Origin: Nitrosococcus wardiae
GTDB lineage: Bacteria; Pseudomonadota; Gammaproteobacteria; Nitrosococcales; Nitrosococcaceae
Direction: 5' to 3'
Assembly (NCBI RefSeq): GCF_004421105.1
Contig: NZ_CP038033.1
Location: 3,057,659-3,121,658, forward strand
Length of the DNA: 64,000 nt
The number at the start of each line of letters is the position of its first letter. Within the stretch, counting starts at the first letter, position 1. A program made the translations under genes and the position numbers. Below, one piece after another: positions 1 through 64,000 of this stretch. Under the pieces are notes generated by a model. The model ran no database searches and was not told the origin of the DNA. It saw only the letters and a program-made list of their open reading frames with translations.

Positions 1-1
1 G

Positions 2-550
2 GGGACACAATTGATACAGGCGAAAGGATTCCCCTATACTTTGGAAGACCTGCTTGGAGACTCGGAACAAGTAGCCCGTTATCGGAACGGCTGGTATATG
101 ACACTGCGGCTCAAATCCAGCATGTACCATCGCTTTCACGCCCCCTGCGACGGCCAAGTTCGGGAGGTCAACTATATTTCCGGCGATGTCTGGAATGTTA
201 ACCCGGTTGCACTGGAGTACATTGAACGACTCTATTGCAAAAATGAACGGGTGGTGATTCCCCTAGACACCACTGCCTTTGGCCAGGCCATCACCTTGGT
301 GCCTGTCGCCGCCATCCTGATCGCTAGCATGCACCTGAATTTTCTGGATGTCCTGCTTAACCTTAAATACCAAGGACCGAACCACATTCCCTGTGAAGCT
401 TCCTTTAAAAAAGGCGAGGAGATGGGATATTTTCATCAGGGCTCCACCATTATTGTTTTTTCGACTCCCCCCCTGAAACCCTGTACCTGGCTTCGACCAC
501 AAACCCAAGTACGGATGGGACAACCTCTGCTGGCATGGACAGAGATTTAA
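2..550 (+). CDS. psd: phosphatidylserine decarboxylase, 3' part (5' end outside window)
   Basis: This is the C-terminal part of the membrane-associated, pyruvoyl-dependent enzyme that converts phosphatidylserine to phosphatidylethanolamine. The open frame runs in from the left edge, so the true start is not visible; about 183 residues remain of a family that is usually near 290. The conserved YHRFHAPCDG segment and a Q-G-S-T self-cleavage site are present. The Gly codon is at 440-442 and the Ser codon at 443-445; the Ser would become the pyruvoyl group of the alpha chain. E. coli has LGST here, so the first residue differs. The gene lies about 100 bp upstream of glpK on the same strand, and both concern glycerol-phosphate lipid chemistry, though an operon is not proven. 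Confidence 0.88.
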   Translation, partial: GTQLIQAKGFPYTLEDLLGDSEQVARYRNGWYMTLRLKSSMYHRFHAPCDGQVREVNYISGDVWNVNPVALEYIERLYCKNERVVIPLDTTAFGQAITLVPVAAILIASMHLNFLDVLLNLKYQGPNHIPCEASFKKGEEMGYFHQGSTIIVFSTPPLKPCTWLRPQTQVRMGQPLLAWTEI

Positions 551-653
551 AACCAAGCAAAATCAATGAGGAGCATTTATACTTAGGAATCGAAGAGACC
601 AGGGAACGGCGTATCAAATTGGCGACCTTCTCCCAAGAAAAGAAGGTGATTTT

Positions 654-2195
654 ATGCCCATTAGGAGGGATATAAAAAGCAAAATGGCAACAAGTCATGT
701 ATTGTCTATCGATGCGGGCACTACCGGCATCACCATTTTGATTTTTGATCAGCAGGGGCGCATTCAGGGCCGAGCCTATTCAGAATTTACCCAGCATTAC
801 CCCCGGCCAGGATGGGTGGAACATGATCCTAACGAGATTTGGTCAGTCACCCAAAAAGTAGTCGCCGCCGCCTTGCAGGAAGCCCATCTAGAGCCCGCCA
901 ATCTGGCAGCGATCGGCATTACTAACCAGCGGGAAACGGTGGTGATGTGGGACCGAAGCACGGGAGAACCCGTGGCAAAAGCGATTGTCTGGCAAGATAG
1001 GCGCACCACCCCGCTCTGTGAAAAACTCAAAGCCAGGGGTCTGGAGGAGACCTTCCGGCACCGAACCGGGCTTGTTATCGACCCCTATTTCTCAGGCACT
1101 AAGGTCAAATGGCTTCTTGACCATGTGGATGGCCTCAGACAACGGGCAGAAGGCGGTGAGATCGCTTTTGGCACCATCGATTCCTGGCTCGTCTGGAAGC
1201 TCACAGGCGGCAAGAATCATATTACCGATTACTCCAACGCCAGTCGAACCCTACTTTATAACATCCACGACTTACAGTGGGATGAGGAAATCTTGCAACT
1301 GCTCCATATTCCCCCCGCCCTGTTGCCCCAAGTCAAACCCTCTTCTTATGTCTATGGGGAAACCATACCCCAAGCCCTTCTCGGAACCGGCGGCATTCCT
1401 ATTGCAGGAATTGCAGGGGATCAACAGGCTGCCCTCTTCGGCCAGGCCTGCTATGGGAAAGGGCTAGCTAAAAATACTTACGGGACTGGCTCCTTTGTGC
1501 TGATGAATACCGGTAAAGAGGCTATCTTAAGCCAGGAAAAGCTGCTGACCACCATCGCCTGGGGAATCGGCGATGAACCCGTTGAATATGCCTTAGAAGG
1601 CGCCATCTTTATCACGGGGGCGGGAATTCAGTGGTTGCGAGATGGCCTAGGGATCATCAACCACGCCTCAGAAACCGAGGACTTAGCCCGCTCAGTAGAA
1701 ACCAACGAGGGGGTCTACTTTGTGCCAGCTCTCGTCGGCCTTGGCGCCCCCCACTGGGATCCCTACGCCCGCGGTACCTTGCTGGGAATTACCCGCGGCA
1801 CCACTAAAGCCCATCTGGTGCGGGCAGTACTAGAAAGCATGGGTTACCAAACTCGGGATGTGGTCAAGGCCATGGAACGAGATTCGGCAATCCCGCTAAA
1901 AGTGCTACGCTGCGATGGGGGTGCCTCAATCAATCGCTTTCTGATGCAATTCCAGGCAGATATTCTCGGGGTAGCGGTAGAAGTTCCCAAGATTACAGAG
2001 ACCACCGCCTTGGGGGCGGCTTATTTAGCGGGACTGGCCACCGGATTCTGGCAGAGCCGTAAGGAACTGGATTCCCAATGGCAACTTGCCCACCGCTATG
2101 AGCCTACCCTATCTGAAACGGAACGCATGGGCCTCTACCACCAGTGGCAAAGAGCGGTGGAGCGAGCCAAAGGTTGGGCCCAGGAAAAAGAGTAG
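654..2195 (+). CDS. glpK: glycerol kinase
   Basis: A cytosolic FGGY-family kinase that phosphorylates glycerol to sn-glycerol 3-phosphate. Visible family features are the N-terminal phosphate-binding DAGTTG loop, [22 protein letters not shown], and late in the protein CDGG(A)S followed by the ETTALGAA signature. Length 513 matches the family. Two starts are possible. ATG 654 has AAGGTGA about four bases upstream. ATG 684 gives an N-terminus closer to known GlpK proteins but its AGGAGG is about 15 bases away. I chose 654. The gene is followed 8 bp later by glpD, so the pair forms a two-step route from glycerol to dihydroxyacetone phosphate. No glycerol facilitator gene is present in the window. 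Confidence 0.95.
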
Positions 2196-2203
2196 CTTAG
2201 CTC

Positions 2204-3802
2204 ATGCAACTGCGAGAGCGCAACCTAGGAAAGCTGTCTCACACCACTTATGATGTTTTGATCATCGGCGGAGGGATTAACGGTGCGGTCTCTGCGGCGG
2301 CTCTTGCCGGCAGAGGCGCTAAAGTCGCCTTAATTGACAAGGGAGATTTTGCAGGTTTTACCAGCCAGCATTCCTCTAATCTCATTTGGGGTGGAATCAA
2401 ATATTTGGAAACTTACGATTTCCGGCTAGTTTGGAAACTGTGCCAGTCTAGAAATCAATTAATGAAGAATTATCCCTCCACCGTCAAAGAAATCCGTTTT
2501 TTTACAACGGTTCCCCAAGACTTTCGATACCCTCGCTTACTCCTGTGGCTAGGTGCTTGGCTCTATTGGTTGATGGGCAAGGGATTTACCCAACTTCCCC
2601 GCCTCCTGTCGCGGAATGATATAAAAAAAGAAGAAGACATTATCAATACAGAAAATAGTCAAGGAGGTTTCGAGTATTCCGATGCCTACTTACATGACAA
2701 TGATGCCCGATTTGTCTTTAATTTTATCCGTTCCGCCTTAAACTGTGGCTGTATCGCCGCCAATTATGTGGAATCCCTAGGGGCCCAAAGAGGAACCGAT
2801 AAGGTATGGAGAACCCAGGCTAGGGATCATATGAATGGTAAAGAATTCGAAATTAAGTCTAAAGTCCTGCTCAATGCCGCGGGCCCCTTTGTGGACCAAC
2901 ATAACCAGCTGACCGGCCAAAAAACGCCCCATCAACATGTCTTCTCTAAAGGGGTGCATTTAATCGTCGACAGACTCACCCCTCATCAGCGGGTACTTGC
3001 CTTTTTTGCCAGTGACGGACGCTTATTTTTTGCCATTCCCATGGGTGTAAAAACCTGTATCGGAACGACCGACACCCCAGTAAAAGATCCTACTACCACC
3101 GTCACTGCGGAAAATCGCCAATTTATTCTTGATAATATTAATAAACTGCTTACCCTCAAGGAGCCCTTGAAAACGGAAGATATCATCGCCGCGCGCTGTG
3201 GAGTTAGGCCTCTAGTCGTCAAAACAGGCACCTCGGGAAAAAGAGATTGGTTGGAGCTTTCCCGTAAACACGAGATTGATGTCAATTGGGAAAGCGACCA
3301 TATCAGCATCTTTGGGGGAAAGCTGACAGATTGCCTCAATGTGGGAGAAGAAATTTGCGAGTTAGTGCAGGCTCTAGGAGTCATCCTTCCCCATCCCCAA
3401 TACTCCTGGTTTGGTGAACCACCGGAAGCCATAAAAAAAGCATTTTTGCATCAGGCCGAATTAATGGATTTAGACGGCTACACTCCACCAAATTCGACGG
3501 AAAAACTGACCTGCCGCCTCTGGCGAAGATACGGATCAGAGGCGATTAACCTATTAGAAATGATCCGGACCGATCCTCAACAAGCTGAAGTTCTCATTGA
3601 AGGAACAGAATATCTCCGCTGCGAACTGCAACTGGCAGCGCGAAGAGAAATGATTGTCAGACTAGAAGATTTTCTACGCAGACGCTCTAAAATCGCCTTA
3701 ATTATACGGCAGCAAGAACTTAAGAGGTCAGCAGGAGTGAGGGAGGCTTGTGAGACCCTGTTTGGTCAACAAGCTAAGGAAAAATTTGCTGAGTATTTTT
3801 AG
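2204..3802 (+). CDS. glpD: FAD-dependent glycerol-3-phosphate dehydrogenase
   Basis: A membrane-associated flavoprotein that oxidises sn-glycerol 3-phosphate to dihydroxyacetone phosphate and passes electrons to quinone. The N-terminal dinucleotide-binding motif IIGGGINGA lies at about residues 20-28, followed by the SSNLIWGGIKYLE segment typical of GlpD/GlpA. CIGTTDTP and the GGKLTDCLNVGE region in the C-terminal half also fit. At 532 residues it is a little longer than E. coli GlpD (501). It starts 8 bp after glpK without a clear Shine-Dalgarno sequence, which suggests translational coupling. No GlpB/GlpC partners follow, so the aerobic GlpD type is preferred over anaerobic GlpA. Confidence 0.93.
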   Translation: MQLRERNLGKLSHTTYDVLIIGGGINGAVSAAALAGRGAKVALIDKGDFAGFTSQHSSNLIWGGIKYLETYDFRLVWKLCQSRNQLMKNYPSTVKEIRFFTTVPQDFRYPRLLLWLGAWLYWLMGKGFTQLPRLLSRNDIKKEEDIINTENSQGGFEYSDAYLHDNDARFVFNFIRSALNCGCIAANYVESLGAQRGTDKVWRTQARDHMNGKEFEIKSKVLLNAAGPFVDQHNQLTGQKTPHQHVFSKGVHLIVDRLTPHQRVLAFFASDGRLFFAIPMGVKTCIGTTDTPVKDPTTTVTAENRQFILDNINKLLTLKEPLKTEDIIAARCGVRPLVVKTGTSGKRDWLELSRKHEIDVNWESDHISIFGGKLTDCLNVGEEICELVQALGVILPHPQYSWFGEPPEAIKKAFLHQAELMDLDGYTPPNSTEKLTCRLWRRYGSEAINLLEMIRTDPQQAEVLIEGTEYLRCELQLAARREMIVRLEDFLRRRSKIALIIRQQELKRSAGVREACETLFGQQAKEKFAEYF

Positions 3803-3850
3803 GGAAATTAAATCTGTAGTAATAATTGACCAAGAAATCGCTCTAGCCTA

Positions 3851-3879
3851 TTGAAACCTCCGCCATAGTGTTCTAGATA
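3851..3879 (+). promoter_or_regulatory. candidate promoter for hsp20
   Basis: TTGAAA at 3851-3856 and TAGATA at 3874-3879 are separated by 17 bp, which fits a sigma-70-like promoter about 65 bp upstream of the hsp20 start. I looked for a sigma-32 heat-shock pattern (CTTGAAA ... CCCCAT) and did not find a convincing -10 half. Confidence 0.35.
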
Positions 3880-3942
3880 ATATTAAGGATTATATTTTTC
3901 CTTGGCCAGCCTTCACTTAGAAGAAATTAAGGAGCGTTAGCA

Positions 3943-4458
3943 ATGCCGAAAGAAAGCGGAAAACCAACATCAGAGACGGGGAAAGAAATAGAAAAGCAGA
4001 GGGTGGAACCTACCCGCATGCTCTCACCCTTTGAAGAAATGGAACGGTGGTTCGAAAGTGCCTTTCCCCGGGGTTGGATGCGCCCTTTTCAACGGGAACG
4101 GCCGATGTGGGGTGAACTCACCTGGCCCCCTGAAGGCAGAATCCCCCGAGTGGATGTGGTCGATCGGGATGAAGAGGTGGTTGTCCGCGCCGAACTGCCG
4201 GGAGTAGAAAAAAAAGACCTAGATATCTCAGTTACCGATAATACGGTCACTATTAAAGCCACCACGAGTACTGAAGAAAAAGAAGAAAAAGGAGATTATT
4301 ATCGCCACGAGATATCCCGTGGCAGCTTTGCCCGCACCGTTACTTTACCCAGTGATGTGGAAAGTGAGAAAGGGAAAGCCTCTTTCAAAGAAGGTATCTT
4401 GGAGCTCACCTTGCCCAAGGTAAAAAAATCAAAACGGCGTCGCATCAAAGTCGAATAA
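3943..4458 (+). CDS. Hsp20/alpha-crystallin small heat shock protein
   Basis: An ATP-independent holdase that binds unfolding proteins in the cytosol and assembles into oligomers. The alpha-crystallin domain spans roughly residues 65-160, with VDVVDRDEEVVVRAELPGVEKKD at its start and the diagnostic KEGILELTLPK near the end. The last residues are a basic KKSKRRRIKVE tail. The N-terminus is charged and carries a WFESAFPRGW segment. An AAGGAGCG ribosome site precedes the ATG. The gene is convergent with the glycine-rich protein gene at 4597-5106. A decayed second copy lies at 5228-5494, so hsp20 and its convergent neighbour were duplicated together. Confidence 0.94.
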   Translation: MPKESGKPTSETGKEIEKQRVEPTRMLSPFEEMERWFESAFPRGWMRPFQRERPMWGELTWPPEGRIPRVDVVDRDEEVVVRAELPGVEKKDLDISVTDNTVTIKATTSTEEKEEKGDYYRHEISRGSFARTVTLPSDVESEKGKASFKEGILELTLPKVKKSKRRRIKVE

Positions 4459-4478
4459 AGTACGGCCTTACAATATTC

Positions 4479-4529
4479 CGGTGCATAGCGGCAAAACTGC
4501 CACGGCAGAGTAACGCCGCCTATGCACCG
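4479..4529. repeat. nested inverted repeat between hsp20 and its convergent neighbour
   Basis: Outer arms CGGTGCATAGCGGC (4479-4492) and GCCGCCTATGCACCG (4515-4529) are complementary apart from one bulged base. An inner CTGCC/GGCAG stem lies in the loop. No T-run follows on either strand, so it is not a typical Rho-independent terminator. It could be a REP-like palindromic element or a transcript-end structure for both convergent genes. No matching element occurs between the duplicated copies downstream. Confidence 0.6.
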
Positions 4530-4596
4530 AAGTTTATGATCACAAGCACACCACGCCCCATTAATTTTTTATTCGACCCTCTAAACAGTAACGCCT

Positions 4597-5106
4597 TTAG
4601 GGAAATGCCGGAATGGTAGGTTCGGTCCCACTAATTTCTGCTTCCGGATGATGCTTCTTCACCAACTCATCAATTTCATCAACCCGAGCTTTGGGAACAT
4701 CCACCATCATCAGAAGTTCTCCTTGTTCGATGGCTTTCTCAAATTGCTTAATCTGCGAATTGGGCGCATCTGAGCCAATCATGGAGGAAAACCATGCCCC
4801 AAAACCGGCGCCTGCAAGACTCATCGCTAATATGGCACCCCCACCAAGGATAATTTCTGCCGGCGGAAAAGTGACAGCCACCAATCCTGCCAAAACACCG
4901 GTAGCGCCGCCTACCGCAACTCCTCTCTCAAGTGCTGGAATAAAATCGCTTTTTTGCATCAATCCCGCTTCTGGAAGATCTTCCAGGGGAATTCCCTCCT
5001 TGGCAAGGATATGGATATGCCGCTCTTCCACCCGGGCCAACAACAGCTCGTTGACAATTTTGCGAGCATTTTTAACATCAGGTATCAAGAAATAAAGTCT
5101 TCTCAT
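4597..5106 (-). CDS. conserved protein with glycine-rich hydrophobic core (DUF1269-like), copy A
   Basis: I do not know a biochemical function. The 169-residue protein has an N-terminal MRRLYFLIPD strand and helix resembling the start of general-stress and DUF1269-type proteins. A long Gly/Ala-rich hydrophobic stretch follows at about residues 62-112, able to form two membrane-inserted helices. The C-terminal domain contains GELLMMVDVP and ends in TEPTIPAFP. It is convergent with hsp20. A paralogue of identical length at 5492-6001 shares roughly four in five residues, so the two arose by a recent tandem duplication. Association with hsp20 suggests a stress role, which is inference only. Confidence 0.8.
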   Translation of the reverse strand: MRRLYFLIPDVKNARKIVNELLLARVEERHIHILAKEGIPLEDLPEAGLMQKSDFIPALERGVAVGGATGVLAGLVAVTFPPAEIILGGGAILAMSLAGAGFGAWFSSMIGSDAPNSQIKQFEKAIEQGELLMMVDVPKARVDEIDELVKKHHPEAEISGTEPTIPAFP

Positions 5107-5227
5107 GTTCTTTTCCCTCTTTGCTGCATCTGCATGTAGGCTTCTGAACGAAGCACTTGTTTTACTCTATGTTGTATAGTAAAAACTTCGCTTAATTTCG
5201 AGCTTAACTTTTCAGCTCTATTGAACT

Positions 5228-5494
5228 CCTAACGAAAAAGGAAGCAGCGCAAGGAGTTGAATCTGCCCCTGTGCTTTCGCCGTTTAAAGAGCAAATCCAG
5301 CACTTTATTACCATCCCACTGGGTTTGAACCAGCAGGCAGTACTCTATTCAATTAGAGGGTGGGCTTCAAAGTCCGTTCCCCGGGACTGGACTCATCCCT
5401 TTTAACGGGAAAGACCAGCCGGGGTTGAATTGACAGGAACTTCTGAAATGGGGTTTCTTCCTATGAGGGTAGGAAAGAAAGAACTTGGAGATTA
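5228..5494 (+). pseudogene. decayed second copy of hsp20
   Basis: No open frame survives, but the DNA aligns to the intact hsp20. Bases about 5233-5292 match the region encoding the charged N-terminus and LSPFEEM. After an unrelated insertion of about 60 bp, bases 5360-5436 match the segment encoding WFESAFPRGWMRPFQRERPMWGEL; shared words include TTCCCCGGG and AACGGGAA. A short AAAGAA...CTTGGAG match near 5475-5490 corresponds to the KEGILE region. Most of the alpha-crystallin domain is deleted and frameshifts are evident. The relic is oriented towards the second glycine-rich gene exactly as hsp20 is to the first. Confidence 0.75.
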
Positions 5495-6001
5495 GGGAAA
5501 TGCCGGAATAGTAGGTTCAGTCCCATTAATTTCTGCCTCGGGATGATGTTTTTTCACCAATTCACCAATTTCATCAATCCGATCTTTGGGGACATCTACC
5601 ATCATCAGGAGTTCTCCCTTTTCAATGGCTTCCTCATATTGCTTAATTTGCGTATTAGGGACATCTGAGCCAATCATGGAGGAAAACCATGCTCCAAAAC
5701 CGGCACCCGCAAGGCCCGTCGCTAATATAGCTCCGCCACCCAGGGCAAGCCCTGCCGGCGGAAAGGTGACAGCGACTATTCCCGCCAAAACACCGGTGGC
5801 GCCACCTACCGCAATGCCCCTCTCCAGGGCTGGGACAAAATCACTTTTTTGCGCGAGTCCCGCCTCCGGAAGATCTTCCATAGGGGTTCCTTCCTTGGCA
5901 ATAATATGGATATGCCGCTCTTCTACCCGAGCCAACAACAGCTCATTAACTATGGCTTTGGCACTGCCAACATTAGGTACCATAAAATAGAGTCTTCTCA
6001 T
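5492..6001 (-). CDS. conserved protein with glycine-rich hydrophobic core (DUF1269-like), copy B
   Basis: This is a paralogue of the protein at 4597-5106, with the same 169-residue length and the same domain layout. Differences cluster in the first 16 residues and around the Gly/Ala-rich core (residues 83-96); MRRLYF, NELLLARVEERHIHI and GAWFSSMIGSD are unchanged. The reading frame is intact and the substitutions are mostly conservative, so the protein is probably still under selection although its neighbouring hsp20 copy is dead. Function is unknown. Confidence 0.8.
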   Translation of the reverse strand: MRRLYFMVPNVGSAKAIVNELLLARVEERHIHIIAKEGTPMEDLPEAGLAQKSDFVPALERGIAVGGATGVLAGIVAVTFPPAGLALGGGAILATGLAGAGFGAWFSSMIGSDVPNTQIKQYEEAIEKGELLMMVDVPKDRIDEIGELVKKHHPEAEINGTEPTIPAFP

Positions 6002-6323
6002 ATCTTTTTTTCCTCTCTGCTACGTCTTCTGCACATCGACCTTTACATACAGCATGTACTCGATGATACGGGTTTGACAAACTTGTGCAGTTTTGAGCTT
6101 AATTTTCCCCTTCATCACAGCAAGGTATTGTGACTTCGCTATTTCTCAGGAATATTCGTTGAAGTTTAGCACGTGATCTTCCAAAAGATCTTTGGCGAAG
6201 AGTACAGCGAAAATCCTCTTGCTCTGCCCTTAGTGCTCTTTCTGCAACACCAAAGTCTGATCTCGCACCTGTTATAAAGCTGCGACCTAGGAAATTTTTC
6301 ATAATTTAATTATAGTAGGGTCA
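6002..6323. other. intergenic region without recognisable gene
   Basis: The part next to 6001 resembles the upstream region of copy A and belongs to the duplicated unit. A 67-codon minus-strand frame (6099-6302) resembles nothing I know and I do not call it. No terminator or clear promoter was found. Confidence 0.4.
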
Positions 6324-6673
6324 ATGCAAGTTCTCAAAAACTTGGACCCACTTAGCATGGCAAAGCAAGCTATCCTGATGGAGAAAGATAGCGCTTCATT
6401 GCTGCCCTGGCATGGCTTGGGGCTCGCTATCGGCGTCGGTACTGGGCGCTTCGCCGCCCCGCTAAGGGTCCAGGTTGGCATCGACCCGGCACATAAGGTA
6501 CAGGCCTATGCGACCAAAAGAGGCATTTCCTCTGCACAGGCCATCGCCGAAGCTCTCCCCTTTACGAATAACAGCTTCGACTGCCAGAGATCCGCAAGAT
6601 CAAAGCCTTGCGCGCTGGTCATGGCGAGGGGGCTTTCATGATGGTCAAGGCATGCCGCTCCTTGTCCATCTAG
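6324..6673 (+). pseudogene. SAM-dependent methyltransferase relic (internal deletion and frameshift)
   Basis: The first frame carries a class I methyltransferase core: motif I reads AIGVGTGRFAAPL, then VGIDPA, then AEALPFTNNSFD. Directly after that Asp the sequence jumps to a different frame that reads EIRKIKALRAGHGEGAFMMVK and ends at the TAG at 6671. This looks like the C-terminal end of the same family. The middle of the protein, about 100 residues, is missing. The original reaction cannot be told. The relic sits just upstream of the intact ZIP transporter gene. Confidence 0.7.
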
Positions 6674-6730
6674 AATGGGGTTTGCTCACTGTTCTGCTTA
6701 CAATCGCTAAGGTACCCTGGAGCAAATAAC

Positions 6731-7465
6731 ATGGAAAACACATTCTGGGTGGCATTGGCAGCTAGTTCCTTGGCAGCACTGGTGACGGCGATGGGTATCT
6801 ACACTATTCGCCACTTTGAGGCCTGGGGCCGAAAATATAGCATCTACTTCGTTTGCTTCGCCGCTGGCGTGCTGATTTCCGTATCCTTTTTGCACATCAT
6901 CCCGAAGTCCTTCGAGATGAATGTCAATGCCCCTGTGTACTTACTAGTGGGATTTGTTCTGCTGCATCTGCTCAGCCGATTTATCACCGCTTTTGTCTGT
7001 GAGCAGAATCCGAATTCCCGTTACAGTATCGGACTGATCCCCATGTTTGGTATTGGTTTCCATTCATTTATTGACGGGTTCATGTACTCCATCACGTTTA
7101 CTGTCAGCATCTTTACTGGAGCACTGGCCGCCACCGGCATGGTACTCCATGAATTTCCTGAAGGAATCATCACCTACTTGCTGCTTTTACGCGGGGGATT
7201 TAGCGAAAAAACATCTTTGATCCTGGCCTTTCTCGCCGCCTCACTGACCACGCCTCTAGGTACGCTGATTTCTTATCCCTACATTAGCCAGATTAATAAA
7301 CCATTACTGGGAGCCTTACTGTCCTTGTCGGCAGGGGTGCTCATCTATGTGGGCGCTACCCATCTGCTGCCCCAGGCGGAAAATGAAAAGGAGCATCGAA
7401 ATTACAGCCTGTTAGCCTTCGGTGCTGACATCCTGGTGGCCATCCTCATCGTGCTATCCAAGTGA
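6731..7465 (+). CDS. ZIP-family divalent metal transporter
   Basis: A polytopic inner-membrane protein of the ZIP (ZRT/IRT-like) family, expected to import zinc or related divalent metals. About eight hydrophobic segments are visible. The metal-site signatures in the fourth and fifth helices are HSFIDG (about residue 110) and HEFPEG (about residue 140). Between them is a stretch rich in Thr, Ser and Gly. Length 244 is usual for bacterial members. The gene appears to stand alone between a methyltransferase relic and a convergent glycerophosphodiesterase gene. Metal specificity cannot be read from the sequence. Confidence 0.9.
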   Translation: MENTFWVALAASSLAALVTAMGIYTIRHFEAWGRKYSIYFVCFAAGVLISVSFLHIIPKSFEMNVNAPVYLLVGFVLLHLLSRFITAFVCEQNPNSRYSIGLIPMFGIGFHSFIDGFMYSITFTVSIFTGALAATGMVLHEFPEGIITYLLLLRGGFSEKTSLILAFLAASLTTPLGTLISYPYISQINKPLLGALLSLSAGVLIYVGATHLLPQAENEKEHRNYSLLAFGADILVAILIVLSK

Positions 7466-7636
7466 TACCTTTTTAGAAAGGGTGATGTCCGTGGACGGTG
7501 GGTCCAGCTAGAGGGTTCCTCCCCACAACTTGGTCCAGGTGGGAGAGAGGGAAGGAAGGGTCTCCCGTCCCTAGCCCAGAGGACAGACGGGCCTCTCATG
7601 ATAACTTTCAAGCACCCGCCTGCCCTTTAGCTGGAG

Positions 7637-8941
7637 TTATCTTAAGCCCATACAATTGGCATAGTAGGTCACCGTCGCGGGCCAATCGGAAAACATGCCC
7701 AGGATACCCACATCTTTCGCCAGGATATCAAGCACTTCCAGCATGTCGCCATCATTGTTGATGGCATCGGTAATGGTCTGGTAGTACCAACCGCCGCCGT
7801 CCTTGAGCAGAACGGAGCGCTCCATCGTCCAGGTGATAATGTCAAGACCAGCGGCTCTGGCATTCAAGGCATACTCCGAGGGCACAATCTCATTATTCTC
7901 ATTAAGTTCCGACAGTGCCCACATGGGGGGCGCGATAATTCTCACCCCCTGGGCAACAAGGCTCTCCATGGCAGCCAGGGAGGAGTCCAGCTCGCTAACG
8001 GAGTTGGCGTCATCAAGAAGCACCGCCTGCCTGCCGAAGGCGGGCTCATTGTTAATCCAATAGAGCACATCATCGAGATTGAAAGACTGAGGATACACTT
8101 TCCTCGCCCGAACACCTGCCTCATGGTACTCATCAATCAACTGCTGGGCATAATCCTCCTGGGTATAATCGCCTTCAAAAGGCATATTAACAGCGGGCGT
8201 TTTAAGCTCAGGGGTAAACTTCACGCCCAATGTCTTAAAGAGCTCAATGCTCTCTGCATGACTGAGTAAAGTACCCTTGGTGGAGTACAGATCGGTACGC
8301 CAGCTTGGAGTGGTGTTCATATACTCTTCGACGGTAGTGGCGTTGGGGTTGAAAGCATCCATCTTACCCTGAAGGGTCTTGAACTCCTCTAGGGTAATAT
8401 CGCTGGTGCAGCATTTGGCCAAAGCCGGTGCAATAGTTTCGCCGGTAAAAGGGTCGATCTCAGCGGGAGTAAAGGGTACAGAGCACTTAGCAGCCAGGTC
8501 GGTGGCAAGGATATGGGTGGTGGTATGCAAATCGCATTGGGAGTGACGGCATACCAACTCTCTATCCTTGGTGAAGGTGACATCGCACTCTAGGATACCG
8601 GCCCCCATGCGGGCGGCTGCTTCGTAGGACTCCTTGGTGTGTTCGGGGAACTGCAGGGGGGCGCCCCGGTGGCCGATGGAAAAATCGGTCTGGTAGAAGG
8701 GACCTTGGGCACACGCTTGAAGGGCCTTCTTGAGCTCGCCCTTCTCCATGTCTTCCACGAGATAGAATGGCCGGGGACCAAGCTGCACAGGTTGGCCCCT
8801 TTTTTTATTGGCGAACAGCTTTTCCTGCTTATCTTTTCCCCACTTATGGTCTTCATAACTTCCCAAACCGTCGGCAGGGGTAAGGGCGGATAATGCTGCA
8901 AAGATAATGGTAATCATAAGTATAGAGCTATTTAGGCGCAT
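7637..8941 (-). CDS. exported glycerophosphodiester phosphodiesterase
   Basis: Hydrolyses glycerophosphodiesters to sn-glycerol 3-phosphate and an alcohol; a signal peptide places it in the periplasm. I set the start at 8941 because GGAGG stands just upstream and the protein then begins [10 protein letters not shown] with an export signal ending near ALTPADG. The catalytic signature IGHRGAP...PEHT is followed by [20 protein letters not shown], which supplies the Glu/Asp metal ligands and the second catalytic His. At 434 residues it resembles the longer GlpQ-like periplasmic enzymes. Its product could feed glpD after uptake, but no GlpT transporter gene is present in the window. Confidence 0.9.
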
Positions 8942-9252
8942 TAGATCCTCCAGTTCTTTATCATAAAGAGGGTTCAGGCGGGATCGAAAAGGATCCAACG
9001 CGCCACACTACTGAGGTTTTATGTCTGTTAAATGGCAGTATTGTTAAGGGCTAATGAAAAGCCAATAATAGACGTTGCCCTATCGCCGCCCGGCCAAAGC
9101 TAATAAGGTGCTCATAGCCCCTGATTCTCTCCCTACAATTCTCTATAATATATAAAGCTCAAACACAGTGCAGTGGGGAATAGGCCCACCGCTATTTCCC
9201 CTTCACCGGATGCAGAAGAGATAGGTACTTAATCCGTTAGGTCATTTTATTC
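8942..9252. other. divergent intergenic region with a hairpin in the DUF454 leader
   Basis: TATAAT occurs at 9144-9149 without a convincing -35. A near-perfect inverted repeat (GGGGAATAG ... CTATTTCCCC, 9175-9201) lies about 50 bp upstream of the gene at 9253 and would form a stem in its leader. No coding sequence is recognised. Confidence 0.4.
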
Positions 9253-9630
9253 ATGTGGTTCTACAAAGTTCTAGGTTTTGCCTTTACGGGGCTTGCGACA
9301 GTGGGAGTTATCCTCCCCCTCCTTCCTACGACCCCTTTTCTCCTTTTGGCCGCGGGATGCTTTGCCAAATCCTCTCCAAGACTTCACCAAATGCTTATAG
9401 AAAATGCTACCTTCGGACCGATGATCAAGAATTGGCATGAGCATAGAACTATTCCCTTGAGAGCCAAGATCATTGCTATTCTCTCATTAATTTTTTTCGG
9501 GGGTTATTCAGTGATCTTCGCTATCGAGAATACTATCCTTAAAATATTAGGCGCCTTAATCGTTGCCTACGCCCTGTTTTTTATTGCGAGGATTAAAATA
9601 TACCGTGCCCACCCTACGCTTGCTGAATGA
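9253..9630 (+). CDS. DUF454 (YbaN-like) inner-membrane protein
   Basis: A 125-residue membrane protein of the YbaN/DUF454 family, whose function is unknown. The N-terminal hydrophobic segment carries the family hallmark GVILPLLPTTPFLLLAAGCFAKSSPR. A mid-segment with IKNWHEHRTIPLRAK precedes two further membrane helices. Length and motif order match the family. The 3' end overlaps the last 17 bp of the convergent LOG-family gene. No start-site ambiguity was found, although no strong ribosome site is visible. Confidence 0.85.
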   Translation: MWFYKVLGFAFTGLATVGVILPLLPTTPFLLLAAGCFAKSSPRLHQMLIENATFGPMIKNWHEHRTIPLRAKIIAILSLIFFGGYSVIFAIENTILKILGALIVAYALFFIARIKIYRAHPTLAE

Positions 9631-10000
9631 TCTCAACAGCGTCATCCACAGTGTTCGCAATATGGATAATTTCTACATCTTTGGGACTAATCACCCCTTC
9701 GCTCAACATGGTTTCTTGAGCGAAACGCCGTAAATATTCCCAAAAATCGCCATCCATGCCAATAATGGGAAACCGCTCTAATTTTCCTGTCTGCACCAGT
9801 GTGACGACCTCAAAAGCTTCATCAAGAGTACCGAAACTACCAGGCATGATTACAGATGCAGAGGAGTATTTAACAAGCATCACTTTGCTTTCTAAATCCG
9901 ATTCCCGGTTCCGTCTGCCCGACAGGAATACTTTCTCTGCCCCCTCCACTTTGCCGAGGAGCGAATAACGGCCTATATCATTAGTAGTTTTGCCATTCAT
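9614..10000 (-). CDS. truncated LOG-family (lysine decarboxylase-like) nucleotide hydrolase
   Basis: The C-terminal half of a LOG/TIGR00730-type Rossmann protein is recognisable. It contains PGSFGTLDEAFEVVTLVQTG, a variant of the PGGFGTLDE substrate-binding motif with Gly to Ser, followed by FPIIGMDGDFWEYL. The N-terminal half, which normally carries the first nucleotide-binding strands and the GGGxxGxMG loop, is missing. Intact relatives have about 180-250 residues and this has 128 from ATG 10000 (or 137 from GTG 10027). It abuts the divergent methyltransferase gene at 10028, so the break may coincide with that junction. I regard it as probably non-functional but the frame is still open. Confidence 0.6.
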   Translation of the reverse strand: MNGKTTNDIGRYSLLGKVEGAEKVFLSGRRNRESDLESKVMLVKYSSASVIMPGSFGTLDEAFEVVTLVQTGKLERFPIIGMDGDFWEYLRRFAQETMLSEGVISPKDVEIIHIANTVDDAVEIIQQA

Positions 10001-10027
10001 GATTATCTCTTTTATATATTTTGTCAC

Positions 10028-10471
10028 ATGAATATTAAGTTGATGGGTTATTTTCTAGTCACATTACAGTTTGTAGCAATTATTTTATGCTACTTTCCTT
10101 TTGCTCTAGCAGATAGGAATTTTACGTCTAGCTTATTCTTAGTGACTATTGGATTAGTCGCTGGAATAATCACACTTTACTTTAACCGGTTAAATAATTT
10201 TAATATCCACCCTGAAATAAAACATAATGCCAATCTTATTACTCATGGCCCTTACAAATATATCCGCCATCCTATGTATACCAGTTTATGCATAGTAATG
10301 CTGGGTATCACAACCTACAATTTCCATTATCTAAATTTTATCGGCTTGACAATGTTAGTAATAGTTTTAATAGCCAAATCCCATATTGAGGAGATTCTAT
10401 TAAAGAATTATTTCCCTGAATATCTCGATTATATAGCAAGAACAAAAAAATTTATTCCTTTTATTTTCTAA
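10028..10471 (+). CDS. isoprenylcysteine carboxyl methyltransferase/PEMT-like membrane protein
   Basis: A small polytopic membrane methyltransferase of the ICMT/phospholipid methyltransferase superfamily. Diagnostic is HGPYKYIRHPMYTS at about residues 75-88, the cofactor-binding region, followed by a C-terminal EEILLKNYFPEYLDYIARTKKFIPFIF segment. About four hydrophobic helices are present in 147 residues. The substrate is not predictable; bacterial members often methylate lipids or remain unassigned. The gene is conspicuously AT-rich in codon use compared with its surroundings and begins one base after the divergent truncated LOG gene, which suggests acquired DNA. Confidence 0.85.
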   Translation: MNIKLMGYFLVTLQFVAIILCYFPFALADRNFTSSLFLVTIGLVAGIITLYFNRLNNFNIHPEIKHNANLITHGPYKYIRHPMYTSLCIVMLGITTYNFHYLNFIGLTMLVIVLIAKSHIEEILLKNYFPEYLDYIARTKKFIPFIF

Positions 10472-10494
10472 CAAGTTAGGGGGAGGTCAAATAC

Positions 10495-10683
10495 ATGCAG
10501 CTTAAATGTTCATGCCATTGCGGCAGCGTACGCTTTACACTTCATTCCCCACACCCTTACCCCTTTAACCTCTGTTATTGCTCTATCTGCCGAAAAACCG
10601 CGGGCGGTGGGGGCTATACCATTAATCTAGGTGGAGATTATAAAATCCGGAAGAATCTCTTGCACAATGGCATAAGCGGCTAG
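10495..10683 (+). pseudogene. truncated GFA (CENP-V/glutathione-dependent formaldehyde-activating) domain protein
   Basis: The 62-residue frame begins like a GFA-domain protein: CSCHCGSVRFTL, then the second zinc pair LCYCSICRKTAG. Intact members continue for another 60-100 residues with a third zinc-binding CxxC or CxxxC region; here the frame ends after YKIRK and the following DNA does not continue the family. I read it as a 3'-truncated relic. It lies inside a run of small AT-rich genes. Confidence 0.65.
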
Positions 10684-10708
10684 GGCTTGAAAACTTTGGG
10701 TCTTAATT

Positions 10709-11047
10709 ATGAAAAAACGGAATCGAACGACACAATACTCAGAGAGGGTCTTCTGGGAGAAGATCAGCATATATGCAAAATCAGCAGGAGTGAATGTTAT
10801 AGAAACCGCTTTGAAACTTTATTATGCTTTACAAGATGAAGATACTCCCAAATGGGCAAAAACAGTTATTTATAGTGCTTTAATTTATTTTATCTCTCCA
10901 GTTGATACTTTACCTGATTTACTGCCAGGGGGTTATGTGGATGATTTAGGCGTACTATTATCGGCAGTTGCAACGATATCGACTCATATAAAAGAAGAAC
11001 ACTCAGACAAAGCAGGGGTTAAAATCGAACAGTGGTTTAAAAGATAA
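10709..11047 (+). CDS. DUF1232 (YkvA-like) protein
   Basis: A 112-residue protein with the DUF1232 signature: a helix ending in KTVIYSALIYFISPVDTLPDLLPG, then GYVDDLGVLLSAVATI. The hydrophobic segment around the SPVD motif probably touches or spans the membrane. The molecular function of the family is unknown. The preceding gene is a GFA relic and the next gene (DCC family) starts 3 bp after its stop, so these two are probably co-transcribed. Confidence 0.85.
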   Translation: MKKRNRTTQYSERVFWEKISIYAKSAGVNVIETALKLYYALQDEDTPKWAKTVIYSALIYFISPVDTLPDLLPGGYVDDLGVLLSAVATISTHIKEEHSDKAGVKIEQWFKR

Positions 11048-11050
11048 TTT

Positions 11051-11428
11051 ATGGAAAATAATGATAAAAAACCTATAAAAGTGTACTACAACAGTGCATG
11101 CCCAGTCTGTAATGCAGGGATAAAAAATCAAAAGGCGAAAATGGCTCACTGTAGAATAGAATGGAAAGATGTTCATACCCAATCAGGCATCCATAATGAG
11201 ATATCACCTGATCTTGAATTTGTCCGAAAAAGGCTTCATGCAATAAATGAAAAAGGAGAAATAAAAGTAGGAGTTGAAGCATTCGAGGTCATTTGGAGGC
11301 ATTCACCTAATGAGCGTTGGAAAGCTAAGCTTGTTTCCTTTCCTATAATAAAACAGATTTCTATTTTTCTCTATAATGCATTTGCCTGGTTTTTGTATAA
11401 GTGGAATCTCCGAAAACACCATTGGTGA
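11051..11428 (+). CDS. DCC-family (DUF393) thiol-disulfide oxidoreductase-like protein
   Basis: A 125-residue member of the DUF393 family. It starts with the thioredoxin-like strand KVYYNSACPVCNAGI, in which the usual D-x-x-C-x-x-C is represented by NSACPVC, so the first Asp is replaced by Asn while both cysteines are kept. A C-terminal hydrophobic segment (IFLYNAFAWFLYKWN) may be membrane-associated. The family is presumed redox-active but its substrates are unknown. It follows the DUF1232 gene by 3 bp and is convergent with the PhoD-like gene. Confidence 0.85.
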   Translation: MENNDKKPIKVYYNSACPVCNAGIKNQKAKMAHCRIEWKDVHTQSGIHNEISPDLEFVRKRLHAINEKGEIKVGVEAFEVIWRHSPNERWKAKLVSFPIIKQISIFLYNAFAWFLYKWNLRKHHW

Positions 11429-11454
11429 GTTCACCACTAAATTTAGCATCAACC

Positions 11455-13005
11455 TCATATATAGGGTGAACAGTAAACACACACAGGTTCTTCCCCTTGA
11501 TGTCCATAAATATAAAATCTAACTTTCGGATCAACACCAGGTTGAGGCGTTTTAATTTCGATAAGACCAAGATTTAATCCACCATAAGGATTTTTTATAT
11601 AGCTTTTTACCCCCTTTAAAAAATTAACTTTTGCATTCAATAAACCATTATTAATCGATACCTTTCGGTTAGCCCGAATAAGAAGCTTTGAAAAGAATTG
11701 CACAAAAAAAGTATTGATATGGGTAATGGGACTAGAAACCACTTGATAAGTATTAGGTCCTTCTTTATTCCACTTAATACGGTGAACACACCCAATATGA
11801 ATATCTCCACTTAGCAAAATCATTTTTTGCGAAGGATACTTAAGCTGATGTTGATAAATCGTTTCTAGAAATTTATTTCTATCCTGCACATGGGCACCAG
11901 AAGACCACCGATCTGAAAAATCTTCACCAGAATAAGTAATTCTAGCTGCCAGCTTTGCTAGAAAACGAGGTAAATGAATAACAGGCACACTCAGTACAAA
12001 AAACAATATTTTTTTGTCTCTATGTGCTTTTAAGAATTTTTCAATTTTTATATGTTGTTTTTTAGAAAAAAGTTTTCCATTTCTTCCAGCCTTTCGATTA
12101 GAACGCAAATCCAGGACAAAGACAGCTGTATTTCCATAGCTAATATCATAATCAAACGAATCCGGTAGTTCTTTCTGATAATCCATCACGCAGGAAGCTT
12201 GATAATCAAAATAAGCTAATTTTGCTCCTATGAAGAACTCCTGCCATTGGGGAGTTTGATGCTTTGGATCAGAACCCCAATTATCAATAATGTCATGATC
12301 ATCCCAAATAGGATAGCAGGGATACTCCCTATGTATTGTTTTTAAATCGGCAAGATTCCAGAAATACCGATAACGATGTTGAAATATCTTCCGTATACTT
12401 TCGCTCTTATATTCCAAAATGTTTTTTTTATCTTCAGATGCAATAAAAGAAAGATAATCTGGATTAAAAAGAGAAAGATTCCGCGGATAGTCTGAATACA
12501 TCTGATCTCCCATCATCAAAACGAATTTGGTATCGTGGTACTCCATACATCGTTTTGCGGCACGCAGCATTTGAATAGATTCTAAGTGGACCAAACCATC
12601 TTCATCAAATGGCTGATTGCAACTCATTAACGCAATTGAGAAACGACTCGGTGTTTGATCGGGATGACTAGGAGCTGTTTCAAAAGTTCCTGCTCCAATG
12701 AGCTGATCATCTGTTAAATGTTTGACTTCATAAGCATATCGGGTTAAAGGCTCTAAAAATTGGTTCTCCAAGGTAAATGGAAATTCTATACTGTAAGTAT
12801 TATCATTTTTATTTTCATATTCTATTGCTATATATCCTTCCTGTACATTTTCCTGATCTCCTATTTTCCACCAACGTAAACACAAAGTTCCGGGTCTTTC
12901 TGAACGAATCCATAATCGAGCTGATTTTGCCTTTACAGCGCCGACAGATACCATATTTTCAAGCGGCTCGATCTGAAAGTTTTTTGAGTTTTCCATATTA
13001 TTCAA
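11455..13005 (-). CDS. PhoD-like metallophosphatase
   Basis: A 516-residue protein of the alkaline phosphatase D-like metallophosphatase superfamily. After an N-terminal immunoglobulin-like region (residues 1-120) come the dimetal-site blocks: LMSCNQPFDEDG, LMMGDQMYSD, YPIWDDHDIIDNWG and LLSGDIHIGCVHR. No Tat signal (SRRxFLK) is seen at the N-terminus, unlike Bacillus PhoD, so the protein is probably cytosolic or lies in a different subfamily. Codon use is AT-rich like the adjacent small genes and unlike the GC-richer housekeeping genes further on, consistent with horizontal acquisition. The substrate is unknown. Confidence 0.85.
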   Translation of the reverse strand: MNNMENSKNFQIEPLENMVSVGAVKAKSARLWIRSERPGTLCLRWWKIGDQENVQEGYIAIEYENKNDNTYSIEFPFTLENQFLEPLTRYAYEVKHLTDDQLIGAGTFETAPSHPDQTPSRFSIALMSCNQPFDEDGLVHLESIQMLRAAKRCMEYHDTKFVLMMGDQMYSDYPRNLSLFNPDYLSFIASEDKKNILEYKSESIRKIFQHRYRYFWNLADLKTIHREYPCYPIWDDHDIIDNWGSDPKHQTPQWQEFFIGAKLAYFDYQASCVMDYQKELPDSFDYDISYGNTAVFVLDLRSNRKAGRNGKLFSKKQHIKIEKFLKAHRDKKILFFVLSVPVIHLPRFLAKLAARITYSGEDFSDRWSSGAHVQDRNKFLETIYQHQLKYPSQKMILLSGDIHIGCVHRIKWNKEGPNTYQVVSSPITHINTFFVQFFSKLLIRANRKVSINNGLLNAKVNFLKGVKSYIKNPYGGLNLGLIEIKTPQPGVDPKVRFYIYGHQGEEPVCVYCSPYI

Positions 13006-13665
13006 ATGATTAAATTATTTAAAATGGCTAAGGATAAATTAATTTTCAAGAAATATATTTAATTTTTATCAGAGCTAATACGCTTCAATATCTGCTCAAC
13101 TAGGTGATATTTCTCGGCTAATTGATTCATCCAATCTCATACGCGCGGTGAATGTTTTATTAAAACTGGCAACCCAATTAAGATTAATGGAAGCCCAAGC
13201 GGAATTGGTAACCAAAATATAATCAAACCCGTGAAGACAGAAATGGCTCCAAAACTAAGATATATTAACTTAATCATTTTTCTTAAATTCCACCATCAGT
13301 CTCCCCCACTGTACTCAGGTTTGACTACATTATAGCAATGCATGTCGGATAAATTTCTTATAAGTATTTATATTTTATGGTTTTTTCATCGATTACAGGT
13401 GTGTAATAAAATGTCAGAAGCTATAGCGGTTCCCCCGTAGAGGAAATCCCGTTGGGCTTGGGACAAACGTGGCCCGACGTCAAGCTTCCAGCAGCATATC
13501 TTGACACGCTGACCCCCAAGCTCCTGAGGTCTAACTCAAACGGGAAAGACTATAATTTATTTAGATAATAGCTCCGATAGGTTTTGATTCCTGTCTCAAT
13601 ATAGCCTAGTTTTTAATGCAGGGCCTTTTACAATTTAGTGATTGGAATAAAATTAAGGAGGTTCT
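13006..13665. other. 660-bp intergenic region with one broken small gene
   Basis: The part 13059-13277 holds a small membrane-protein frame on the minus strand, listed separately. The rest is AT-rich and then mixed, without a recognisable gene. A word AGCTATAGCGGTTCCC near 13423 resembles AGCTATAGCAATTCCC near 15470, which could be the edges of a small dispersed repeat. TATAAT at 13551-13556 lacks a good -35. Confidence 0.4.
13059..13277 (-). pseudogene. small hydrophobic membrane protein gene interrupted by an in-frame TGA
   Basis: From the ATG at 13277 the frame encodes 46 residues, a highly hydrophobic stretch with LPIPLGLPLILIGLPVLI and then KHSPRV, before a TGA at 13137-13139. Reading in the same frame continues for 25 more sensible codons (DWMNQLAEKYHLVEQILKR...) to TAA at 13059. 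The hydrophobic Pro/Gly-rich hairpin followed by an arginine-rich turn and an amphipathic helix resembles PGPGW-type small membrane proteins. A single base change probably created the stop. A functional 46-residue product cannot be excluded. Confidence 0.5.
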
Positions 13666-14076
13666 ATGAATAATAAATTGACTCTGACCAGTTCTTGTTT
13701 CTTTGCCATTGTTATGCTGTCTGTAGTGGCGCTCCATCCTCTCAATGCAGCCAACCCACCAGAGGAAGAAAGCAAGGTAAAAGAGTTTATGCAGGTGAAA
13801 CTCTCTAGTTCCCACGATGTTTTGGAGGGCTTAATCGAGGAAGATTTTTTTAAGATCTTAGAGGAAGCCAAAAGAATGCTGGCAATGAGTCATGCGAGCG
13901 AATGGTATGTTATGAAAACCCCAGAATATAAAGAATATAGTACTGAGTTTCGTGACCACCTGCAGGAACTCATAGGTGCGGCTAAGGATAAAAACCTTGA
14001 CATCGCTGCCCGTAGTTACTCCCAGTTGACCGTAACTTGCGCAAAATGCCATAAGCATGTGAGAGAGGAGCAGTAG
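13666..14076 (+). CDS. periplasmic monoheme cytochrome (cytochrome c'/c556-like)
   Basis: A 136-residue exported protein with a signal peptide (hydrophobic core about residues 8-27, cleavage near LNAAN). It has four predicted helices and a single heme-binding CAKCH at residues 125-129, close to the C-terminus. A C-terminal CXXCH after a helical bundle is the layout of cytochrome c' and c556. A strong AAGGAGG ribosome site precedes the ATG. In an ammonia oxidiser such cytochromes may bind NO or shuttle electrons, but the role here is inference. The gene is convergent with the MBL hydrolase gene. Confidence 0.85.
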   Translation: MNNKLTLTSSCFFAIVMLSVVALHPLNAANPPEEESKVKEFMQVKLSSSHDVLEGLIEEDFFKILEEAKRMLAMSHASEWYVMKTPEYKEYSTEFRDHLQELIGAAKDKNLDIAARSYSQLTVTCAKCHKHVREEQ

Positions 14077-14089
14077 CAGAACTTTTGGC

Positions 14090-14728
14090 TCAGCTATTTT
14101 CCCTCAAAAATGGATTCAATCGTCGCTCTTCTCCAAAAGTGGACATGGGTCCATGACCTGGAATAAATCGGACCTCATCTCCCAGAGGAAGAAGACGTTC
14201 ACGAATGGAGCAGATTAAAGCATCATAATCGCCGCGGGGGAAATCAGTGCGGCCAATGGAACCCTGAAACAATACATCTCCAACGAGGGCCAGGTGACTA
14301 TTCGGATGAAAAAAAATTACATGGCCGGGCGTGTGTCCTGGACAATGATAAACGTTAAGTACTATATTGCCAAAGGAGACCGTATCACCCTGCTCTAACC
14401 AACGATCAGGCGCAAAGGATTCAGCAGGAGGAAAACCAAACATTTCACTTTGCGAAGGCAATGAATCAATCCAAAATTTATCCTCTATTTGGGGTCCCTC
14501 GATAGGCACGCCTAACCGGCGAGCCAATTCGGCCACGCCCCCAGCATGATCAATGTGCCCATGGGTTACCAGAATCTTCTCTATTTTTAATCGGTTAGCC
14601 TCAATTTTTTCCAGGATTCGCTCCAAATCACCCCCTGGATCAACGACTGCTGCCCTCCTGGTCTCTTCACAAGCAAGCAGGGTGCAATTCTGCATAAACG
14701 GAGTAACGGGCAAGATTTCAAATTTCAT
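14090..14728 (-). CDS. metallo-beta-lactamase-fold hydrolase (YcbL/glyoxalase II-like)
   Basis: A 212-residue zinc hydrolase. The metal-binding THGHIDHAGG motif is at about residues 55-64, followed by the CPGHTPGH motif, GDVLFQGSIGRTDFP and the terminal FIPGHGP. This combination and the short length match YcbL-type proteins related to hydroxyacylglutathione hydrolase; the C-terminal substrate-binding domain of true glyoxalase II is absent. It is likely cytosolic and acts on thioesters. It is followed on the same strand by nothing obvious; the upstream neighbour is the L,D-transpeptidase gene 35 bp away. Confidence 0.88.
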   Translation of the reverse strand: MKFEILPVTPFMQNCTLLACEETRRAAVVDPGGDLERILEKIEANRLKIEKILVTHGHIDHAGGVAELARRLGVPIEGPQIEDKFWIDSLPSQSEMFGFPPAESFAPDRWLEQGDTVSFGNIVLNVYHCPGHTPGHVIFFHPNSHLALVGDVLFQGSIGRTDFPRGDYDALICSIRERLLPLGDEVRFIPGHGPMSTFGEERRLNPFLRENS

Positions 14729-14763
14729 ACACTACTTTATCAACATCAACCAGGGAAAATGGG

Positions 14764-15402
14764 TTAATCTGCAAGGGAAATATTTGATTCTACGTTAATA
14801 CCAACAAACAAACGTTTATCAGCGGGATCATTAAGAATGGTTACCGGGGTGCCCGGCCCTATAAACTGACGCAATTCATCAATTTCAGCGTTGGTAAGAG
14901 CAATACAACCTCGAGTCCAGTCAAAATCATGGTGAATCGCTAATTTTTGATTTGTTTCTTCCCCGATACCATGGATCCCTATAAATCCCCCTAACCGAGT
15001 TTGCTGGGGGGGAACCCCGTTTTGCTCTTGATGGGCTCGGTAAATATGGATTAGCTCCTCCCATGAAATCAGCCCTTTTTTGTACCCCGCCATGGCATCC
15101 TGACGACCAGGATAATTGAGATGTATGAAGTAATAAAACTTACGACTGGGCCAAGAATCTACTATCTCATATTCTCCCTCTGGAGTGCGTTTGTCTCCCT
15201 CAACACGCTTCCCCCCTATCCCCCCTTGTCCTAGGGCAGCATGATATTTTTTAATTACCCGCGCCCCCTTTTTCACCATCAGTAATCGTTTGGACTTTAT
15301 GACAATAATTTCGTAAGGAAGCTCAGTAGGCGGCGTTGCGATCACAGGTGGACTTGCTAAAATCAGTGCCAAGCTAATGAATAACAACAAAAAATTAGGC
15401 AT
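14764..15402 (-). CDS. L,D-transpeptidase (YkuD family)
   Basis: A periplasmic peptidoglycan enzyme with a catalytic cysteine. A signal peptide (FLLLFISLALILASPPVIA) is followed directly by the YkuD domain, including YFIHLNYPG, GIHGIGEE and the catalytic block HHDFDWTRGCIALTNAEIDEL with the Cys in RGC. Length 212 fits single-domain members. No LysM or peptidoglycan-binding domain is seen. The protein may crosslink peptidoglycan or attach lipoproteins; which of these cannot be decided from sequence. Transcription may continue into the MBL hydrolase gene. Confidence 0.9.
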   Translation of the reverse strand: MPNFLLLFISLALILASPPVIATPPTELPYEIIVIKSKRLLMVKKGARVIKKYHAALGQGGIGGKRVEGDKRTPEGEYEIVDSWPSRKFYYFIHLNYPGRQDAMAGYKKGLISWEELIHIYRAHQEQNGVPPQQTRLGGFIGIHGIGEETNQKLAIHHDFDWTRGCIALTNAEIDELRQFIGPGTPVTILNDPADKRLFVGINVESNISLAD

Positions 15403-15502
15403 TACTCAAGATTTCCTATTGTTATTTTGGAAGAATTGTCCTGCCGCCAACGGTTTGACTCACTCAGGAGCTATAGCAATTCCCATGCCTCTTTTTGCTT
15501 AA

Positions 15503-16633
15503 TTATTGCCGATAAGGGCTATGCTCTCCCAATTCTACTATAGCGTTCCTTATCATCCGGCGCTCTTGGACAAGAAAATCAGCAACCGCCCCATGGAAAC
15601 TGGAGTCACTGAGCCAATGAGCGGACCAAGTGACGGTGGGTAAAAAACCACGGCTAATCTTGTGCTCCCCCTGGGCTCCAGGCTCGAACCATTGTAAACG
15701 GTGCTTAATACAATATTCTAGACCGCAGTAATAACACAGTTCGAAGTGCATACTAGCCAAGTACTCGTGACATCCCCAATAGCGGCCATAAAGGGTGTCT
15801 TGGCTTCGTAGGTATAAAGCCCCTGCAATAGGCTTATCCCCTCGAGTAGCCAACGCCAATACCACCGCTTGCCCCATGGTCCGCCCCAGAGACTTAAAAA
15901 AGGGCAAAGTAAGAGCAGGGTAATTCCCTTTGGCATTAAAGGTAGCCCGGTAAAATTGATACATGGCGTGCCACTCTAAATCGGTGGCCTCATTACCATG
16001 GATAACTTTGATTTCTACCCCTTGTGTTTGGGCTTGGCGACGTTCTCGCCTAACCTCCTTACGCCGCTTTGAACTCAAGGCCGCCAAGAACCCATCAAAA
16101 TCTTGATAATCTCGGTTGCACCAATGAAACTGATAGCCTTGGCGCAAGAGTAACCCACAGCCTGCCAGCCACTCTATCTCGCGCTGGTGAGGAAACAACC
16201 AGTGAAGGGATGAAACTCCCCACTCTTTAGCCAGCGTCATTGCCGTCTGAATAAGCCCATGGACTAGCATTTTATCTACACCCGGCTTCAACAGTAGCCG
16301 TGAGCCGGTCACAGGGCTAAAAGGTACGGCGACTACTAATTTAGGATAATAATGTCCTCCAGCCCGTTCCCACGCTTCAGCCCAGGACCAATCAAATACG
16401 AATTCGCCAAAAGAATTGTATTTGAGGTATAAAGGAACCGCCCCCAGCAAGCTACCCTGTTCATCCTCAGCAAGCAGATATCGTGGAAGCCAACCCACAT
16501 GGGTCCCGATGCAGCCATGGCGCTCAAGGGCACTTAGAAATTCATAACATAGGAAAGGATTATCGGTTCCCTCCAATACATTCCACTGCTCAGAAGCAAG
16601 GATCTCGATAGATTCAGCAACTTTAAATCGCAT
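15503..16633 (-). CDS. FemAB-like GNAT-fold protein (DUF482)
   Basis: A 376-residue protein of the DUF482/FemAB-like group related to peptidoglycan aminoacyl transferases. The N-terminal half contains NPFLCYEFLSALE, VPLYLKYNSFGEFVFDWSWAEA and PFSPVTGSRLLL, all typical of the group. The C-terminal acyltransferase fold includes LYGRYWGCHEYLASMHFELCYYCGLEYCI and EPGAQGEHKISRGF. Members occur widely in proteobacteria, but the reaction is not established. The gene is divergent from the Rrf2 regulator with about 120 bp between them. Confidence 0.85.
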   Translation of the reverse strand: MRFKVAESIEILASEQWNVLEGTDNPFLCYEFLSALERHGCIGTHVGWLPRYLLAEDEQGSLLGAVPLYLKYNSFGEFVFDWSWAEAWERAGGHYYPKLVVAVPFSPVTGSRLLLKPGVDKMLVHGLIQTAMTLAKEWGVSSLHWLFPHQREIEWLAGCGLLLRQGYQFHWCNRDYQDFDGFLAALSSKRRKEVRRERRQAQTQGVEIKVIHGNEATDLEWHAMYQFYRATFNAKGNYPALTLPFFKSLGRTMGQAVVLALATRGDKPIAGALYLRSQDTLYGRYWGCHEYLASMHFELCYYCGLEYCIKHRLQWFEPGAQGEHKISRGFLPTVTWSAHWLSDSSFHGAVADFLVQERRMIRNAIVELGEHSPYRQ

Positions 16634-16757
16634 GGCAACCCTACTCTGGATCGTCTATCTTGACTAGAATACTCAAGATTTATATACAGCCCAGTGGTGA
16701 TTTTTTGACGCTCTGTATGTTATTATTTTATCTCGTCTGGTAATGTATTAGTTGCCT

Positions 16758-17168
16758 ATGAGACTTTCCAACCGCCCCCGTTATGCGATTAGCGCCATGA
16801 TGAATTTGGCCTTGGCCAAGCAGCCAAGCTCAGTTACATTAGGAGATATAGCCCAGCTTGACAATATCTCTGTCTCTTATCTAGAGCAAATCTTTGCTAA
16901 CCTACGCCACCACGGTTTAGTGGAAGGAGTGCGGGGTCCAGGTGGAGGCTATCATCTTGCCCGAGCTGCCGAGGAAATCACCATTGCCGAAATTATTGCT
17001 GCAGTAGATAAACAACCAGGTAAGCTCAATCCTTTGGCTATTGCTAATAATTCCGTAAGTGAAGCCGAACGACTTTGGAATGACTTCAGCGTACGGCTTT
17101 ATGATTTTCTGAACCAAATCACCCTGGCGGATCTCACCCAGCGTTGGCCCCACTTACGCGAGTGCTAA
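16758..17168 (+). CDS. Rrf2-family transcriptional regulator lacking the Fe-S cysteines
   Basis: A winged-helix DNA-binding protein of about 136 residues, similar to IscR at the N-terminus: RLSNRPRYAISAMMNLAL, the helix-turn-helix with ISVSYLEQIFANLRHHGLVEGVRGPGGGYHLAR, and ITIAEIIAAVD. IscR and NsrR carry three cysteines around residues 90-105 for an Fe-S cluster. Here that stretch is KLNPLAIANNSVSEAERLW and the only cysteine is the last residue. The protein therefore cannot sense through the usual cluster. I placed the start at ATG 16758 because the codon at 16752 is TTG. It is divergent from the FemAB-like gene. Confidence 0.85.
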   Translation: MRLSNRPRYAISAMMNLALAKQPSSVTLGDIAQLDNISVSYLEQIFANLRHHGLVEGVRGPGGGYHLARAAEEITIAEIIAAVDKQPGKLNPLAIANNSVSEAERLWNDFSVRLYDFLNQITLADLTQRWPHLREC

Positions 17169-17202
17169 TTCTAAATTACCAATTTTATCTATAACCTATA
17201 TC

Positions 17203-17240
17203 TATAAAAATAAAATATTTTTATAAAAATAAAATATTTT
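17203..17240. repeat. 19-bp AT-rich tandem repeat
   Basis: The unit TATAAAAATAAAATATTTT occurs twice in direct succession (17203-17221 and 17222-17240). It contains the palindrome AAAATATTTT. It lies between the convergent Rrf2 and STAS genes and may end transcription or affect DNA bending. Confidence 0.7.
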
Positions 17241-17270
17241 TTTATTCTCTTTTTGATCGTCTCCCCGGGG

Positions 17271-17576
17271 TCACGTAAACGTAAAGTAACGATCAAAATC
17301 TCGTGCTTGCAGTTGCCTTTGGAGTTCTGGGCGACAATTGACTATATTGATATCGCTCTGATCCTTTCCCGTGCATTCTCTTAACATCAATAGCAAGGCA
17401 TAACCAGAATCGCGAATCATCTCAGTTTGCCCCATGTCAATAACAAATATTACATCCCTATCGCGGGCTTGTTGCGCTGCATGCCAAAACTCTTGGCATA
17501 GGGAGAAATCTAGTATCTCAGAGGTGGCCAAAGTAATCACATTCGTTTCTGTAGCGGTGCCAACGTTAAAAGACAT
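17271..17576 (-). CDS. STAS-domain protein (anti-sigma-factor-antagonist-like)
   Basis: A small cytosolic protein of about 101 residues with a STAS fold. The stretch DVIFVIDMGQTEMIRDSGYALLLMLRE corresponds to the beta-strand and helix around the phospho-acceptor site of SpoIIAA-like proteins, with Asp-Ser-Gly where DSSGL is usual. I set the start at 17576 because AAGGAGAGC lies upstream of that ATG. Such proteins bind anti-sigma kinases or regulators; no partner kinase or phosphatase gene is adjacent. The response regulator gene upstream on the same strand is a possible functional neighbour. Confidence 0.75.
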   Translation of the reverse strand: MSFNVGTATETNVITLATSEILDFSLCQEFWHAAQQARDRDVIFVIDMGQTEMIRDSGYALLLMLRECTGKDQSDINIVNCRPELQRQLQARDFDRYFTFT

Positions 17577-17800
17577 AGCAGGCTCTCCTTGGTTCAATAG
17601 GCGAGGGAATTGCTGCTGCAACATCAGTACCTCCCTTTATTCTGAACTGCTTCGCACTACAAAATATAGCGCAGCATCTATTCTCTAGACCTTTAATTAA
17701 TAGGTCCGGCTAGTATCCGCCTAGTATAAATAGCTCGCTACGGGAGCTAAATAGGTAATTCTACTTATTACGAAGAACCATTTTCGGGCCTGCAACCCGT

Positions 17801-18418
17801 CTATGAGGAACGTCGGAGCTTTAGAACAAGGCGTGCTAATTCAGTAGCACGCCTTACTCTCATCTTAGCCATAATCCGGGCACGGTGGATTTCCACAGTA
17901 CGGATGCTAACCCCCAACTCGGCAGCGATCACCTTATTGAGCTTTCCCTCGATTACCTGGTTGAGGACATCCCTTTCTCTAGGAGTCAGGGAAGCCAACC
18001 GTTTTTCAATGGTATCCCGTTGCGCTCGCTCGGTCCGTTTAATCTGATCTAGGCCAATAGCCTTATGAACGCACTCTAGTAAGGTCTCAAAGTTAAAGGG
18101 TTTAAGTAAAAAATCCACCGCTCCCTGCTTCACCGCCCGCACTGCCGTCGGCACGTCAGCATGACCTGTGATGAAAATAATCGGAATATCAACCTCCTGA
18201 GAGGCAAGATACTCTTGCAGCTCCAAACCTGTGCTCTCTGGCATACAAACATCTAAAACAACACAGCCAGGCTGGTTAGGCTCGTAGGCTCTGAGAAAAG
18301 CGTTGACAGATTCGCAGCACTTTACACGATAACCCACTGAGTGGAGTGACAGACCCAATGAGTCTCTAACCGCAAAGTCATCATCGACAATAAACACCAC
18401 AGGTTCACGTGTAGCCAT
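17801..18418 (-). CDS. FixJ/NarL-type response regulator, orphan
   Basis: A two-domain response regulator. The receiver domain (residues about 5-125) begins VVFIVDDDFAVRDSL, has the phospho-acceptor Asp in VVLDVCMPE and the conserved Lys in LLKPF. A linker leads to a LuxR-type helix-turn-helix with LTPRERDVLNQVIEGKLNKVIAAELGVSIRTVEIHRARIM. The order and the TxxADV/AVKxGAxDFLLKPF spacing resemble FixJ and TtrR. I prefer ATG 18418; an upstream TTG would add ten residues. No histidine kinase gene is adjacent, so it is an orphan. It is followed downstream by the STAS gene. Confidence 0.9.
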   Translation of the reverse strand: MATREPVVFIVDDDFAVRDSLGLSLHSVGYRVKCCESVNAFLRAYEPNQPGCVVLDVCMPESTGLELQEYLASQEVDIPIIFITGHADVPTAVRAVKQGAVDFLLKPFNFETLLECVHKAIGLDQIKRTERAQRDTIEKRLASLTPRERDVLNQVIEGKLNKVIAAELGVSIRTVEIHRARIMAKMRVRRATELARLVLKLRRSS

Positions 18419-18498
18419 GCCTAAGCTTTCATAGGGGATCACCTTCAATTCTTAGGGAGACCAATGGAGACTATCGTTCTCCCTCGGGGTTAACCTGC

Positions 18499-20400
18499 TT
18501 AACCTGCTACTGTCAAGAGTAAATTATTTAAACGTTTAACAAATAGGGCAGGTTCTTCAAGACGCCCTCCCTCAGCAAGTAAAGCTTGTTCAAACAAAAG
18601 GTTAGCCCAATCATCGAAGCCTTCTTCCGTCTCCTCCCCTTTAAGGCGAACAATAATGGGGTGGGTTGGATTTAGTTCAAGAATCGGCTGGACATGAGGC
18701 GTTTGTTGCCCTGCCTCCTTAAGGAGGCGCTCAAGATAGCCGCTTATATCATGCTGTTCAACCACTAAACAGGCCGGGGAATCCGTTAGACGATGAGTGA
18801 CTCGCACCTCCTTGACTTTGTCACCGAGGCTTTTCTGAACCTTTTCAACAAGGCCTTTAAAGTCTTCTTCAACCTCTTTTTGCTGTTGTTTTTCCTGCTT
18901 ATCCTCCAAATTGCCCAAATCCAGCTCACCTTTGGTGACCGACTGCAAGGGCTTACCTTCGAACTCAGGGAGCGATGCCACTAACCACTCATCCACCCGA
19001 TCGGAAAGCAGTAAAACCTCAACCCCCTTTTTCCGGAACACTTCCAGATGGGGGCTGCTCTTGGCAGCCAGGAAAGTATCAGCAGTGATATAGTAAATTT
19101 TTTCCTGTCCTTCTTTCACCCGCGACAGATAATCGGCCAAAGAGACAGTTTGCTCGTCACTGTCATGATAAGTGGAAGCAAAACGTAATAGCCTGGCAAT
19201 CTGCTCCCGGTTATTGGGATCTTCACCAGGTCCTTCTTTCATGACCTGCCCAAATTCTTTCCAAAAGCTTTGGTACTTTTGGGAGTCACGCTTAGCCATA
19301 TCCTCCAATAATCCCAGAACCTTCTTCACCGAGCCAGCGCGGATGCTATCAATCACCCTATTATTCTGGAGAATTTCACGGGAGATATTGAGGGGCAAAT
19401 CGTTGGAATCCACCACTCCCCGGACAAAGCGGAGATAGCGGGGCATTAACTGCTCGGCATCATCCATAATAAATACCCGTTGCACATAGAGCTTGATACC
19501 GTGCATACGGTCTCGGTCCCAGAGATCAAAGGGAGCTCGGGAAGGGATAAAAAGCAGAGAAGTGTACTCGAGCTTACCTTCCACGTGGTTATGGGTCCAC
19601 GCCAGCGGATCTTCAAAGTCGTGGGCGACATGTTTATAGAAGGCCTGATATTCTTCCTCTTTGATTTCGCTTTTAGGCAAAGCCCAAAGAGCGGTGGCTT
19701 TATTGATCTGCTCCCATTCTTCCTGCTCATCTTCCTTCTTGTCGCCCCCACTTTCCTGCTTCATTTCAATGGGTAAGTCAATGTGATCTGAGTACTTAGT
19801 GACAATATGGCGCAAACGCCAACCATCTAAAAATTCCTCCTCCCCTTCCCGCAGGTGGAGAGTCACCTGGGTCCCGCGAGACGCTTTCTCTATGGTCTCA
19901 ATGGTATAATCGCCCTCACCTCTCGATTCCCAGCGTACGCCGTGCTCCGGACCCACCCCTGCCCGCCGGGTTTCCAAAACCACCTTGTCAGCGACAATGA
20001 AGGCAGAATAGAAACCCACGCCAAATTGCCCGATAAGATGCGCATCTTTAGCCTGATCGCCGGAAAGAGCTTCCAAAAAGGCCCGGGTGCCCGACTTGGC
20101 AATCGTGCCGATATTATCAACAACCTCCTGGCGCCCCATGCCAATGCCGTTATCGGTGATAGTGATGGTTCGCTTGTCTTTGTCATAGCTGAGGCGAATA
20201 CGGAGGGTACTATCATCCTCGTAAAGCGCATCATCAGTGAGCGCTTCGAAACGCAGCTTATCAGCCGCATCAGCCGCGTTAGAGATTAACTCCCGCAGGA
20301 AAATCTCCTTGTTACTATACAAAGAATGGATCATGAGGCTCAGCAGTTGCTTCACCTCGGTTTGGAAGCCCAAAGTTTCCTTATGGCTTGCTACAGTCAT
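18499..20400 (-). CDS. htpG: molecular chaperone HtpG (Hsp90)
   Basis: The bacterial Hsp90, an ATP-dependent cytosolic chaperone that acts with DnaK on client proteins. The N-terminal GHKL ATPase domain shows [25 protein letters not shown] and [11 protein letters not shown]. The middle domain includes [28 protein letters not shown] and the catalytic [12 protein letters not shown]-terminal dimerisation domain completes about 633 residues, matching the family. I set the start at ATG 20400, preceded by GGAGGAG at 11 bp. It is divergent from pgm with 176 bp between them. Confidence 0.97.
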
Positions 20401-20453
20401 AGTATGTGGATCTCCTCCGTATAATGGAAACTGGATTGATGCCAATCAGCTAA

Positions 20454-22211
<1,758 letters not shown>

Positions 22212-22246
22212 CCCTAACAGACCACTATTACCTATGGATTAATTTT

Positions 22247-23665
22247 TTGATTAAAAAACTTTTAATTCCTAATAGAGGCGAGATCGCAGTACGTATTATC
22301 CGTGCCTGCGCCGAACTGGGCATTACTTCTGTGGTGACCTACACGGACGTGGACCGCCATGCCCTCCACGTCAAGAAAGCGGACGAAGCCTATAATGTAG
22401 GCGCAGATCCCCTGGCCGGCTACCTTAATGCCCGCCGTATCGTCGCCCTCGCCCGTGCCACCGGATGCGATGCTATCCACCCCGGCTACGGATTTTTATC
22501 CGAGAATCCCCGCTTGGCAGAGCGCTGCGAACAGTACGGGATCCGCTTTGTGGGTCCCCCCGCCCAGGTCATTCACTGCCTCGGCGACAAAATCGAAGCC
22601 CGCCATACTATGGAGGCGGCGGGCATCCCCATCGTCCCTGGCAGTCACACCAGCTTAGGGGGGTTAGAGGAAGCCCTAAGCCTTGCTGAGCAAATCGGCT
22701 ATCCCGTCATGCTGAAGGCTACCGCTGGTGGCGGTGGGCGAGGTATTCGCCGCTGTAATTCCCCCCTAGAACTAGGCCGTAATTACGAGCGGGTAGTCTC
22801 TGAAGCCCAAAAGGCCTTTGGCAGCACGGAAATCTTTTTAGAAAAATGTGTGGTTAACCCACGCCATATTGAGGTCCAGGTCCTGGCCGATCACCAAGGC
22901 CATGCCATTCACTTGTTCGAGCGGGACTGCTCTATTCAACGGCGCCACCAGAAACTGATTGAAATTGGCCCTTCTCCTCAGCTCAGCGAGAAACAACGGG
23001 CCACAATTGGCAAGCTGGCCGTTAAAGCCTGCCAGGCGGTGGGTTACCGTAATGCCGGCACAGTGGAATTTCTACTGGATGCCCAGGGCAATTTCTATTT
23101 CATGGAAATGAATACACGGCTGCAGGTGGAACACCCGGTCACCGAAGCTATCACGGGAGTAGACATCGTCCAAGAGCAACTGCGCATTGCAGCCGGTGAA
23201 TCCTTAAGCTACCGGCAAGAAGATATCCAACATCGGGGCTATGCGATGGAACTTCGCATTAATGCTGAAGATCCTAAAAATGACTTTTTGCCTAGCTTTG
23301 GCCGCATCACCCGTTACTACGCACCAGGCGGTCCAGGCGTACGCACCGATGGAGCTATTTACACCGGTTATGATTTACCCCCTTATTTCGACTCCCTGTG
23401 TGTCAAACTCACGGTTTGGGCCATGAGCTGGGAAAAATTACTCAATCGTGCCCACCAGGCCTTGCATGACATCGGTATCTATGGCGTTAAAACCACGATT
23501 CCCTATTATCGAAAAATTCTGGCCTCACCAGAGTTCCGAAGGGGAGAGTTTGATACTTCCTTCGTGGATAATCACCCGGAATTGCTGAACTACAGCGCCG
23601 ATACCCGTGAGCCGGAGCTAGCAGCCGTAGTCGCTGCAGCCATCGCCGCTCACATGGGAGCTTGA
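22247..23665 (+). CDS. pycA: pyruvate carboxylase subunit A (biotin carboxylase)
   Basis: The ATP-dependent biotin carboxylase half of a two-subunit pyruvate carboxylase. ATP-grasp features are clear: KLLIPNRGEIAVRIIRAC at the start, the glycine-rich loop TAGGGGRGIR, HIEVQVLADHQG, and the catalytic MEMNTRLQVEHPVTE. No ATG is in frame near the family start; the TTG at 22247 gives MIKKLLIPNRG and a 472-residue product, as expected. The next gene encodes a carboxyltransferase with a biotin domain 23 bp downstream, which favours pyruvate carboxylase over the AccC subunit of acetyl-CoA carboxylase. Confidence 0.9.
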   Translation: MIKKLLIPNRGEIAVRIIRACAELGITSVVTYTDVDRHALHVKKADEAYNVGADPLAGYLNARRIVALARATGCDAIHPGYGFLSENPRLAERCEQYGIRFVGPPAQVIHCLGDKIEARHTMEAAGIPIVPGSHTSLGGLEEALSLAEQIGYPVMLKATAGGGGRGIRRCNSPLELGRNYERVVSEAQKAFGSTEIFLEKCVVNPRHIEVQVLADHQGHAIHLFERDCSIQRRHQKLIEIGPSPQLSEKQRATIGKLAVKACQAVGYRNAGTVEFLLDAQGNFYFMEMNTRLQVEHPVTEAITGVDIVQEQLRIAAGESLSYRQEDIQHRGYAMELRINAEDPKNDFLPSFGRITRYYAPGGPGVRTDGAIYTGYDLPPYFDSLCVKLTVWAMSWEKLLNRAHQALHDIGIYGVKTTIPYYRKILASPEFRRGEFDTSFVDNHPELLNYSADTREPELAAVVAAAIAAHMGA

Positions 23666-23688
23666 TCTTGAGCCGAAGGAGTTGAACC

Positions 23689-25515
23689 TTGTCCCGGGTA
23701 CATATCACCGACACCATTTTGCGCGATGCCCATCAGTCCCTTATCGCCACCCGGCTCCGCACTGAGGACATGCTGCCCATCTGTCCAGAACTCGACAAAG
23801 TGGGCTACTGGTCCTTGGAAGTGTGGGGAGGAGCCACTTTCGATAGCTGTCTACGCTTTCTTAAGGAGGACCCCTGGCAACGTCTCGCCCGGTTACGGGA
23901 GGCGCTCCCCAATACCCGCCTACAGATGCTCCTGCGAGGGCAAAATCTAGTGGGCTACCGCCACTACCCAGACGATGTGGTGCAGGCCTTTGTCCAGCAG
24001 GCGGCGGCTGGGGGGATTGACGTCTTCCGAATATTTGATGCACTCAATGATTTGCGTAATCTCAGGGCTGCCATCGAGGCCGTCAAAGGCGCCGACAAGC
24101 ATGCCCAAGGGGCTATCTGTTACACGGTCAGTCCAGTCCACAATATTGCGACCTTTGTCGCTCAAGCTAAAGAACTGGAGGCGATGGGCTGCGATAGTCT
24201 TGTGATTAAGGACATGGCGGGACTTCTCACTCCTTTTGCCACCGCCGAGTTGGTCTCCGCCCTCGTGGATTCGGTGTCATTACCCCTCCACCTCCATACT
24301 CACTCTACTGCCGGACTGGCCAGCATGTGTCACCTTAAGGCGATCGAGTGCGGCTGCCGCCATATCGATACCGCCATCTCTGCCTTTGCGGGCGGCAGCA
24401 GTCATGAACCTACCGAAAGCATGGTGGCCGCCCTTAAAGACACCCCCTTTGATACGGGTTTAGATCTAGAACTCCTGCAAATGATCGGCTTTTACTTCCG
24501 GGATGTGCGCGGCAAATATGCACAATTCGAGAGCGACTATACGGGGGTGGATACCCGAGTCCAGCTCAATCAGGTACCTGGAGGAATGATTTCTAACCTG
24601 GCTAATCAACTGCGAGATCAAGGGGCGCTCACGGCCATGAATGAGGTACTTGCAGAAATTCCCCGGGTTCGCCGCGATCTGGGATATCCTCCCCTAGTGA
24701 CTCCCACTTCCCAAATCGTGGGGACCCAGGCGGTGCTTAACGTGCTGACTGGCGAGCGCTACAAGAATATTACCAACGAGGTTAAGCTCTACCTGGAAGG
24801 CCGCTATGGCCAACCTCCTGGCTCTATTAACGGCAGTGTACGCCAGCTTGCCATTGGCAACACGCCCGTCATTGAAGGACGCCCCGCCGATCTATTACCG
24901 GAAGAGATGGAACGCTTTAAGCAGGAAATCGGCGACTTGGCCCAATCAGAGGAAGATGTCCTGACCTATGCCATGTTCCCAGAAATTGGCCGAACCTTTC
25001 TGCAAGAGCGGGCTGCCGGCACCTTGCAGCCAGAGCCCCTCAACCCACCGCCTGAGCACGGCCAAAAAGGGGGCGTTCCCATTGAGTTCAATATTACTCG
25101 CCATGGCGAAACCTACAACGTTCGGGTCAGCGGCAGCGGTTTGCATCCAGACGGTCAACGCTTGTTCCATGTCTACGTGGACGGACTGCAAGAAGAGCTG
25201 TTGCTAGAAACCCTATCGGAAGCGCCCACACCCCAGGATGAAGCCACCGTTCCGGGGAAAAAGACGGGCTCCCGACCCAAAGCAACGGCACCGGGCCATG
25301 TGACCACTTCCATGCCGGGGACCATTGTGGAGGTGCTGGTAGAAACCGGCCAGCAGGTGGCCGCTAAGGAGCCGGTCTTGGTAGTCGAGGCGATGAAAAT
25401 GGAAACGGAAATCGTGGCTCCTATTGGGGGTAAAGTAACGACCCTCCATGTGGCCAAAGGGGATTACGTGACCCCAGAAGAACGACTGCTTGAGATCGAA
25501 AGCAACCCCCAATGA
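23689..25515 (+). CDS. pycB: pyruvate carboxylase subunit B (carboxyltransferase plus biotin carrier)
   Basis: Carries the carboxyltransferase domain (residues about 1-460) and a C-terminal biotinyl domain. The start DTILRDAHQSLIATR, the LHTHSTAGLA metal site and the LVIKDMAGLL block match the OadA/PycB family. A Pro/Lys-rich linker leads to the biotin site EAMKMET near residue 570. The start is a TTG at 23689 preceded by AAGGAG. Because no oxaloacetate decarboxylase beta or gamma membrane subunits are adjacent and a biotin carboxylase is, I read it as pyruvate carboxylase supplying oxaloacetate. The yceF-like gene overlaps its end by 4 bp. Confidence 0.9.
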   Translation: MSRVHITDTILRDAHQSLIATRLRTEDMLPICPELDKVGYWSLEVWGGATFDSCLRFLKEDPWQRLARLREALPNTRLQMLLRGQNLVGYRHYPDDVVQAFVQQAAAGGIDVFRIFDALNDLRNLRAAIEAVKGADKHAQGAICYTVSPVHNIATFVAQAKELEAMGCDSLVIKDMAGLLTPFATAELVSALVDSVSLPLHLHTHSTAGLASMCHLKAIECGCRHIDTAISAFAGGSSHEPTESMVAALKDTPFDTGLDLELLQMIGFYFRDVRGKYAQFESDYTGVDTRVQLNQVPGGMISNLANQLRDQGALTAMNEVLAEIPRVRRDLGYPPLVTPTSQIVGTQAVLNVLTGERYKNITNEVKLYLEGRYGQPPGSINGSVRQLAIGNTPVIEGRPADLLPEEMERFKQEIGDLAQSEEDVLTYAMFPEIGRTFLQERAAGTLQPEPLNPPPEHGQKGGVPIEFNITRHGETYNVRVSGSGLHPDGQRLFHVYVDGLQEELLLETLSEAPTPQDEATVPGKKTGSRPKATAPGHVTTSMPGTIVEVLVETGQQVAAKEPVLVVEAMKMETEIVAPIGGKVTTLHVAKGDYVTPEERLLEIESNPQ

Positions 25516-26102
25516 GTTTAGCGTCTCCGACCCTCGTCCTCGCCTCGAGTTCTCCCTATCGGGCCGCCTTGCTAGAACGCTTGGGCTTGCCTTTTGAGAC
25601 CGGCGCTCCCCACATTGATGAAGCGCCTCTACCCCAAGAACAGCCCGAGCAATTAGTGGCCCGCCTAGCGGAGGCTAAAGCACGGGCGGTAGGGGCTGAA
25701 TTTCCCCATGCTTTGGTCATTGGTTCCGATCAAGTGGCGGTTCTGGATGAACAGATTCTGGGAAAGCCAAGGACCCACGAACGGGCTTTGCAACAACTGC
25801 GGGCTGCCTCAGGACGGGAGCTGATCTTTTATACTGGGCTTTGTCTATTCAATACTACCACTGGTAAAGCCAAAACCACTGTTGAACCCTTTCGGGTTCA
25901 ATTTCGCCCACTCACGGAAAAACAGATAAAGCACTATCTTCAACGGGAGCGTCCTTATCAGTGTGCCGGGAGTTTCCAATCCGAGGGATTGGGAATCGCC
26001 CTTTTCAAATGCCTTCAAGGAGACGACCCAAACACCTTGATTGGCCTCCCCCTCATTCGTTTGACCGAACTGCTGGAACAAGAAGGCTATCCGGTTTTAT
26101 AA
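25512..26102 (+). CDS. yceF: Maf/YceF-type nucleoside triphosphate pyrophosphatase
   Basis: A cytosolic housecleaning pyrophosphatase that hydrolyses modified nucleotides; the YceF subgroup prefers 7-methyl-GTP. Features are LVLASSSPYRAALLERLGLPF, VIGSDQVAVL (catalytic Asp), the C-terminal SFQSEGLGI and the GDDPNTLIGLPLI signature that separates YceF-like from Maf/YhdE-like proteins. Length 196 is normal. The ATG overlaps the stop of pycB by four bases (ATGA), indicating coupling. The gene is convergent with rsmA, with six bases between the stop codons. Confidence 0.88.
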   Translation: MSLASPTLVLASSSPYRAALLERLGLPFETGAPHIDEAPLPQEQPEQLVARLAEAKARAVGAEFPHALVIGSDQVAVLDEQILGKPRTHERALQQLRAASGRELIFYTGLCLFNTTTGKAKTTVEPFRVQFRPLTEKQIKHYLQRERPYQCAGSFQSEGLGIALFKCLQGDDPNTLIGLPLIRLTELLEQEGYPVL

Positions 26103-26108
26103 AACGAC

Positions 26109-26906
26109 CTATTGATGCTCTAGCCAATAACGGGTCAGAGCAAGATACTGTTCCAAATCCACCGTCTCCGGCCGCTGCCGGGGATCCATTCCAAGAATTT
26201 TTAAATCGGCGGAACCCAAGAGGCCCTTGAGGGCATTGGCCAGAGTCTTACGCCGCTGGGAAAAGGCCTGGGAAACCACCCGATTGAGAGCGGCGTGGGG
26301 AATTTCCGGTGCCAGGGATGGTCGGCAGGGTTTCAAGCGCACCACCATCGAATCCACCTTTGGTGGGGGCATAAAAGCTCCAGGTTTCACCGTGAATAAG
26401 GGTTCGACCCCACAATAAAACTGCACCATCACGCTCAAGCGTCCGTAATCCTTACCCCCAGGTTTGGCGGCCAACCGAACTACCACTTCCCGTTGTAGCA
26501 TAAAATGCATGTCCTCCAAGACCTCGACCTGGGCCAATAGGTGAAACAACAAGGGGGTTGAGATGTTATAGGGTAAATTGCCCACCACCCGCAGGCGCTG
26601 GTTCTGCTCCCGAACAAGGGCACGAAAATCAAAGGCTAAGGCGTCCACATTATGCAGGCGTAAATCCCCTTCCGAGGCGCAGCTTTCGACCAGGTAGGCC
26701 GCTAAATCCCGATCTAACTCAATCGCTTCAAGATGCCCCAGGCCACGAAGCAGAGGAAGAGTCAAGGCCCCTTGACCCGGGCCAATCTCCACCATTAACT
26801 CGCCCGATTGGGGATGAATAACTCTGAGCAGGCGATCAATAACCTGTTTATCATGGAGGAAATGCTGCCCAAAGCGCTTGCGCGCCTGGTAGCCTGGAAT
26901 ATTCAT
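26109..26906 (-). CDS. rsmA: 16S rRNA dimethyladenosine transferase (KsgA)
   Basis: Dimethylates two adjacent adenosines near the 3' end of 16S rRNA during 30S maturation. The N-terminus [19 protein letters not shown], the SAM-binding [14 protein letters not shown] and the catalytic [15 protein letters not shown] are all canonical. The C-terminal helical domain with [21 protein letters not shown] completes 265 residues. Its start overlaps the end of pdxA by four bases. It is the last visible gene of the lptD-surA-pdxA-rsmA operon; the apaG/apaH genes that follow in E. coli are absent here. Confidence 0.96.
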
Positions 26907-27895
26907 TGTCTCTTTGCCAGTTCCAAGGCGGCCTTGACAGCTGCCTCCAGACTGCCGCTATCCACCGGGCCGCTGCCGGCAAGGTCTAAGGCTGTGCCAT
27001 GATCCACCGAAGTGCGAATAATCGGCAATCCCAAAGTAATATTAACTGCCTGCCCAAAGCCCAGATGCTTAAGCACAGGCAATCCCTGGTCATGATACAT
27101 GGCGAGCACCGCATCCGCATTTTCCAAGTAGCGAGGCACAAATACCGTATCCGCGGGTAATGGTCCCAAAAGTTGCATTCCCTCCGCCGCCCGCAAGGTT
27201 TCCAGGACCGGCTCGATGATCTCGATTTCCTCCCGCCCCAAATGCCCCCCCTCTCCTGCATGGGGATTCAGTCCACAGACTAAAATACGGGGCTCGGGGA
27301 TTCCGAAGCGCTGCTTCAAATCACGATGCAATATCCGCAGGGTACCTTCTAGGCTCTGGGGGGTAATAGCAGCACTGACCTCACGCAGGGGTAAATGGGT
27401 GGTGGCTAAGGCGACCCGCAACCCAGGAGTTGCCAGCATCATCACAACTTGGGGGCTATTACAAAGCCCGGCCAGAAACTCGGTATGGCCGGTAAAAGCC
27501 ATTCCCGCCTGATTGATCACCCCTTTATGGACGGGACCGGTAACCAAAGCGGCAAATTCTCCCTGCAAACATCCCGCCACAGAGCGCCGCAAGCCGTCCA
27601 AGACGTAAGCTCCGTTAGCAGGGGACAGACGGCCTGGAGTCACTGGCGCAGGGGCCTGCAGCGGTAGTATTTTCAGCCTCCCGGGTATCCCCGGCTCCGG
27701 CGGCTGGGCGGGATCATAGGGATCAAGGGCTAGCGCTAGCCCCCGCTGTCGTGCGCGCTGAGTAAGGACCTCGGGGTCGGCCACCACCACCAGTTCATAT
27801 TCCCGCCGGTGGCGGGCCAACTGGATCGAGATATCGGGGCCAATTCCAGCAGGTTCACCAGGAGTGAGCACCAGCCGCAGACAGGGCATAGTCAT
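26903..27895 (-). CDS. pdxA: 4-hydroxythreonine-4-phosphate dehydrogenase
   Basis: An NAD-dependent cytosolic enzyme of the DXP-dependent pyridoxal 5'-phosphate pathway. Visible family blocks are [13 protein letters not shown] at the start, [44 protein letters not shown] and the C-terminal [39 protein letters not shown] with the metal-binding histidines. I prefer the ATG at 27895; an upstream TTG would add four residues. It sits between surA and rsmA, with a 4-bp overlap to rsmA, as in many gammaproteobacteria. Confidence 0.95.
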
Positions 27896-27913
27896 AGGGA
27901 AAGACAACGTCCT

Positions 27914-29191
27914 TCAGCTATCCAGACGATATTCCACATAGGCCTCATCCCGGAGCTGCCGCAACCAATTTTCCAATTCTTCTTCGATTTTACGCTGGCG
28001 AATCTCCATCCGAGCCCGATTCCGATTGAATTCCTCAGTCATGTTTTGCTGCCGCCGGTCCAGCACTTGAACCACATGCCAACCAAATTGAGTCCTGAAA
28101 GGTTCGCTGATCTCCCCCGGGTCCAGGGACATCATCACTTCTTCGAAGCGGGGGATCATCTGGCCCGGACTAATCCAACCCAGATCACCCCCTTTTAAGG
28201 CGCTGGCTTTGTCATCGGAATGGGCTTGTGCCAGTTCAGAAAAATCATCCCCCTGAAAAGCTCGCTGGCGCAACTGGCCAAGGCGTAACTGAGCATCCCG
28301 ATTGCTGGTCAGTTCGTCGGTACGAACAAGAATATGGCGAGCATGCGTCTGAGTCACAACCTGTTGCTCTTCCCCTCGGCGATCCAGAAGCTTGACGATA
28401 TGGAAGCCGCTGGGACTGCGAATTAATTCGCTTATCTCACCTACTTGAAGTTTGGGGACCACATCAACGAACAAGGTCGGGAGCTGACCCATTTTGCGCC
28501 AACCCAGACTACCTCCTTCCAAGGCTTGTTGCCCATCGGAATAGGCGATTGCCGCCTTCTCGAAATCCGTTCCCTCCCGCAACTGATGCAATAATTGTCC
28601 CCCCCTAGTCCGAGCCGCCTGGAGCTGTTCTGGAGAGGCCGCTTCAGGCACTGCAACCAAAATATGGGCCAATTGGTATTGAACGTCTTGATTGCCTTGT
28701 TTTCTCTGGGTTGTCAAAAAATTATCGATCTCCGCCTCGCTCACGGTCACACGATCGTTAACCTCCCGCTTATGGAGCTGAGAAATGATCAACTCCCTGC
28801 GAATATTTTCGCGAAAAGAAGGAAAGTCATAACCATCTTGTTCTAAGACATCACGAAACTGGCTAAGAGTTAGCCCGTTATCCTCAGCGATTCGGCGCAA
28901 GGCCTGATTGAGAGTTTCATCACCGACGCGGATGCCGGTACGTGCGGCCAACTGCAACTGCAACTGTTGCATCACCAGCCGCTCTAACACCTGCTGCTCT
29001 AGCATATAATCTGGCGGGAGCGACGTTCCCTTGACCACCAACTGTTCTTGAACCGTATGGACCATCTGGTCCAATTCGCTTTTCAGTACGACTTCTTCAT
29101 TCACTACCGCCACAATACGATCGAGAATGGTCGCCCCAAAACTCCCCATAGACCAAGATAGAGCAAGGACAGCAACGAGCAATCTTCGCAT
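27914..29191 (-). CDS. surA: periplasmic chaperone/peptidyl-prolyl isomerase SurA
   Basis: Escorts outer-membrane proteins across the periplasm. A signal peptide (RRLLVAVLALSWSMGSFGA) precedes the SurA N-terminal chaperone region with LDRIVAVVNEEVVLKSELD. Two parvulin rotamase domains follow, near residues 170-270 (VQYQLAHILVAVP) and 280-380 (HARHILVRTDE). A C-terminal helix ends the 425-residue protein. It lies 95 bp downstream of lptD, which encodes one of its known clients in E. coli, and just upstream of pdxA. Confidence 0.95.
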   Translation of the reverse strand: MRRLLVAVLALSWSMGSFGATILDRIVAVVNEEVVLKSELDQMVHTVQEQLVVKGTSLPPDYMLEQQVLERLVMQQLQLQLAARTGIRVGDETLNQALRRIAEDNGLTLSQFRDVLEQDGYDFPSFRENIRRELIISQLHKREVNDRVTVSEAEIDNFLTTQRKQGNQDVQYQLAHILVAVPEAASPEQLQAARTRGGQLLHQLREGTDFEKAAIAYSDGQQALEGGSLGWRKMGQLPTLFVDVVPKLQVGEISELIRSPSGFHIVKLLDRRGEEQQVVTQTHARHILVRTDELTSNRDAQLRLGQLRQRAFQGDDFSELAQAHSDDKASALKGGDLGWISPGQMIPRFEEVMMSLDPGEISEPFRTQFGWHVVQVLDRRQQNMTEEFNRNRARMEIRQRKIEEELENWLRQLRDEAYVEYRLDS

Positions 29192-29286
29192 AGCTACTCC
29201 ATCAGCTTCACAGTGGGATTAACAGCAAAACTTTACCTGTATATGATTGCACATTCATGCGCTGTGCGCACGAAAGAGACTGCCAG

Positions 29287-31497
29287 TTAGAACTGTTCTC
29301 CGTAGCCTAACACTGTCCGCCTCAGTAACGATTCCACATTTTGTCCCAAATTACCTAATCCTTTTAGCTCCAATTGGACCATAACCGAGTTGTTCCTATC
29401 CCCCTCAATGTTGGTAATGTAACTGCGCCCCACCAGGCGTATCGCCCAACAACAACTGTCATACTCCACCCCCCCCAAGACTTCAAGGAGCCGATCATCG
29501 GCAATTGAATGATACCAACGTCCGACAACACTCCAATTCTTCGTAATCGGATAGCGGCCAGAGATATCAACCTGCTCCAACAACTGCCGACGGAAGCGGT
29601 AACCCATATTCAGCAGGCTCCCCCCTTTTCCACGATAACGCAGTTCGGCAGTACCCAAATCAGCCCGCTCCTCATGGGGATCAAAGCGCAACTCACCTCG
29701 CAGCAACCACTCCGGCGCCAACCGAGCAGCCATTTCCGCAATGATGGCAGAACTTGAATCAGTCTCTTCAGAGAAGTCAGGCAAGGTGACCTTACGATCA
29801 CGAAAAAATTGAATCTGGCCGATGGAAGCCCGCAGCAGTTCATCCCCCGTGCTGGACTGTAGCAAACGGGTAGTGACCGCTAGAGTTAGTTGATTGGCAT
29901 CATTCAGGCGATCCGCTCCCGTGAAACGGTTAGGTTGGAATAGCCGAGCGAAGTAAAAATCCAATGGAGCGCTATCAAAAACCGGAAAATCTTCTTGATT
30001 TTCAAAAGGAATATAAAGATAGTAGGCGCGCGGTTCTAAAGTCTGGCGCAAACGGCTGCCCCACAAAGCCAGTGATCGCTCAAAAATAGCGCCCGTATCT
30101 ATGCTAAAAATGGGCAAGGTACGGCTGAGCGTGTTGTCCGTACCCGGAGGGGTATCATCTAGGAAATAACGGGTATCCCGCACACCAATATTAGGGGTAA
30201 AGAAGGTGCCGGGAGTGCGGAAGGGCAAACTCACAGTAGGCCACAAGTCTAAACGTACCCCGTTCGGTAGAGCATCCCGCTGAAAGTTTACCACCTCGCC
30301 GTGAAAGTCGAAATCCAACCCCAAAAATTGATCGGGAAAATAACCGTCCACCAACAACTGAGGTAGCCGTTGGTGCGGGCGAGAAAAGCCAGGAATAGTC
30401 CTGTCAATGGTTTGAAAACTTTGGAAACGCCCTAGGGCATACCAACCCTCACCTTGGTAGCTAACATCTAGCTGGTTATTAAGGTAGGTAGTACTGGCAA
30501 TGCTCAGGCTATTACCTAAGTCCTCAAAATAGGTGTCATCAGAAACGAGATTGATATCCAGATTGGTAAACCAACGCGACCAAGGGCTACCGGTATGCTG
30601 ATAGGAAAAAGCGCCGCGATAATCACCCTTCTTGTCATCGTGGGGCAAAATCGAGCCTAGAATTCTACCATGATTGCGAGGATTAAGATAACGCAACTCC
30701 CCTGCCAGCATGGGGCCCCGCTCGGACAAGTAGCGGGGGGTAATAGTTGCATCCCGATCCGGGGCAATGTTCCAATAATAGGGTGTGCTGATATCCACAC
30801 CCGAGTTACTGGAACTCCCCACGGAGGGCACCAGAAACCCAGATTTGCGCCGATCATCAATGGGAAAGCGCAGAAAGGGGGCATAGAGTATGGGAACATC
30901 CCACAGTTTGAGACGGGCATGGCGAGCCCAGCCCACCCCTTCTTCGTGATCCAGGCTCACCTGGCTTGCCTTCAACTGCCAAGCATTATCCCCAATATCG
31001 CAAGTCGTAAAGGTGGCACCTTGCAACTCTGTCTTGACGGAACCCTCTCGCTCCGCCTCAGCTGCTACTCCACGAGCATGGTAATCTCGCAAAAAATAGC
31101 GGGCATTTTCGGCGACGCCAACATCCGTCTCCAAATTCACTTTAGCGGAGTCACTGATAACATCCATCATAGCATCTTGATAGCGCACATCACCAAAAGC
31201 CTCCACCGTATTAGTTGGCTTGTTATAAAGCACCTCATCCGCATCTAGCCACTGCCCCCGGCGTCTAAATTTGACATCGCCGCTAAAAATAGAGAGTCCC
31301 TCCTTCTCCACTTCAACTTGATCAGCGGTAACATCCACGGGGCCCTTAGGCTCCGGGTCTAACAACGCCTCTGAGGTCGGCTCAATAAACCGCTCACATT
31401 TTTCCCACTGAGGTATTTGTGCCCTAGCCATAGGAACTAATCCCAAAAGGAAAGAAAAGAGCCCCACAAATAAGATAGTATTCTTTTTCTGTTCCAC
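29287..31497 (-). CDS. lptD: LPS-assembly outer-membrane protein LptD
   Basis: The outer-membrane barrel that, with LptE, inserts lipopolysaccharide into the outer leaflet. A signal peptide (residues about 7-26) is followed by the OstA/LptA-like jellyroll: VTADQVEVEKEGLSIFSGDVKFRRRGQWLDADEVLYN. The large C-terminal LptD domain contains FLRFPIDDRRKSGFLVP and ends in a barrel region with SCCWAIRLVGRSY, where paired cysteines fit the disulphide-locked architecture. Length 736 is typical. It begins the operon with surA and is divergent from two tRNA genes. The gene order matches E. coli. Confidence 0.95.
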   Translation of the reverse strand: MEQKKNTILFVGLFSFLLGLVPMARAQIPQWEKCERFIEPTSEALLDPEPKGPVDVTADQVEVEKEGLSIFSGDVKFRRRGQWLDADEVLYNKPTNTVEAFGDVRYQDAMMDVISDSAKVNLETDVGVAENARYFLRDYHARGVAAEAEREGSVKTELQGATFTTCDIGDNAWQLKASQVSLDHEEGVGWARHARLKLWDVPILYAPFLRFPIDDRRKSGFLVPSVGSSSNSGVDISTPYYWNIAPDRDATITPRYLSERGPMLAGELRYLNPRNHGRILGSILPHDDKKGDYRGAFSYQHTGSPWSRWFTNLDINLVSDDTYFEDLGNSLSIASTTYLNNQLDVSYQGEGWYALGRFQSFQTIDRTIPGFSRPHQRLPQLLVDGYFPDQFLGLDFDFHGEVVNFQRDALPNGVRLDLWPTVSLPFRTPGTFFTPNIGVRDTRYFLDDTPPGTDNTLSRTLPIFSIDTGAIFERSLALWGSRLRQTLEPRAYYLYIPFENQEDFPVFDSAPLDFYFARLFQPNRFTGADRLNDANQLTLAVTTRLLQSSTGDELLRASIGQIQFFRDRKVTLPDFSEETDSSSAIIAEMAARLAPEWLLRGELRFDPHEERADLGTAELRYRGKGGSLLNMGYRFRRQLLEQVDISGRYPITKNWSVVGRWYHSIADDRLLEVLGGVEYDSCCWAIRLVGRSYITNIEGDRNNSVMVQLELKGLGNLGQNVESLLRRTVLGYGEQF

Positions 31498-31587
31498 GCA
31501 GCATGAGTATTATTATTAATATGGCGCGTAAAAATCGCATAGAATCTACTGATCTTCAAACTTTTTAAGCCAAGGATAGAATGGAGC

Positions 31588-31616
31588 TTGACATATTGCC
31601 GCTAAACTCGTAGAGT
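31588..31616 (+). promoter_or_regulatory. sigma-70 promoter of the tRNA pair
   Basis: A perfect TTGACA (31588-31593) is followed after 17 bp by TAGAGT (31611-31616), about 16 bp upstream of tRNA-Ala. Strength and spacing suit a constitutive stable-RNA promoter. Confidence 0.75.
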
Positions 31617-31631
31617 GTGCGTTTCTTTGGA

Positions 31632-31707
<76 letters not shown>

Positions 31708-31760
31708 GGCATTTAGGCCTACCCACTTAAGGTGAGTAAGCCTAGCCACAAACAGAATTT

Positions 31761-31837
31761 GTCCCCATCGTCTAGACGGCCTAGGACACCGCCCTTTCAC
31801 GGCGGTAACAGGGGTTCGAATCCCCTTGGGGACGCCA
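31761..31837 (+). tRNA. tRNA-Glu (TTC)
   Basis: A 77-base cloverleaf with encoded CCA. The acceptor GTCCCCA pairs with TGGGGAC. The anticodon stem CCGCC/GGCGG encloses CTTTCAC, giving anticodon TTC. The T-arm AGGGG-TTCGAAT-CCCCT is canonical. It belongs to the same transcription unit as the tRNA-Ala gene. Confidence 0.96.
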
Positions 31838-31956
31838 TTTAATTCATGACTTCCATACCCAATCCCTAAAGCAGCGATTCTCTAAGTATCCATCGCTAAA
31901 AGTAGACAACAACGAAGGTCACCTCCAACCTTCATGATGGAAGCTACGACTTAGGG

Positions 31957-33390
31957 CTATTTGGTGCTCGATTCTCCCTTTGAAAGAGTATCGACCTTTC
32001 CAAACAGGCGTAGCACACCATAAGTTGCCAGGCCCGCTAGAATCCCAGGCATCCCTTCATAGAGAGCATGATGGAACTCCAACCAGCGCCAGGCAATAGC
32101 CACACCGACACCCATACTTAGAATAGTCAAAGCTTGCTGGTCTGTGGGTTTGCCACCCATAATATAAATCAATAACAAAGGCACAAAAGCGGAGGCCAGA
32201 AATGACCAGGATAAGATAACCAGGGTAAACACATCCTCATTATTGCTGAGCGCAATTGCCAGTGCCAATGCTGTAACCACCACAGTGGCCGTCTTTATCT
32301 CGCCCATATTCTCAAGGCGTTGTGGCAGTAAATCATGGGTGAATGCCGCTGAGCACGCTAATACCAACGAATCTGCCGTGGACATCGTCGCGGCAAAAAT
32401 ACCCGCTAGCAGCAACCCCACCAACATATCAGGCAACAATTGCAAACCTATGGTCGGTAGGGCTAACTCCGGATCAAAGTTCTGTGATTCCGGTAAATAC
32501 ACGCGCGAGAGCATTCCCACGCCTGTGGCCATAAAATAGAATGATGTATACCACAGATAGTAATATAGACGTGCCCGAGTCATGTGGTTAGGATCATCCA
32601 GTGCCATAAATCGGACCATAACATGGGGCTGACCTGCCACGGAGAAACCACCAAATAACCAGCCGAGGACAAAAAAGGCAAGGCCGGCTACTCCAGGAAC
32701 AAGCGTATCTGTAGGGGTCCAATTCAGAAAGCCTTCAATTTCGCCCATTTCCGCCCAAGCCTCTTTCGGGCCGCCAAGGGCCGTCACGGTGGCGTAAAGC
32801 AAGGTAAGCATGGCCCCGAACATGACGAAGGACTGGGCCGCATCAGTCCAAATCGAAGCACGAATGCCCCCGGCAAAGCAATAACCGACGACTAGAATCG
32901 CGCCTATAAGCGCTCCCGCGTAGAAGGGCCAATCGAATAACACGTACAGTGCCTTACTGCCGGCATTAAGCTGTGCTGCTGCGTAAGTACCGAGGAAGAT
33001 CACGGTGATAAGACCTGCTGTGCGGCGCAACCGATTTAGCTCGGTGCCATACCACTGGCTAAGTACACCCCCGTAGGTCACCTCCTCAGTCCGGGCAGTA
33101 GCCTCCCGGAAGTGCCGGTGAATGAACTGCGAGGCTAAAAAATCACCCAGGATCCAGCCAACCACAAGCCATATTGAAGCCAGTCCAACTGTATAGGTAT
33201 AACCTATAACACCAATAAACATGTAGCCACTGTTGTTAGTAGCCACCGCCGACAAACCTACAAGCCAAGGCTTAACCGAATTGCTAGCAACATAATAATC
33301 GCTTCGGTTCCCCTGTGCTTTGCGCGCCGACAATAAACCAATAAATGCAAATACTGCGAGAAAGAATAAAAAACTAAAGACTATAACCAT
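31957..33390 (-). CDS. sodium:solute symporter (SSS family)
   Basis: An inner-membrane symporter of about 13 transmembrane helices, 477 residues. The family core is visible: GLSAVATNNSGYMFIGVIG in helix 2, GGIRASIWTDAAQSFVMFGAML in the middle, GGFSVAGQPHVMVRFMA, and LLAGIFAATMSTADSLVLACSAAFTHDL with the SxxADS sodium-site residues. These resemble PutP-type transporters, but the substrate is uncertain and could be proline, another amino acid or a carboxylate. The gene stands alone on the minus strand, after the tRNA pair. No SSS-associated kinase is present. Confidence 0.9.
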   Translation of the reverse strand: MVIVFSFLFFLAVFAFIGLLSARKAQGNRSDYYVASNSVKPWLVGLSAVATNNSGYMFIGVIGYTYTVGLASIWLVVGWILGDFLASQFIHRHFREATARTEEVTYGGVLSQWYGTELNRLRRTAGLITVIFLGTYAAAQLNAGSKALYVLFDWPFYAGALIGAILVVGYCFAGGIRASIWTDAAQSFVMFGAMLTLLYATVTALGGPKEAWAEMGEIEGFLNWTPTDTLVPGVAGLAFFVLGWLFGGFSVAGQPHVMVRFMALDDPNHMTRARLYYYLWYTSFYFMATGVGMLSRVYLPESQNFDPELALPTIGLQLLPDMLVGLLLAGIFAATMSTADSLVLACSAAFTHDLLPQRLENMGEIKTATVVVTALALAIALSNNEDVFTLVILSWSFLASAFVPLLLIYIMGGKPTDQQALTILSMGVGVAIAWRWLEFHHALYEGMPGILAGLATYGVLRLFGKVDTLSKGESSTK

Positions 33391-33581
33391 GAAACTATTC
33401 CCAACAAGAAAGTAGGCTTCCTGGCCTTACTTCCTGTACTTTATGAATGACAGGGGGCCTAGTAATTAACGGAAAGGGTTGAGCCCGCAACAATGCCATG
33501 CCTAAAAAGCTAAGCGGCGGTGCGCGTCTATCAACTCCATACCTAGGAGCGAGACGGGGCAACCAATTTTTATTGAGCCTT

Positions 33582-33619
33582 GTAAAAACGGTATGGTAAG
33601 GTAAAAATGGTATGGTAAG
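33582..33619. repeat. 19-bp tandem direct repeat
   Basis: Two adjacent copies of GTAAAAA(C/T)GGTATGGTAAG, 33582-33600 and 33601-33619, differ at one base. No associated gene explains it. Confidence 0.65.
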
Positions 33620-33826
33620 GGTACGCCAAACCTGAATTCGATGTGATTGTGCCTCTGCAAAATACAAAATTGCTAGCTAATTTAGAAACGCTCCCTCATC
33701 TCAGCTAAGCAAGAAAGGGGGGCGGCAGATAATCTAGTACTTACTCAGGTATTTGCATAAAAATGCAGCAACACCATTTAGTCACCTTTGCTACAGCAAA
33801 ACCTTTACAAACCAACCTACACCTCT

Positions 33827-33922
33827 CTAGAAGATCAGAGCGAGCAACCCGATAACCACTAGCAAACCAATAAGAAAAATAATGCCGGCCACGCTGCCAA
33901 AAAATTTTAAAATACTACCCAT
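33827..33922 (-). CDS. 31-residue single-span membrane peptide
   Basis: From ATG 33922 the frame encodes 31 residues: a short MGSILKFFGSV amphipathic start and then a continuous hydrophobic helix rich in Ile, Leu, Val and Gly that ends LLALIF. A good ribosome site AAGGTG lies six bases upstream, which supports real translation. I do not recognise a characterised family; similar tiny membrane proteins of unknown function are common in proteobacteria. It is isolated in a long intergenic region. Confidence 0.55.
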   Translation of the reverse strand: MGSILKFFGSVAGIIFLIGLLVVIGLLALIF

Positions 33923-34240
33923 CTAGCTTCACCTTAGTAATCAACGATGCCAAAGATTAATGCACGCACAAGAGAAATAAAAAAATAAAACACATTACTA
34001 AAGCCTAGCTTCTGCCCCAATCTTGTCAAGTTAACAGCCCGGCATGGCTGTGCAGAAGTATCAAAAAATCCTCTGATCCACTGCCATCTAGCCTTGTAAG
34101 AATTACAAAAAACTCTGAAAAAAATGGCAGACAAGCCTAGATCATAGGGGGACTGAAATCCTATTTAGGCCTTTAAATCCGCTGTTTTTCCATCCTCTAT
34201 AAAATTGGCCCAAGCCTTGCTCAATGAATAAATTAATACG

Positions 34241-34252
34241 CTACGTACGTAG
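34241..34252. promoter_or_regulatory. 12-bp perfect palindrome upstream of a membrane-protein gene
   Basis: CTACGTACGTAG is a perfect palindrome 48 bp before the ATG at 34300, and the next bases AGAAAGACTTTCT form a second one. Position and symmetry suggest an operator, but no regulator is known. Confidence 0.4.
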
Positions 34253-34299
34253 AAAGACTTTCTGCAAGCCAAACCCTAAAATGAAAGGAGTAAGCTTTT

Positions 34300-35208
34300 A
34301 TGGCACGTAATCTAGAACGTGAAGAGCAAATCCCTATGGACCATGTTGAGCGGACGGTTACTACTGTTGAGCATCCGGGCCAAATAAACTGGGGCGCTGT
34401 TATAGCCGGCCTCGTAGTCGTAATCAGTGTAAGCTGGCTAATGGTATTGCTGGGTTCAGCAATTGGACTCAGTATTGCTGATACCTTCGACTCTAAGGCA
34501 ATGGAGGAAGGCTTAGGCTGGGGATCTATTATTTGGTTGCTACTGACTGCACTAGTGACCTTTTTTCTTGGTGGATGGTTCGCCGGACGGTTAGCAGATA
34601 AGACGGTCAAAATCATTGGTATGCTGCACGGCGTTACCGTGTGGGGCGTGAGTATAATCTTGCTGATTTTTCTCGGTTATGCAGGTATTGCCGGGTTAAT
34701 GCAAACGGGTTCAGCATTGCTTAGTGGCGGCGCTGCAGTAGTACCGGCAGCGGCGGTAGGCGCAACGGCAGAGACTGACAATGGAGCGACATCACCTTTT
34801 GTTACTCAAATTCAGGCACAACTTAAACGTCAAGCCAGTGAAATCACTGCTCGAACCGCTGAGGAAGGTGTATCGCCAGAGGAAGTGGAGCGCGCCATCG
34901 AGCAGTTGGACGCCCAGACTTTACAAGCAGCCGCAATGCAACTTTTGCAAGGTAATACCCAGGCAGCAAAAGACGTGCTGGCAGTTAATACCAACCTTTC
35001 GGAAGCGGAGATCAATGCTATCATTAATGGAGTGGAACAAGAAGTTCAACAGCGCCTAGATACCATAGCCACCTATACTCAAGCCATCCTATGGGCGACA
35101 TTTATTAGTAGTCTGCTCGGTTTAGCGATGGCGATCATCGGCGGTTGGATAGGGGCTAGTCGTGTGCGGCGCTTTTATGCAATACAGCAAAGAGCCACAG
35201 GGACCTAA
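34300..35208 (+). CDS. multi-span membrane protein of unknown function
   Basis: A 302-residue protein I do not recognise as a characterised family. Hydrophobic segments lie at about residues 28-55, 76-97, 108-133 and 260-285. Between the third and fourth is a long polar, alpha-helical region of about 110 residues with Glu/Gln-rich repeats (EEVERAIEQLDAQTLQAAAMQLLQG). Conserved-looking features are INWGAVIAGL near the N-terminus and FFLGGWFAGRLADK, a pattern seen in envelope stress-type membrane proteins. An AAAGGAG ribosome site precedes the start, and a palindrome lies upstream. Confidence 0.8.
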   Translation: MARNLEREEQIPMDHVERTVTTVEHPGQINWGAVIAGLVVVISVSWLMVLLGSAIGLSIADTFDSKAMEEGLGWGSIIWLLLTALVTFFLGGWFAGRLADKTVKIIGMLHGVTVWGVSIILLIFLGYAGIAGLMQTGSALLSGGAAVVPAAAVGATAETDNGATSPFVTQIQAQLKRQASEITARTAEEGVSPEEVERAIEQLDAQTLQAAAMQLLQGNTQAAKDVLAVNTNLSEAEINAIINGVEQEVQQRLDTIATYTQAILWATFISSLLGLAMAIIGGWIGASRVRRFYAIQQRATGT

Positions 35209-35400
35209 TAATATATAATCCGGCTTTTGGTTCTGTTGGCCCTGTTTCCTCCAGCATGCCAGCAGGACCATCTTAGGCCGGGTGGGTGCCTCTGCCACTT
35301 CTATTGCAGCTCACATGGCATACGGGGAGCACTCTTATCTATTTAATGCCCAATCAGGCTTAGCATCCACAACCGAGCAACATGGTATTATGACTGCTGT

Positions 35401-36186
35401 ATGAAGCTTATTCATCTGTCGGATCTGCATTTTGGCGCGGAAACACCGGAGATCGTACAGCAGCTCAAATATGCAATCACGGGCATCCTCCCGGATATTA
35501 TCATCGTTAGCGGCGATCTCACCCAAACCGGATCGACCCAAGAGTTCGAAGCTGCAAAAAATTTTTTAGATGGTTTTCCTGCAGCCACCTTTTGTGTGCC
35601 TGGGAATCATGATATTCCCAGATATGATCTATGGGAGCGTTTTATTGACCCTTATAAAAAATATAAACGCCACATTGATGAAAACTTGTGTCCCGTTCAT
35701 GAAAGGAATGATGTCATTATCGCCGGTCTTAATTCAGCGCGGCCTATCTTACCCCACTGGAATTGGGCCAATGGCGCTATATCAAGTGCTCAGCTTAAAG
35801 ATTTGAAGAATGTCTATAACCAAAGCTTGGCAAAAAGACGGGTATGTGTTTTTCACCATCCGATTCATGAAGCACTCAATACACCTGTGGATACGGTTGT
35901 TTTTGGTGCAAAGAAAGCACTGCGCGCCTTACATAAACTCAAAGTGGATTTGGTTTTGACAGGCCACGCCCACCATGCATCCGTTACCGCGCTGGGGGAT
36001 GTATATCATAAAACCACTTATCTAAGTGCCTCTACCGCCCTATCTTCCCGGTTGAGAGAACAGGAGAATCGCTTTAACTGGGTAGAAATTGATCAAGATA
36101 AACTTGTAATACAGATTTACACCTATAATGGCGATGCCTTTACTACAAGCAAAGAAGCATTGCTAGAACAAACCAGGCTTATCTAA
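35401..36186 (+). CDS. CpdA-like calcineurin-type metallophosphoesterase
   Basis: A 261-residue dimetal phosphoesterase. All blocks are in order: LIHLSDLHFGAE, IIIVSGDLTQTG, VPGNHDIP, VFHHPIHE and LTGHAHHASV. This arrangement is that of cyclic nucleotide phosphodiesterase CpdA and related enzymes; actual cAMP activity cannot be told from sequence. No signal peptide is present, so it is cytosolic. It is a single gene, convergent with the fadI-fadJ operon. Confidence 0.88.
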   Translation: MKLIHLSDLHFGAETPEIVQQLKYAITGILPDIIIVSGDLTQTGSTQEFEAAKNFLDGFPAATFCVPGNHDIPRYDLWERFIDPYKKYKRHIDENLCPVHERNDVIIAGLNSARPILPHWNWANGAISSAQLKDLKNVYNQSLAKRRVCVFHHPIHEALNTPVDTVVFGAKKALRALHKLKVDLVLTGHAHHASVTALGDVYHKTTYLSASTALSSRLREQENRFNWVEIDQDKLVIQIYTYNGDAFTTSKEALLEQTRLI

Positions 36187-36229
36187 GACACCCCTCCCCA
36201 GCACCCGAAGAATTTTGAGAAACTGCTAT

Positions 36230-36248
36230 AAAAGGTAGCATTCGCTAC
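36230..36248 (-). terminator. possible terminator of the fadI-fadJ operon
   Basis: Read on the minus strand, GTAGC-GAAT-GCTAC (36248-36235) is followed by CTTTTATAG. The five-base stem is short, so confidence is low. Confidence 0.35.
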
Positions 36249-36257
36249 TTCTCCCTC

Positions 36258-38501
36258 TCAGAGGGTTCCCCCCGGTGCAGGCGTCTTCTCATCGTGAAAG
36301 CCAATCCGTTGTTGAGCAAGCTCAACAAGGAGGGGCGCAGGAGTAAAACGCTCACCCAATTGATCTTGGTAGTGAGCGAGCTGTTCGACAATCTCACTTA
36401 TACCTTGGTTATCAATAAAGCGAAATGGCCCTCCTAAAAAGGGTGGGAAACCAAGCCCGAAAACAGCGCCCACATCGCCGTCACGGGCCGACCGCAGAAT
36501 GCCATCGCTGTAACAATACACCGCCTCATTGATCATCGGCAAAAGGCAGCGCATCGCGATATTATTAGCCTCAAGCTTTTTTTGAGGTTTAACATCCAAT
36601 AAGGGATATACGGATTTATCTATTTGTTTCCCTTTGCCTTTAAAAGTTCCATCCACTTTTTGATAACGATAAAAACCCCGACCATTCTTCTTGCCAAGCC
36701 GATCAGCTTCCACTAATTTTTCAAGTATCAGTGTGGGTTTCATCCGCCCACCGAAAGCGCCATGCAAGATCTGAGCGATCTTTTGAACCACATCAATACC
36801 CACTTCATCCACTAGCTTGAAGGGCCCCACAGGAAAACCAAAATTAACCAATGCCTTATCAATCTCCTCAATGGAAACCCCCTCGGCTAAAAGATGAATA
36901 GCTTCATTGATATAGGGGCCTAATATCCGTGTGGTATAAAAGCCTGTTCCATCACGAACCACAATTACCGTTTTGTTTTGGCGTTTGCCCAGTGCAACAC
37001 AGGTGGCGATAACCTCCGGTGCGCTCTTGTCGGTCACAATAACCTCAAGGAGAGGCACTTTAGGCACAGGCGAGAAATAATGCATCCCAATCACAGCCTC
37101 GGGATGCTGACTCGCTTCAGCAATTTTATGGATGGGAATGGTGGAAGTATTGGATGCAAAGATCATTTCAGGACTACCGTAGGCTTCCACTTCGCGTAGT
37201 ACCTGATGTTTTACTTCAAGGTTTTCACTGACGGCCTCAATGACCACATCGGCTTGTTTAAACCCTGTGTACTCGGTCGTAGGACGGACCAAAGCTAGAA
37301 CACGGTCACGCTCCCCTAACGTCATACGCCGTTTTTGGACTTGCTCAGTCACGGAATTCCATACCGAGCGAAGCCCTCGCCGTAAAACTTCGTGATTGAC
37401 ATCTTTCAAGCGCACGGGCAAACCTGCCTCAGCGGCGGTCACATAGGTTACCCCACTGCCCATCAGCCCCGCCCCCAAAACGCCGACCTTATGCACTTCC
37501 CGAGAGCTTACCTCCGCTTCTGTTCCTGCGTCTTTTTTCAGCGCGGTCCTTGCTAAAAACAGGGCCATGAGATTACGGGCTTTGGTGCTCACGGCCAATT
37601 CACCGAAGGCTTCCACTTCCGCCTTAAAACCCGCTTCCAAGCCCTCCTCAATGCCGGTTCTGATCACCTCCAGCGCCTGAAGGGGAGCTGGCAAATTGCC
37701 ATGGGTATGGGACAGGACCTTTTTCTTTGCCTGGTTAAATAAAACAGACCGGCCCGCTGGATTCTCCTCTAAGAGCAGCGTTCTAAGTTTCCGCAGGTTC
37801 AAAATGCTGCCAAGAACCTGACTAAGCCCACGGGAAGAGCGAGCTTCCCCCTCCTTTTTCTCTCTCAACTCTTTCCAGGAAAGTTCACGGGCACGGGCCA
37901 GAGCCGCTTCTAACAGGACTGGCTGGGGAACCACTTCATCAACCAATCCCATAGCCCGGGCCTTAGAGACGGAAACCGTCTTGCCCGTCAATATCATATC
38001 CAGTGCCGATTCAAGACCCACCAGGCGAGGTAAACGCTGAGTCCCTCCCACCCCGGGAATGACTCCCAATTTGACTTCAGGCTGGCCAAATTGCGTTCGA
38101 TCGCTGTTGGAGGCGACCCGTGCCTGACAGGCCAAAGCCACCTCTAGCCCTCCACCTAAACAAACTCCGTGGATTGCCGCCACAATGGGAAGAGGAAAAG
38201 ATTCCACCCGTTTCATCACCCCTTGCGCTGCATGGGAGAGCTGCCTTGCGGCCTCAGAATCCGGCAATTGAGTTAACATCTTGATGTCGGCACCAGCGAT
38301 AAAATCCTTTTTGGCTGAGGCCAGTACCACCGCCTCCAAATCCTTATCTGCCACCAGTTGCTCAAGCACATGATTAAAGTCCTGCTCAAAACCTGCTTGG
38401 AGAGTATTGACGGGGGCATCAGGAACATCAAACCAAATGATGGCAGCGTTATCCTCTCGTCTTTCAACCCATAGTGATTGAGTGTTCCCTACATCCCTCA
38501 T
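36258..38501 (-). CDS. fadJ: multifunctional beta-oxidation protein (enoyl-CoA hydratase / 3-hydroxyacyl-CoA dehydrogenase)
   Basis: Catalyses hydration of enoyl-CoA and NAD-dependent oxidation of 3-hydroxyacyl-CoA. The N-terminal crotonase domain (residues 1-290) has GADIKML, GVCLGGGLEVALACQ and GVIPGVGGTQRLPRL. The 3-hydroxyacyl-CoA dehydrogenase domain starts with VGVLGAGLMGSGVTYVTAAEAG near 325, followed by IFASNTSTIPI and MHYFSPVPKVPLLEV. A C-terminal helical domain ends the 747-residue protein. The ATG at 38501 overlaps the stop of fadI by 4 bp (ATGA). FadJ is preferred over FadB because the thiolase partner resembles FadI and precedes the gene, as in fadIJ operons. Confidence 0.93.
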   Translation of the reverse strand: MRDVGNTQSLWVERREDNAAIIWFDVPDAPVNTLQAGFEQDFNHVLEQLVADKDLEAVVLASAKKDFIAGADIKMLTQLPDSEAARQLSHAAQGVMKRVESFPLPIVAAIHGVCLGGGLEVALACQARVASNSDRTQFGQPEVKLGVIPGVGGTQRLPRLVGLESALDMILTGKTVSVSKARAMGLVDEVVPQPVLLEAALARARELSWKELREKKEGEARSSRGLSQVLGSILNLRKLRTLLLEENPAGRSVLFNQAKKKVLSHTHGNLPAPLQALEVIRTGIEEGLEAGFKAEVEAFGELAVSTKARNLMALFLARTALKKDAGTEAEVSSREVHKVGVLGAGLMGSGVTYVTAAEAGLPVRLKDVNHEVLRRGLRSVWNSVTEQVQKRRMTLGERDRVLALVRPTTEYTGFKQADVVIEAVSENLEVKHQVLREVEAYGSPEMIFASNTSTIPIHKIAEASQHPEAVIGMHYFSPVPKVPLLEVIVTDKSAPEVIATCVALGKRQNKTVIVVRDGTGFYTTRILGPYINEAIHLLAEGVSIEEIDKALVNFGFPVGPFKLVDEVGIDVVQKIAQILHGAFGGRMKPTLILEKLVEADRLGKKNGRGFYRYQKVDGTFKGKGKQIDKSVYPLLDVKPQKKLEANNIAMRCLLPMINEAVYCYSDGILRSARDGDVGAVFGLGFPPFLGGPFRFIDNQGISEIVEQLAHYQDQLGERFTPAPLLVELAQQRIGFHDEKTPAPGGTL

Positions 38502-39790
38502 GAAGTCACCTCCAACACCATGGCAGCCCCCATTCCTCCTGCGGCGCAGGCGGTACATAGGGCCACCCCACCCCCCCGGCGCTTTAACTCCCCTAGAGTT
38601 TGGGCGATTTCCCGGGCACCCGTGGCAGCAAAGGGATGGCCCATGGCAATCGACCCTCCATTGACATTGAGTTTATCCCAATCGACTTTTCCAATAGGCT
38701 CACTGCGGTTTAATTTTTCCCGCGCGAAAGTAGCCGATTCGAAGGCTTGAATCGTGGAAAGCACTGTGGCGGCAAAGGCCTCATGCATATCGATCAAATC
38801 CATATCCGCTAAGGTCATCCCCGCCCGTTCTAAGGCAATGGGTGTTGCATAGGCAGGCCCCAACAGCAGTTGATCAAAAGGGTCCAGGGCCGCGAAGGCA
38901 TAACTTCGTACTTTCCCCAGAATAGGCATTCCCAATGCCTTGGCCTTAGCTTCATTCATTAACAGCAGGGCACTGGCCCCATCAGTTAAGGGAGAACTAT
39001 TTCCCGCCGTCACAGTACCGTATTTCTTGTCAAAAACAGGCTTCAACTTGGCATAGGTGGCCAGATCAGACTCGGGTCGAAGCAAGTTGTCCTCCACCAA
39101 GGTCTCGGTAAAATCAGGAGGGATATGCACGGCCATGACTTCATCGGAAAATTTTCCTTCTCGCCAGGCATGGGCTGCTCGTTGATGGCTGCGGTGGGCA
39201 AACTCATCCTGAGCTTCTCGGGAAATACCATTTTCCTTTGCCATCCGCTCACCCGCTTCCCCCATGGTTTCCCCCGTTGAGGGTTCTGCAATCGCCGGCG
39301 GGCGAGGAAGCAGATCACTTGGAGAAAGATTCCTGAAAGGAGCGAGACGCTGGACCAGGGTTTTGGCGCTAGCGGCATCATGTAAGGCATCCTGGAGGGG
39401 CTTAGAAGCCATCATAGGTACATCGCTGGCGCTCTCTGTCCCACCGGCAATTCCACACTCAATGGCCCCCTCCTGGATGGCCTCTAACACGTTCACCGTG
39501 GTTTGATAGCTCGTGATGCAAGCCTTGGAAACCGTGTAAGCGGGAATCCCTGGAGGCATTCCAAGGCCTAATACAATCTCCCGGGCGACATTAGGGGCCT
39601 GAAGGGAAGGAATCACTTGCCCAAAGACCACCTGATCCACCGTTTTAGGCTCCAAATCAGCGCGCTCTAAAAGTTCCGCACAGACCAACTTTCCCAGATC
39701 TAAAGGAGTAAAATATTTAAATGCGGTTTGCCGTTTAGCAAACGGCGTGCGTACCCCCGCTACAATCACCGCTTGCCTATTACTATTCAT
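38498..39790 (-). CDS. fadI: acetyl-CoA C-acyltransferase (3-ketoacyl-CoA thiolase)
   Basis: Cleaves 3-ketoacyl-CoA with CoA in the last step of beta-oxidation. The nucleophilic cysteine lies in VSKACITSYQTT near residue 90. The C-terminal signatures are NVNGGSIAMGHPFAATGAR and CTACAAGGMGAAMVLE with the second catalytic cysteine. Length 430 is in the FadI range and longer than FadA (387). It is coupled to fadJ by a 4-bp overlap. A 14-bp palindrome lies 45 bp upstream and could regulate it. Confidence 0.93.
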   Translation of the reverse strand: MNSNRQAVIVAGVRTPFAKRQTAFKYFTPLDLGKLVCAELLERADLEPKTVDQVVFGQVIPSLQAPNVAREIVLGLGMPPGIPAYTVSKACITSYQTTVNVLEAIQEGAIECGIAGGTESASDVPMMASKPLQDALHDAASAKTLVQRLAPFRNLSPSDLLPRPPAIAEPSTGETMGEAGERMAKENGISREAQDEFAHRSHQRAAHAWREGKFSDEVMAVHIPPDFTETLVEDNLLRPESDLATYAKLKPVFDKKYGTVTAGNSSPLTDGASALLLMNEAKAKALGMPILGKVRSYAFAALDPFDQLLLGPAYATPIALERAGMTLADMDLIDMHEAFAATVLSTIQAFESATFAREKLNRSEPIGKVDWDKLNVNGGSIAMGHPFAATGAREIAQTLGELKRRGGGVALCTACAAGGMGAAMVLEVTS

Positions 39791-39834
39791 TCGCTTCGAT
39801 TTCCATCAAATACAGATAAAGACAACCTTAGAAG

Positions 39835-39848
39835 ATTTGGCGCCAAAT
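39835..39848. promoter_or_regulatory. 14-bp palindrome upstream of fadI
   Basis: ATTTGGCGCCAAAT is a perfect palindrome in the 105-bp gap between fadE and fadI, 45 bp before the fadI start. It is a candidate operator. It matches neither FadR nor PsrA consensus sites. Confidence 0.45.
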
Positions 39849-39895
39849 TCAAGGAAAGGTAAAAAATTCTCCCTTTCTCGTTCTGGGAATTTTTA

Positions 39896-42172
39896 TCACC
39901 CTGATACGGCTTGCTTCCGTTCCTCAAGCCCCACTCCAGTGAGTTCTTCCGGCGCAAAATCATCCACAGTAATGATTTCCCAGGTCAGTTCTTTGGCTTT
40001 CGCAACCGTCTTTGCCTCTCCCTCTGAAATAACTCCCCCCTCCACGGCCTCTTCAAGGGAGAGGCTTTTCAGCCCTTTCTCCTTAGCTGCTTGATGGAGC
40101 TTTCCATTAATTTCATCGGCAGCTATTACCGCTTCAAAGGCTTGTTCTAAACGAGTCATAGGATCTTCCTCTCTGCCACTGCCCAGGAAAATTCCTGCCG
40201 TCAGCCGATCTCGTGTGGTAGAGGGGGACAATAGCAGGCTAGCGCACTCCCGCCCTAAGTCATCTGGGGGCTTTCTGAAACGTCTGCCCCAAGGGAAAAG
40301 AACCCCGCGCAATAGCCAACCTACAGGACGGGAGGGAAAATTTGCCAAGATATCCTCGAATGTCTGTTGGATAAGATAAAGTTCTCTCTGGCTACACCAA
40401 TGCAGCAAGGGAAGATCTTGCTGTGGCTGACCATCATCCTCAAATCTCTTTAGAAGACCACTGAGTAAATACATATGGCTCAGACAGTCCCCTAGACGAC
40501 CCGATAGTTTCTCCCGCCGTTTCAACTCTCCCCCCAGAATTAACGAGGTAAGATCAGCAACCAATGCAAAAGAGGCGCTGAGACGACTCAATTGTCGATA
40601 ATAGCCAACCGTGACACCCCCTTCCGGGGCATGGGCCCAACGCCCACCCGTAAGATTATGCCACCAGGCCCGACCCAGATTGCGCAGCAAAAATCCCATA
40701 TGCCCAAAAAGAGCCTGATCAAAGGCTATCAACCCCTGCTTTTCATCCGGGTCTTGAGCGGCTTGCATCTCTTTGAGAAGATAAGGATGGCAGCGAATCG
40801 CACCCTGACCGAAAATAATCATACTTCGAGTAAGGATATTTGCCCCTTCCACGGTAATGGACACGGGAATCGCATGGTAGCTATTTGCCAGATAGTTATT
40901 TGGTCCTTCGCAAATAGCTTTGCCCCCATGCACGTCCATGGCATCATTGATGCTCTCCCGCATGCGCGTAGTGGAGTGGTACTTGGCGATGGCGGAAAGA
41001 ATGGAAGGTTTATTCCCCTGATCAACCACCGCGGTAGTCGTCGTTCGAAGGGAATCGAGCAAGTAGGCATTGGCCGCAATGCGCGTCAGGACCTCTTCTA
41101 CTCCCTCAAACTTACCAATGGGAAGGTGAAATTGTTTTCGTACCCGGGCGTAATCCCCCGTGGTGCGGGCACATAGTTTGGCAGCCCCGGTGCTTAGGGA
41201 GGGCAAAGATACCGAGCGCCCTACCCCAAGGCACTCCATCAACATCTGCCACCCTTGGCCAACCCGCTCCTGGCCGCCAATAATCCACTCTAGGGGCATG
41301 AACACATCCTGGCCCGTGGTGGGACCATTTTGAAAAGCTTGATAGGAAGGATAATGGCGCCGCCCAATTTGAACGCCCGGCGTGCCCGTAGGAACCAGGG
41401 CGAGGGTAATGCCAATATCTTCCTTCTCCCCCAACAGATGCTCCGGATCATATAAGTGGAATGCCAGCCCTAATACGGTCGCAACGGGACCTAGAGTAAT
41501 GTAGCGTTTATTCCAGGAAACCCGCATACCCAAAGTACGCTTGCCTTGATAATCACCATAGCAAATGATCCCTGAGTCAGGCATGGAAGCGGCATCGGAA
41601 CCGGCGGTAGGACCTGTCATGGCAAAACAGGGTAACTCCTCGCCCCGGGCTAATCGGGGGAGATAATGGCTTTTTTGTTCTTCAGTGCCGTAGAGTAACA
41701 AAAGCTCCGAGGGACCCAAAGAGTTAGGTACCATAACAGTCACCGCAGCCGTCACACTCCGGCTGGCCAATTTGACAATGACCGAGGAGTGAGCCAAGGC
41801 CGAGAACTCCAGTCCTCCATAGGCCTTAGGGATAATCATTCCCCAAAAACCATTATCCTTGATAAACTGCCAAACTTCGGGGGGCAAATCCTTCCGCTCA
41901 TGGTTAATTTCCCAATCATCCAGGAGCCGACAGAGTTCTTCGGTAGGGTCATCGATAAAGGCCTGCTCCTCCTCCGTAAGCTGGGACGGAGGTAAATCAT
42001 GTAGATATTTCCAATCGGGCCTTCCGGAAAAGAGTTCGGCCTCCCAACTTACTGTGCCTGCATGCAATGCCTGTTGCTCTGTCTTTGAAAGAGGGGGTAA
42101 TACGCGGCGTATCCTATTGAGTACCGGTCGACTAATCAGATTGCGCCGCAAAGATGAGAGAAAAGTAGCCAT
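39896..42172 (-). CDS. fadE: acyl-CoA dehydrogenase, FadE type
   Basis: Introduces the trans-2 double bond in acyl-CoA. The large FadE form is shown by 758 residues and by an N-terminal extension (about 90 residues) before WQFIKDNGFWGMIIPKAYGGLEFS. Further blocks are CFAMTGPTAGSDAASMPDSG, FHLPIGKFEGVEE, and DAMDVHGGKAICEGPNNYLANSYHAIPVSITVEGANILTRSMIIFGQGAIRCHP. The C-terminal FadE-specific domain follows. I set the start at ATG 42172, preceded by AGGGGGTT. The gene is upstream of fadI on the same strand and divergent from the acetyl-CoA hydrolase gene. Confidence 0.93.
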   Translation of the reverse strand: MATFLSSLRRNLISRPVLNRIRRVLPPLSKTEQQALHAGTVSWEAELFSGRPDWKYLHDLPPSQLTEEEQAFIDDPTEELCRLLDDWEINHERKDLPPEVWQFIKDNGFWGMIIPKAYGGLEFSALAHSSVIVKLASRSVTAAVTVMVPNSLGPSELLLLYGTEEQKSHYLPRLARGEELPCFAMTGPTAGSDAASMPDSGIICYGDYQGKRTLGMRVSWNKRYITLGPVATVLGLAFHLYDPEHLLGEKEDIGITLALVPTGTPGVQIGRRHYPSYQAFQNGPTTGQDVFMPLEWIIGGQERVGQGWQMLMECLGVGRSVSLPSLSTGAAKLCARTTGDYARVRKQFHLPIGKFEGVEEVLTRIAANAYLLDSLRTTTTAVVDQGNKPSILSAIAKYHSTTRMRESINDAMDVHGGKAICEGPNNYLANSYHAIPVSITVEGANILTRSMIIFGQGAIRCHPYLLKEMQAAQDPDEKQGLIAFDQALFGHMGFLLRNLGRAWWHNLTGGRWAHAPEGGVTVGYYRQLSRLSASFALVADLTSLILGGELKRREKLSGRLGDCLSHMYLLSGLLKRFEDDGQPQQDLPLLHWCSQRELYLIQQTFEDILANFPSRPVGWLLRGVLFPWGRRFRKPPDDLGRECASLLLSPSTTRDRLTAGIFLGSGREEDPMTRLEQAFEAVIAADEINGKLHQAAKEKGLKSLSLEEAVEGGVISEGEAKTVAKAKELTWEIITVDDFAPEELTGVGLEERKQAVSG

Positions 42173-42274
42173 TCTTAACCCCCTATGGTTCTCGCTGAGA
42201 AGCACCCTGCCCTTTGCTAGAAGCAGATCACACGCTAGGAAGAGCGAGGATCACTAAAGCAGGTCGCACACAAA

Positions 42275-42293
42275 TTAAGTGTAGTCCACTTAA
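42275..42293. promoter_or_regulatory. inverted repeat TTAAGTG-N5-CACTTAA between fadE and the acetyl-CoA hydrolase gene
   Basis: Seven-base perfect arms with a five-base spacer, about 100 bp before fadE and 110 bp before the divergent gene. It is a plausible binding site for a dimeric repressor of both. The regulator is unknown. Confidence 0.5.
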
Positions 42294-42323
42294 GCATAAA
42301 ATTAGAGTAACGTTTTTTGCTGT

Positions 42324-42340
42324 TGTTCCCACAAGGAACA
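42324..42340. promoter_or_regulatory. inverted repeat TGTTCC-N5-GGAACA overlapping a candidate promoter
   Basis: A second perfect repeat with a five-base spacer. It overlaps a TTGTTC / TACAAT promoter-like pair (spacing 16) directed to the gene at 42401. This is typical of an operator that blocks RNA polymerase. Confidence 0.45.
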
Positions 42341-42400
42341 TTGCTACAATCATCTCATCCCCTAGAGTGTCATCCTGTTAGGTAAAGGCCAAAGCCCACT

Positions 42401-44587
42401 ATGTTGAGAAATAATAAAAGACCCATTTACTATACCGATGTTGAAAGCTGTGTCGAAAATACTTTGTGCAAAGTGGGCAAGCACATCGTGCTTGGCACCC
42501 CCATTGGGCTAGGAAAACCTAACCACTTAATCAACGAATTCTTCCGTCGAGCAGTTCAAGATCCCAGCCTAAAATTAAAAATCTTTACGGCCCTAACTCT
42601 AACAAAACCACAATGGAAGAACGGGCTTGATCGCAGATTAATAGAGCCGCTTTCCACAAGAATTTTTGGCGGTTATCCTGAGCTCGAGTATGTTTCGGCA
42701 CTTAAGAAGAACAAGGTTCCTCCAAATATAGAAATTGCTGAATTTTATTTACAACCTGGTAAATTTCTCAATAGCCTCCATGCCCAGCAAAATTTTACGA
42801 GTAGCAACTATACCCATGTGGTGCGAGACGCTTTAGATAGCGGTGTTAATGTTTTTGCCCAGCTTATTAGCAGCACTCAACTAGTAGCGAATGAGAATCA
42901 CTATAGCCTAAGCTGCAATCCTGATCTTACTCCTGATATTATCTTTAAAATGCGTCAACAGGAACGGGGCGGAAAAAAAATTGCCATACTAGGTCAAGTC
43001 AATCCTGAGTTACCTTTTATGTACGGTGATGCACTGATATCGCCGGATGATTTTGACGCCATTGTGGACCATCCTCAATATACATTCAAACTCTTTGCCC
43101 CCCCCAACATGGCAATTAATTCGGCCGATTATATGATTGGGCTTCATGCCAGCACACTTATCAAGGACGGGGGAACAATTCAGCTTGGAATTGGTTCACT
43201 AGGGGATGCTGTCACCTATTTCATCAATATGAGACATCAACATAATTCCGTTTATGGCGATCTTTTATCGGAATCAAAAACCTTGGATAAATTTGGAAAT
43301 ATGATCCATAACGTGGGAGGAATAAACTCTTTTAAAGAAGGTCTCTATGCCAACAGCGAAATGTTCGTTGAAGGTTTCATGCAACTTTATCGTAGTGGAG
43401 TGCTAAAACGAAAAGTCTATCCCCATAAAACCCTTCAACGGCTCCTCAATAAAAAAAGAATTAGCAGCCAAGTTTCTCCAGAAACTTTGTCTTGCCTCAT
43501 AGAAGAAAAAATCATCCCTCCCAAGCTTAACGCCAAAGCTGTTGCCCTACTACAAGAGTGGGGTATATTTAAAACAGAATGGGCATACCAAGATGGTTAT
43601 CTCTACTCTCCTAGGGGGATGGACATCCCTGCCGACCTCACGGATACTCACGCTGCCGAGAAAATTTATCATTATTGCTTAGGGCCTCAGATCAAAGGAG
43701 GACATTTACTCCATGCAAGCTTCTTCCTGGGCCCCCAGCGATTTTATAATTTTCTACGGAATCTAAAAACAGAAGAACGTCAGCAGTTCTGTATGAAGAG
43801 GATCTCTTATGTTAATCAACTTTATGGTGATGAGGACCTCAAAAGACTACAAAGAAAAGATGGCCGCTTTTTTAATTCCGCCCTTATGGTCACCCTTGAT
43901 GGTGCCATAATTTCAGATAAACTGGAAGATGGTCGTACCGTGAGTGGAGTCGGTGGTCAATACAATTTCATTGCCATGGCCCATGCTTTATCTGATGCCC
44001 GCTCCATTATCATGCTCCGGAGCATTAGAGAAAAACACGGCGAAATCAGTTCTAATATCGTCTGGAACTATGGTCATACCACCATTCCCTGCCATTTACG
44101 AGATATAGTGATAACCGAATACGGCATTGCTGATCTAAGAGGCAAAAATGATCGGGAAGTCATCATCGCCTTATTGAAGATTGCTGATTCTAGGTTTCAA
44201 GAAGCCCTACTCAAAGAAGCTAAAAAAGCAGGAAAAATTCCTAAAGGCTACCAAATTCCTGACGGTTTTAAAGATAACTATCCAGAGCGCCTTGAAAAGC
44301 ATTTTCATGTTTATAAAGCACAGGGATTTGTCCCGGAACTACCCTTTGGCACTGAATTTACCCCGGAAGAAATGGTTTTAATGAGAGTGTTCGAATTACT
44401 TCAAACCATGGTGGCTAAAAAAAGGTTTGCTATCCCCAATAGGCATCAGCTCAAAATGATGACTTCTACACCAGAAAGCGCCACAGCCTACCTAAAGCGA
44501 TTACAGCTGGATAATCCCACCACATTGAAAGAAAAATTAATGCAAAAATTGGTACTTTATGGACTTTCTCAAATCGGTGCAATCTAA
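42401..44587 (+). CDS. acetyl-CoA hydrolase/CoA-transferase family protein, long form
   Basis: A 728-residue member of the acetyl-CoA hydrolase/transferase family, longer than the usual 430-510. The central and C-terminal parts carry the transferase features: GLHASTLIKDGGTIQLGIGSLGDA, VGGINSFKEGLYANSEMFVEGF, and the C-terminal block with VSGVGGQYNFIAMAHAL and ITEYGIADLRGKNDREVI. The region 395-500 between the two halves, and an extension of about 100 residues at the C-terminus, are additional. It is likely to move CoA between acetyl or acyl groups. It is divergent from fadE and its stop overlaps the next start by one base. Confidence 0.85.
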   Translation: MLRNNKRPIYYTDVESCVENTLCKVGKHIVLGTPIGLGKPNHLINEFFRRAVQDPSLKLKIFTALTLTKPQWKNGLDRRLIEPLSTRIFGGYPELEYVSALKKNKVPPNIEIAEFYLQPGKFLNSLHAQQNFTSSNYTHVVRDALDSGVNVFAQLISSTQLVANENHYSLSCNPDLTPDIIFKMRQQERGGKKIAILGQVNPELPFMYGDALISPDDFDAIVDHPQYTFKLFAPPNMAINSADYMIGLHASTLIKDGGTIQLGIGSLGDAVTYFINMRHQHNSVYGDLLSESKTLDKFGNMIHNVGGINSFKEGLYANSEMFVEGFMQLYRSGVLKRKVYPHKTLQRLLNKKRISSQVSPETLSCLIEEKIIPPKLNAKAVALLQEWGIFKTEWAYQDGYLYSPRGMDIPADLTDTHAAEKIYHYCLGPQIKGGHLLHASFFLGPQRFYNFLRNLKTEERQQFCMKRISYVNQLYGDEDLKRLQRKDGRFFNSALMVTLDGAIISDKLEDGRTVSGVGGQYNFIAMAHALSDARSIIMLRSIREKHGEISSNIVWNYGHTTIPCHLRDIVITEYGIADLRGKNDREVIIALLKIADSRFQEALLKEAKKAGKIPKGYQIPDGFKDNYPERLEKHFHVYKAQGFVPELPFGTEFTPEEMVLMRVFELLQTMVAKKRFAIPNRHQLKMMTSTPESATAYLKRLQLDNPTTLKEKLMQKLVLYGLSQIGAI

Positions 44588-45255
44588 TGTGTGGTCGTTA
44601 TACCCTTCATGCTCCCATTGAACAGCTCGCTGCCCATTTTCATCTCCTTCAAATGCAACAGCTCACTCCCCGGTTCAATATTGCCCCTTCCCAAGCCGTT
44701 CCCGTCGTACGCAGGGAATCCTCCCAGAGAGAGTTGGCCATGCTACGCTGGGGGCTCATTCCCAGCTGGGCCAAGGAAGAAAAAACCTCCTATAGCATGA
44801 TCAATGCCCGCGCTGAGACCATTGCTACTAAACCCGCCTTCCGGAGCGCATTCCGGCATCGGCGTTGCCTTATCCCTGCCGATGGATTCTACGAATGGAA
44901 ATCAGCAGCGGATGGCACCAAACAACCCTACTATATCCGCCGGCGCGATGGCGAAGTGTTTGCCTTTGCTGGGCTCTGGGAACATTGGGAAGGGGAAACG
45001 GGCAAATGCATCGATTCCTGCACGATTATTGTCACCGACGCCAATAAACTCATTCGACCAATTCACGACCGAATGCCGGTCATCCTAGAACCTGCCGACT
45101 ACGAAGCTTGGCTCAATCCCAAAAACCAAGATACCCATACCCTGACAGCGCTGTTAAGACCCTATCCGCCGGAAAAAATGGACGATTACCCCGTGAGCCG
45201 ACGGGTGAATAGACCAGCGAATGATGATCCTGAATGTATGGTGTCTATAAGTTGA
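44587..45255 (+). CDS. SRAP-family protein (YedK/HMCES-like)
   Basis: A 222-residue protein that forms covalent DNA-protein crosslinks with abasic sites in single-stranded DNA. The reactive cysteine is residue 2 in MCGRYTLH, so the initiator Met must be removed. Other conserved blocks are FNIAPSQAVPVV, WGLIPSWAK, MINARAETIATKPAFR, CLIPADGFYEWK and the C-terminal IHDRMPVIL. The exposed Cys2 fixes the start exactly. The ATG overlaps the TAA of the preceding CoA-transferase gene by one base, so they are translationally coupled although functionally unrelated. Confidence 0.92.
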   Translation: MCGRYTLHAPIEQLAAHFHLLQMQQLTPRFNIAPSQAVPVVRRESSQRELAMLRWGLIPSWAKEEKTSYSMINARAETIATKPAFRSAFRHRRCLIPADGFYEWKSAADGTKQPYYIRRRDGEVFAFAGLWEHWEGETGKCIDSCTIIVTDANKLIRPIHDRMPVILEPADYEAWLNPKNQDTHTLTALLRPYPPEKMDDYPVSRRVNRPANDDPECMVSIS

Positions 45256-45471
45256 TACCAAATTTGTCTTTAAGATGACTGGAGTTCGTGTGTTATGATT
45301 TTCAGAGATATATGCTTCTGTAAGTATGGAGCAAGACCTAATCTATTATTTTTTGCTCTCAATAGTTTCAAACGATGGTTGAGGCAAAAAGTGTTTTAAA
45401 TAGTAAAGTTTATGGGGACTCCCACTCAGAATATTGATTAGCGATTAGTAACTAAAAAGTACCGAAAAATC

Positions 45472-46275
45472 ATGAAAACGGACCCCGTCTTCTGTCAAAC
45501 TCCGGTAGATCCTGAGACTACCCAGTTAAAAATTGGCGTCGAGAGCGAAACCTATTATTTCTGCTCATCCAACTGCAAAGACAAGTTTAAACGTCACCCT
45601 AAAAAAACGAAACAACCGACCCTTACGCGGTGGCAATACGGCAAAGTTCGTCTCATGGGATGGCTGGGTTACTGGATCATCACCATCATTTGTCGCACCA
45701 TTCGCTGGGAGTCTCAAGGAGATAAGTATCTGGAACAGATCTACGCGGCTGGCTCCCGCGCGATCCTCACCTTCTGGCATGGTCGCATTTTCCCGGCAAC
45801 CTGGTACTGGCGGAACCGGGGCATCATTGTCATGGCTAGCATGAACTTGGATGGCGAGGCAATGACCCACTGCATTCAACGCCATGGGTATAGTGCCGTC
45901 CGCGGCTCTAGCTCACGGGGCGGCTTGAAAGCCCTCTCCGCGATGGTGAAGGAGATCCAGCAGGGACGTGACGCCGCTTTCACCATCGATGGTCCCAGGG
46001 GTCCGCGACATGTGGCGAAAGTCGGTCCCGTTATTCTCGCCCGAAAGACAGGAGCAGCAATCTCCTGCTTTCATGTTTCAATGAAACACAAAATCCAACT
46101 CAATAGTTGGGATGGATTTCAAATCCCGATACCTTTCACCCGAGCAATCGTTTTGAAGGCACCTCCAATTTGGGTCCCCTCGAATGCCAGCGAAGACAAA
46201 ATGCGCCAAATCCACATGCGGATGCAACAGGTCCTAGAGGAGCTTTGCGAACAAGGAGATCACTGGTGGAACTGA
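45472..46275 (+). CDS. YHS metal-binding domain fused to a DUF374-type lysophospholipid acyltransferase
   Basis: The first about 45 residues form a YHS/TRASH-like zinc or copper domain: DPVFCQTPVDPETT and YYFCSSNCKDKFKRHP, with cysteines at positions 8, 32 and 36. The rest (residues about 60-267) is a DUF374/LPLAT-like acyltransferase: ILTFWHGRIFPATWYW, MNLDGEAMTHCIQRHGYSAVRGSSSRGGLKAL and the FTIDGPRGPRHVAKVGPVILARKTGAAI block. DUF374 proteins normally stand alone. The fusion suggests metal-dependent control or anchoring of lipid acylation. No clear ribosome site precedes the ATG. The gene stands alone. Confidence 0.82.
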   Translation: MKTDPVFCQTPVDPETTQLKIGVESETYYFCSSNCKDKFKRHPKKTKQPTLTRWQYGKVRLMGWLGYWIITIICRTIRWESQGDKYLEQIYAAGSRAILTFWHGRIFPATWYWRNRGIIVMASMNLDGEAMTHCIQRHGYSAVRGSSSRGGLKALSAMVKEIQQGRDAAFTIDGPRGPRHVAKVGPVILARKTGAAISCFHVSMKHKIQLNSWDGFQIPIPFTRAIVLKAPPIWVPSNASEDKMRQIHMRMQQVLEELCEQGDHWWN

Positions 46276-46639
46276 GAAGCTACACGCACCATAGAAATAT
46301 AAAGTGCAAAGCACGGTGGGAAAAACAGAAAAAAGGTCAGAGCTTGCATTGCGCCTTTCGAGGCACTCCCTATAGCTTCTTCACTAAGCCCTACTAGGTG
46401 CTTACACCTAGCGCTGAAGGTATAATGGTTTTAAAAAGCTGTCGGAAAGCCTTGCTTTCAGCGAAGGGGGGATCAAGGTCGAGCGAGATTCCCTTACTTA
46501 AGCGCTTAAAATTTTGGTGGGTACGGTGCTAACCCGCCTTACCCCCTACTTTAAAAAGGGCTTTCCGCCAGTTTCTTAGCCATGGGCAGAACTTCTGCCC
46601 TTTCTCGTTTCTCCGATAACCAGCGATTTGCTAACTTCC
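46276..46639. other. 364-bp leader region upstream of valS
   Basis: Two features are supported: a perfect hairpin CTAGGTG-CTTA-CACCTAG (46394-46411) and TATAAT at 46421-46426, lacking a good -35. GGAAAGCC near 46444 and GGCTTTCC near 46559 are complementary and could close a long-range leader stem. There is no coding sequence. A T-box specifier was sought and not found. Confidence 0.45.
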
Positions 46640-49411
46640 ATGGATAAAAGCTATAACCCACAAGCGATAGAACAATACTGGTATCAGACCTGGGAACAAA
46701 AAGGTTATTTTGCCCCCCAGGGAGATAATGCCCCCTACTGCATCATGATCCCCCCGCCCAATGTCACCGGGCACCTCCATATGGGACATGCCTTCCAAGA
46801 CACTATTATGGATGCTCTGATTCGCTACCACCGAATGCGGGGGGATAATACTCTGTGGCAAGTAGGCACCGACCATGCCGGAATCGCCACCCAAATGGTA
46901 GTCGAGCAACAGCTCAATGGCGAGGGGAAAACCCGCCATGATTTAGGTCGGGAGGCGTTTATCCAGCGGGTTTGGGAATGGAAGGAACACTCAGGCGGCA
47001 CCATTACCCGCCAGCTCCGCCGCATGGGGGCCTCCGTGGATTGGGGCCGGGAGCGCTTTACCATGGACGAGGGGTTGTCCCAAGCGGTGTGTGAGGTCTT
47101 TGTGCGCCTCTACGATGAAGGGCTCATCTATCGCGGCCAGCGCTTGGTGAATTGGGACCCGGTACTGCATACGGCCATCTCGGATTTAGAAGTCGTTTCG
47201 GAAGAGGAGCATAGCCATCTTTGGCATATGCGTTACCCCCTAGCGGATGGCAACGGGCATTTGGTAGTGGCGACCACCCGTCCCGAGACCATGCTCGGGG
47301 ATGCGGCAGTGGCGGTACACCCAGAAGATCCCCGCTACCAGCATCTCATCGGCACCACACTGGCCCTTCCTCTGACGAACCGCACTATCCCCGTGATTGC
47401 CGATGACTACGTGGAGCCAGAATTCGGTAGCGGCTGTGTGAAGATCACTCCCGCCCATGATTTTAACGACTACGAAGTGGGACAACGACACAAGCTGCCC
47501 TTAATCAATGTCTTCACGGTAGATGCTTGTATCAACGAAAATGCCCCCGAAAAATACCAAGGCTTGGACCGCTTCAAGGCTCGTAAGCAAATCGTGGCTG
47601 ATCTGGAAGCCGCCGGTTTATTGGAGAAAATCGAAGATCATAAGCTGATGGTCCCCCGGGGCGATCGCTCCCGCACCGTTATTGAACCTTATTTGACCGA
47701 CCAGTGGTTCGTCAAAGCCGCCCCCTTGGCCGAACCCGCGATTAAAGCGGTGGAAAATGGGCAGATCCGCTTTATCCCCGAAAACTGGAACAAGGTTTAT
47801 TTTGAGTGGATGCGGAATATTCAGGATTGGTGTATCTCTCGCCAAATTTGGTGGGGACACCGGATTCCGGCCTGGTACGATCCGGATGGAAAAGTTTATG
47901 TGGCCCCCACGGAAGCCCAAGTCCGCCAGAAATATACTCTCTCTCCAGACCTTCCTTTAAAACAGGACCCGGACGTTCTCGACACTTGGTTTTCCTCAGC
48001 CCTATGGCCTTTCTCCACCCTGGGCTGGCCGGAGGAAACGCCCCAATTACACACCTTCTATCCGACCAGCGTACTGGTTACCGGATTTGACATCATCTTT
48101 TTCTGGGTGGCCCGGATGATCATGATAGGCCTTAAATTCACGGAAGACGTTCCCTTCCGGGAAGTCTATATCCATGGTCTGGTTCGCGATGCCGAAGGGC
48201 AAAAAATGTCTAAGTCCAAGGGTAATGTTCTCGATCCCCTGGATCTCATTGATGGCATCGATCTGGAAACCTTGGTGACTAAACGGACCAGCGGTTTGAT
48301 GCAACCGGCCATGGCCAAACGCATCGAAAAGGCCACCCGCAAGGAATTCCCCCGGGGAATTCCCGCCTTTGGTTGCGACGCCCTGCGTTTCACCTTTGCC
48401 ATCCTGGCGACCCGGGGTCGAGATATCCGTTTCGATTTGGGCCGGATTGAGGGCTATCGTAATTTCTGCAATAAGCTTTGGAATGCCGCCCGCTATGTCC
48501 TAATGAATATGTCCTCAGAAAGGCAACCTCATCCAGAGCAGACCGCAGGGGATAAGGTACTGGGCACTCCGGAACGCTGGATCCTGTCCCGCTTGCAATC
48601 AACCACCCAACAAGTCATTGAAGGCATCGAAAACTATCGTTTTGATCGTGCCGCCCAGGCTATTTATGATTTTACCTGGAATGAATATTGCGATTGGTAT
48701 CTGGAACTTTCTAAGCCGGTGCTGAATAATCCGGCCAGTCCAGAGGCCGCCAAGCAGGGGACCCGCCACACCCTGGTGGAAGTGCTAGAAACCCTATTAC
48801 GACTTGCTCATCCTATCATTCCGTTTATTACCGAGGAAATCTGGCAACAAGTAGCACCGCTGGCTGGCCGCCAAGGGGAAACTTTGATGTTGCAACCCTA
48901 TCCCCAGCCGGAAATTGACACCATCGATCAGGATGCCGTCGAGGAGATAGAGTGGGTCATTGCCTTTGTGACGGGGGTGCGTTCCATCCGATCACAAATG
49001 AATATCGCCCCTAATAAATCCATTCCGCTACTGCTGCAAGCCGGCACGGGCCATGACCGGACACGGTTGGAAACCAACCAGGAATTTCTAGCCACTCTGG
49101 CCAAACTGGACTCTATTCAGTGGCTTGGTGAGAAAACCCCACCCCCTGCAGCAACGGCCCTAGTGGGCGAACTTAAGCTTCTCATTCCTTTGGCTGGGCT
49201 CATTGACAAAGAAGCGGAACTCCAACGCTTGGATCGGGAAATCCAAAAAATGGGCAAAGATCTAGAACGGGTCAAAAACAAGCTGGCTAATCAAAATTAT
49301 GTGGAACGGGCTCCGGCTGAAATCGTGGCAAAAGAACGCCAACGGGCCGAGGAATTGACTGCTGCCTTAACCACCCTGGAACAGCAACATGCTGAAATAG
49401 CCGCCCTGTAA
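46640..49411 (+). CDS. valS: valyl-tRNA synthetase
   Basis: Charges tRNA-Val in the cytosol. The class I HIGH motif appears in [15 protein letters not shown] and the KMSKS loop in [14 protein letters not shown]. The editing domain (about residues 190-330) carries [18 protein letters not shown]. An anticodon-binding domain and a C-terminal coiled coil ([25 protein letters not shown]) finish 923 residues. ATG 46640 gives the family N-terminus [14 protein letters not shown]; an upstream TTG would add four residues. It is convergent with the nitrosocyanin gene. Confidence 0.97.
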
Positions 49412-49431
49412 ATGTCAAGGCTATAAAAAAT

Positions 49432-49456
49432 TTGGGCCGGATAAAATCCGGCCCAA
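49432..49456 (-). terminator. Rho-independent terminator of the nitrosocyanin gene
   Basis: A perfect 11-bp inverted repeat (TTGGGCCGGAT-AAA-ATCCGGCCCAA, 49432-49456 on the plus strand) is followed on the minus strand by TTTTTT, since AAAAAA immediately precedes it on the plus strand. It is suited to stop minus-strand transcripts and also the convergent valS message. A second, weaker hairpin lies at 49472-49488. Confidence 0.75.
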
Positions 49457-49524
49457 CCATAAGCAGCAAATAAGGCATCGAATGCCTTACCTACGGCTTA
49501 TTCATAAACTCTCTGCAAAACCCC

Positions 49525-49950
49525 TTAGTGCTCGACGACGTTCAAGGAGCCAGGCAGATGGATATTCTTGGGATGGAGCTGACACCAAATGGTGAAGGCC
49601 CCAGCCTTGTCAGCCTTAAATTTAATGGTTTTGGTCTCACCCGCTTTAATCACCTCTTGGATCCCATAGGCGTCGATGGAGAACCCTTCGCTGATGGGGG
49701 ACTTGTTGTCTATAGTAATCTCTACTGGAGTTCCTTTCTGAACAACTAGCGCCTCGGGCTCATTGAGGACATTGAAAGCGCGAATATTTTTGACCGTTAC
49801 ACCTTCCACATTGAGTTCTGGAATGGTGGTATCATACGCGTTGATAACTACCGTGAAACTTTGTGGCTTTACATCCTTTGCCTGTGCTGCGCCTATCAAC
49901 AATAATCCAAAAGCAAAGCTTACCAAGAGAGCTTTGGTCATTTTCATCAT
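49525..49950 (-). CDS. ncyA: nitrosocyanin (red copper protein)
   Basis: A periplasmic mononuclear red copper protein known from ammonia-oxidising bacteria; its physiological role is unsettled (electron transfer or catalysis in hydroxylamine/NO chemistry). A signal peptide of about 24 residues ends AAQA. The mature part closely follows Nitrosomonas nitrosocyanin, with [23 protein letters not shown] and [16 protein letters not shown]. All four copper ligands are in place: Glu88, Cys123, His126 and His131, with the same spacing as the characterised Glu60, Cys95, His98 and His103. I set the start at ATG 49950, preceded by GAGGAAAG. A terminator lies downstream and a structured leader upstream. 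Confidence 0.95.
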
Positions 49951-50313
49951 TAACTTTCCTCTACCCAATTTTTAGTTTATAAGTGAAATAGCCCCTCTTT
50001 AGGGGCACTTACAATTCCTTAACAGACAAAAGAACATTCTTTAAGATCTTTACTTAAACGACCCCTAGGAATTTCAATTGCTGTTTAGGATTGTATTCTG
50101 TTTACGCATTATGTTTTTATATCAAAACTAACCGATTTGGTTTCGAGTCGATACTTTAGATGGGAAGATCACCGATGTCAATCGTCAATATTGTGACTCA
50201 TTGAAGTGAATACCTACAGACAAATAAAAATAAAGCGAAAACGCCCTATTTCTTGACCGCCACTGAACGGGAAAATCAGCCCCGCCAAATCACTCACTGC
50301 TGATTATCGGCAA
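49951..50313. other. intergenic region and leader of nitrosocyanin
   Basis: A hairpin (GCCCC-TCTTTA-GGGGC inside TAAGTG/CACTTA arms, 49980-50011) lies about 30-60 bp upstream of the start and would fold in the transcript. A weak copy of the marR-associated motif (GAGTCGATACTTTAG, 50145-50159) matches 11 of 15 bases. I could not fix a confident promoter. Confidence 0.45.
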
Positions 50314-50904
50314 TTAATAATCTTCTGGGCGCAGATAGGGATTAGTCCATAACGTCACCTGAAGCACAAGCGATTTGAACCAAGCCTGATGCATTTTCTC
50401 AACTTCGTCTGCACGGTGGCCTTTTTTCTCCAAGAATGGTTTGATGGTCGCCGTAATGGGGTAAATAAAGGTGATTAAATAGCGATAGTTAATGATGGGA
50501 ACGGACTGGACACCATCAGTCTGGTTTTTCTTGGTACGGTAGTGTCTTAAACCAATCTCATGCTGATAATTAAGCCAATCCTGATCATAAGTGCGGTTGC
50601 AGGTATCGAGTATCCATTGACCGAAACGCTTGCGCACAGCCGTTAAATAATCGCTGTCAGGCTCACCCTGCAGGTTGGAAAAATAGTGCACCAAATGAGG
50701 ATGAGAACCCACAAAGCCATACCACAAGTCCAGAACCTCGTCCACCTGATCGGCTAATACTTCGCCAGCAAGGCGCAAGTATTTTTCATCATCTTCAGTA
50801 AAGAGTACTGTCTTTTTAAGAAGATCGAAGTCCTCCAAAGAGACGGGAGATTTAGCTACTGCCTCTGCTCCGTAAGTATACCCCGGTATTTCTTGTTCGC
50901 TCAT
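50314..50904 (-). CDS. protoglobin (single-domain globin)
   Basis: A 196-residue heme protein of the protoglobin/globin-coupled-sensor lineage, without a signalling output domain. An N-terminal helix (PGYTYGAEAVAKSPVSLEDFDLLKK) precedes the globin fold. Family hallmarks are WYGFVGSHPHLVHYF and WLNYQHEIGLRHYRTKKNQTDG, where His121 is the likely proximal ligand; IPIINYRYLITF-type and WNxWFKS-type helices follow. Protoglobins bind O2, CO and NO. It lies directly downstream of a tiny exported-peptide gene and near nitrosocyanin, so a role in O2/NO handling is plausible but inferred. Confidence 0.88.
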   Translation of the reverse strand: MSEQEIPGYTYGAEAVAKSPVSLEDFDLLKKTVLFTEDDEKYLRLAGEVLADQVDEVLDLWYGFVGSHPHLVHYFSNLQGEPDSDYLTAVRKRFGQWILDTCNRTYDQDWLNYQHEIGLRHYRTKKNQTDGVQSVPIINYRYLITFIYPITATIKPFLEKKGHRADEVEKMHQAWFKSLVLQVTLWTNPYLRPEDY

Positions 50905-50922
50905 TATCCGTTTCCTTTTTCC

Positions 50923-51027
50923 TTAACCCTCTGAGTAAGCAACTTTGTCGTCCCCACCCCCATAAGCAATGCTGCTAACAATCCCCAGAAGTATGAAGCT
51001 AAACATTGCTTGCAGTTTTTTCTTCAT
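50923..51027 (-). CDS. 34-residue exported or membrane peptide
   Basis: From ATG 51027, preceded by GGAGG at eight bases, the frame encodes MKKKLQAMFSFILLGIVSS followed by IAYGGGDDKVAYSEG. This is a basic N-terminus and a hydrophobic stretch that could be a signal peptide leaving a very short acidic product, or a small membrane-anchored peptide. I do not recognise a family. It is the first gene after the divergent marR promoter region and precedes the protoglobin gene by 18 bp, so the two are probably one operon. Confidence 0.6.
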   Translation of the reverse strand: MKKKLQAMFSFILLGIVSSIAYGGGDDKVAYSEG

Positions 51028-51055
51028 CACGATGTCCTCCATCGTTAATATTATC

Positions 51056-51070
51056 GATTCGATACCATAA
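51056..51070. promoter_or_regulatory. operator-like motif, copy 1, overlapping the peptide/protoglobin -10
   Basis: GATTCGATACCATAA matches a motif upstream of the slyD-like gene at 14 of 15 bases. It overlaps the minus-strand -10 (TATGGT, 51069-51064) that pairs with TTGACA at 51093-51088 with 18-bp spacing. Binding here would repress the peptide/protoglobin operon. Confidence 0.6.
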
Positions 51071-51093
51071 ATGAGACTTTCAACATTTGTCAA
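51064..51093 (-). promoter_or_regulatory. promoter of the peptide/protoglobin operon
   Basis: Perfect TTGACA (minus strand, 51093-51088) and TATGGT (51069-51064) with 18-bp spacing, about 35 bp before the peptide start. Confidence 0.6.
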
Positions 51094-51097
51094 GTAG

Positions 51098-51112
51098 GGT
51101 ATCGATTCCATA
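51098..51112. promoter_or_regulatory. operator-like motif, copy 2, in the marR/peptide divergent region
   Basis: Read on the minus strand TATGGAATCGATACC shares GAATCGATACC with the copies at 51056 and 53898. It lies just upstream of the minus-strand -35 and at the place where a -35 for marR would sit, so it may serve both genes. Confidence 0.55.
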
Positions 51113-51138
51113 GAAATTTTTAAGTATGATTACAGATC

Positions 51139-51741
51139 ATGGACAAGCAAAAATTATTTGACCTACTAGAGCGCGTTGGAACCCTGCTTCGGACAGAAGA
51201 GCGGAAGACTGCAGCAGTGCTGAACCTACATCCTGCCCATCTCCAGGTCTTGCGTTATCTTGCCCAATGCAACCGATACAGCAATACACCCATGGCTGTA
51301 TCGGAGTATCTAGGTACCACAAAGGGCACCACCTCCCAGTCCCTATTAGTATTACAACGACATGGATACCTTCAAAAAGAACCTGATCCGAAAGATCGGC
51401 GTGTAGTCCATTTAGTGCTCACCTCCAAAGGCCAGGCGCTAGCTCAAAAGCTTTCCTCACTACCCAGTAAGGAATCGGCCTTCACTGGATTAAACACAAC
51501 AGAGCTGCAAACGACCCAACAGGTCCTTGAACAATTGCTCCGCAACCTCCAGAAAGCAAATCATCACCACACCTTCGGGCAATGCCATACTTGCCAATAT
51601 TTAATGACTACCAATAACAATCAGCTTTTCCGCTGCGGGCTAACTCAGGAAATACTTAAGGAAGAAGAGACCTTCAAGATTTGCCAAGAGCACGCCTATC
51701 CCGCCTCTTCTCGCAAACCGGAAGCGGTCACTGCGCCCTAG
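51139..51741 (+). CDS. MarR-family regulator with a four-cysteine C-terminal tail
   Basis: A 200-residue dimeric winged-helix regulator. The MarR core covers about residues 5-140: LHPAHLQVLRYLAQ, MAVSEYLGTTKGTTSQSLLVLQRHGYLQKEPDPKDRRVVHLVLTSKG. An unusual tail follows with CHTC at 149-152, Cys166 in FRCGLT and Cys182 in KICQEH, spaced to bind a metal or an Fe-S cluster. A TATGAT box at 51125-51130 suggests the message starts almost at the ATG, and no ribosome site is seen. It is divergent from the peptide/protoglobin genes and probably controls them and itself through the shared motifs. Confidence 0.88.
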   Translation: MDKQKLFDLLERVGTLLRTEERKTAAVLNLHPAHLQVLRYLAQCNRYSNTPMAVSEYLGTTKGTTSQSLLVLQRHGYLQKEPDPKDRRVVHLVLTSKGQALAQKLSSLPSKESAFTGLNTTELQTTQQVLEQLLRNLQKANHHHTFGQCHTCQYLMTTNNNQLFRCGLTQEILKEEETFKICQEHAYPASSRKPEAVTAP

Positions 51742-51756
51742 ATCCCCCAGGGCGCA
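51732..51756 (+). terminator. hairpin at the end of marR
   Basis: TGCGCCCT (51732-51739) pairs with AGGGCGCA (51749-51756) around a nine-base loop that contains the marR stop. The following T-run is poor, so termination is only possible. Confidence 0.4.
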
Positions 51757-51766
51757 ACCTCTCCCT

Positions 51767-51930
51767 CTATAAGTAAGCAGAATACAATTCCGCATTAATC
51801 TGTTCATTCAAGGTTTCTTGCATTTTGTCGTTGAGCTTCCCTACCTGACTTGCCTCCTGTGCTTGAGCAGTAAAGAGAAAAGAACTCAACACCAATCAGC
51901 AATGACCCAAACAAACTGCGGCTTCCGCAT
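51767..51930 (-). pseudogene. ferritin relic, truncated and frameshifted
   Basis: An ATG at 51930 with a very strong GAGGAGGAG ribosome site begins MRKPQFVWVIA, then a frameshift leads into a second frame that completes a signal-peptide-like stretch ending TAQA and continues KLNDKMQETLNEQINAELYSAYL. The last part is the start of a ferritin helix A (compare NEQINxELYSAYLYLAM). A TAG follows at once and no further ferritin sequence exists. Thus an exported or signal-bearing ferritin-like gene was lost beside the marR gene. Confidence 0.6.
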
Positions 51931-51972
51931 TACTCCTCCTCGTCTTTGCTAATATGGATGATGGATAACAGT

Positions 51973-53085
51973 CTACCCCTTCATAAAATCTAGCATACCC
52001 CACCGGCCTTTCAATTGGCTTTTCTGAATACTTCCATAATCTACCTGAACCTGGGTACAGAACGTATAAAGAATTTCAATGCAATGGGTAATGGCCCCTA
52101 AATGGGCAATTTCATAACCGTGGGTGTTTTGGGTGGGGAAACCTAAGCAAGCAGCCCGGGGCACATGGCCATACTTCATGGCAATAGAACCATCACTACC
52201 AAAACCACTAATCGTCGCCAATTGCAGGGGGATTTTTCGGCGGGCCGCAGCTTGCCTAATAAGTCCATTGAGCCCCTCATCGTAAAGGCCGTAACCGTCC
52301 TGGGAAAGCAGCACAGGGGCAACCCCTTCTTTGATGGGGTATTCAGATGCCAAGGGGCATATCTCCAAAGCGATCAAGGCCTCTAGAGATTGTCGTTGAG
52401 TAAAATAAAGTGCTCCTATCGCGCCTACTTCCTCCTTGGCAGAAGCCACCAGGTAAACATCCACCAAAGGTCTCTGGAGATTCCGGGCCAATTCCAGCAG
52501 AATCGCCACTGAAGCTTTATTATCCAGGGTATAACTTGCGATATAGTCCTTCAGGCGGAAGGGACGTTTACGGTGTTTTCCTACCACCATCCGAGTACCC
52601 GGACGCACTCCCGCAGCATCCAACTCTTTCGGCGTGCACTTCGTTTCAACCCACGCATTCTGCCACTGTAGAGACGCTTGATCCTGTTGAGCTTTCTGTG
52701 GAGCTTCATGGGAGACGTGGCGGGAACCGAAAGAAAGAATGCCACTAATGCAGGCATGGTCACCGAGCAAATCCACGACACCTTCCCCGTAGACCCAGGG
52801 GAAAGCTCCACCCAATTTCCTCACCTCCACCCGCCCTCGGTTATCAATAGATTTTACAATGGCACCAATTTCATCCTTATGCGCCGTAATAGCAATCGCG
52901 CCAGGATTTTTTCCAGGCACCCTCACAATAAGATTGCCTGCGGCATCCTGCCAGGTTTCCTGGCCCAAGGCAGCAAAACGTTCGAGTAGCCAGCTATCTA
53001 TTTCCTGCTCAGCACCACTTGGAGAGTGCTGTAATACCAGCTCTTCGATCAAGCAAAATAGCTGGTTATCGCTGATTAAGTCCAT
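51973..53085 (-). CDS. M42-family aminopeptidase
   Basis: A 370-residue dimetal peptidase of the M42 (glutamyl aminopeptidase/endoglucanase-like) family, which forms large cytosolic complexes that degrade peptides. The first ligand is in AITAHKDEIGAIV, the bridging Asp in YTLDNKASVAILLEL, the catalytic Glu in ASAKEEVGAIGA, and further ligands in EICP and in NTHGYEIAHLGA near the C-terminus. Length is typical. The gene has no obvious partners; the ferritin relic lies downstream. Confidence 0.9.
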   Translation of the reverse strand: MDLISDNQLFCLIEELVLQHSPSGAEQEIDSWLLERFAALGQETWQDAAGNLIVRVPGKNPGAIAITAHKDEIGAIVKSIDNRGRVEVRKLGGAFPWVYGEGVVDLLGDHACISGILSFGSRHVSHEAPQKAQQDQASLQWQNAWVETKCTPKELDAAGVRPGTRMVVGKHRKRPFRLKDYIASYTLDNKASVAILLELARNLQRPLVDVYLVASAKEEVGAIGALYFTQRQSLEALIALEICPLASEYPIKEGVAPVLLSQDGYGLYDEGLNGLIRQAAARRKIPLQLATISGFGSDGSIAMKYGHVPRAACLGFPTQNTHGYEIAHLGAITHCIEILYTFCTQVQVDYGSIQKSQLKGRWGMLDFMKG

Positions 53086-53147
53086 GGAATAGATGCAATT
53101 TAATTCTTAATATTCGCCTATATAGCAGTCGATGTCCCCTCTTGTAA

Positions 53148-53636
53148 TTAAGGCAAAAACTCTTCCGCGAGGGCATTAGACCCATTCATCTGGATTAACT
53201 GCTCTATTTCAGCAACCAACGTTTCGTCTTCATCTGGATCAATATCACCCGTACCGACGAGTGTGGCCACCAAACCCTGCCTCATGGCTCCTAGCACCGA
53301 GCCAAGCGTAACAGGCTGAATAGCATCAGGATTGTCTATTTCCGCCTGGATCACAATCGCTAAATTTTCACTCGCCCTATACTTCATAAAGCTTTGTGCA
53401 AGCGTGTCTTTACCGTACCCCTCAATCAGGGCATTGATTTCAGAAAAAAGCTTCTCTCGTTCTTCAGCGTCGATAGTTCCTTCCCTAATCAGTCTATCGA
53501 CCAGACCTTCATTCATCGCCTTTAGCACCGCATGCAAGGTGGGAGGATTTCTGCCTACTTGATCTTTTATCTCGGCATCAATCACCCTGGCTAGACTAAG
53601 GCTGACATTGCCTGCTACATCTATCTTGAAGGTCAT
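53148..53636 (-). CDS. two-repeat acidic protein of unknown function
   Basis: A 162-residue, acidic, apparently cytosolic protein I do not recognise. It is built from two copies of a unit of about 69 residues. The first reads LARVIDAEIK...TLHAVLKAMNEGLVDRLIREGTIDAEE and the second LAIVIQAEID...TLGSVLGAMRQGLVATLVGTGDIDPDE; each ends in a helix with EI-x-x-LI and ALAEEFL/TLAQSFM. GxID(A/P)(E/D)E in both units resembles an acidic turn that could bind cations. An AAAGGAGAG ribosome site supports the ATG at 53636. Confidence 0.75.
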   Translation of the reverse strand: MTFKIDVAGNVSLSLARVIDAEIKDQVGRNPPTLHAVLKAMNEGLVDRLIREGTIDAEEREKLFSEINALIEGYGKDTLAQSFMKYRASENLAIVIQAEIDNPDAIQPVTLGSVLGAMRQGLVATLVGTGDIDPDEDETLVAEIEQLIQMNGSNALAEEFLP

Positions 53637-53946
53637 ATTTTCTCTCCTTTTAATTGGCGGAAAGCTGCCGACTCATTCCAAAATATCCGCTATACTATGG
53701 GGTAAGATATTTTTCTACTCTGTCATATTCCAGCACAATCCAGTGCCCTCTGCTATGACCATCATTTTTTCAAATTGATTTCAAGCTTGCTCATCTAAGA
53801 GATTTAAACCTGCGCTTACCTCTTCATCTCCCTAAATGGGCACTATAATTTGAATTTAAGCGTCTAAATTTAATCAAAACCTATAAGTTAATAATAAGAA
53901 TCGATACCATAACTCATCCTACTGCTGCAACATAGAAGGTGTTATT
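53637..53946. other. 310-bp divergent intergenic region
   Basis: AT-rich region between the two-repeat protein gene and the slyD-like gene. The only supported site is the operator-like motif at 53898-53912. No other gene or repeat was recognised. Confidence 0.5.
53898..53912. promoter_or_regulatory. operator-like motif, copy 3, upstream of the slyD-like gene
   Basis: GAATCGATACCATAA agrees with the motif at 51056-51070 in 14 of 15 positions and lies 35 bp before the start at 53947. It suggests control by the same factor, probably the MarR protein at 51139. Confidence 0.6.
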
Positions 53947-54432
53947 ATGCAAGTTTCTGATAGAAAAGTGGTTTATATTCATTACACTTTAAAAAACCAA
54001 GAAGGCACTGTGCTTGATAGCTCTTCCCAGGAAACACCATTAGCCTATATACATGGGATAGGAAGTATTATTCCTGGGCTCGAAAAAGCACTTGCTGGAA
54101 AAACTGAAGGTGACAAATTCAATATCAGTATAGACCCAGAGGAAGCCTATGGAGAGCGCAATGATATGCTTATCCAGGCCGTTCCACGGGATGCTTTCCA
54201 AGGAGTTGATGAGCTGCAAGAAGGCATGCAATTTCAGGCCCAAACCCCCAGCGGTCCCCAGTTAATCACGGTGACTGACATTGGGACTGAGCAAGTAATG
54301 GTAGATGCTAATCATCCCCTGGCTGGTGAAAAACTAGACTTCGATGTGGAAGTGATCGATATCCGTGAGGCAACGGAAGAAGAGTTAGAACATGGTCATG
54401 TGCATGGTGCAGGTGGCCATCACCACGCTTAG
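53947..54432 (+). CDS. slyD: SlyD-like FKBP-type peptidyl-prolyl isomerase
   Basis: A cytosolic prolyl isomerase and chaperone of the SlyD family. The FKBP domain is split by an insert-in-flap domain, as expected: DRKVVYIHYTLKNQEGTVLDSS and PLAYIHGIGSIIPGLEKALAGKTEGDKFNISIDPEEAYG at the front, then the IF domain QAVPRDAF...MQFQAQTPSG, then HPLAGEKLDFDVEVIDIREAT. The His-rich tail (HGHVHGAGGHHHA) can bind nickel or zinc. Length 161 is in range. The ribosome site is AAGGTG. An operator-like motif lies upstream and a terminator downstream. Confidence 0.92.
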   Translation: MQVSDRKVVYIHYTLKNQEGTVLDSSSQETPLAYIHGIGSIIPGLEKALAGKTEGDKFNISIDPEEAYGERNDMLIQAVPRDAFQGVDELQEGMQFQAQTPSGPQLITVTDIGTEQVMVDANHPLAGEKLDFDVEVIDIREATEEELEHGHVHGAGGHHHA

Positions 54433-54478
54433 CAGTATTGCTACCCCTACTTTTTAATAGGTCAAACCCGAAAAAGTG

Positions 54479-54510
54479 CAAGCCTCGCTCTAGCGGGGCT
54501 TGTCTCTCTC
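54479..54510 (+). terminator. Rho-independent terminator of slyD
   Basis: CAAGCCTCGC (54479-54488) and GCGGGGCTTG (54493-54502) form a ten-base stem with one G-T pair and a TCTA loop, followed by TCTCTCTC. The T-run is interrupted but the stem is strong. Confidence 0.6.
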
Positions 54511-54673
54511 AAAGGCTCTCAATTAAGTACCTATGAATAAAATATGAGGTATTTTAGGAACTCGGTGCGGGGACTTCCCTGTCCCCTGGCTCCACGCCAC
54601 CGGCTCACTTCAGGAATGCTTCAAAACTTTTACTGAGATACTTAAAATAACTTTTCCCAGCTAGGTAAAAAAG

Positions 54674-55258
54674 GTGCAAACCCCTTTACATGAACAACTG
54701 GAAAAGGTTGCCACTCTTAATGAGCTCAAACAGCTCTGTGAGCATTATTTGGATTCTGAGGTGACCACAGGGGAAAAACTCGTATTTGGAGAAGGGTCGC
54801 TCCAAGCAGAAATGATGATCATCGGCGAAGCTCCAGGTGTCCAGGAAGCAAAAACTGGCCGGCCTTTTGTTGGGAACGCAGGAAAATTACTCAACACCTT
54901 ATTGAGTCAAATTGGGTTAAAACGAGAGCAAATCTATATCAGCAACATCCTCAAAACCCATCCTCCCGGCAACCGTAAACCTTATCGCAGCGAAATTAAA
55001 AAAGAACTCCCTTTTTTACTACGGCAAATTGAACTACTTCAACCTAAACTGTTGGTATTGCTGGGCGCAACCGCCCTGCAAACCTTAGTCAATCCGAAAG
55101 CAAAAATTACCGAGCTGCGAGGCAATTGGATAGAAGTCAAAAATTTACCCACCTTGGTCACTTATCATCCAGCGGCGGCCTTGCGGGATGAAACTAGGAA
55201 AACGGCACTGGAACATGACTTTAGCAAGCTCCAGCAGCGCTTGGCCGCTGGAATTTAG
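54674..55258 (+). CDS. family-4-like uracil-DNA glycosylase lacking the Fe-S cluster cysteines
   Basis: A 194-residue protein of the uracil-DNA glycosylase superfamily. Motif A reads GEAPGVQEAKTGRPFVGNAGKLL, the middle motif ILKTHPPGNRKP, and the last motif YHPAAALRD, all matching family 4. However, the four cysteines that bind [4Fe-4S] in family 4 are not kept: only Cys22 remains, and the expected cysteine in NRxPxxxEIxxC is Glu. The protein starts with GTG at 54674. It probably removes uracil from DNA without a cluster, or has a changed role. Its neighbour is an APC permease gene 26 bp downstream. Confidence 0.85.
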   Translation: MQTPLHEQLEKVATLNELKQLCEHYLDSEVTTGEKLVFGEGSLQAEMMIIGEAPGVQEAKTGRPFVGNAGKLLNTLLSQIGLKREQIYISNILKTHPPGNRKPYRSEIKKELPFLLRQIELLQPKLLVLLGATALQTLVNPKAKITELRGNWIEVKNLPTLVTYHPAAALRDETRKTALEHDFSKLQQRLAAGI

Positions 55259-55284
55259 GTATTTTTCTCAATCTGTGAACAGTA

Positions 55285-56583
55285 ATGGGTCTAAAACGTG
55301 AGTTAGGGCCCCTAACGGTCGTCTGGTTGGTCGCCGGCAACATGATGGGCGCTGGCATCTTCATCACTCCGGGTTTAGTCGTTGATTGGCTTCCAGGGAT
55401 GATATGGCCCCTTGCAGCTTGGATTTTGGGAGGGGTTCTTGCCCTCTGCGGAGCAGCTATCTATGGTGAGCTAGGCGCTAGATTTCCCCAAGCCGGAGGC
55501 GACTATCAATACCTGACTCTTGCCTACGGCCCCGCCTGGGGGTTCCTGATGGGATGGGCTGCGCTGGCCATTACCTTCTCAGGTTCGGCTGCCGCTATGG
55601 CTATTGCTGTTGTGACCCATTTCCAAGCGGCCTGGCCGATACTCCAGGGAAGCTCCCCTGTCATCCAATTGACTTATGCTCCCTTGCTTATCCTGCTACT
55701 CACCTTTGCGAATATCGCCGGAGCAAGGGTAGCGGGAAGGACAACGGCTTTGTTAACTGCCCTTCCTTTAATCGGACTTGCAGGACTATTCAGTGGCGGA
55801 CTTCTATTTGGTGAAACGGAAACCCACTGGCCAGAGCCACCAGCTATTCAGCTCAATGACCGTTTGCTAGCACTGGGAGCCGCAATGGTACCGGTATTCT
55901 TTAGCTACTCAGGTTGGAATGCAGCCGCCTATGTGGCAGGCGAAATCAAAGATCCGGGACAAAATTTACCTCGGGGTCTTTTCGGCGGTACCCTATTGGT
56001 AATATTACTTTATCTACTGATTAACCTCCTATTGCTGATGGTGGTCCCCCAGGAAACTCTGACCGGGTCCACAACAGCGGGGGCAGAAGCCGCCCGGCGA
56101 CTATTAGGCCCAGGTGCCGAACAGCCCCTTTCGGTGATGATCGCAATAGCCATTTTAGGCTCCACCAATGTGACTCTGATGGCAGGAGCGCGCATTTATT
56201 ATGCAATGGCCTGCGATGGCCTTGCCCCCCCAATATTTAGCCGTACTAATGCCGCCGGAGTTCCCTCGGGAGCCCTCTGGATCAGCGGCCTCTGGACTGC
56301 TTTACTTGCGGCTACCGGAGGAATCGAGCGGCTTGTCAACTGGGCCACTTTAGCTATTCTGCTATTATCCTCCATGGCGGCTGCATCCTTATTTATTTTT
56401 AGGCGCCAGAATGGAGCCCCTCCCCCTTTTAGCTGCCCCGGTTATCCTCTAACGCCTTTGCTTTATCTGCTGGCTTCTCTAGGAGTAGCCTTTGCCAGTG
56501 CCATTCACAACTGGGAACAAGCTTTATACGGAATATTACTCGTGGCTACGGGCTTGCCCCTTTACAAGTTAATACAGCGATAG
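55285..56583 (+). CDS. APC-family amino acid permease
   Basis: A 432-residue inner-membrane transporter with about 12 hydrophobic helices. Helix 1 carries the substrate-binding GNMMGAGIFITPG; VLALCGAAIYGELGARFPQAGGDYQYLTLAYGP is typical of helix 2/3; FFSYSGWNAAAYVAGEIKDPGQNLPRGL is the conserved helix 6 region of the APC superfamily. Substrate specificity is not predictable. It follows the glycosylase gene by 26 bp on the same strand and is convergent with the ATP-grasp gene. Confidence 0.9.
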   Translation: MGLKRELGPLTVVWLVAGNMMGAGIFITPGLVVDWLPGMIWPLAAWILGGVLALCGAAIYGELGARFPQAGGDYQYLTLAYGPAWGFLMGWAALAITFSGSAAAMAIAVVTHFQAAWPILQGSSPVIQLTYAPLLILLLTFANIAGARVAGRTTALLTALPLIGLAGLFSGGLLFGETETHWPEPPAIQLNDRLLALGAAMVPVFFSYSGWNAAAYVAGEIKDPGQNLPRGLFGGTLLVILLYLLINLLLLMVVPQETLTGSTTAGAEAARRLLGPGAEQPLSVMIAIAILGSTNVTLMAGARIYYAMACDGLAPPIFSRTNAAGVPSGALWISGLWTALLAATGGIERLVNWATLAILLLSSMAAASLFIFRRQNGAPPPFSCPGYPLTPLLYLLASLGVAFASAIHNWEQALYGILLVATGLPLYKLIQR

Positions 56584-56598
56584 ATGTGAGAAGCCCTT

Positions 56599-57540
56599 TT
56601 AAAGATTACATAATCCCTTTCCTAAAGCCACCCGCTCAGAGGCAGCGGAGGGAATCTCCCCAAGGCTCTGAATGCGTTGGAGACGAGCCCGCAAGCCAGC
56701 CTTGTTAGCTAATTGAATACTCAGGCCAGGGCGGGCATTAAGCTCCAACATCAAGGGACCCAGCTCCCGATCCAAAACAATATCCACCCCAATATAACCC
56801 AAGCCTACTAAATCAAAACAGCGGGCAGTCAGTTCAAGAATGGCATCCCAATGGGGTATTTCTAACCCCCTTATTCCCCCACCCGTATCCGGATGATGAT
56901 CAATCGCTTGTTCTCGCCATACGCCAGAGCTAGTACGGCCGGTCATCAAATCGATACCGACACCAATAGCCCCTTGGTGTAAATTGGCCCTGCCATCTGA
57001 GAGACGGGTAGGCAGCCGAATCATCGCCAATACCGGTACCCCGCGGAAGACCAGCGTGCGGATATCCGGGACTCCTAAATAACTGACGGCCTCAAATACC
57101 GGATCGAATTTAACCCGATATTCAATAAGGGCAGTGTCAGGCAATCCTCCCAGGCTATACATGCCACTTAAAATATTGGCGATATGATGGCCGATTTCCT
57201 CTTCAGTCAGAATTATCCCGCTGGCCTTACGATAACGCCCCTTGTAGCGTCCAGTCACCACCAAAATCCCTTCACCACCACTGCCATGGGCAGGCTTGAT
57301 GACAAAGTCCTCATGGGGACCGAGAAGCTTATCCAAGCTCCTAATCTGGTGAACTATATCGACGAGGCCATAAAGCTGGGGCACCGCGATTCCCGCGCCT
57401 AAGGCCAATTGCTTGGTTAGTCTCTTATCATCGACCAAGGGATAATGGCGTCGCGGGTTAAAAGGCAAGATATAGTCGGCATTGCGTTGGTTCATCCCTA
57501 GAATGCCAAGCTGCCGTAAACGCCGCCAAGGAAGGATCAT
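56599..57540 (-). CDS. ATP-grasp ligase (RimK-like alpha-L-glutamate ligase-like)
   Basis: A 313-residue ATP-grasp enzyme expected to form an amide or peptide bond with ATP. ATP-grasp features are VIKPAHGSGGEGILVV, the LIEYRVKF segment and metal ligands in GYIGVDIVLDRELGPLMLELNARPGL. The family is annotated as alpha-L-glutamate ligase-like and is found beside an inactive transglutaminase with seven membrane helices. Here its ATG overlaps the stop of that gene by four bases. The substrate is unknown; attachment of glutamate to a protein or peptide is inference. Confidence 0.85.
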   Translation of the reverse strand: MILPWRRLRQLGILGMNQRNADYILPFNPRRHYPLVDDKRLTKQLALGAGIAVPQLYGLVDIVHQIRSLDKLLGPHEDFVIKPAHGSGGEGILVVTGRYKGRYRKASGIILTEEEIGHHIANILSGMYSLGGLPDTALIEYRVKFDPVFEAVSYLGVPDIRTLVFRGVPVLAMIRLPTRLSDGRANLHQGAIGVGIDLMTGRTSSGVWREQAIDHHPDTGGGIRGLEIPHWDAILELTARCFDLVGLGYIGVDIVLDRELGPLMLELNARPGLSIQLANKAGLRARLQRIQSLGEIPSAASERVALGKGLCNL

Positions 57541-59081
57541 CGGGTATCCGTTTTTCTCAAAAATTCCTTAAACCGCCACAGTTCCGTTAGTCGATAACCG
57601 GCATAGCGTCCTACTAACAAAGTCATGGCCAAAACCACCAATAATAATTCAGGAAAAACAAAAACCAGATGCCCTAATAACTTATTGGTCATCAACAAAT
57701 AACTTAATACGGCCACCAAAAGACTCCCCAAGCCTTGTTGCAGTGCTTCCCCGGGACCATGTTCTTCCCACACCAGGGACATACGTTCAATGGCCATGGT
57801 CAAAATCACCATAGGGAAAAGGGCCACAGACAAACCCCGTTCTAACCCTATTTTGTGGGTGAGTACACTAATGACGGCCATTAAGAGAATGACCATTACC
57901 AGTACCGAAGCTAGGCGTGGTACAAGCAGTAATTTAAGGTATTCCAAATAAAAACGCAGTAGCAACCCTAGGGCCACGATTCCCGTAAACAACAGGACTC
58001 CCCAGAGGAGTTCGGTTTCCCGAAACGCCAAGGCTATTAATATGGGCATAAACGTCCCAAAGGTTTTAATGCCAATAATGTTCCGTAGCACCACAATCAA
58101 AAATGCCCCAATGGGGATTAATAAAAGAACCCGGTAAACATTTTGCGTCTGAACAGGAAGGCTAAATAAGGAAAAATCCATAATCATGGAATTAATTTGC
58201 CGTGCCCGTCGTTCCGCCACCAAAACCAACTCTTGAAATTGACTGGAAATGGAATATTCAACCTTGGGTGAACTTCCTCCTTCCAAGTTGATCAGGGGAT
58301 CATTGCCTACATACCAGATCAATGCATTCCCAGGAAATCCTCGGCTTCCAGTTTTGGGATCAAAAGCCAACCACTCCTGGCCATTATGGACTTCCAACCA
58401 CGGAGTCAAGGTACCGTGATTTATGCCATCTTTTAGCTGTAAGAGATGAACGATGCGGGCAGGAATCCGGGCACCCGCCAAGATATAAATAACCCGATCT
58501 ACCCAGGCAGCCGAATCCTCAACACCTTTACGCAGAACCTGAACATTTTCATCAGGGTTAGGGGCATTAAGACGGACCAAAAGCTCCCCCGTGAAGGAAG
58601 CCACATCGGCAGATTTGCGGCGCACCTCGTCCAATAGCGCTTGCACCACTGACCCCATGGGTTCAGGATAATCAGGAACGGCTGGAAATGGAGGAGTAAT
58701 TCCGCTGCGCGCCTTTATCGGAACAGCTACCTCAGGGGCTAATTCAATACGGTAATACAAGACTTGTTTCCCTCGGACCCGGCGCACAGCCCACTGGGCA
58801 ATACGATTAATACCGTTGTCTTCCATGGTCAAGCCATACTTGGTAGAAATGAAATCTTCATCCACCACCGTAAAGCCAAGAGGATTGTTGGGGACATAGA
58901 ACCGAGCTTTCACAGGTTGGTTGCCTTTAGCCTCAAATTCAAGACGGGCCTCCACCATCCAAACTTCGGTTTGTTCAGCCGGTAGTACCGGCAAACCCAG
59001 GCGCGTCACCTTATAATAAGTTACACCTGTCCCAATAATAATGAGAAAAAGGGCAAGGATTTTGACGTGTAAATTCTTCAA
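57537..59081 (-). CDS. inactive transglutaminase-like protein fused to seven membrane helices
   Basis: A 514-residue inner-membrane protein. An N-terminal anchor (ILALFLIIIGTGVTYY) is followed by a periplasmic transglutaminase-like domain of about 300 residues (VEARLEFEAKGNQPVKARFYVPNN to WYVGNDPLINLEGGSS). The Cys-His-Asp catalytic triad is not evident, as expected for the inactive group. About seven hydrophobic helices fill residues 310-495. The likely start is TTG at 59081, since a stop precedes it in frame. It is translationally coupled to the ATP-grasp gene and follows the retropepsin-like protease gene. Confidence 0.83.
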   Translation of the reverse strand: MKNLHVKILALFLIIIGTGVTYYKVTRLGLPVLPAEQTEVWMVEARLEFEAKGNQPVKARFYVPNNPLGFTVVDEDFISTKYGLTMEDNGINRIAQWAVRRVRGKQVLYYRIELAPEVAVPIKARSGITPPFPAVPDYPEPMGSVVQALLDEVRRKSADVASFTGELLVRLNAPNPDENVQVLRKGVEDSAAWVDRVIYILAGARIPARIVHLLQLKDGINHGTLTPWLEVHNGQEWLAFDPKTGSRGFPGNALIWYVGNDPLINLEGGSSPKVEYSISSQFQELVLVAERRARQINSMIMDFSLFSLPVQTQNVYRVLLLIPIGAFLIVVLRNIIGIKTFGTFMPILIALAFRETELLWGVLLFTGIVALGLLLRFYLEYLKLLLVPRLASVLVMVILLMAVISVLTHKIGLERGLSVALFPMVILTMAIERMSLVWEEHGPGEALQQGLGSLLVAVLSYLLMTNKLLGHLVFVFPELLLVVLAMTLLVGRYAGYRLTELWRFKEFLRKTDTR

Positions 59082-59122
59082 ATTTTATTTTCCAATAGAA
59101 GGCTAATCCCAGCGCAAGGGAT

Positions 59123-59713
59123 TTAATTTTGTCGTATTTCGGCTTTTTGATCCGAGGCTTCGTCGGCGGCATATTTTATCAAGCAAGCATCCCATCCTTC
59201 ATTAGTGAGAAAGGTTTTACTGGGATCAATGAGGGCCACATCCTTCAGAAAGCGACGACCCAAAAGGAGGGGGTAATTTAACTGACTGCGATCAACCAAA
59301 CTAAACTGGGTCTCGTAGCTCCTGCCATTTAAACAAAACTTCAAGTTAACTACGGGTCGTCTTTTGGCATTGCCCTTATGTCGTTTTATTCTCACATTAC
59401 GGACCAGTGGCTGCTCCACATGGAGCTGCTCCATCTCTTCCCCTTTCCCCTCCAGCTCAATGATAAAACGCACCCATTCCTCGCCATCTTTCTCAAACCT
59501 TTCAATGTCTTCGGCATGTAATGATGAAGTCTTGGCACCGGAATCTAGCTTTGCTTTAAGCTCGGCCCCCCAGGGAATAAGAGCAACTCGCTCCACCCAT
59601 CCCATGATAATTCGTTCTTTAGCTCCAACGCCTTCACTGCCTGAATTTGCTGCTTCCGATACACCACCCAGTGCCAGCAGCCAGAACACTATTACGCCGC
59701 CAAAACGTTGCAT
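59123..59713 (-). CDS. RimK-associated retropepsin-like protease (ATP-dependent zinc protease family)
   Basis: A small exported aspartic-type protease. From ATG 59713 an export signal (QRFGGVIVFWLLALGGVSEA) leads to a domain with the active-site strand LKAKLDSGAKTSSLHAEDIE, the flap-like region VRNVRIKRHKGNAKRRPVVNLKF and the terminal LLLGRRFLKDVALIDP. The family is labelled ATP-dependent zinc protease in databases but the D-S-G-A signature is retropepsin-like. With the two downstream genes it forms a conserved three-gene set. The residues upstream of 59713 are not needed for the domain. Confidence 0.83.
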   Translation of the reverse strand: MQRFGGVIVFWLLALGGVSEAANSGSEGVGAKERIIMGWVERVALIPWGAELKAKLDSGAKTSSLHAEDIERFEKDGEEWVRFIIELEGKGEEMEQLHVEQPLVRNVRIKRHKGNAKRRPVVNLKFCLNGRSYETQFSLVDRSQLNYPLLLGRRFLKDVALIDPSKTFLTNEGWDACLIKYAADEASDQKAEIRQN

Positions 59714-59798
59714 AGAACTTCTCAACTTTTTTAAATTTAAGAGAGCATAAATCTTAACAAAAAACGACGACATCCACTGTCAAACATTTGAAAACATA

Positions 59799-60173
59799 CT
59801 AATTAATGTTATTAATCATAAAATCCCCTGTTATTAAAAACCTAAATAACGAGGGACTCGGCGCCGTAGGTGCAATAACTCTCTCCAAAACGGGGATAGC
59901 CAATAAATAGTCCTTCAACTGAGGGAAAAAATTTGCAACAAAGGCAGAAATAAAGGCAATCACAGTCAAACTTGTGGGTAACAAAAAGACCAATAACTTG
60001 CGCCCTACAGGCATCCCATGGACTTGCTGCAGAGCCTCTGAAAGCCGTGCTTCCTGGGCTTGTCTCGAAGTCAACAGTTGGTAAGCAGAAGCTTCACTAG
60101 GTACCGGTAGAAAAATCAACTCAGCTAGCATTAACCCGTAAGTGCCTAATATGATGGTCTCGGAAACAGACAT
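59799..60173 (-). CDS. small membrane protein downstream of the CDP-alcohol phosphatidyltransferase gene
   Basis: A 124-residue protein from ATG 60173, ten bases after the stop of the phosphatidyltransferase gene. It has two hydrophobic stretches, at about residues 6-26 (ILGTYGLMLAELIFLPVP) and 60-90 (LLVFLLPTSLTVIAFISAFVANFF), joined by a polar helix. I do not recognise a family. Its position suggests it belongs to the pterin-like cluster. Confidence 0.6.
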   Translation of the reverse strand: MSVSETIILGTYGLMLAELIFLPVPSEASAYQLLTSRQAQEARLSEALQQVHGMPVGRKLLVFLLPTSLTVIAFISAFVANFFPQLKDYLLAIPVLERVIAPTAPSPSLFRFLITGDFMINNIN

Positions 60174-60183
60174 TGCTTTAGCG

Positions 60184-60933
60184 TTAAGATTTTGGAGAGT
60201 GAAGGGAGGGTATGAACCGCTCCCTGAACTGATAGAGAATGTCATCCGCAAAAGAGTAGGTTAGAAAAACCAGAGCCAAAGCACTCAATAAATTTTTTGC
60301 CGGCAAAGCCAAATGGGGTAGCAGATTCGCTAATAGAACGACCTGCGTCGCTGCACAAACAATCCGGCCGCGAAGATTACCTCCGGCTTTAGGCTTGGGA
60401 TCATCTGCGGGGATCGCAAAAACTTCCAACAATAAGACATAGCCATAACGATAAAGAGGAAATAAAAGTAACCACACACCTAAACCTCCCACGGTAACTC
60501 CTAATACCGCTAGCATAAAAACCAGGGCCTGATCGGTTTCAGCATCAAGAATTGCCCCTTGGGGAGTCCCTCCATAGAGGGTAGCAAGGCGTCCATCCAT
60601 CCAATCACCAAAAGAAGCTATGATCATCATGACCAAAACCAGCGCTACCGCCCCGCCGCAGGAGGCTATCATCAAACCTGCGATTCCTACCCAAAACCGA
60701 AGTAACGTCACCCAATCTGCAGGCGTTCGCCAGGCGCGGAGGAAGTAGGCCAAAAAACCATGACTGCCCATAACCCAAAGAGCAGTTAGGACAATGCCAA
60801 AGGCATAGCCAGGGGAAAGCATTTGCAGATAAAATGCTGTCACCGCCAACAGCAAAATGGATATGGACGATTGGAAAATCAAAAACTTGCGATAGCATTT
60901 TCGGGAACTATGATCGAGGTGTTGCTCACTCAT
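60184..60933 (-). CDS. CDP-alcohol phosphatidyltransferase-family membrane enzyme
   Basis: A 249-residue polytopic membrane enzyme. The catalytic signature DGxxAR-x8-G-x3-D-x3-D is present as DWMDGRLATLYGGTPQGAILDAETD: all four Asp residues are kept, but the Arg of AR is Thr and the spacer is about one residue shorter. About six transmembrane helices surround it. The family transfers a phosphoalcohol from a CDP-linked donor to a lipid or sugar alcohol. It is divergent from the reductase/PTPS/glycosyltransferase genes and probably works with them, for instance adding a lipid anchor. This is inference. Confidence 0.83.
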   Translation of the reverse strand: MSEQHLDHSSRKCYRKFLIFQSSISILLLAVTAFYLQMLSPGYAFGIVLTALWVMGSHGFLAYFLRAWRTPADWVTLLRFWVGIAGLMIASCGGAVALVLVMMIIASFGDWMDGRLATLYGGTPQGAILDAETDQALVFMLAVLGVTVGGLGVWLLLFPLYRYGYVLLLEVFAIPADDPKPKAGGNLRGRIVCAATQVVLLANLLPHLALPAKNLLSALALVFLTYSFADDILYQFRERFIPSLHSPKS

Positions 60934-60983
60934 CGTTAAAAACTCACCACTCCAAAATATAAGCGACAGACGATTTTAGAGCT

Positions 60984-62078
60984 ATGGAATGTGCCGTACT
61001 TGACTCCTCGGTCGATGAAATCTGGGAAAGCCTGCTTGATTTTAAGCGTTGGTGCCGAAACGATGTTTCCGCACCAGAGACTCCCTGTGTTTTCTTCTAT
61101 CCCCATGAAAGCGGGGATCAGACCCCCTTATGGCAGTTCACAGCTAATCTTGAAGTGATAGCAAAAATCAAACCCAAGGCGCTTATTGTTGTTTATTTAT
61201 CCGCACCCAAGCCGCCTTATCCCCACTTAGACAACCTAACTTTTGGCCCTATTCCAACGCTGCTCGCCTTCGATCCTTCGGCATTATCTTTCGGCGAATC
61301 GCCGTGGTGCTATTCACGGGGTCCAGCCCTACCCTGCCACCTCCTGACCGCCTTTCGCCTTTACTTACCTTGTCTCACCGGCCATCATATCGCATCCCAA
61401 AACTACTCGCCATGGGTCAGCGGTCACCTGGCACAAACCTTGGACGGTAAAATTGCCGCCGTGAGTGGACATTCCCAGTGGATCAGCAATCATGCCGATC
61501 GCAAGCACGCCCACCGCCTCCGGGCCCTTCATGACGCCGTACTGGTAGGCCGCAGCACCGTAGAAAAAGATAATCCGCGGCTCACGGTGCGTGAAGTTCA
61601 AGGGGAAAACCCTGATCGGGTGGTTCTCGACCGCCACTGCCATTTACTCGCCGGAGAAAAACTCTACCGGATCTTCCATGAACCGGGAAACAATTGGTTA
61701 CTCCATTCCAGCAGTCTCGATAAAGTCAAGGAACGCTACCCTATTCCCGAAAAAGTCACGCCGTTGCCGATAAGAGACAAAGAATGTGGTAATAATAGCA
61801 AAATCATGGACTTGAAGGCTGTCTTAGAGACGATGTGGGCCATAGGAATACGTTCCGTCTTTGTTGAAGGCGGAGGGAAAACCCTCTCCCTTTTCCTCGC
61901 AGCGGGACGTACGGATCTGCTTCATCTTCATATTGCACCGCTGCTGCTGGGCTCCGGCTTGCCCTCATTCCAGTTACCTCCTGTCGACCGTATCCAAGAG
62001 GGAACCTATTTTCATATGACCCACTTCTATCTCGATAAGGAAATATTATTGGAATGCCTGCCTCGCCACCGACCCTAG
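60984..62078 (+). CDS. RibD C-terminal-type reductase with an extra N-terminal domain
   Basis: A 364-residue protein. The C-terminal half (about 135-364) is a RibD-C/DHFR-fold reductase: SGHLAQTLDGKIAA, HAHRLRALHDAVLVGRSTVEKDNPRLTVR, and VFVEGGGKTLSLFLAAG. Such domains reduce pyrimidines in riboflavin synthesis or pterins in methanopterin synthesis with NADPH. The first about 135 residues are an additional domain that resembles nothing I know, with FFYPHESGDQTPLWQF and PPYPHLDNLTF. No deaminase domain is present, unlike true RibD. It starts a coupled operon with the dehydrogenase gene, which overlaps its end by 25 bp. Confidence 0.82.
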   Translation: MECAVLDSSVDEIWESLLDFKRWCRNDVSAPETPCVFFYPHESGDQTPLWQFTANLEVIAKIKPKALIVVYLSAPKPPYPHLDNLTFGPIPTLLAFDPSALSFGESPWCYSRGPALPCHLLTAFRLYLPCLTGHHIASQNYSPWVSGHLAQTLDGKIAAVSGHSQWISNHADRKHAHRLRALHDAVLVGRSTVEKDNPRLTVREVQGENPDRVVLDRHCHLLAGEKLYRIFHEPGNNWLLHSSSLDKVKERYPIPEKVTPLPIRDKECGNNSKIMDLKAVLETMWAIGIRSVFVEGGGKTLSLFLAAGRTDLLHLHIAPLLLGSGLPSFQLPPVDRIQEGTYFHMTHFYLDKEILLECLPRHRP

Positions 62079-63085
62079 TTCCCTCTAACACCCGGGCCTA
62101 CTGGGTCGAAATGCCGGGGAGGGGTTCCATTCGCCAGGAATCGCTTTCTTTACCGGCACCGGAGGGTCATAGCCTCATCGAAACCTGGGTAACGGGCATC
62201 AGCCCTGGAACGGAGAGATTAGTGGGATTAGGGCACGTGCCTCCTGAGTGCTGGAGCACCATGGAGTGCCCGTCCATGGGAGGCTCATTTGAGCTGCCGG
62301 TTAAATATGGGTATTGCCTGGTGGGCCAGGCCATTAACGGCCCTTATGCTGGCCGGCGGGTCTTCACCATGCATCCCCACCAAAATTACGCCATCATCCC
62401 GGACGATCGACTGCTGCCGCTGCCGGAAGATTTTCTTCCCCTGCGGGCCACCCTGATCCCCAACATGGAAACCGCCCTGAACGCCATCTGGGATAGTGAA
62501 TACCAACCTCCGGTGCCCGTTGCCATCGTCGGAGGGGGGATGGTGGGACTGCTCATTGCTTTTTTGCTCAAAACTGCCTGGGACAGCCAGCCTGTGATTA
62601 TTGAAATTGACAAGCAGCGCCGGCAATTGATTGAAGAACTAGGATGGGGGCTCACTACCCTTGACCCCCAGGCCTCTCCCCGGGAGGCTTTTTCCCTATG
62701 CTTTCATAGCTCGGGGCAAGGCTCAGGACTGCAAACGGCGTTAGACAGTGTGGGTTTTGAGGGTCGGGTCATCGAAGTAAGCTGGTTAGGCCATCGCCCC
62801 GTATCCCTCCATCTCGGCGGTTCTTTCCATTTCCAACGGAAACAGATTCTTTCCTCTCAAGTGAGCACGATTGCCAAATCCAAGCGGGGGCATCTAACTC
62901 ACCAACAGCGTTTAGAACAGGTCCTAGTGCATTTGCAAAATCCACTGCTGGATGCTCTCATTTCACAAATCATTAAATTTGATCATCTACCCCTTTTTAT
63001 GCAGCAACTCTACCATAAAAACCCAGACGGCTTTTCTTTTGCCGTTATTTACCGTCCCTTTGAGCATTACTTTCAGAAAACTTAA
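62054..63085 (+). CDS. zinc-free medium-chain dehydrogenase (BchC-like)
   Basis: A 343-residue MDR-superfamily protein. The N-terminal catalytic domain contains the WVTGISPGTERLVGLG block seen in BchC (2-desacetyl-2-hydroxyethyl bacteriochlorophyllide dehydrogenase) and relatives. The Rossmann domain has VAIVGGGMVGLLIAFLLK. A catalytic zinc Cys is not evident in the usual position. BchC itself is improbable because no bacteriochlorophyll genes are present; a dehydrogenase on a side chain is more likely. The start ATG 62054 lies inside the end of the preceding gene. Confidence 0.78.
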   Translation: MPASPPTLVPSNTRAYWVEMPGRGSIRQESLSLPAPEGHSLIETWVTGISPGTERLVGLGHVPPECWSTMECPSMGGSFELPVKYGYCLVGQAINGPYAGRRVFTMHPHQNYAIIPDDRLLPLPEDFLPLRATLIPNMETALNAIWDSEYQPPVPVAIVGGGMVGLLIAFLLKTAWDSQPVIIEIDKQRRQLIEELGWGLTTLDPQASPREAFSLCFHSSGQGSGLQTALDSVGFEGRVIEVSWLGHRPVSLHLGGSFHFQRKQILSSQVSTIAKSKRGHLTHQQRLEQVLVHLQNPLLDALISQIIKFDHLPLFMQQLYHKNPDGFSFAVIYRPFEHYFQKT

Positions 63086-63099
63086 TTTTTTTTGTACTT

Positions 63100-63480
63100 A
63101 TGTATGCCATTGCCGTTAAAGACCATTTTATGATTGCCCACAGTTTGCAAGGAGAAGTTTTTGGCCCCGCGCAAAAGCTTCATGGCGCCACCTATAATGT
63201 GACCGCCGAGTTTCGTACCGAGAGACTCAGCCAGGATGGCATAGTCATTGACATCGGCCTGGCTCTCAATGCCCTAAAAGCCGTCCTGGCCTTGCTTAAC
63301 TATAAAAACCTGGATGAAGAAGAGCCCTTCCGTGGCGTTAATACCACCACCGAATACTTGGCTCACTATATTCACGGCCAACTTGCCAAACGGGTACGGG
63401 ACTCTTTCCAGGGAACACTGAAAATTACCCTGGAAGAAAGCCATGTGGCCAGGGGCTCCTACGAGGGAACGGTCACTTGA
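63100..63480 (+). CDS. 6-pyruvoyltetrahydropterin synthase-like protein lacking catalytic residues
   Basis: A 126-residue member of the PTPS/QueD fold. The first zinc ligand is His14 (AHSL) and the second His28 in KLHGA; the third His of the HGH motif is Ala30. The catalytic Cys four residues before LHG (E. coli QueD Cys27) is Ala, and the LDH dyad is LDE. The fold glutamate in LEES near the C-terminus is kept. So the protein is unlikely to act as a standard PTPS or queuosine-pathway enzyme. It lies between a dehydrogenase gene and a glycosyltransferase gene, all on the plus strand. Confidence 0.85.
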   Translation: MYAIAVKDHFMIAHSLQGEVFGPAQKLHGATYNVTAEFRTERLSQDGIVIDIGLALNALKAVLALLNYKNLDEEEPFRGVNTTTEYLAHYIHGQLAKRVRDSFQGTLKITLEESHVARGSYEGTVT

Positions 63481-63483
63481 ACC

Positions 63484-64000
63484 ATGATTTACCTAATGGC
63501 GCCCGCGCCTAAAGCCCGCGTTTCTGGAGGATTCCGGGTCAATGAGGCCCTGTGCCAACGTCTCACCGCCACGGGAGCCGGGGTCGGCATTCATGCTGAT
63601 GCCGAAGACATACCCGCTAAGATCCAATTCCTCCCCTCCACCGCACCGGCCCATATTGTCCTGGATAGTCTTTACCTTACTGACCTCAATCCAGTTCGCC
63701 TAAATCATGCCCTTGCCAAAAGAGACACCCCAACCCGTCTTTATTTTTTGCTCCATTTTCTACCCTGCATGGACCCTGTTCTTTCTGCTACAACACGGAA
63801 AGCCTTGCAAGAAAAAGAACGCTACTTATTTACCTTGGCAGATGGGGTACTTGTCCCCGGTTCTATCCTAGCCGATTATTTGAAAAATGAATCTTTATAC
63901 ACTGGCACTATTTATCATTGCCCTCCCGGCATTGAGTTTACCGAACTGGATACCGCCCCATCTGATCTCTGGAATAAGGATCCTTTCCCCCGATTAATAA
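63484..64000 (+). CDS. GT4-type glycosyltransferase, 5' part (runs off the window)
   Basis: The frame begins at ATG 63484, 3 bp after the PTPS-like stop, and stays open to the right edge, so 172 residues are visible. The N-terminus MIYLMAPAPKARVSGGFRVNEALCQRL is the family GT4 start with the glycine-rich loop; HIVLDSLYLTD and YFLLHFLPCMDP follow, and IYHCPPGIEFTEL marks the expected donor-domain entry. The sugar donor and acceptor are unknown. It probably glycosylates the product of the preceding pterin-like genes. Confidence 0.8.
   Translation, partial: MIYLMAPAPKARVSGGFRVNEALCQRLTATGAGVGIHADAEDIPAKIQFLPSTAPAHIVLDSLYLTDLNPVRLNHALAKRDTPTRLYFLLHFLPCMDPVLSATTRKALQEKERYLFTLADGVLVPGSILADYLKNESLYTGTIYHCPPGIEFTELDTAPSDLWNKDPFPRLI

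Follow-up and report, generated by a model that had tools for sequence, protein, structure and literature searches.

The analysed stretch of DNA, called the window below, covers 64,000 nucleotides (positions 3057659-3121658) of the complete 4.02 Mb Nitrosococcus wardiae genome. Near its end, two minus-strand genes for a CDP-alcohol phosphatidyltransferase (CDP-OH) and a small membrane protein diverge from a plus-strand series encoding a RibD_C reductase, an MDR dehydrogenase, a PTPS-like protein and a GT4 glycosyltransferase:

59799-60173, minus strand: small membrane protein; best start an inner ATG, about 124 residues with two estimated transmembrane stretches
60184-60933, minus strand: CDP-alcohol phosphatidyltransferase family membrane enzyme (PF01066, CDP-OH_P_transf, 43.5 bits)
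60934-60983: divergent intergenic region, 50 nt
60984-62078, plus strand: RibD_C (pyrimidine/pterin-type) reductase (PF01872, 125.7 bits, residues 143-335), preceded by an N-terminal, non-deaminase domain of about 140 residues
62054-63085, plus strand: MDR-superfamily dehydrogenase, BchC-like, without zinc ligands (no Pfam match; weak BchC match)
63100-63480, plus strand: PTPS-IV (SCO6650-type) T-fold protein (PF01242, 85.9 bits; FGPAQ signature)
63484-64000 (window part), plus strand: GT4 glycosyltransferase (PF00534, Glycos_transf_1, 80.9 bits); whole gene L003:4543-5592, 349 residues
L003:5707-6579, minus strand: methyltransferase (MT), beyond the window, after the GT4 gene and convergent with it

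All six open reading frames lie where a sequence-only reading of this DNA had placed them, and the domains it named (CDP-OH_P_transf, RibD_C, PTPS and Glycos_transf_1) were recovered. The overlaps and tiny gaps it described measure 25 nt for the overlap of the RibD_C and MDR genes, 14 nt between MDR and PTPS and 3 nt between PTPS and GT4; the small membrane ORF starts 10 nt from the CDP-OH gene, and the 50-nt divergent region is a candidate shared promoter region. As that reading also expected, the cluster runs past the window, with the GT4 gene ending 533 nt beyond it (L003:5592) and the methyltransferase gene following.

A PTPS-IV protein in a conserved gene neighbourhood

From its sequence, the PTPS-like protein of the window is assigned to PTPS-IV and not to QueD, because it carries the FGPAQ signature and matches SCO6650 of Streptomyces coelicolor, for which a crystal structure is on record (3d7j; 132 bits, E 7e-38). 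The FGPAQ motif, published as the PTPS-IV signature (PMC5445326), is invariant as F21-G22-P23-A24-Q25 in 19/19 aligned PTPS-IV sequences, as are H14, H28 and E113, while HGH is replaced by HGA and there is no catalytic Cys; signature, lost catalytic residues and conserved E113 are all shared with SCO6650. QueD (PTPS-I) belongs to the same T-fold family but carries CxxxHGH where the window protein has AQxxHGA (AQKLHGA), and the QueD model scores 40.7 bits against it, under the cut-off of 89. The genome's true QueD (CRRMHGH) lies at another locus, adjoining FolE2. With the wrong PTPS signature, the queuosine pathway is ruled out.

That PF00925 (GCHII) and PF01872 (RibD_C) occur near PTPS-IV was already noted in 2017 (PMC5445326); in the window RibD_C is adjacent and GCHII is not local, yet the latter is found in 45/77 homologous loci. 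The subfamily, its signature, this GCHII/RibD_C neighbourhood (PMC5445326, PMC5041015) and the 3d7j structure precede us, which makes the term undescribed, as the sequence-only reading had it, too strong; literature searches on a pathway with the full gene set, on lipid-linked pterins and on PTPS-IV gave only these two papers, and neither the full set nor its pathway was found described. One of them cites an unpublished claim that PTPS-IV plays a role in cofactor F420 biosynthesis (PMC5041015). The complete genome contains no CofH/FO synthase (TIGR03551), which excludes F420 here, and the GT4, MT, CDP-OH and MDR partners are not F420 genes, leaving such a role for PTPS-IV highly improbable.

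A contig scan yielded more than 580 PTPS-IV relatives, and the best 80 of them, taken for locus analysis, fall in Cyanobacteriota, Planctomycetota, Spirochaetota, Bacteroidota, Pseudomonadota, Gemmatimonadota, Actinomycetota and Acidobacteriota. Counts were made on the 77 loci in which the PTPS gene is flanked by 6 kb or more in each direction; they represent seven phyla, Spirochaetota being present only as a cut locus, and all their frames were searched with HMMs derived from members of the cluster families. MDR was found in 77/77, GT4 in 76/77 and methyltransferase in 73/77, and 73/77 loci have the arrangement MDR-PTPS-GT4 along a single strand; recurring partners were CDP-OH (49), a PF03706 flippase-like protein (45), GCHII (45), RibD_C (42) and creatininase (37), counts that are not independent events, many of the loci being from closely related Streptomyces. 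In the common layout CDP-OH diverges from MDR-PTPS-GT4-MT-PF03706, followed by RibD_C, creatininase and GCHII. The partners predicted by the sequence-only reading (a GTP cyclohydrolase, creatininase and methyltransferase) are therefore all present in homologous loci, and the co-occurrence check it proposed finds the genes staying together, with no scattering.

Among 19 QueD-type control regions none carried MDR, MT, CDP-OH, GCHII, PF03706 or creatininase; GT4 occurred in two and RibD_C in two, both of the latter being complete RibD genes. Training of the HMMs on cluster members tilts this comparison in favour of the cluster, while the fixed gene order is independent of it. Two kinds of gene fusion link the cluster enzymes directly: GT4-GCHII as a single ORF in a Planctomycetota MAG (L055:10360-12048), and GCHII, the N-terminal domain and RibD_C as a single ORF in Nostoc/Scytonema (L053:7239-8987, also L054 and L083). 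A chance grouping of the genes, for which nothing speaks beyond the absence of a demonstrated product, is rejected by the QueD-region controls and the synteny and, given also the fusions, has a next to negligible probability. The cluster is a real, widely conserved and uncharacterised pathway, of which the PTPS subfamily and part of the neighbourhood had been noted before. Genes whose order has been preserved in no fewer than eight phyla, among them those of Streptomyces and Nostoc, must make something useful; here, enzymes from the start of riboflavin synthesis are combined with a protein of pterin-binding type, a transferase for sugars and enzymes of lipid type.

The oxidoreductases and membrane enzymes

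The D, R, D, R and E residues of the RibD_C domain, to which catalytic and phosphate-binding roles are assigned from general knowledge of RibG, show conservation of 98% or more throughout the cluster family, the window protein included. No zinc deaminase motif (HAE...PCxxC) is found in residues 1-140 of the window protein, whose predicted structure (mean pLDDT 73.5) is closest to RibG and to archaeal reductases, the latter acting on undeaminated substrate. The N-terminal domain, which the sequence-only reading had called novel, is common to cluster homologues in Nostoc and Bacteroidota; it occupies the place of the RibD deaminase domain but lacks its zinc motif. It may be a vestigial RibD deaminase: a VIA-align alignment to RibG spans the domain (284 residues, rmsd 5.7, Z 21.4) and its predicted order of strands and helices fits, but hhalign gives no sequence support (probability 0). 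With the riboflavin enzymes RibA and RibD the cluster family shares GCHII and RibD_C reductase chemistry and the RibD_C catalytic residues, but the window protein differs from RibD in having no deaminase motif, and a separate, complete housekeeping RibD with its deaminase lies at 2346 kb of the genome.

In the MDR protein the likeness to BchC noted by the earlier reading is weak, its 51 bits against the equivalog model falling far under the cut-off of 291. The cluster MDR proteins have an invariant G86-Y87 where zinc-dependent MDR has G-H, and Ser replaces Cys, so that the catalytic zinc ligands (Cys; GHE) of the sorbitol dehydrogenase type are missing. The best matches of its confident structural model (pLDDT 92.8) are dehydrogenases of polyols and secondary alcohols, at superfamily level only, among them TarJ, which interconverts ribulose-5-phosphate and ribitol-5-phosphate.

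The CDP-OH protein of the window retains every Asp and Gly of the D-x2-D-G-x2-A-R-x8-G-x3-D-x3-D motif, AR reading AT, and the catalytic Asp/Gly motif is intact in all 61 cluster homologues as well. Orthologues of the small membrane protein occur in the genus (L153-L155, 52-73% identity), and the family also adjoins the CDP-OH gene in the Planctomycetota locus L055. In Pseudomonadota loci (e.g. L039:10552-12501) the place upstream of MDR that elsewhere belongs to the CDP-alcohol gene is often taken by a gene for a large membrane GT2-type glycosyltransferase. Clusters of Cyanobacteriota (L053:11437-12258), Gemmatimonadota (L061:14865-15797) and Pseudomonadota (L045:6418-7164) repeatedly include an FkbM-type methyltransferase.

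A proposed route to a glycosylated, pterin-like product

The sequence-only reading had proposed a modified pterin, glycosylated and possibly membrane-anchored. Gene co-occurrence and the predicted partners support it in part; the gene set, its order, conservation, selection and residue patterns are observed, while the product and every chemical step are what we infer. A glycosylated, membrane-associated, pterin-like product is the best inference, with about an even chance of being right, and our preferred reading, at similar odds, is a GCHII-type route to such a metabolite, probably exported or lipid-linked. In outline, a pathway spread patchily over many phyla would turn a GCHII product into a pterin-like (2-amino-4-oxo-pyrimidine-derived) molecule that is glycosylated, in many species methylated, and moved to or anchored in the membrane. 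GCHII would open GTP to 2,5-diamino-6-ribosylamino-pyrimidinone phosphate or, in Streptomyces-type clusters, to a formyl intermediate that creatininase would deformylate; RibD_C would reduce ribosylamino to ribitylamino without deamination, keeping the 2-amino group of a pterin; and the zinc-less MDR enzyme would oxidise a side-chain alcohol. PTPS-IV may then bind the pterin ring and alter its side chain, GT4 would add a sugar, one or more methyltransferases would modify the molecule, and the CDP-alcohol enzyme, with the PF03706 protein in other genomes, would attach or flip a lipid-linked form.

Were the oxidation at C2', closure with the 5-amino group could give 7,8-dihydroneopterin phosphate and bypass GTP cyclohydrolase I, a ring-closure route that we think unlikely. 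Equally speculative is its wider form, in which pterins would be made from GTP cyclohydrolase II and not I, RibD_C and MDR together effecting an Amadori shift to the dihydroneopterin ring, followed by glycosylation and lipid linkage to give a membrane pterin in many phyla.

Several observations are consistent with a pterin-like product: the coherence of the cluster in seven phyla and in the cut Spirochaetota locus, set against QueD regions devoid of the cluster families; the GT4-GCHII and GCHII-X-RibD_C fusions; a RibD_C protein that keeps its reductase residues, lacks the deaminase motif and has reductases of undeaminated substrates among its structural matches; retention of H14, H28 and E113 in PTPS-IV despite HGA and the lost catalytic Cys; the CDP-OH motif, intact in all homologues; and dN/dS values of 0.05-0.25. 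The resemblance of the MDR model to polyol dehydrogenases, TarJ included, points the same way but is a superfamily-level match. Counting against such a product, CDP-OH and PF03706 proteins are limited to about 60% of loci.

The cyclohydrolase step brings evidence on both sides. In the alignment column that appears to correspond to E. coli RibA Tyr105, the residue is Tyr in all 22 GCHII proteins from RibD_C loci and in the Planctomycetota fusion, Met in 20 Streptomyces and His in 7 other actinomycetes; all 27 loci of the Met/His type, which belong to one phylum, carry creatininase and lack RibD_C. In SCO6655, a FAPy-forming GCHII, Met at the catalytic Tyr position reportedly halts the reaction at the formyl intermediate. 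The apparent tracking of RibD_C presence by this residue split is a lead in favour of the pterin-like product and a directly testable link. Against that product, RibD_C is not within reach in 26 actinomycete loci, so that the second step is not universal, and six loci hold creatininase together with RibD_C and a Tyr-type GCHII. Creatininase may have another role in these six, because a deformylase should be unneeded beside a Tyr-type GCHII; the cluster creatininase is also closer to MftE and creatininase than to ArfB.

The N. wardiae genome itself also weighs against the pterin-like product, with no GCHII in the window's cluster and no creatininase in the complete genome. Its sole GCHII domain, in a RibBX-like protein (G000:C1:2348678-2349157, L034), retains just one of three zinc cysteines, a loss repeated in the genus loci L177-L179 and similar in L176 and L180. 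Archaeal-type GCH III was considered as a substitute and rejected, the complete genome containing none.

A second possibility, which we hold doubtful though somewhat less so than the dihydroneopterin routes, is that the ribityl chain is retained and the product is a ribitylaminopyrimidine- or 8-ribityl-pteridine-type (flavin-like) lipid or cofactor, the CDP-alcohol enzyme coupling a ribitol-type alcohol or phosphate to lipid. RibD_C with GCHII would yield a ribityl phosphate, polyols can be substrates of CDP-alcohol enzymes, and the housekeeping RibD with its deaminase is present; but the T-fold protein of pterin-binding type is the most constant part of the cluster, and no recurrent lumazine- or riboflavin-synthase-like family appears among the identified conserved neighbours. 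The recurrence of GT4, CDP-OH, the PF03706 protein, the GT2 membrane enzyme and the FkbM methyltransferase could instead mean that the pathway is aimed at its sugar/lipid part, a glycolipid or polysaccharide precursor, and that the pyrimidine-type enzymes make just a small head group or redox helper; this we consider improbable, as the invariant core is MDR-PTPS-GT4 and the lipid-type genes vary.

A pterin-like product, if confirmed, would add to the pterins a new class that may be membrane-anchored and redox-active, and would assign a role to SCO6650 and the enzymes encoded beside it, which have been orphans since about 2006-2008. By the gene order in the Streptomyces tendae locus L077, whose PTPS is 98% identical to 3d7j, SCO6650 to SCO6655 would be PTPS, GT4, MT, PF03706, creatininase and GCHII. 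MDR, GT4, MT, the flippase-like protein, creatininase and GCHII surround PTPS-IV of the cluster family in SCO6650-type neighbourhoods, whereas the window version has a local RibD_C with its N-terminal domain, and GCHII, creatininase and PF03706 genes are missing from its cluster.

Glycosylation of a pterin by a GT4-like glycosyltransferase would be shared with the pterin glycosides of cyanobacteria and Chlorobium, for which BGluT is a GT4 enzyme, but those begin from GTP cyclohydrolase I and tetrahydrobiopterin, and we know of no RibD_C, PTPS-IV, CDP-OH or flippase-like gene for them. These glycosides are biopterin glucoside and cyanopterin, and their glycosyltransferases BGluT and CtPGT (PMC5683033, PMC13259868).

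Distribution and selection in the genus

At 44% identity or more, PTPS-IV occurs in 19/299 sampled genomes of the phylum Pseudomonadota, the window's own included. Its presence in 4/4 genomes of the genus and in 0/35 other genomes searched of the family and order, where only QueD-like matches below 30% identity were found, suggests that the cluster was transferred or lost as a block. The CDP-OH, membrane protein, RibD_C, MDR, PTPS and GT4 genes are syntenic in three other species of the genus; the methyltransferase is found in one of the three, about 4 kb from GT4, and was not found within the examined regions of the other two. The dN/dS values of the five core genes, 0.05-0.25 across the genus, indicate purifying selection and hence that these genes are in use. 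Directly beside the cluster, at 56599-59773 of the window, lie genes for an RloA3-like retropepsin, an RloB-like inactive-transglutaminase membrane protein and a RimK-related ATP-grasp protein, a set that is syntenic across the genus, RloA, RloB and the RimK-related gene adjoining the cluster in the same three species.
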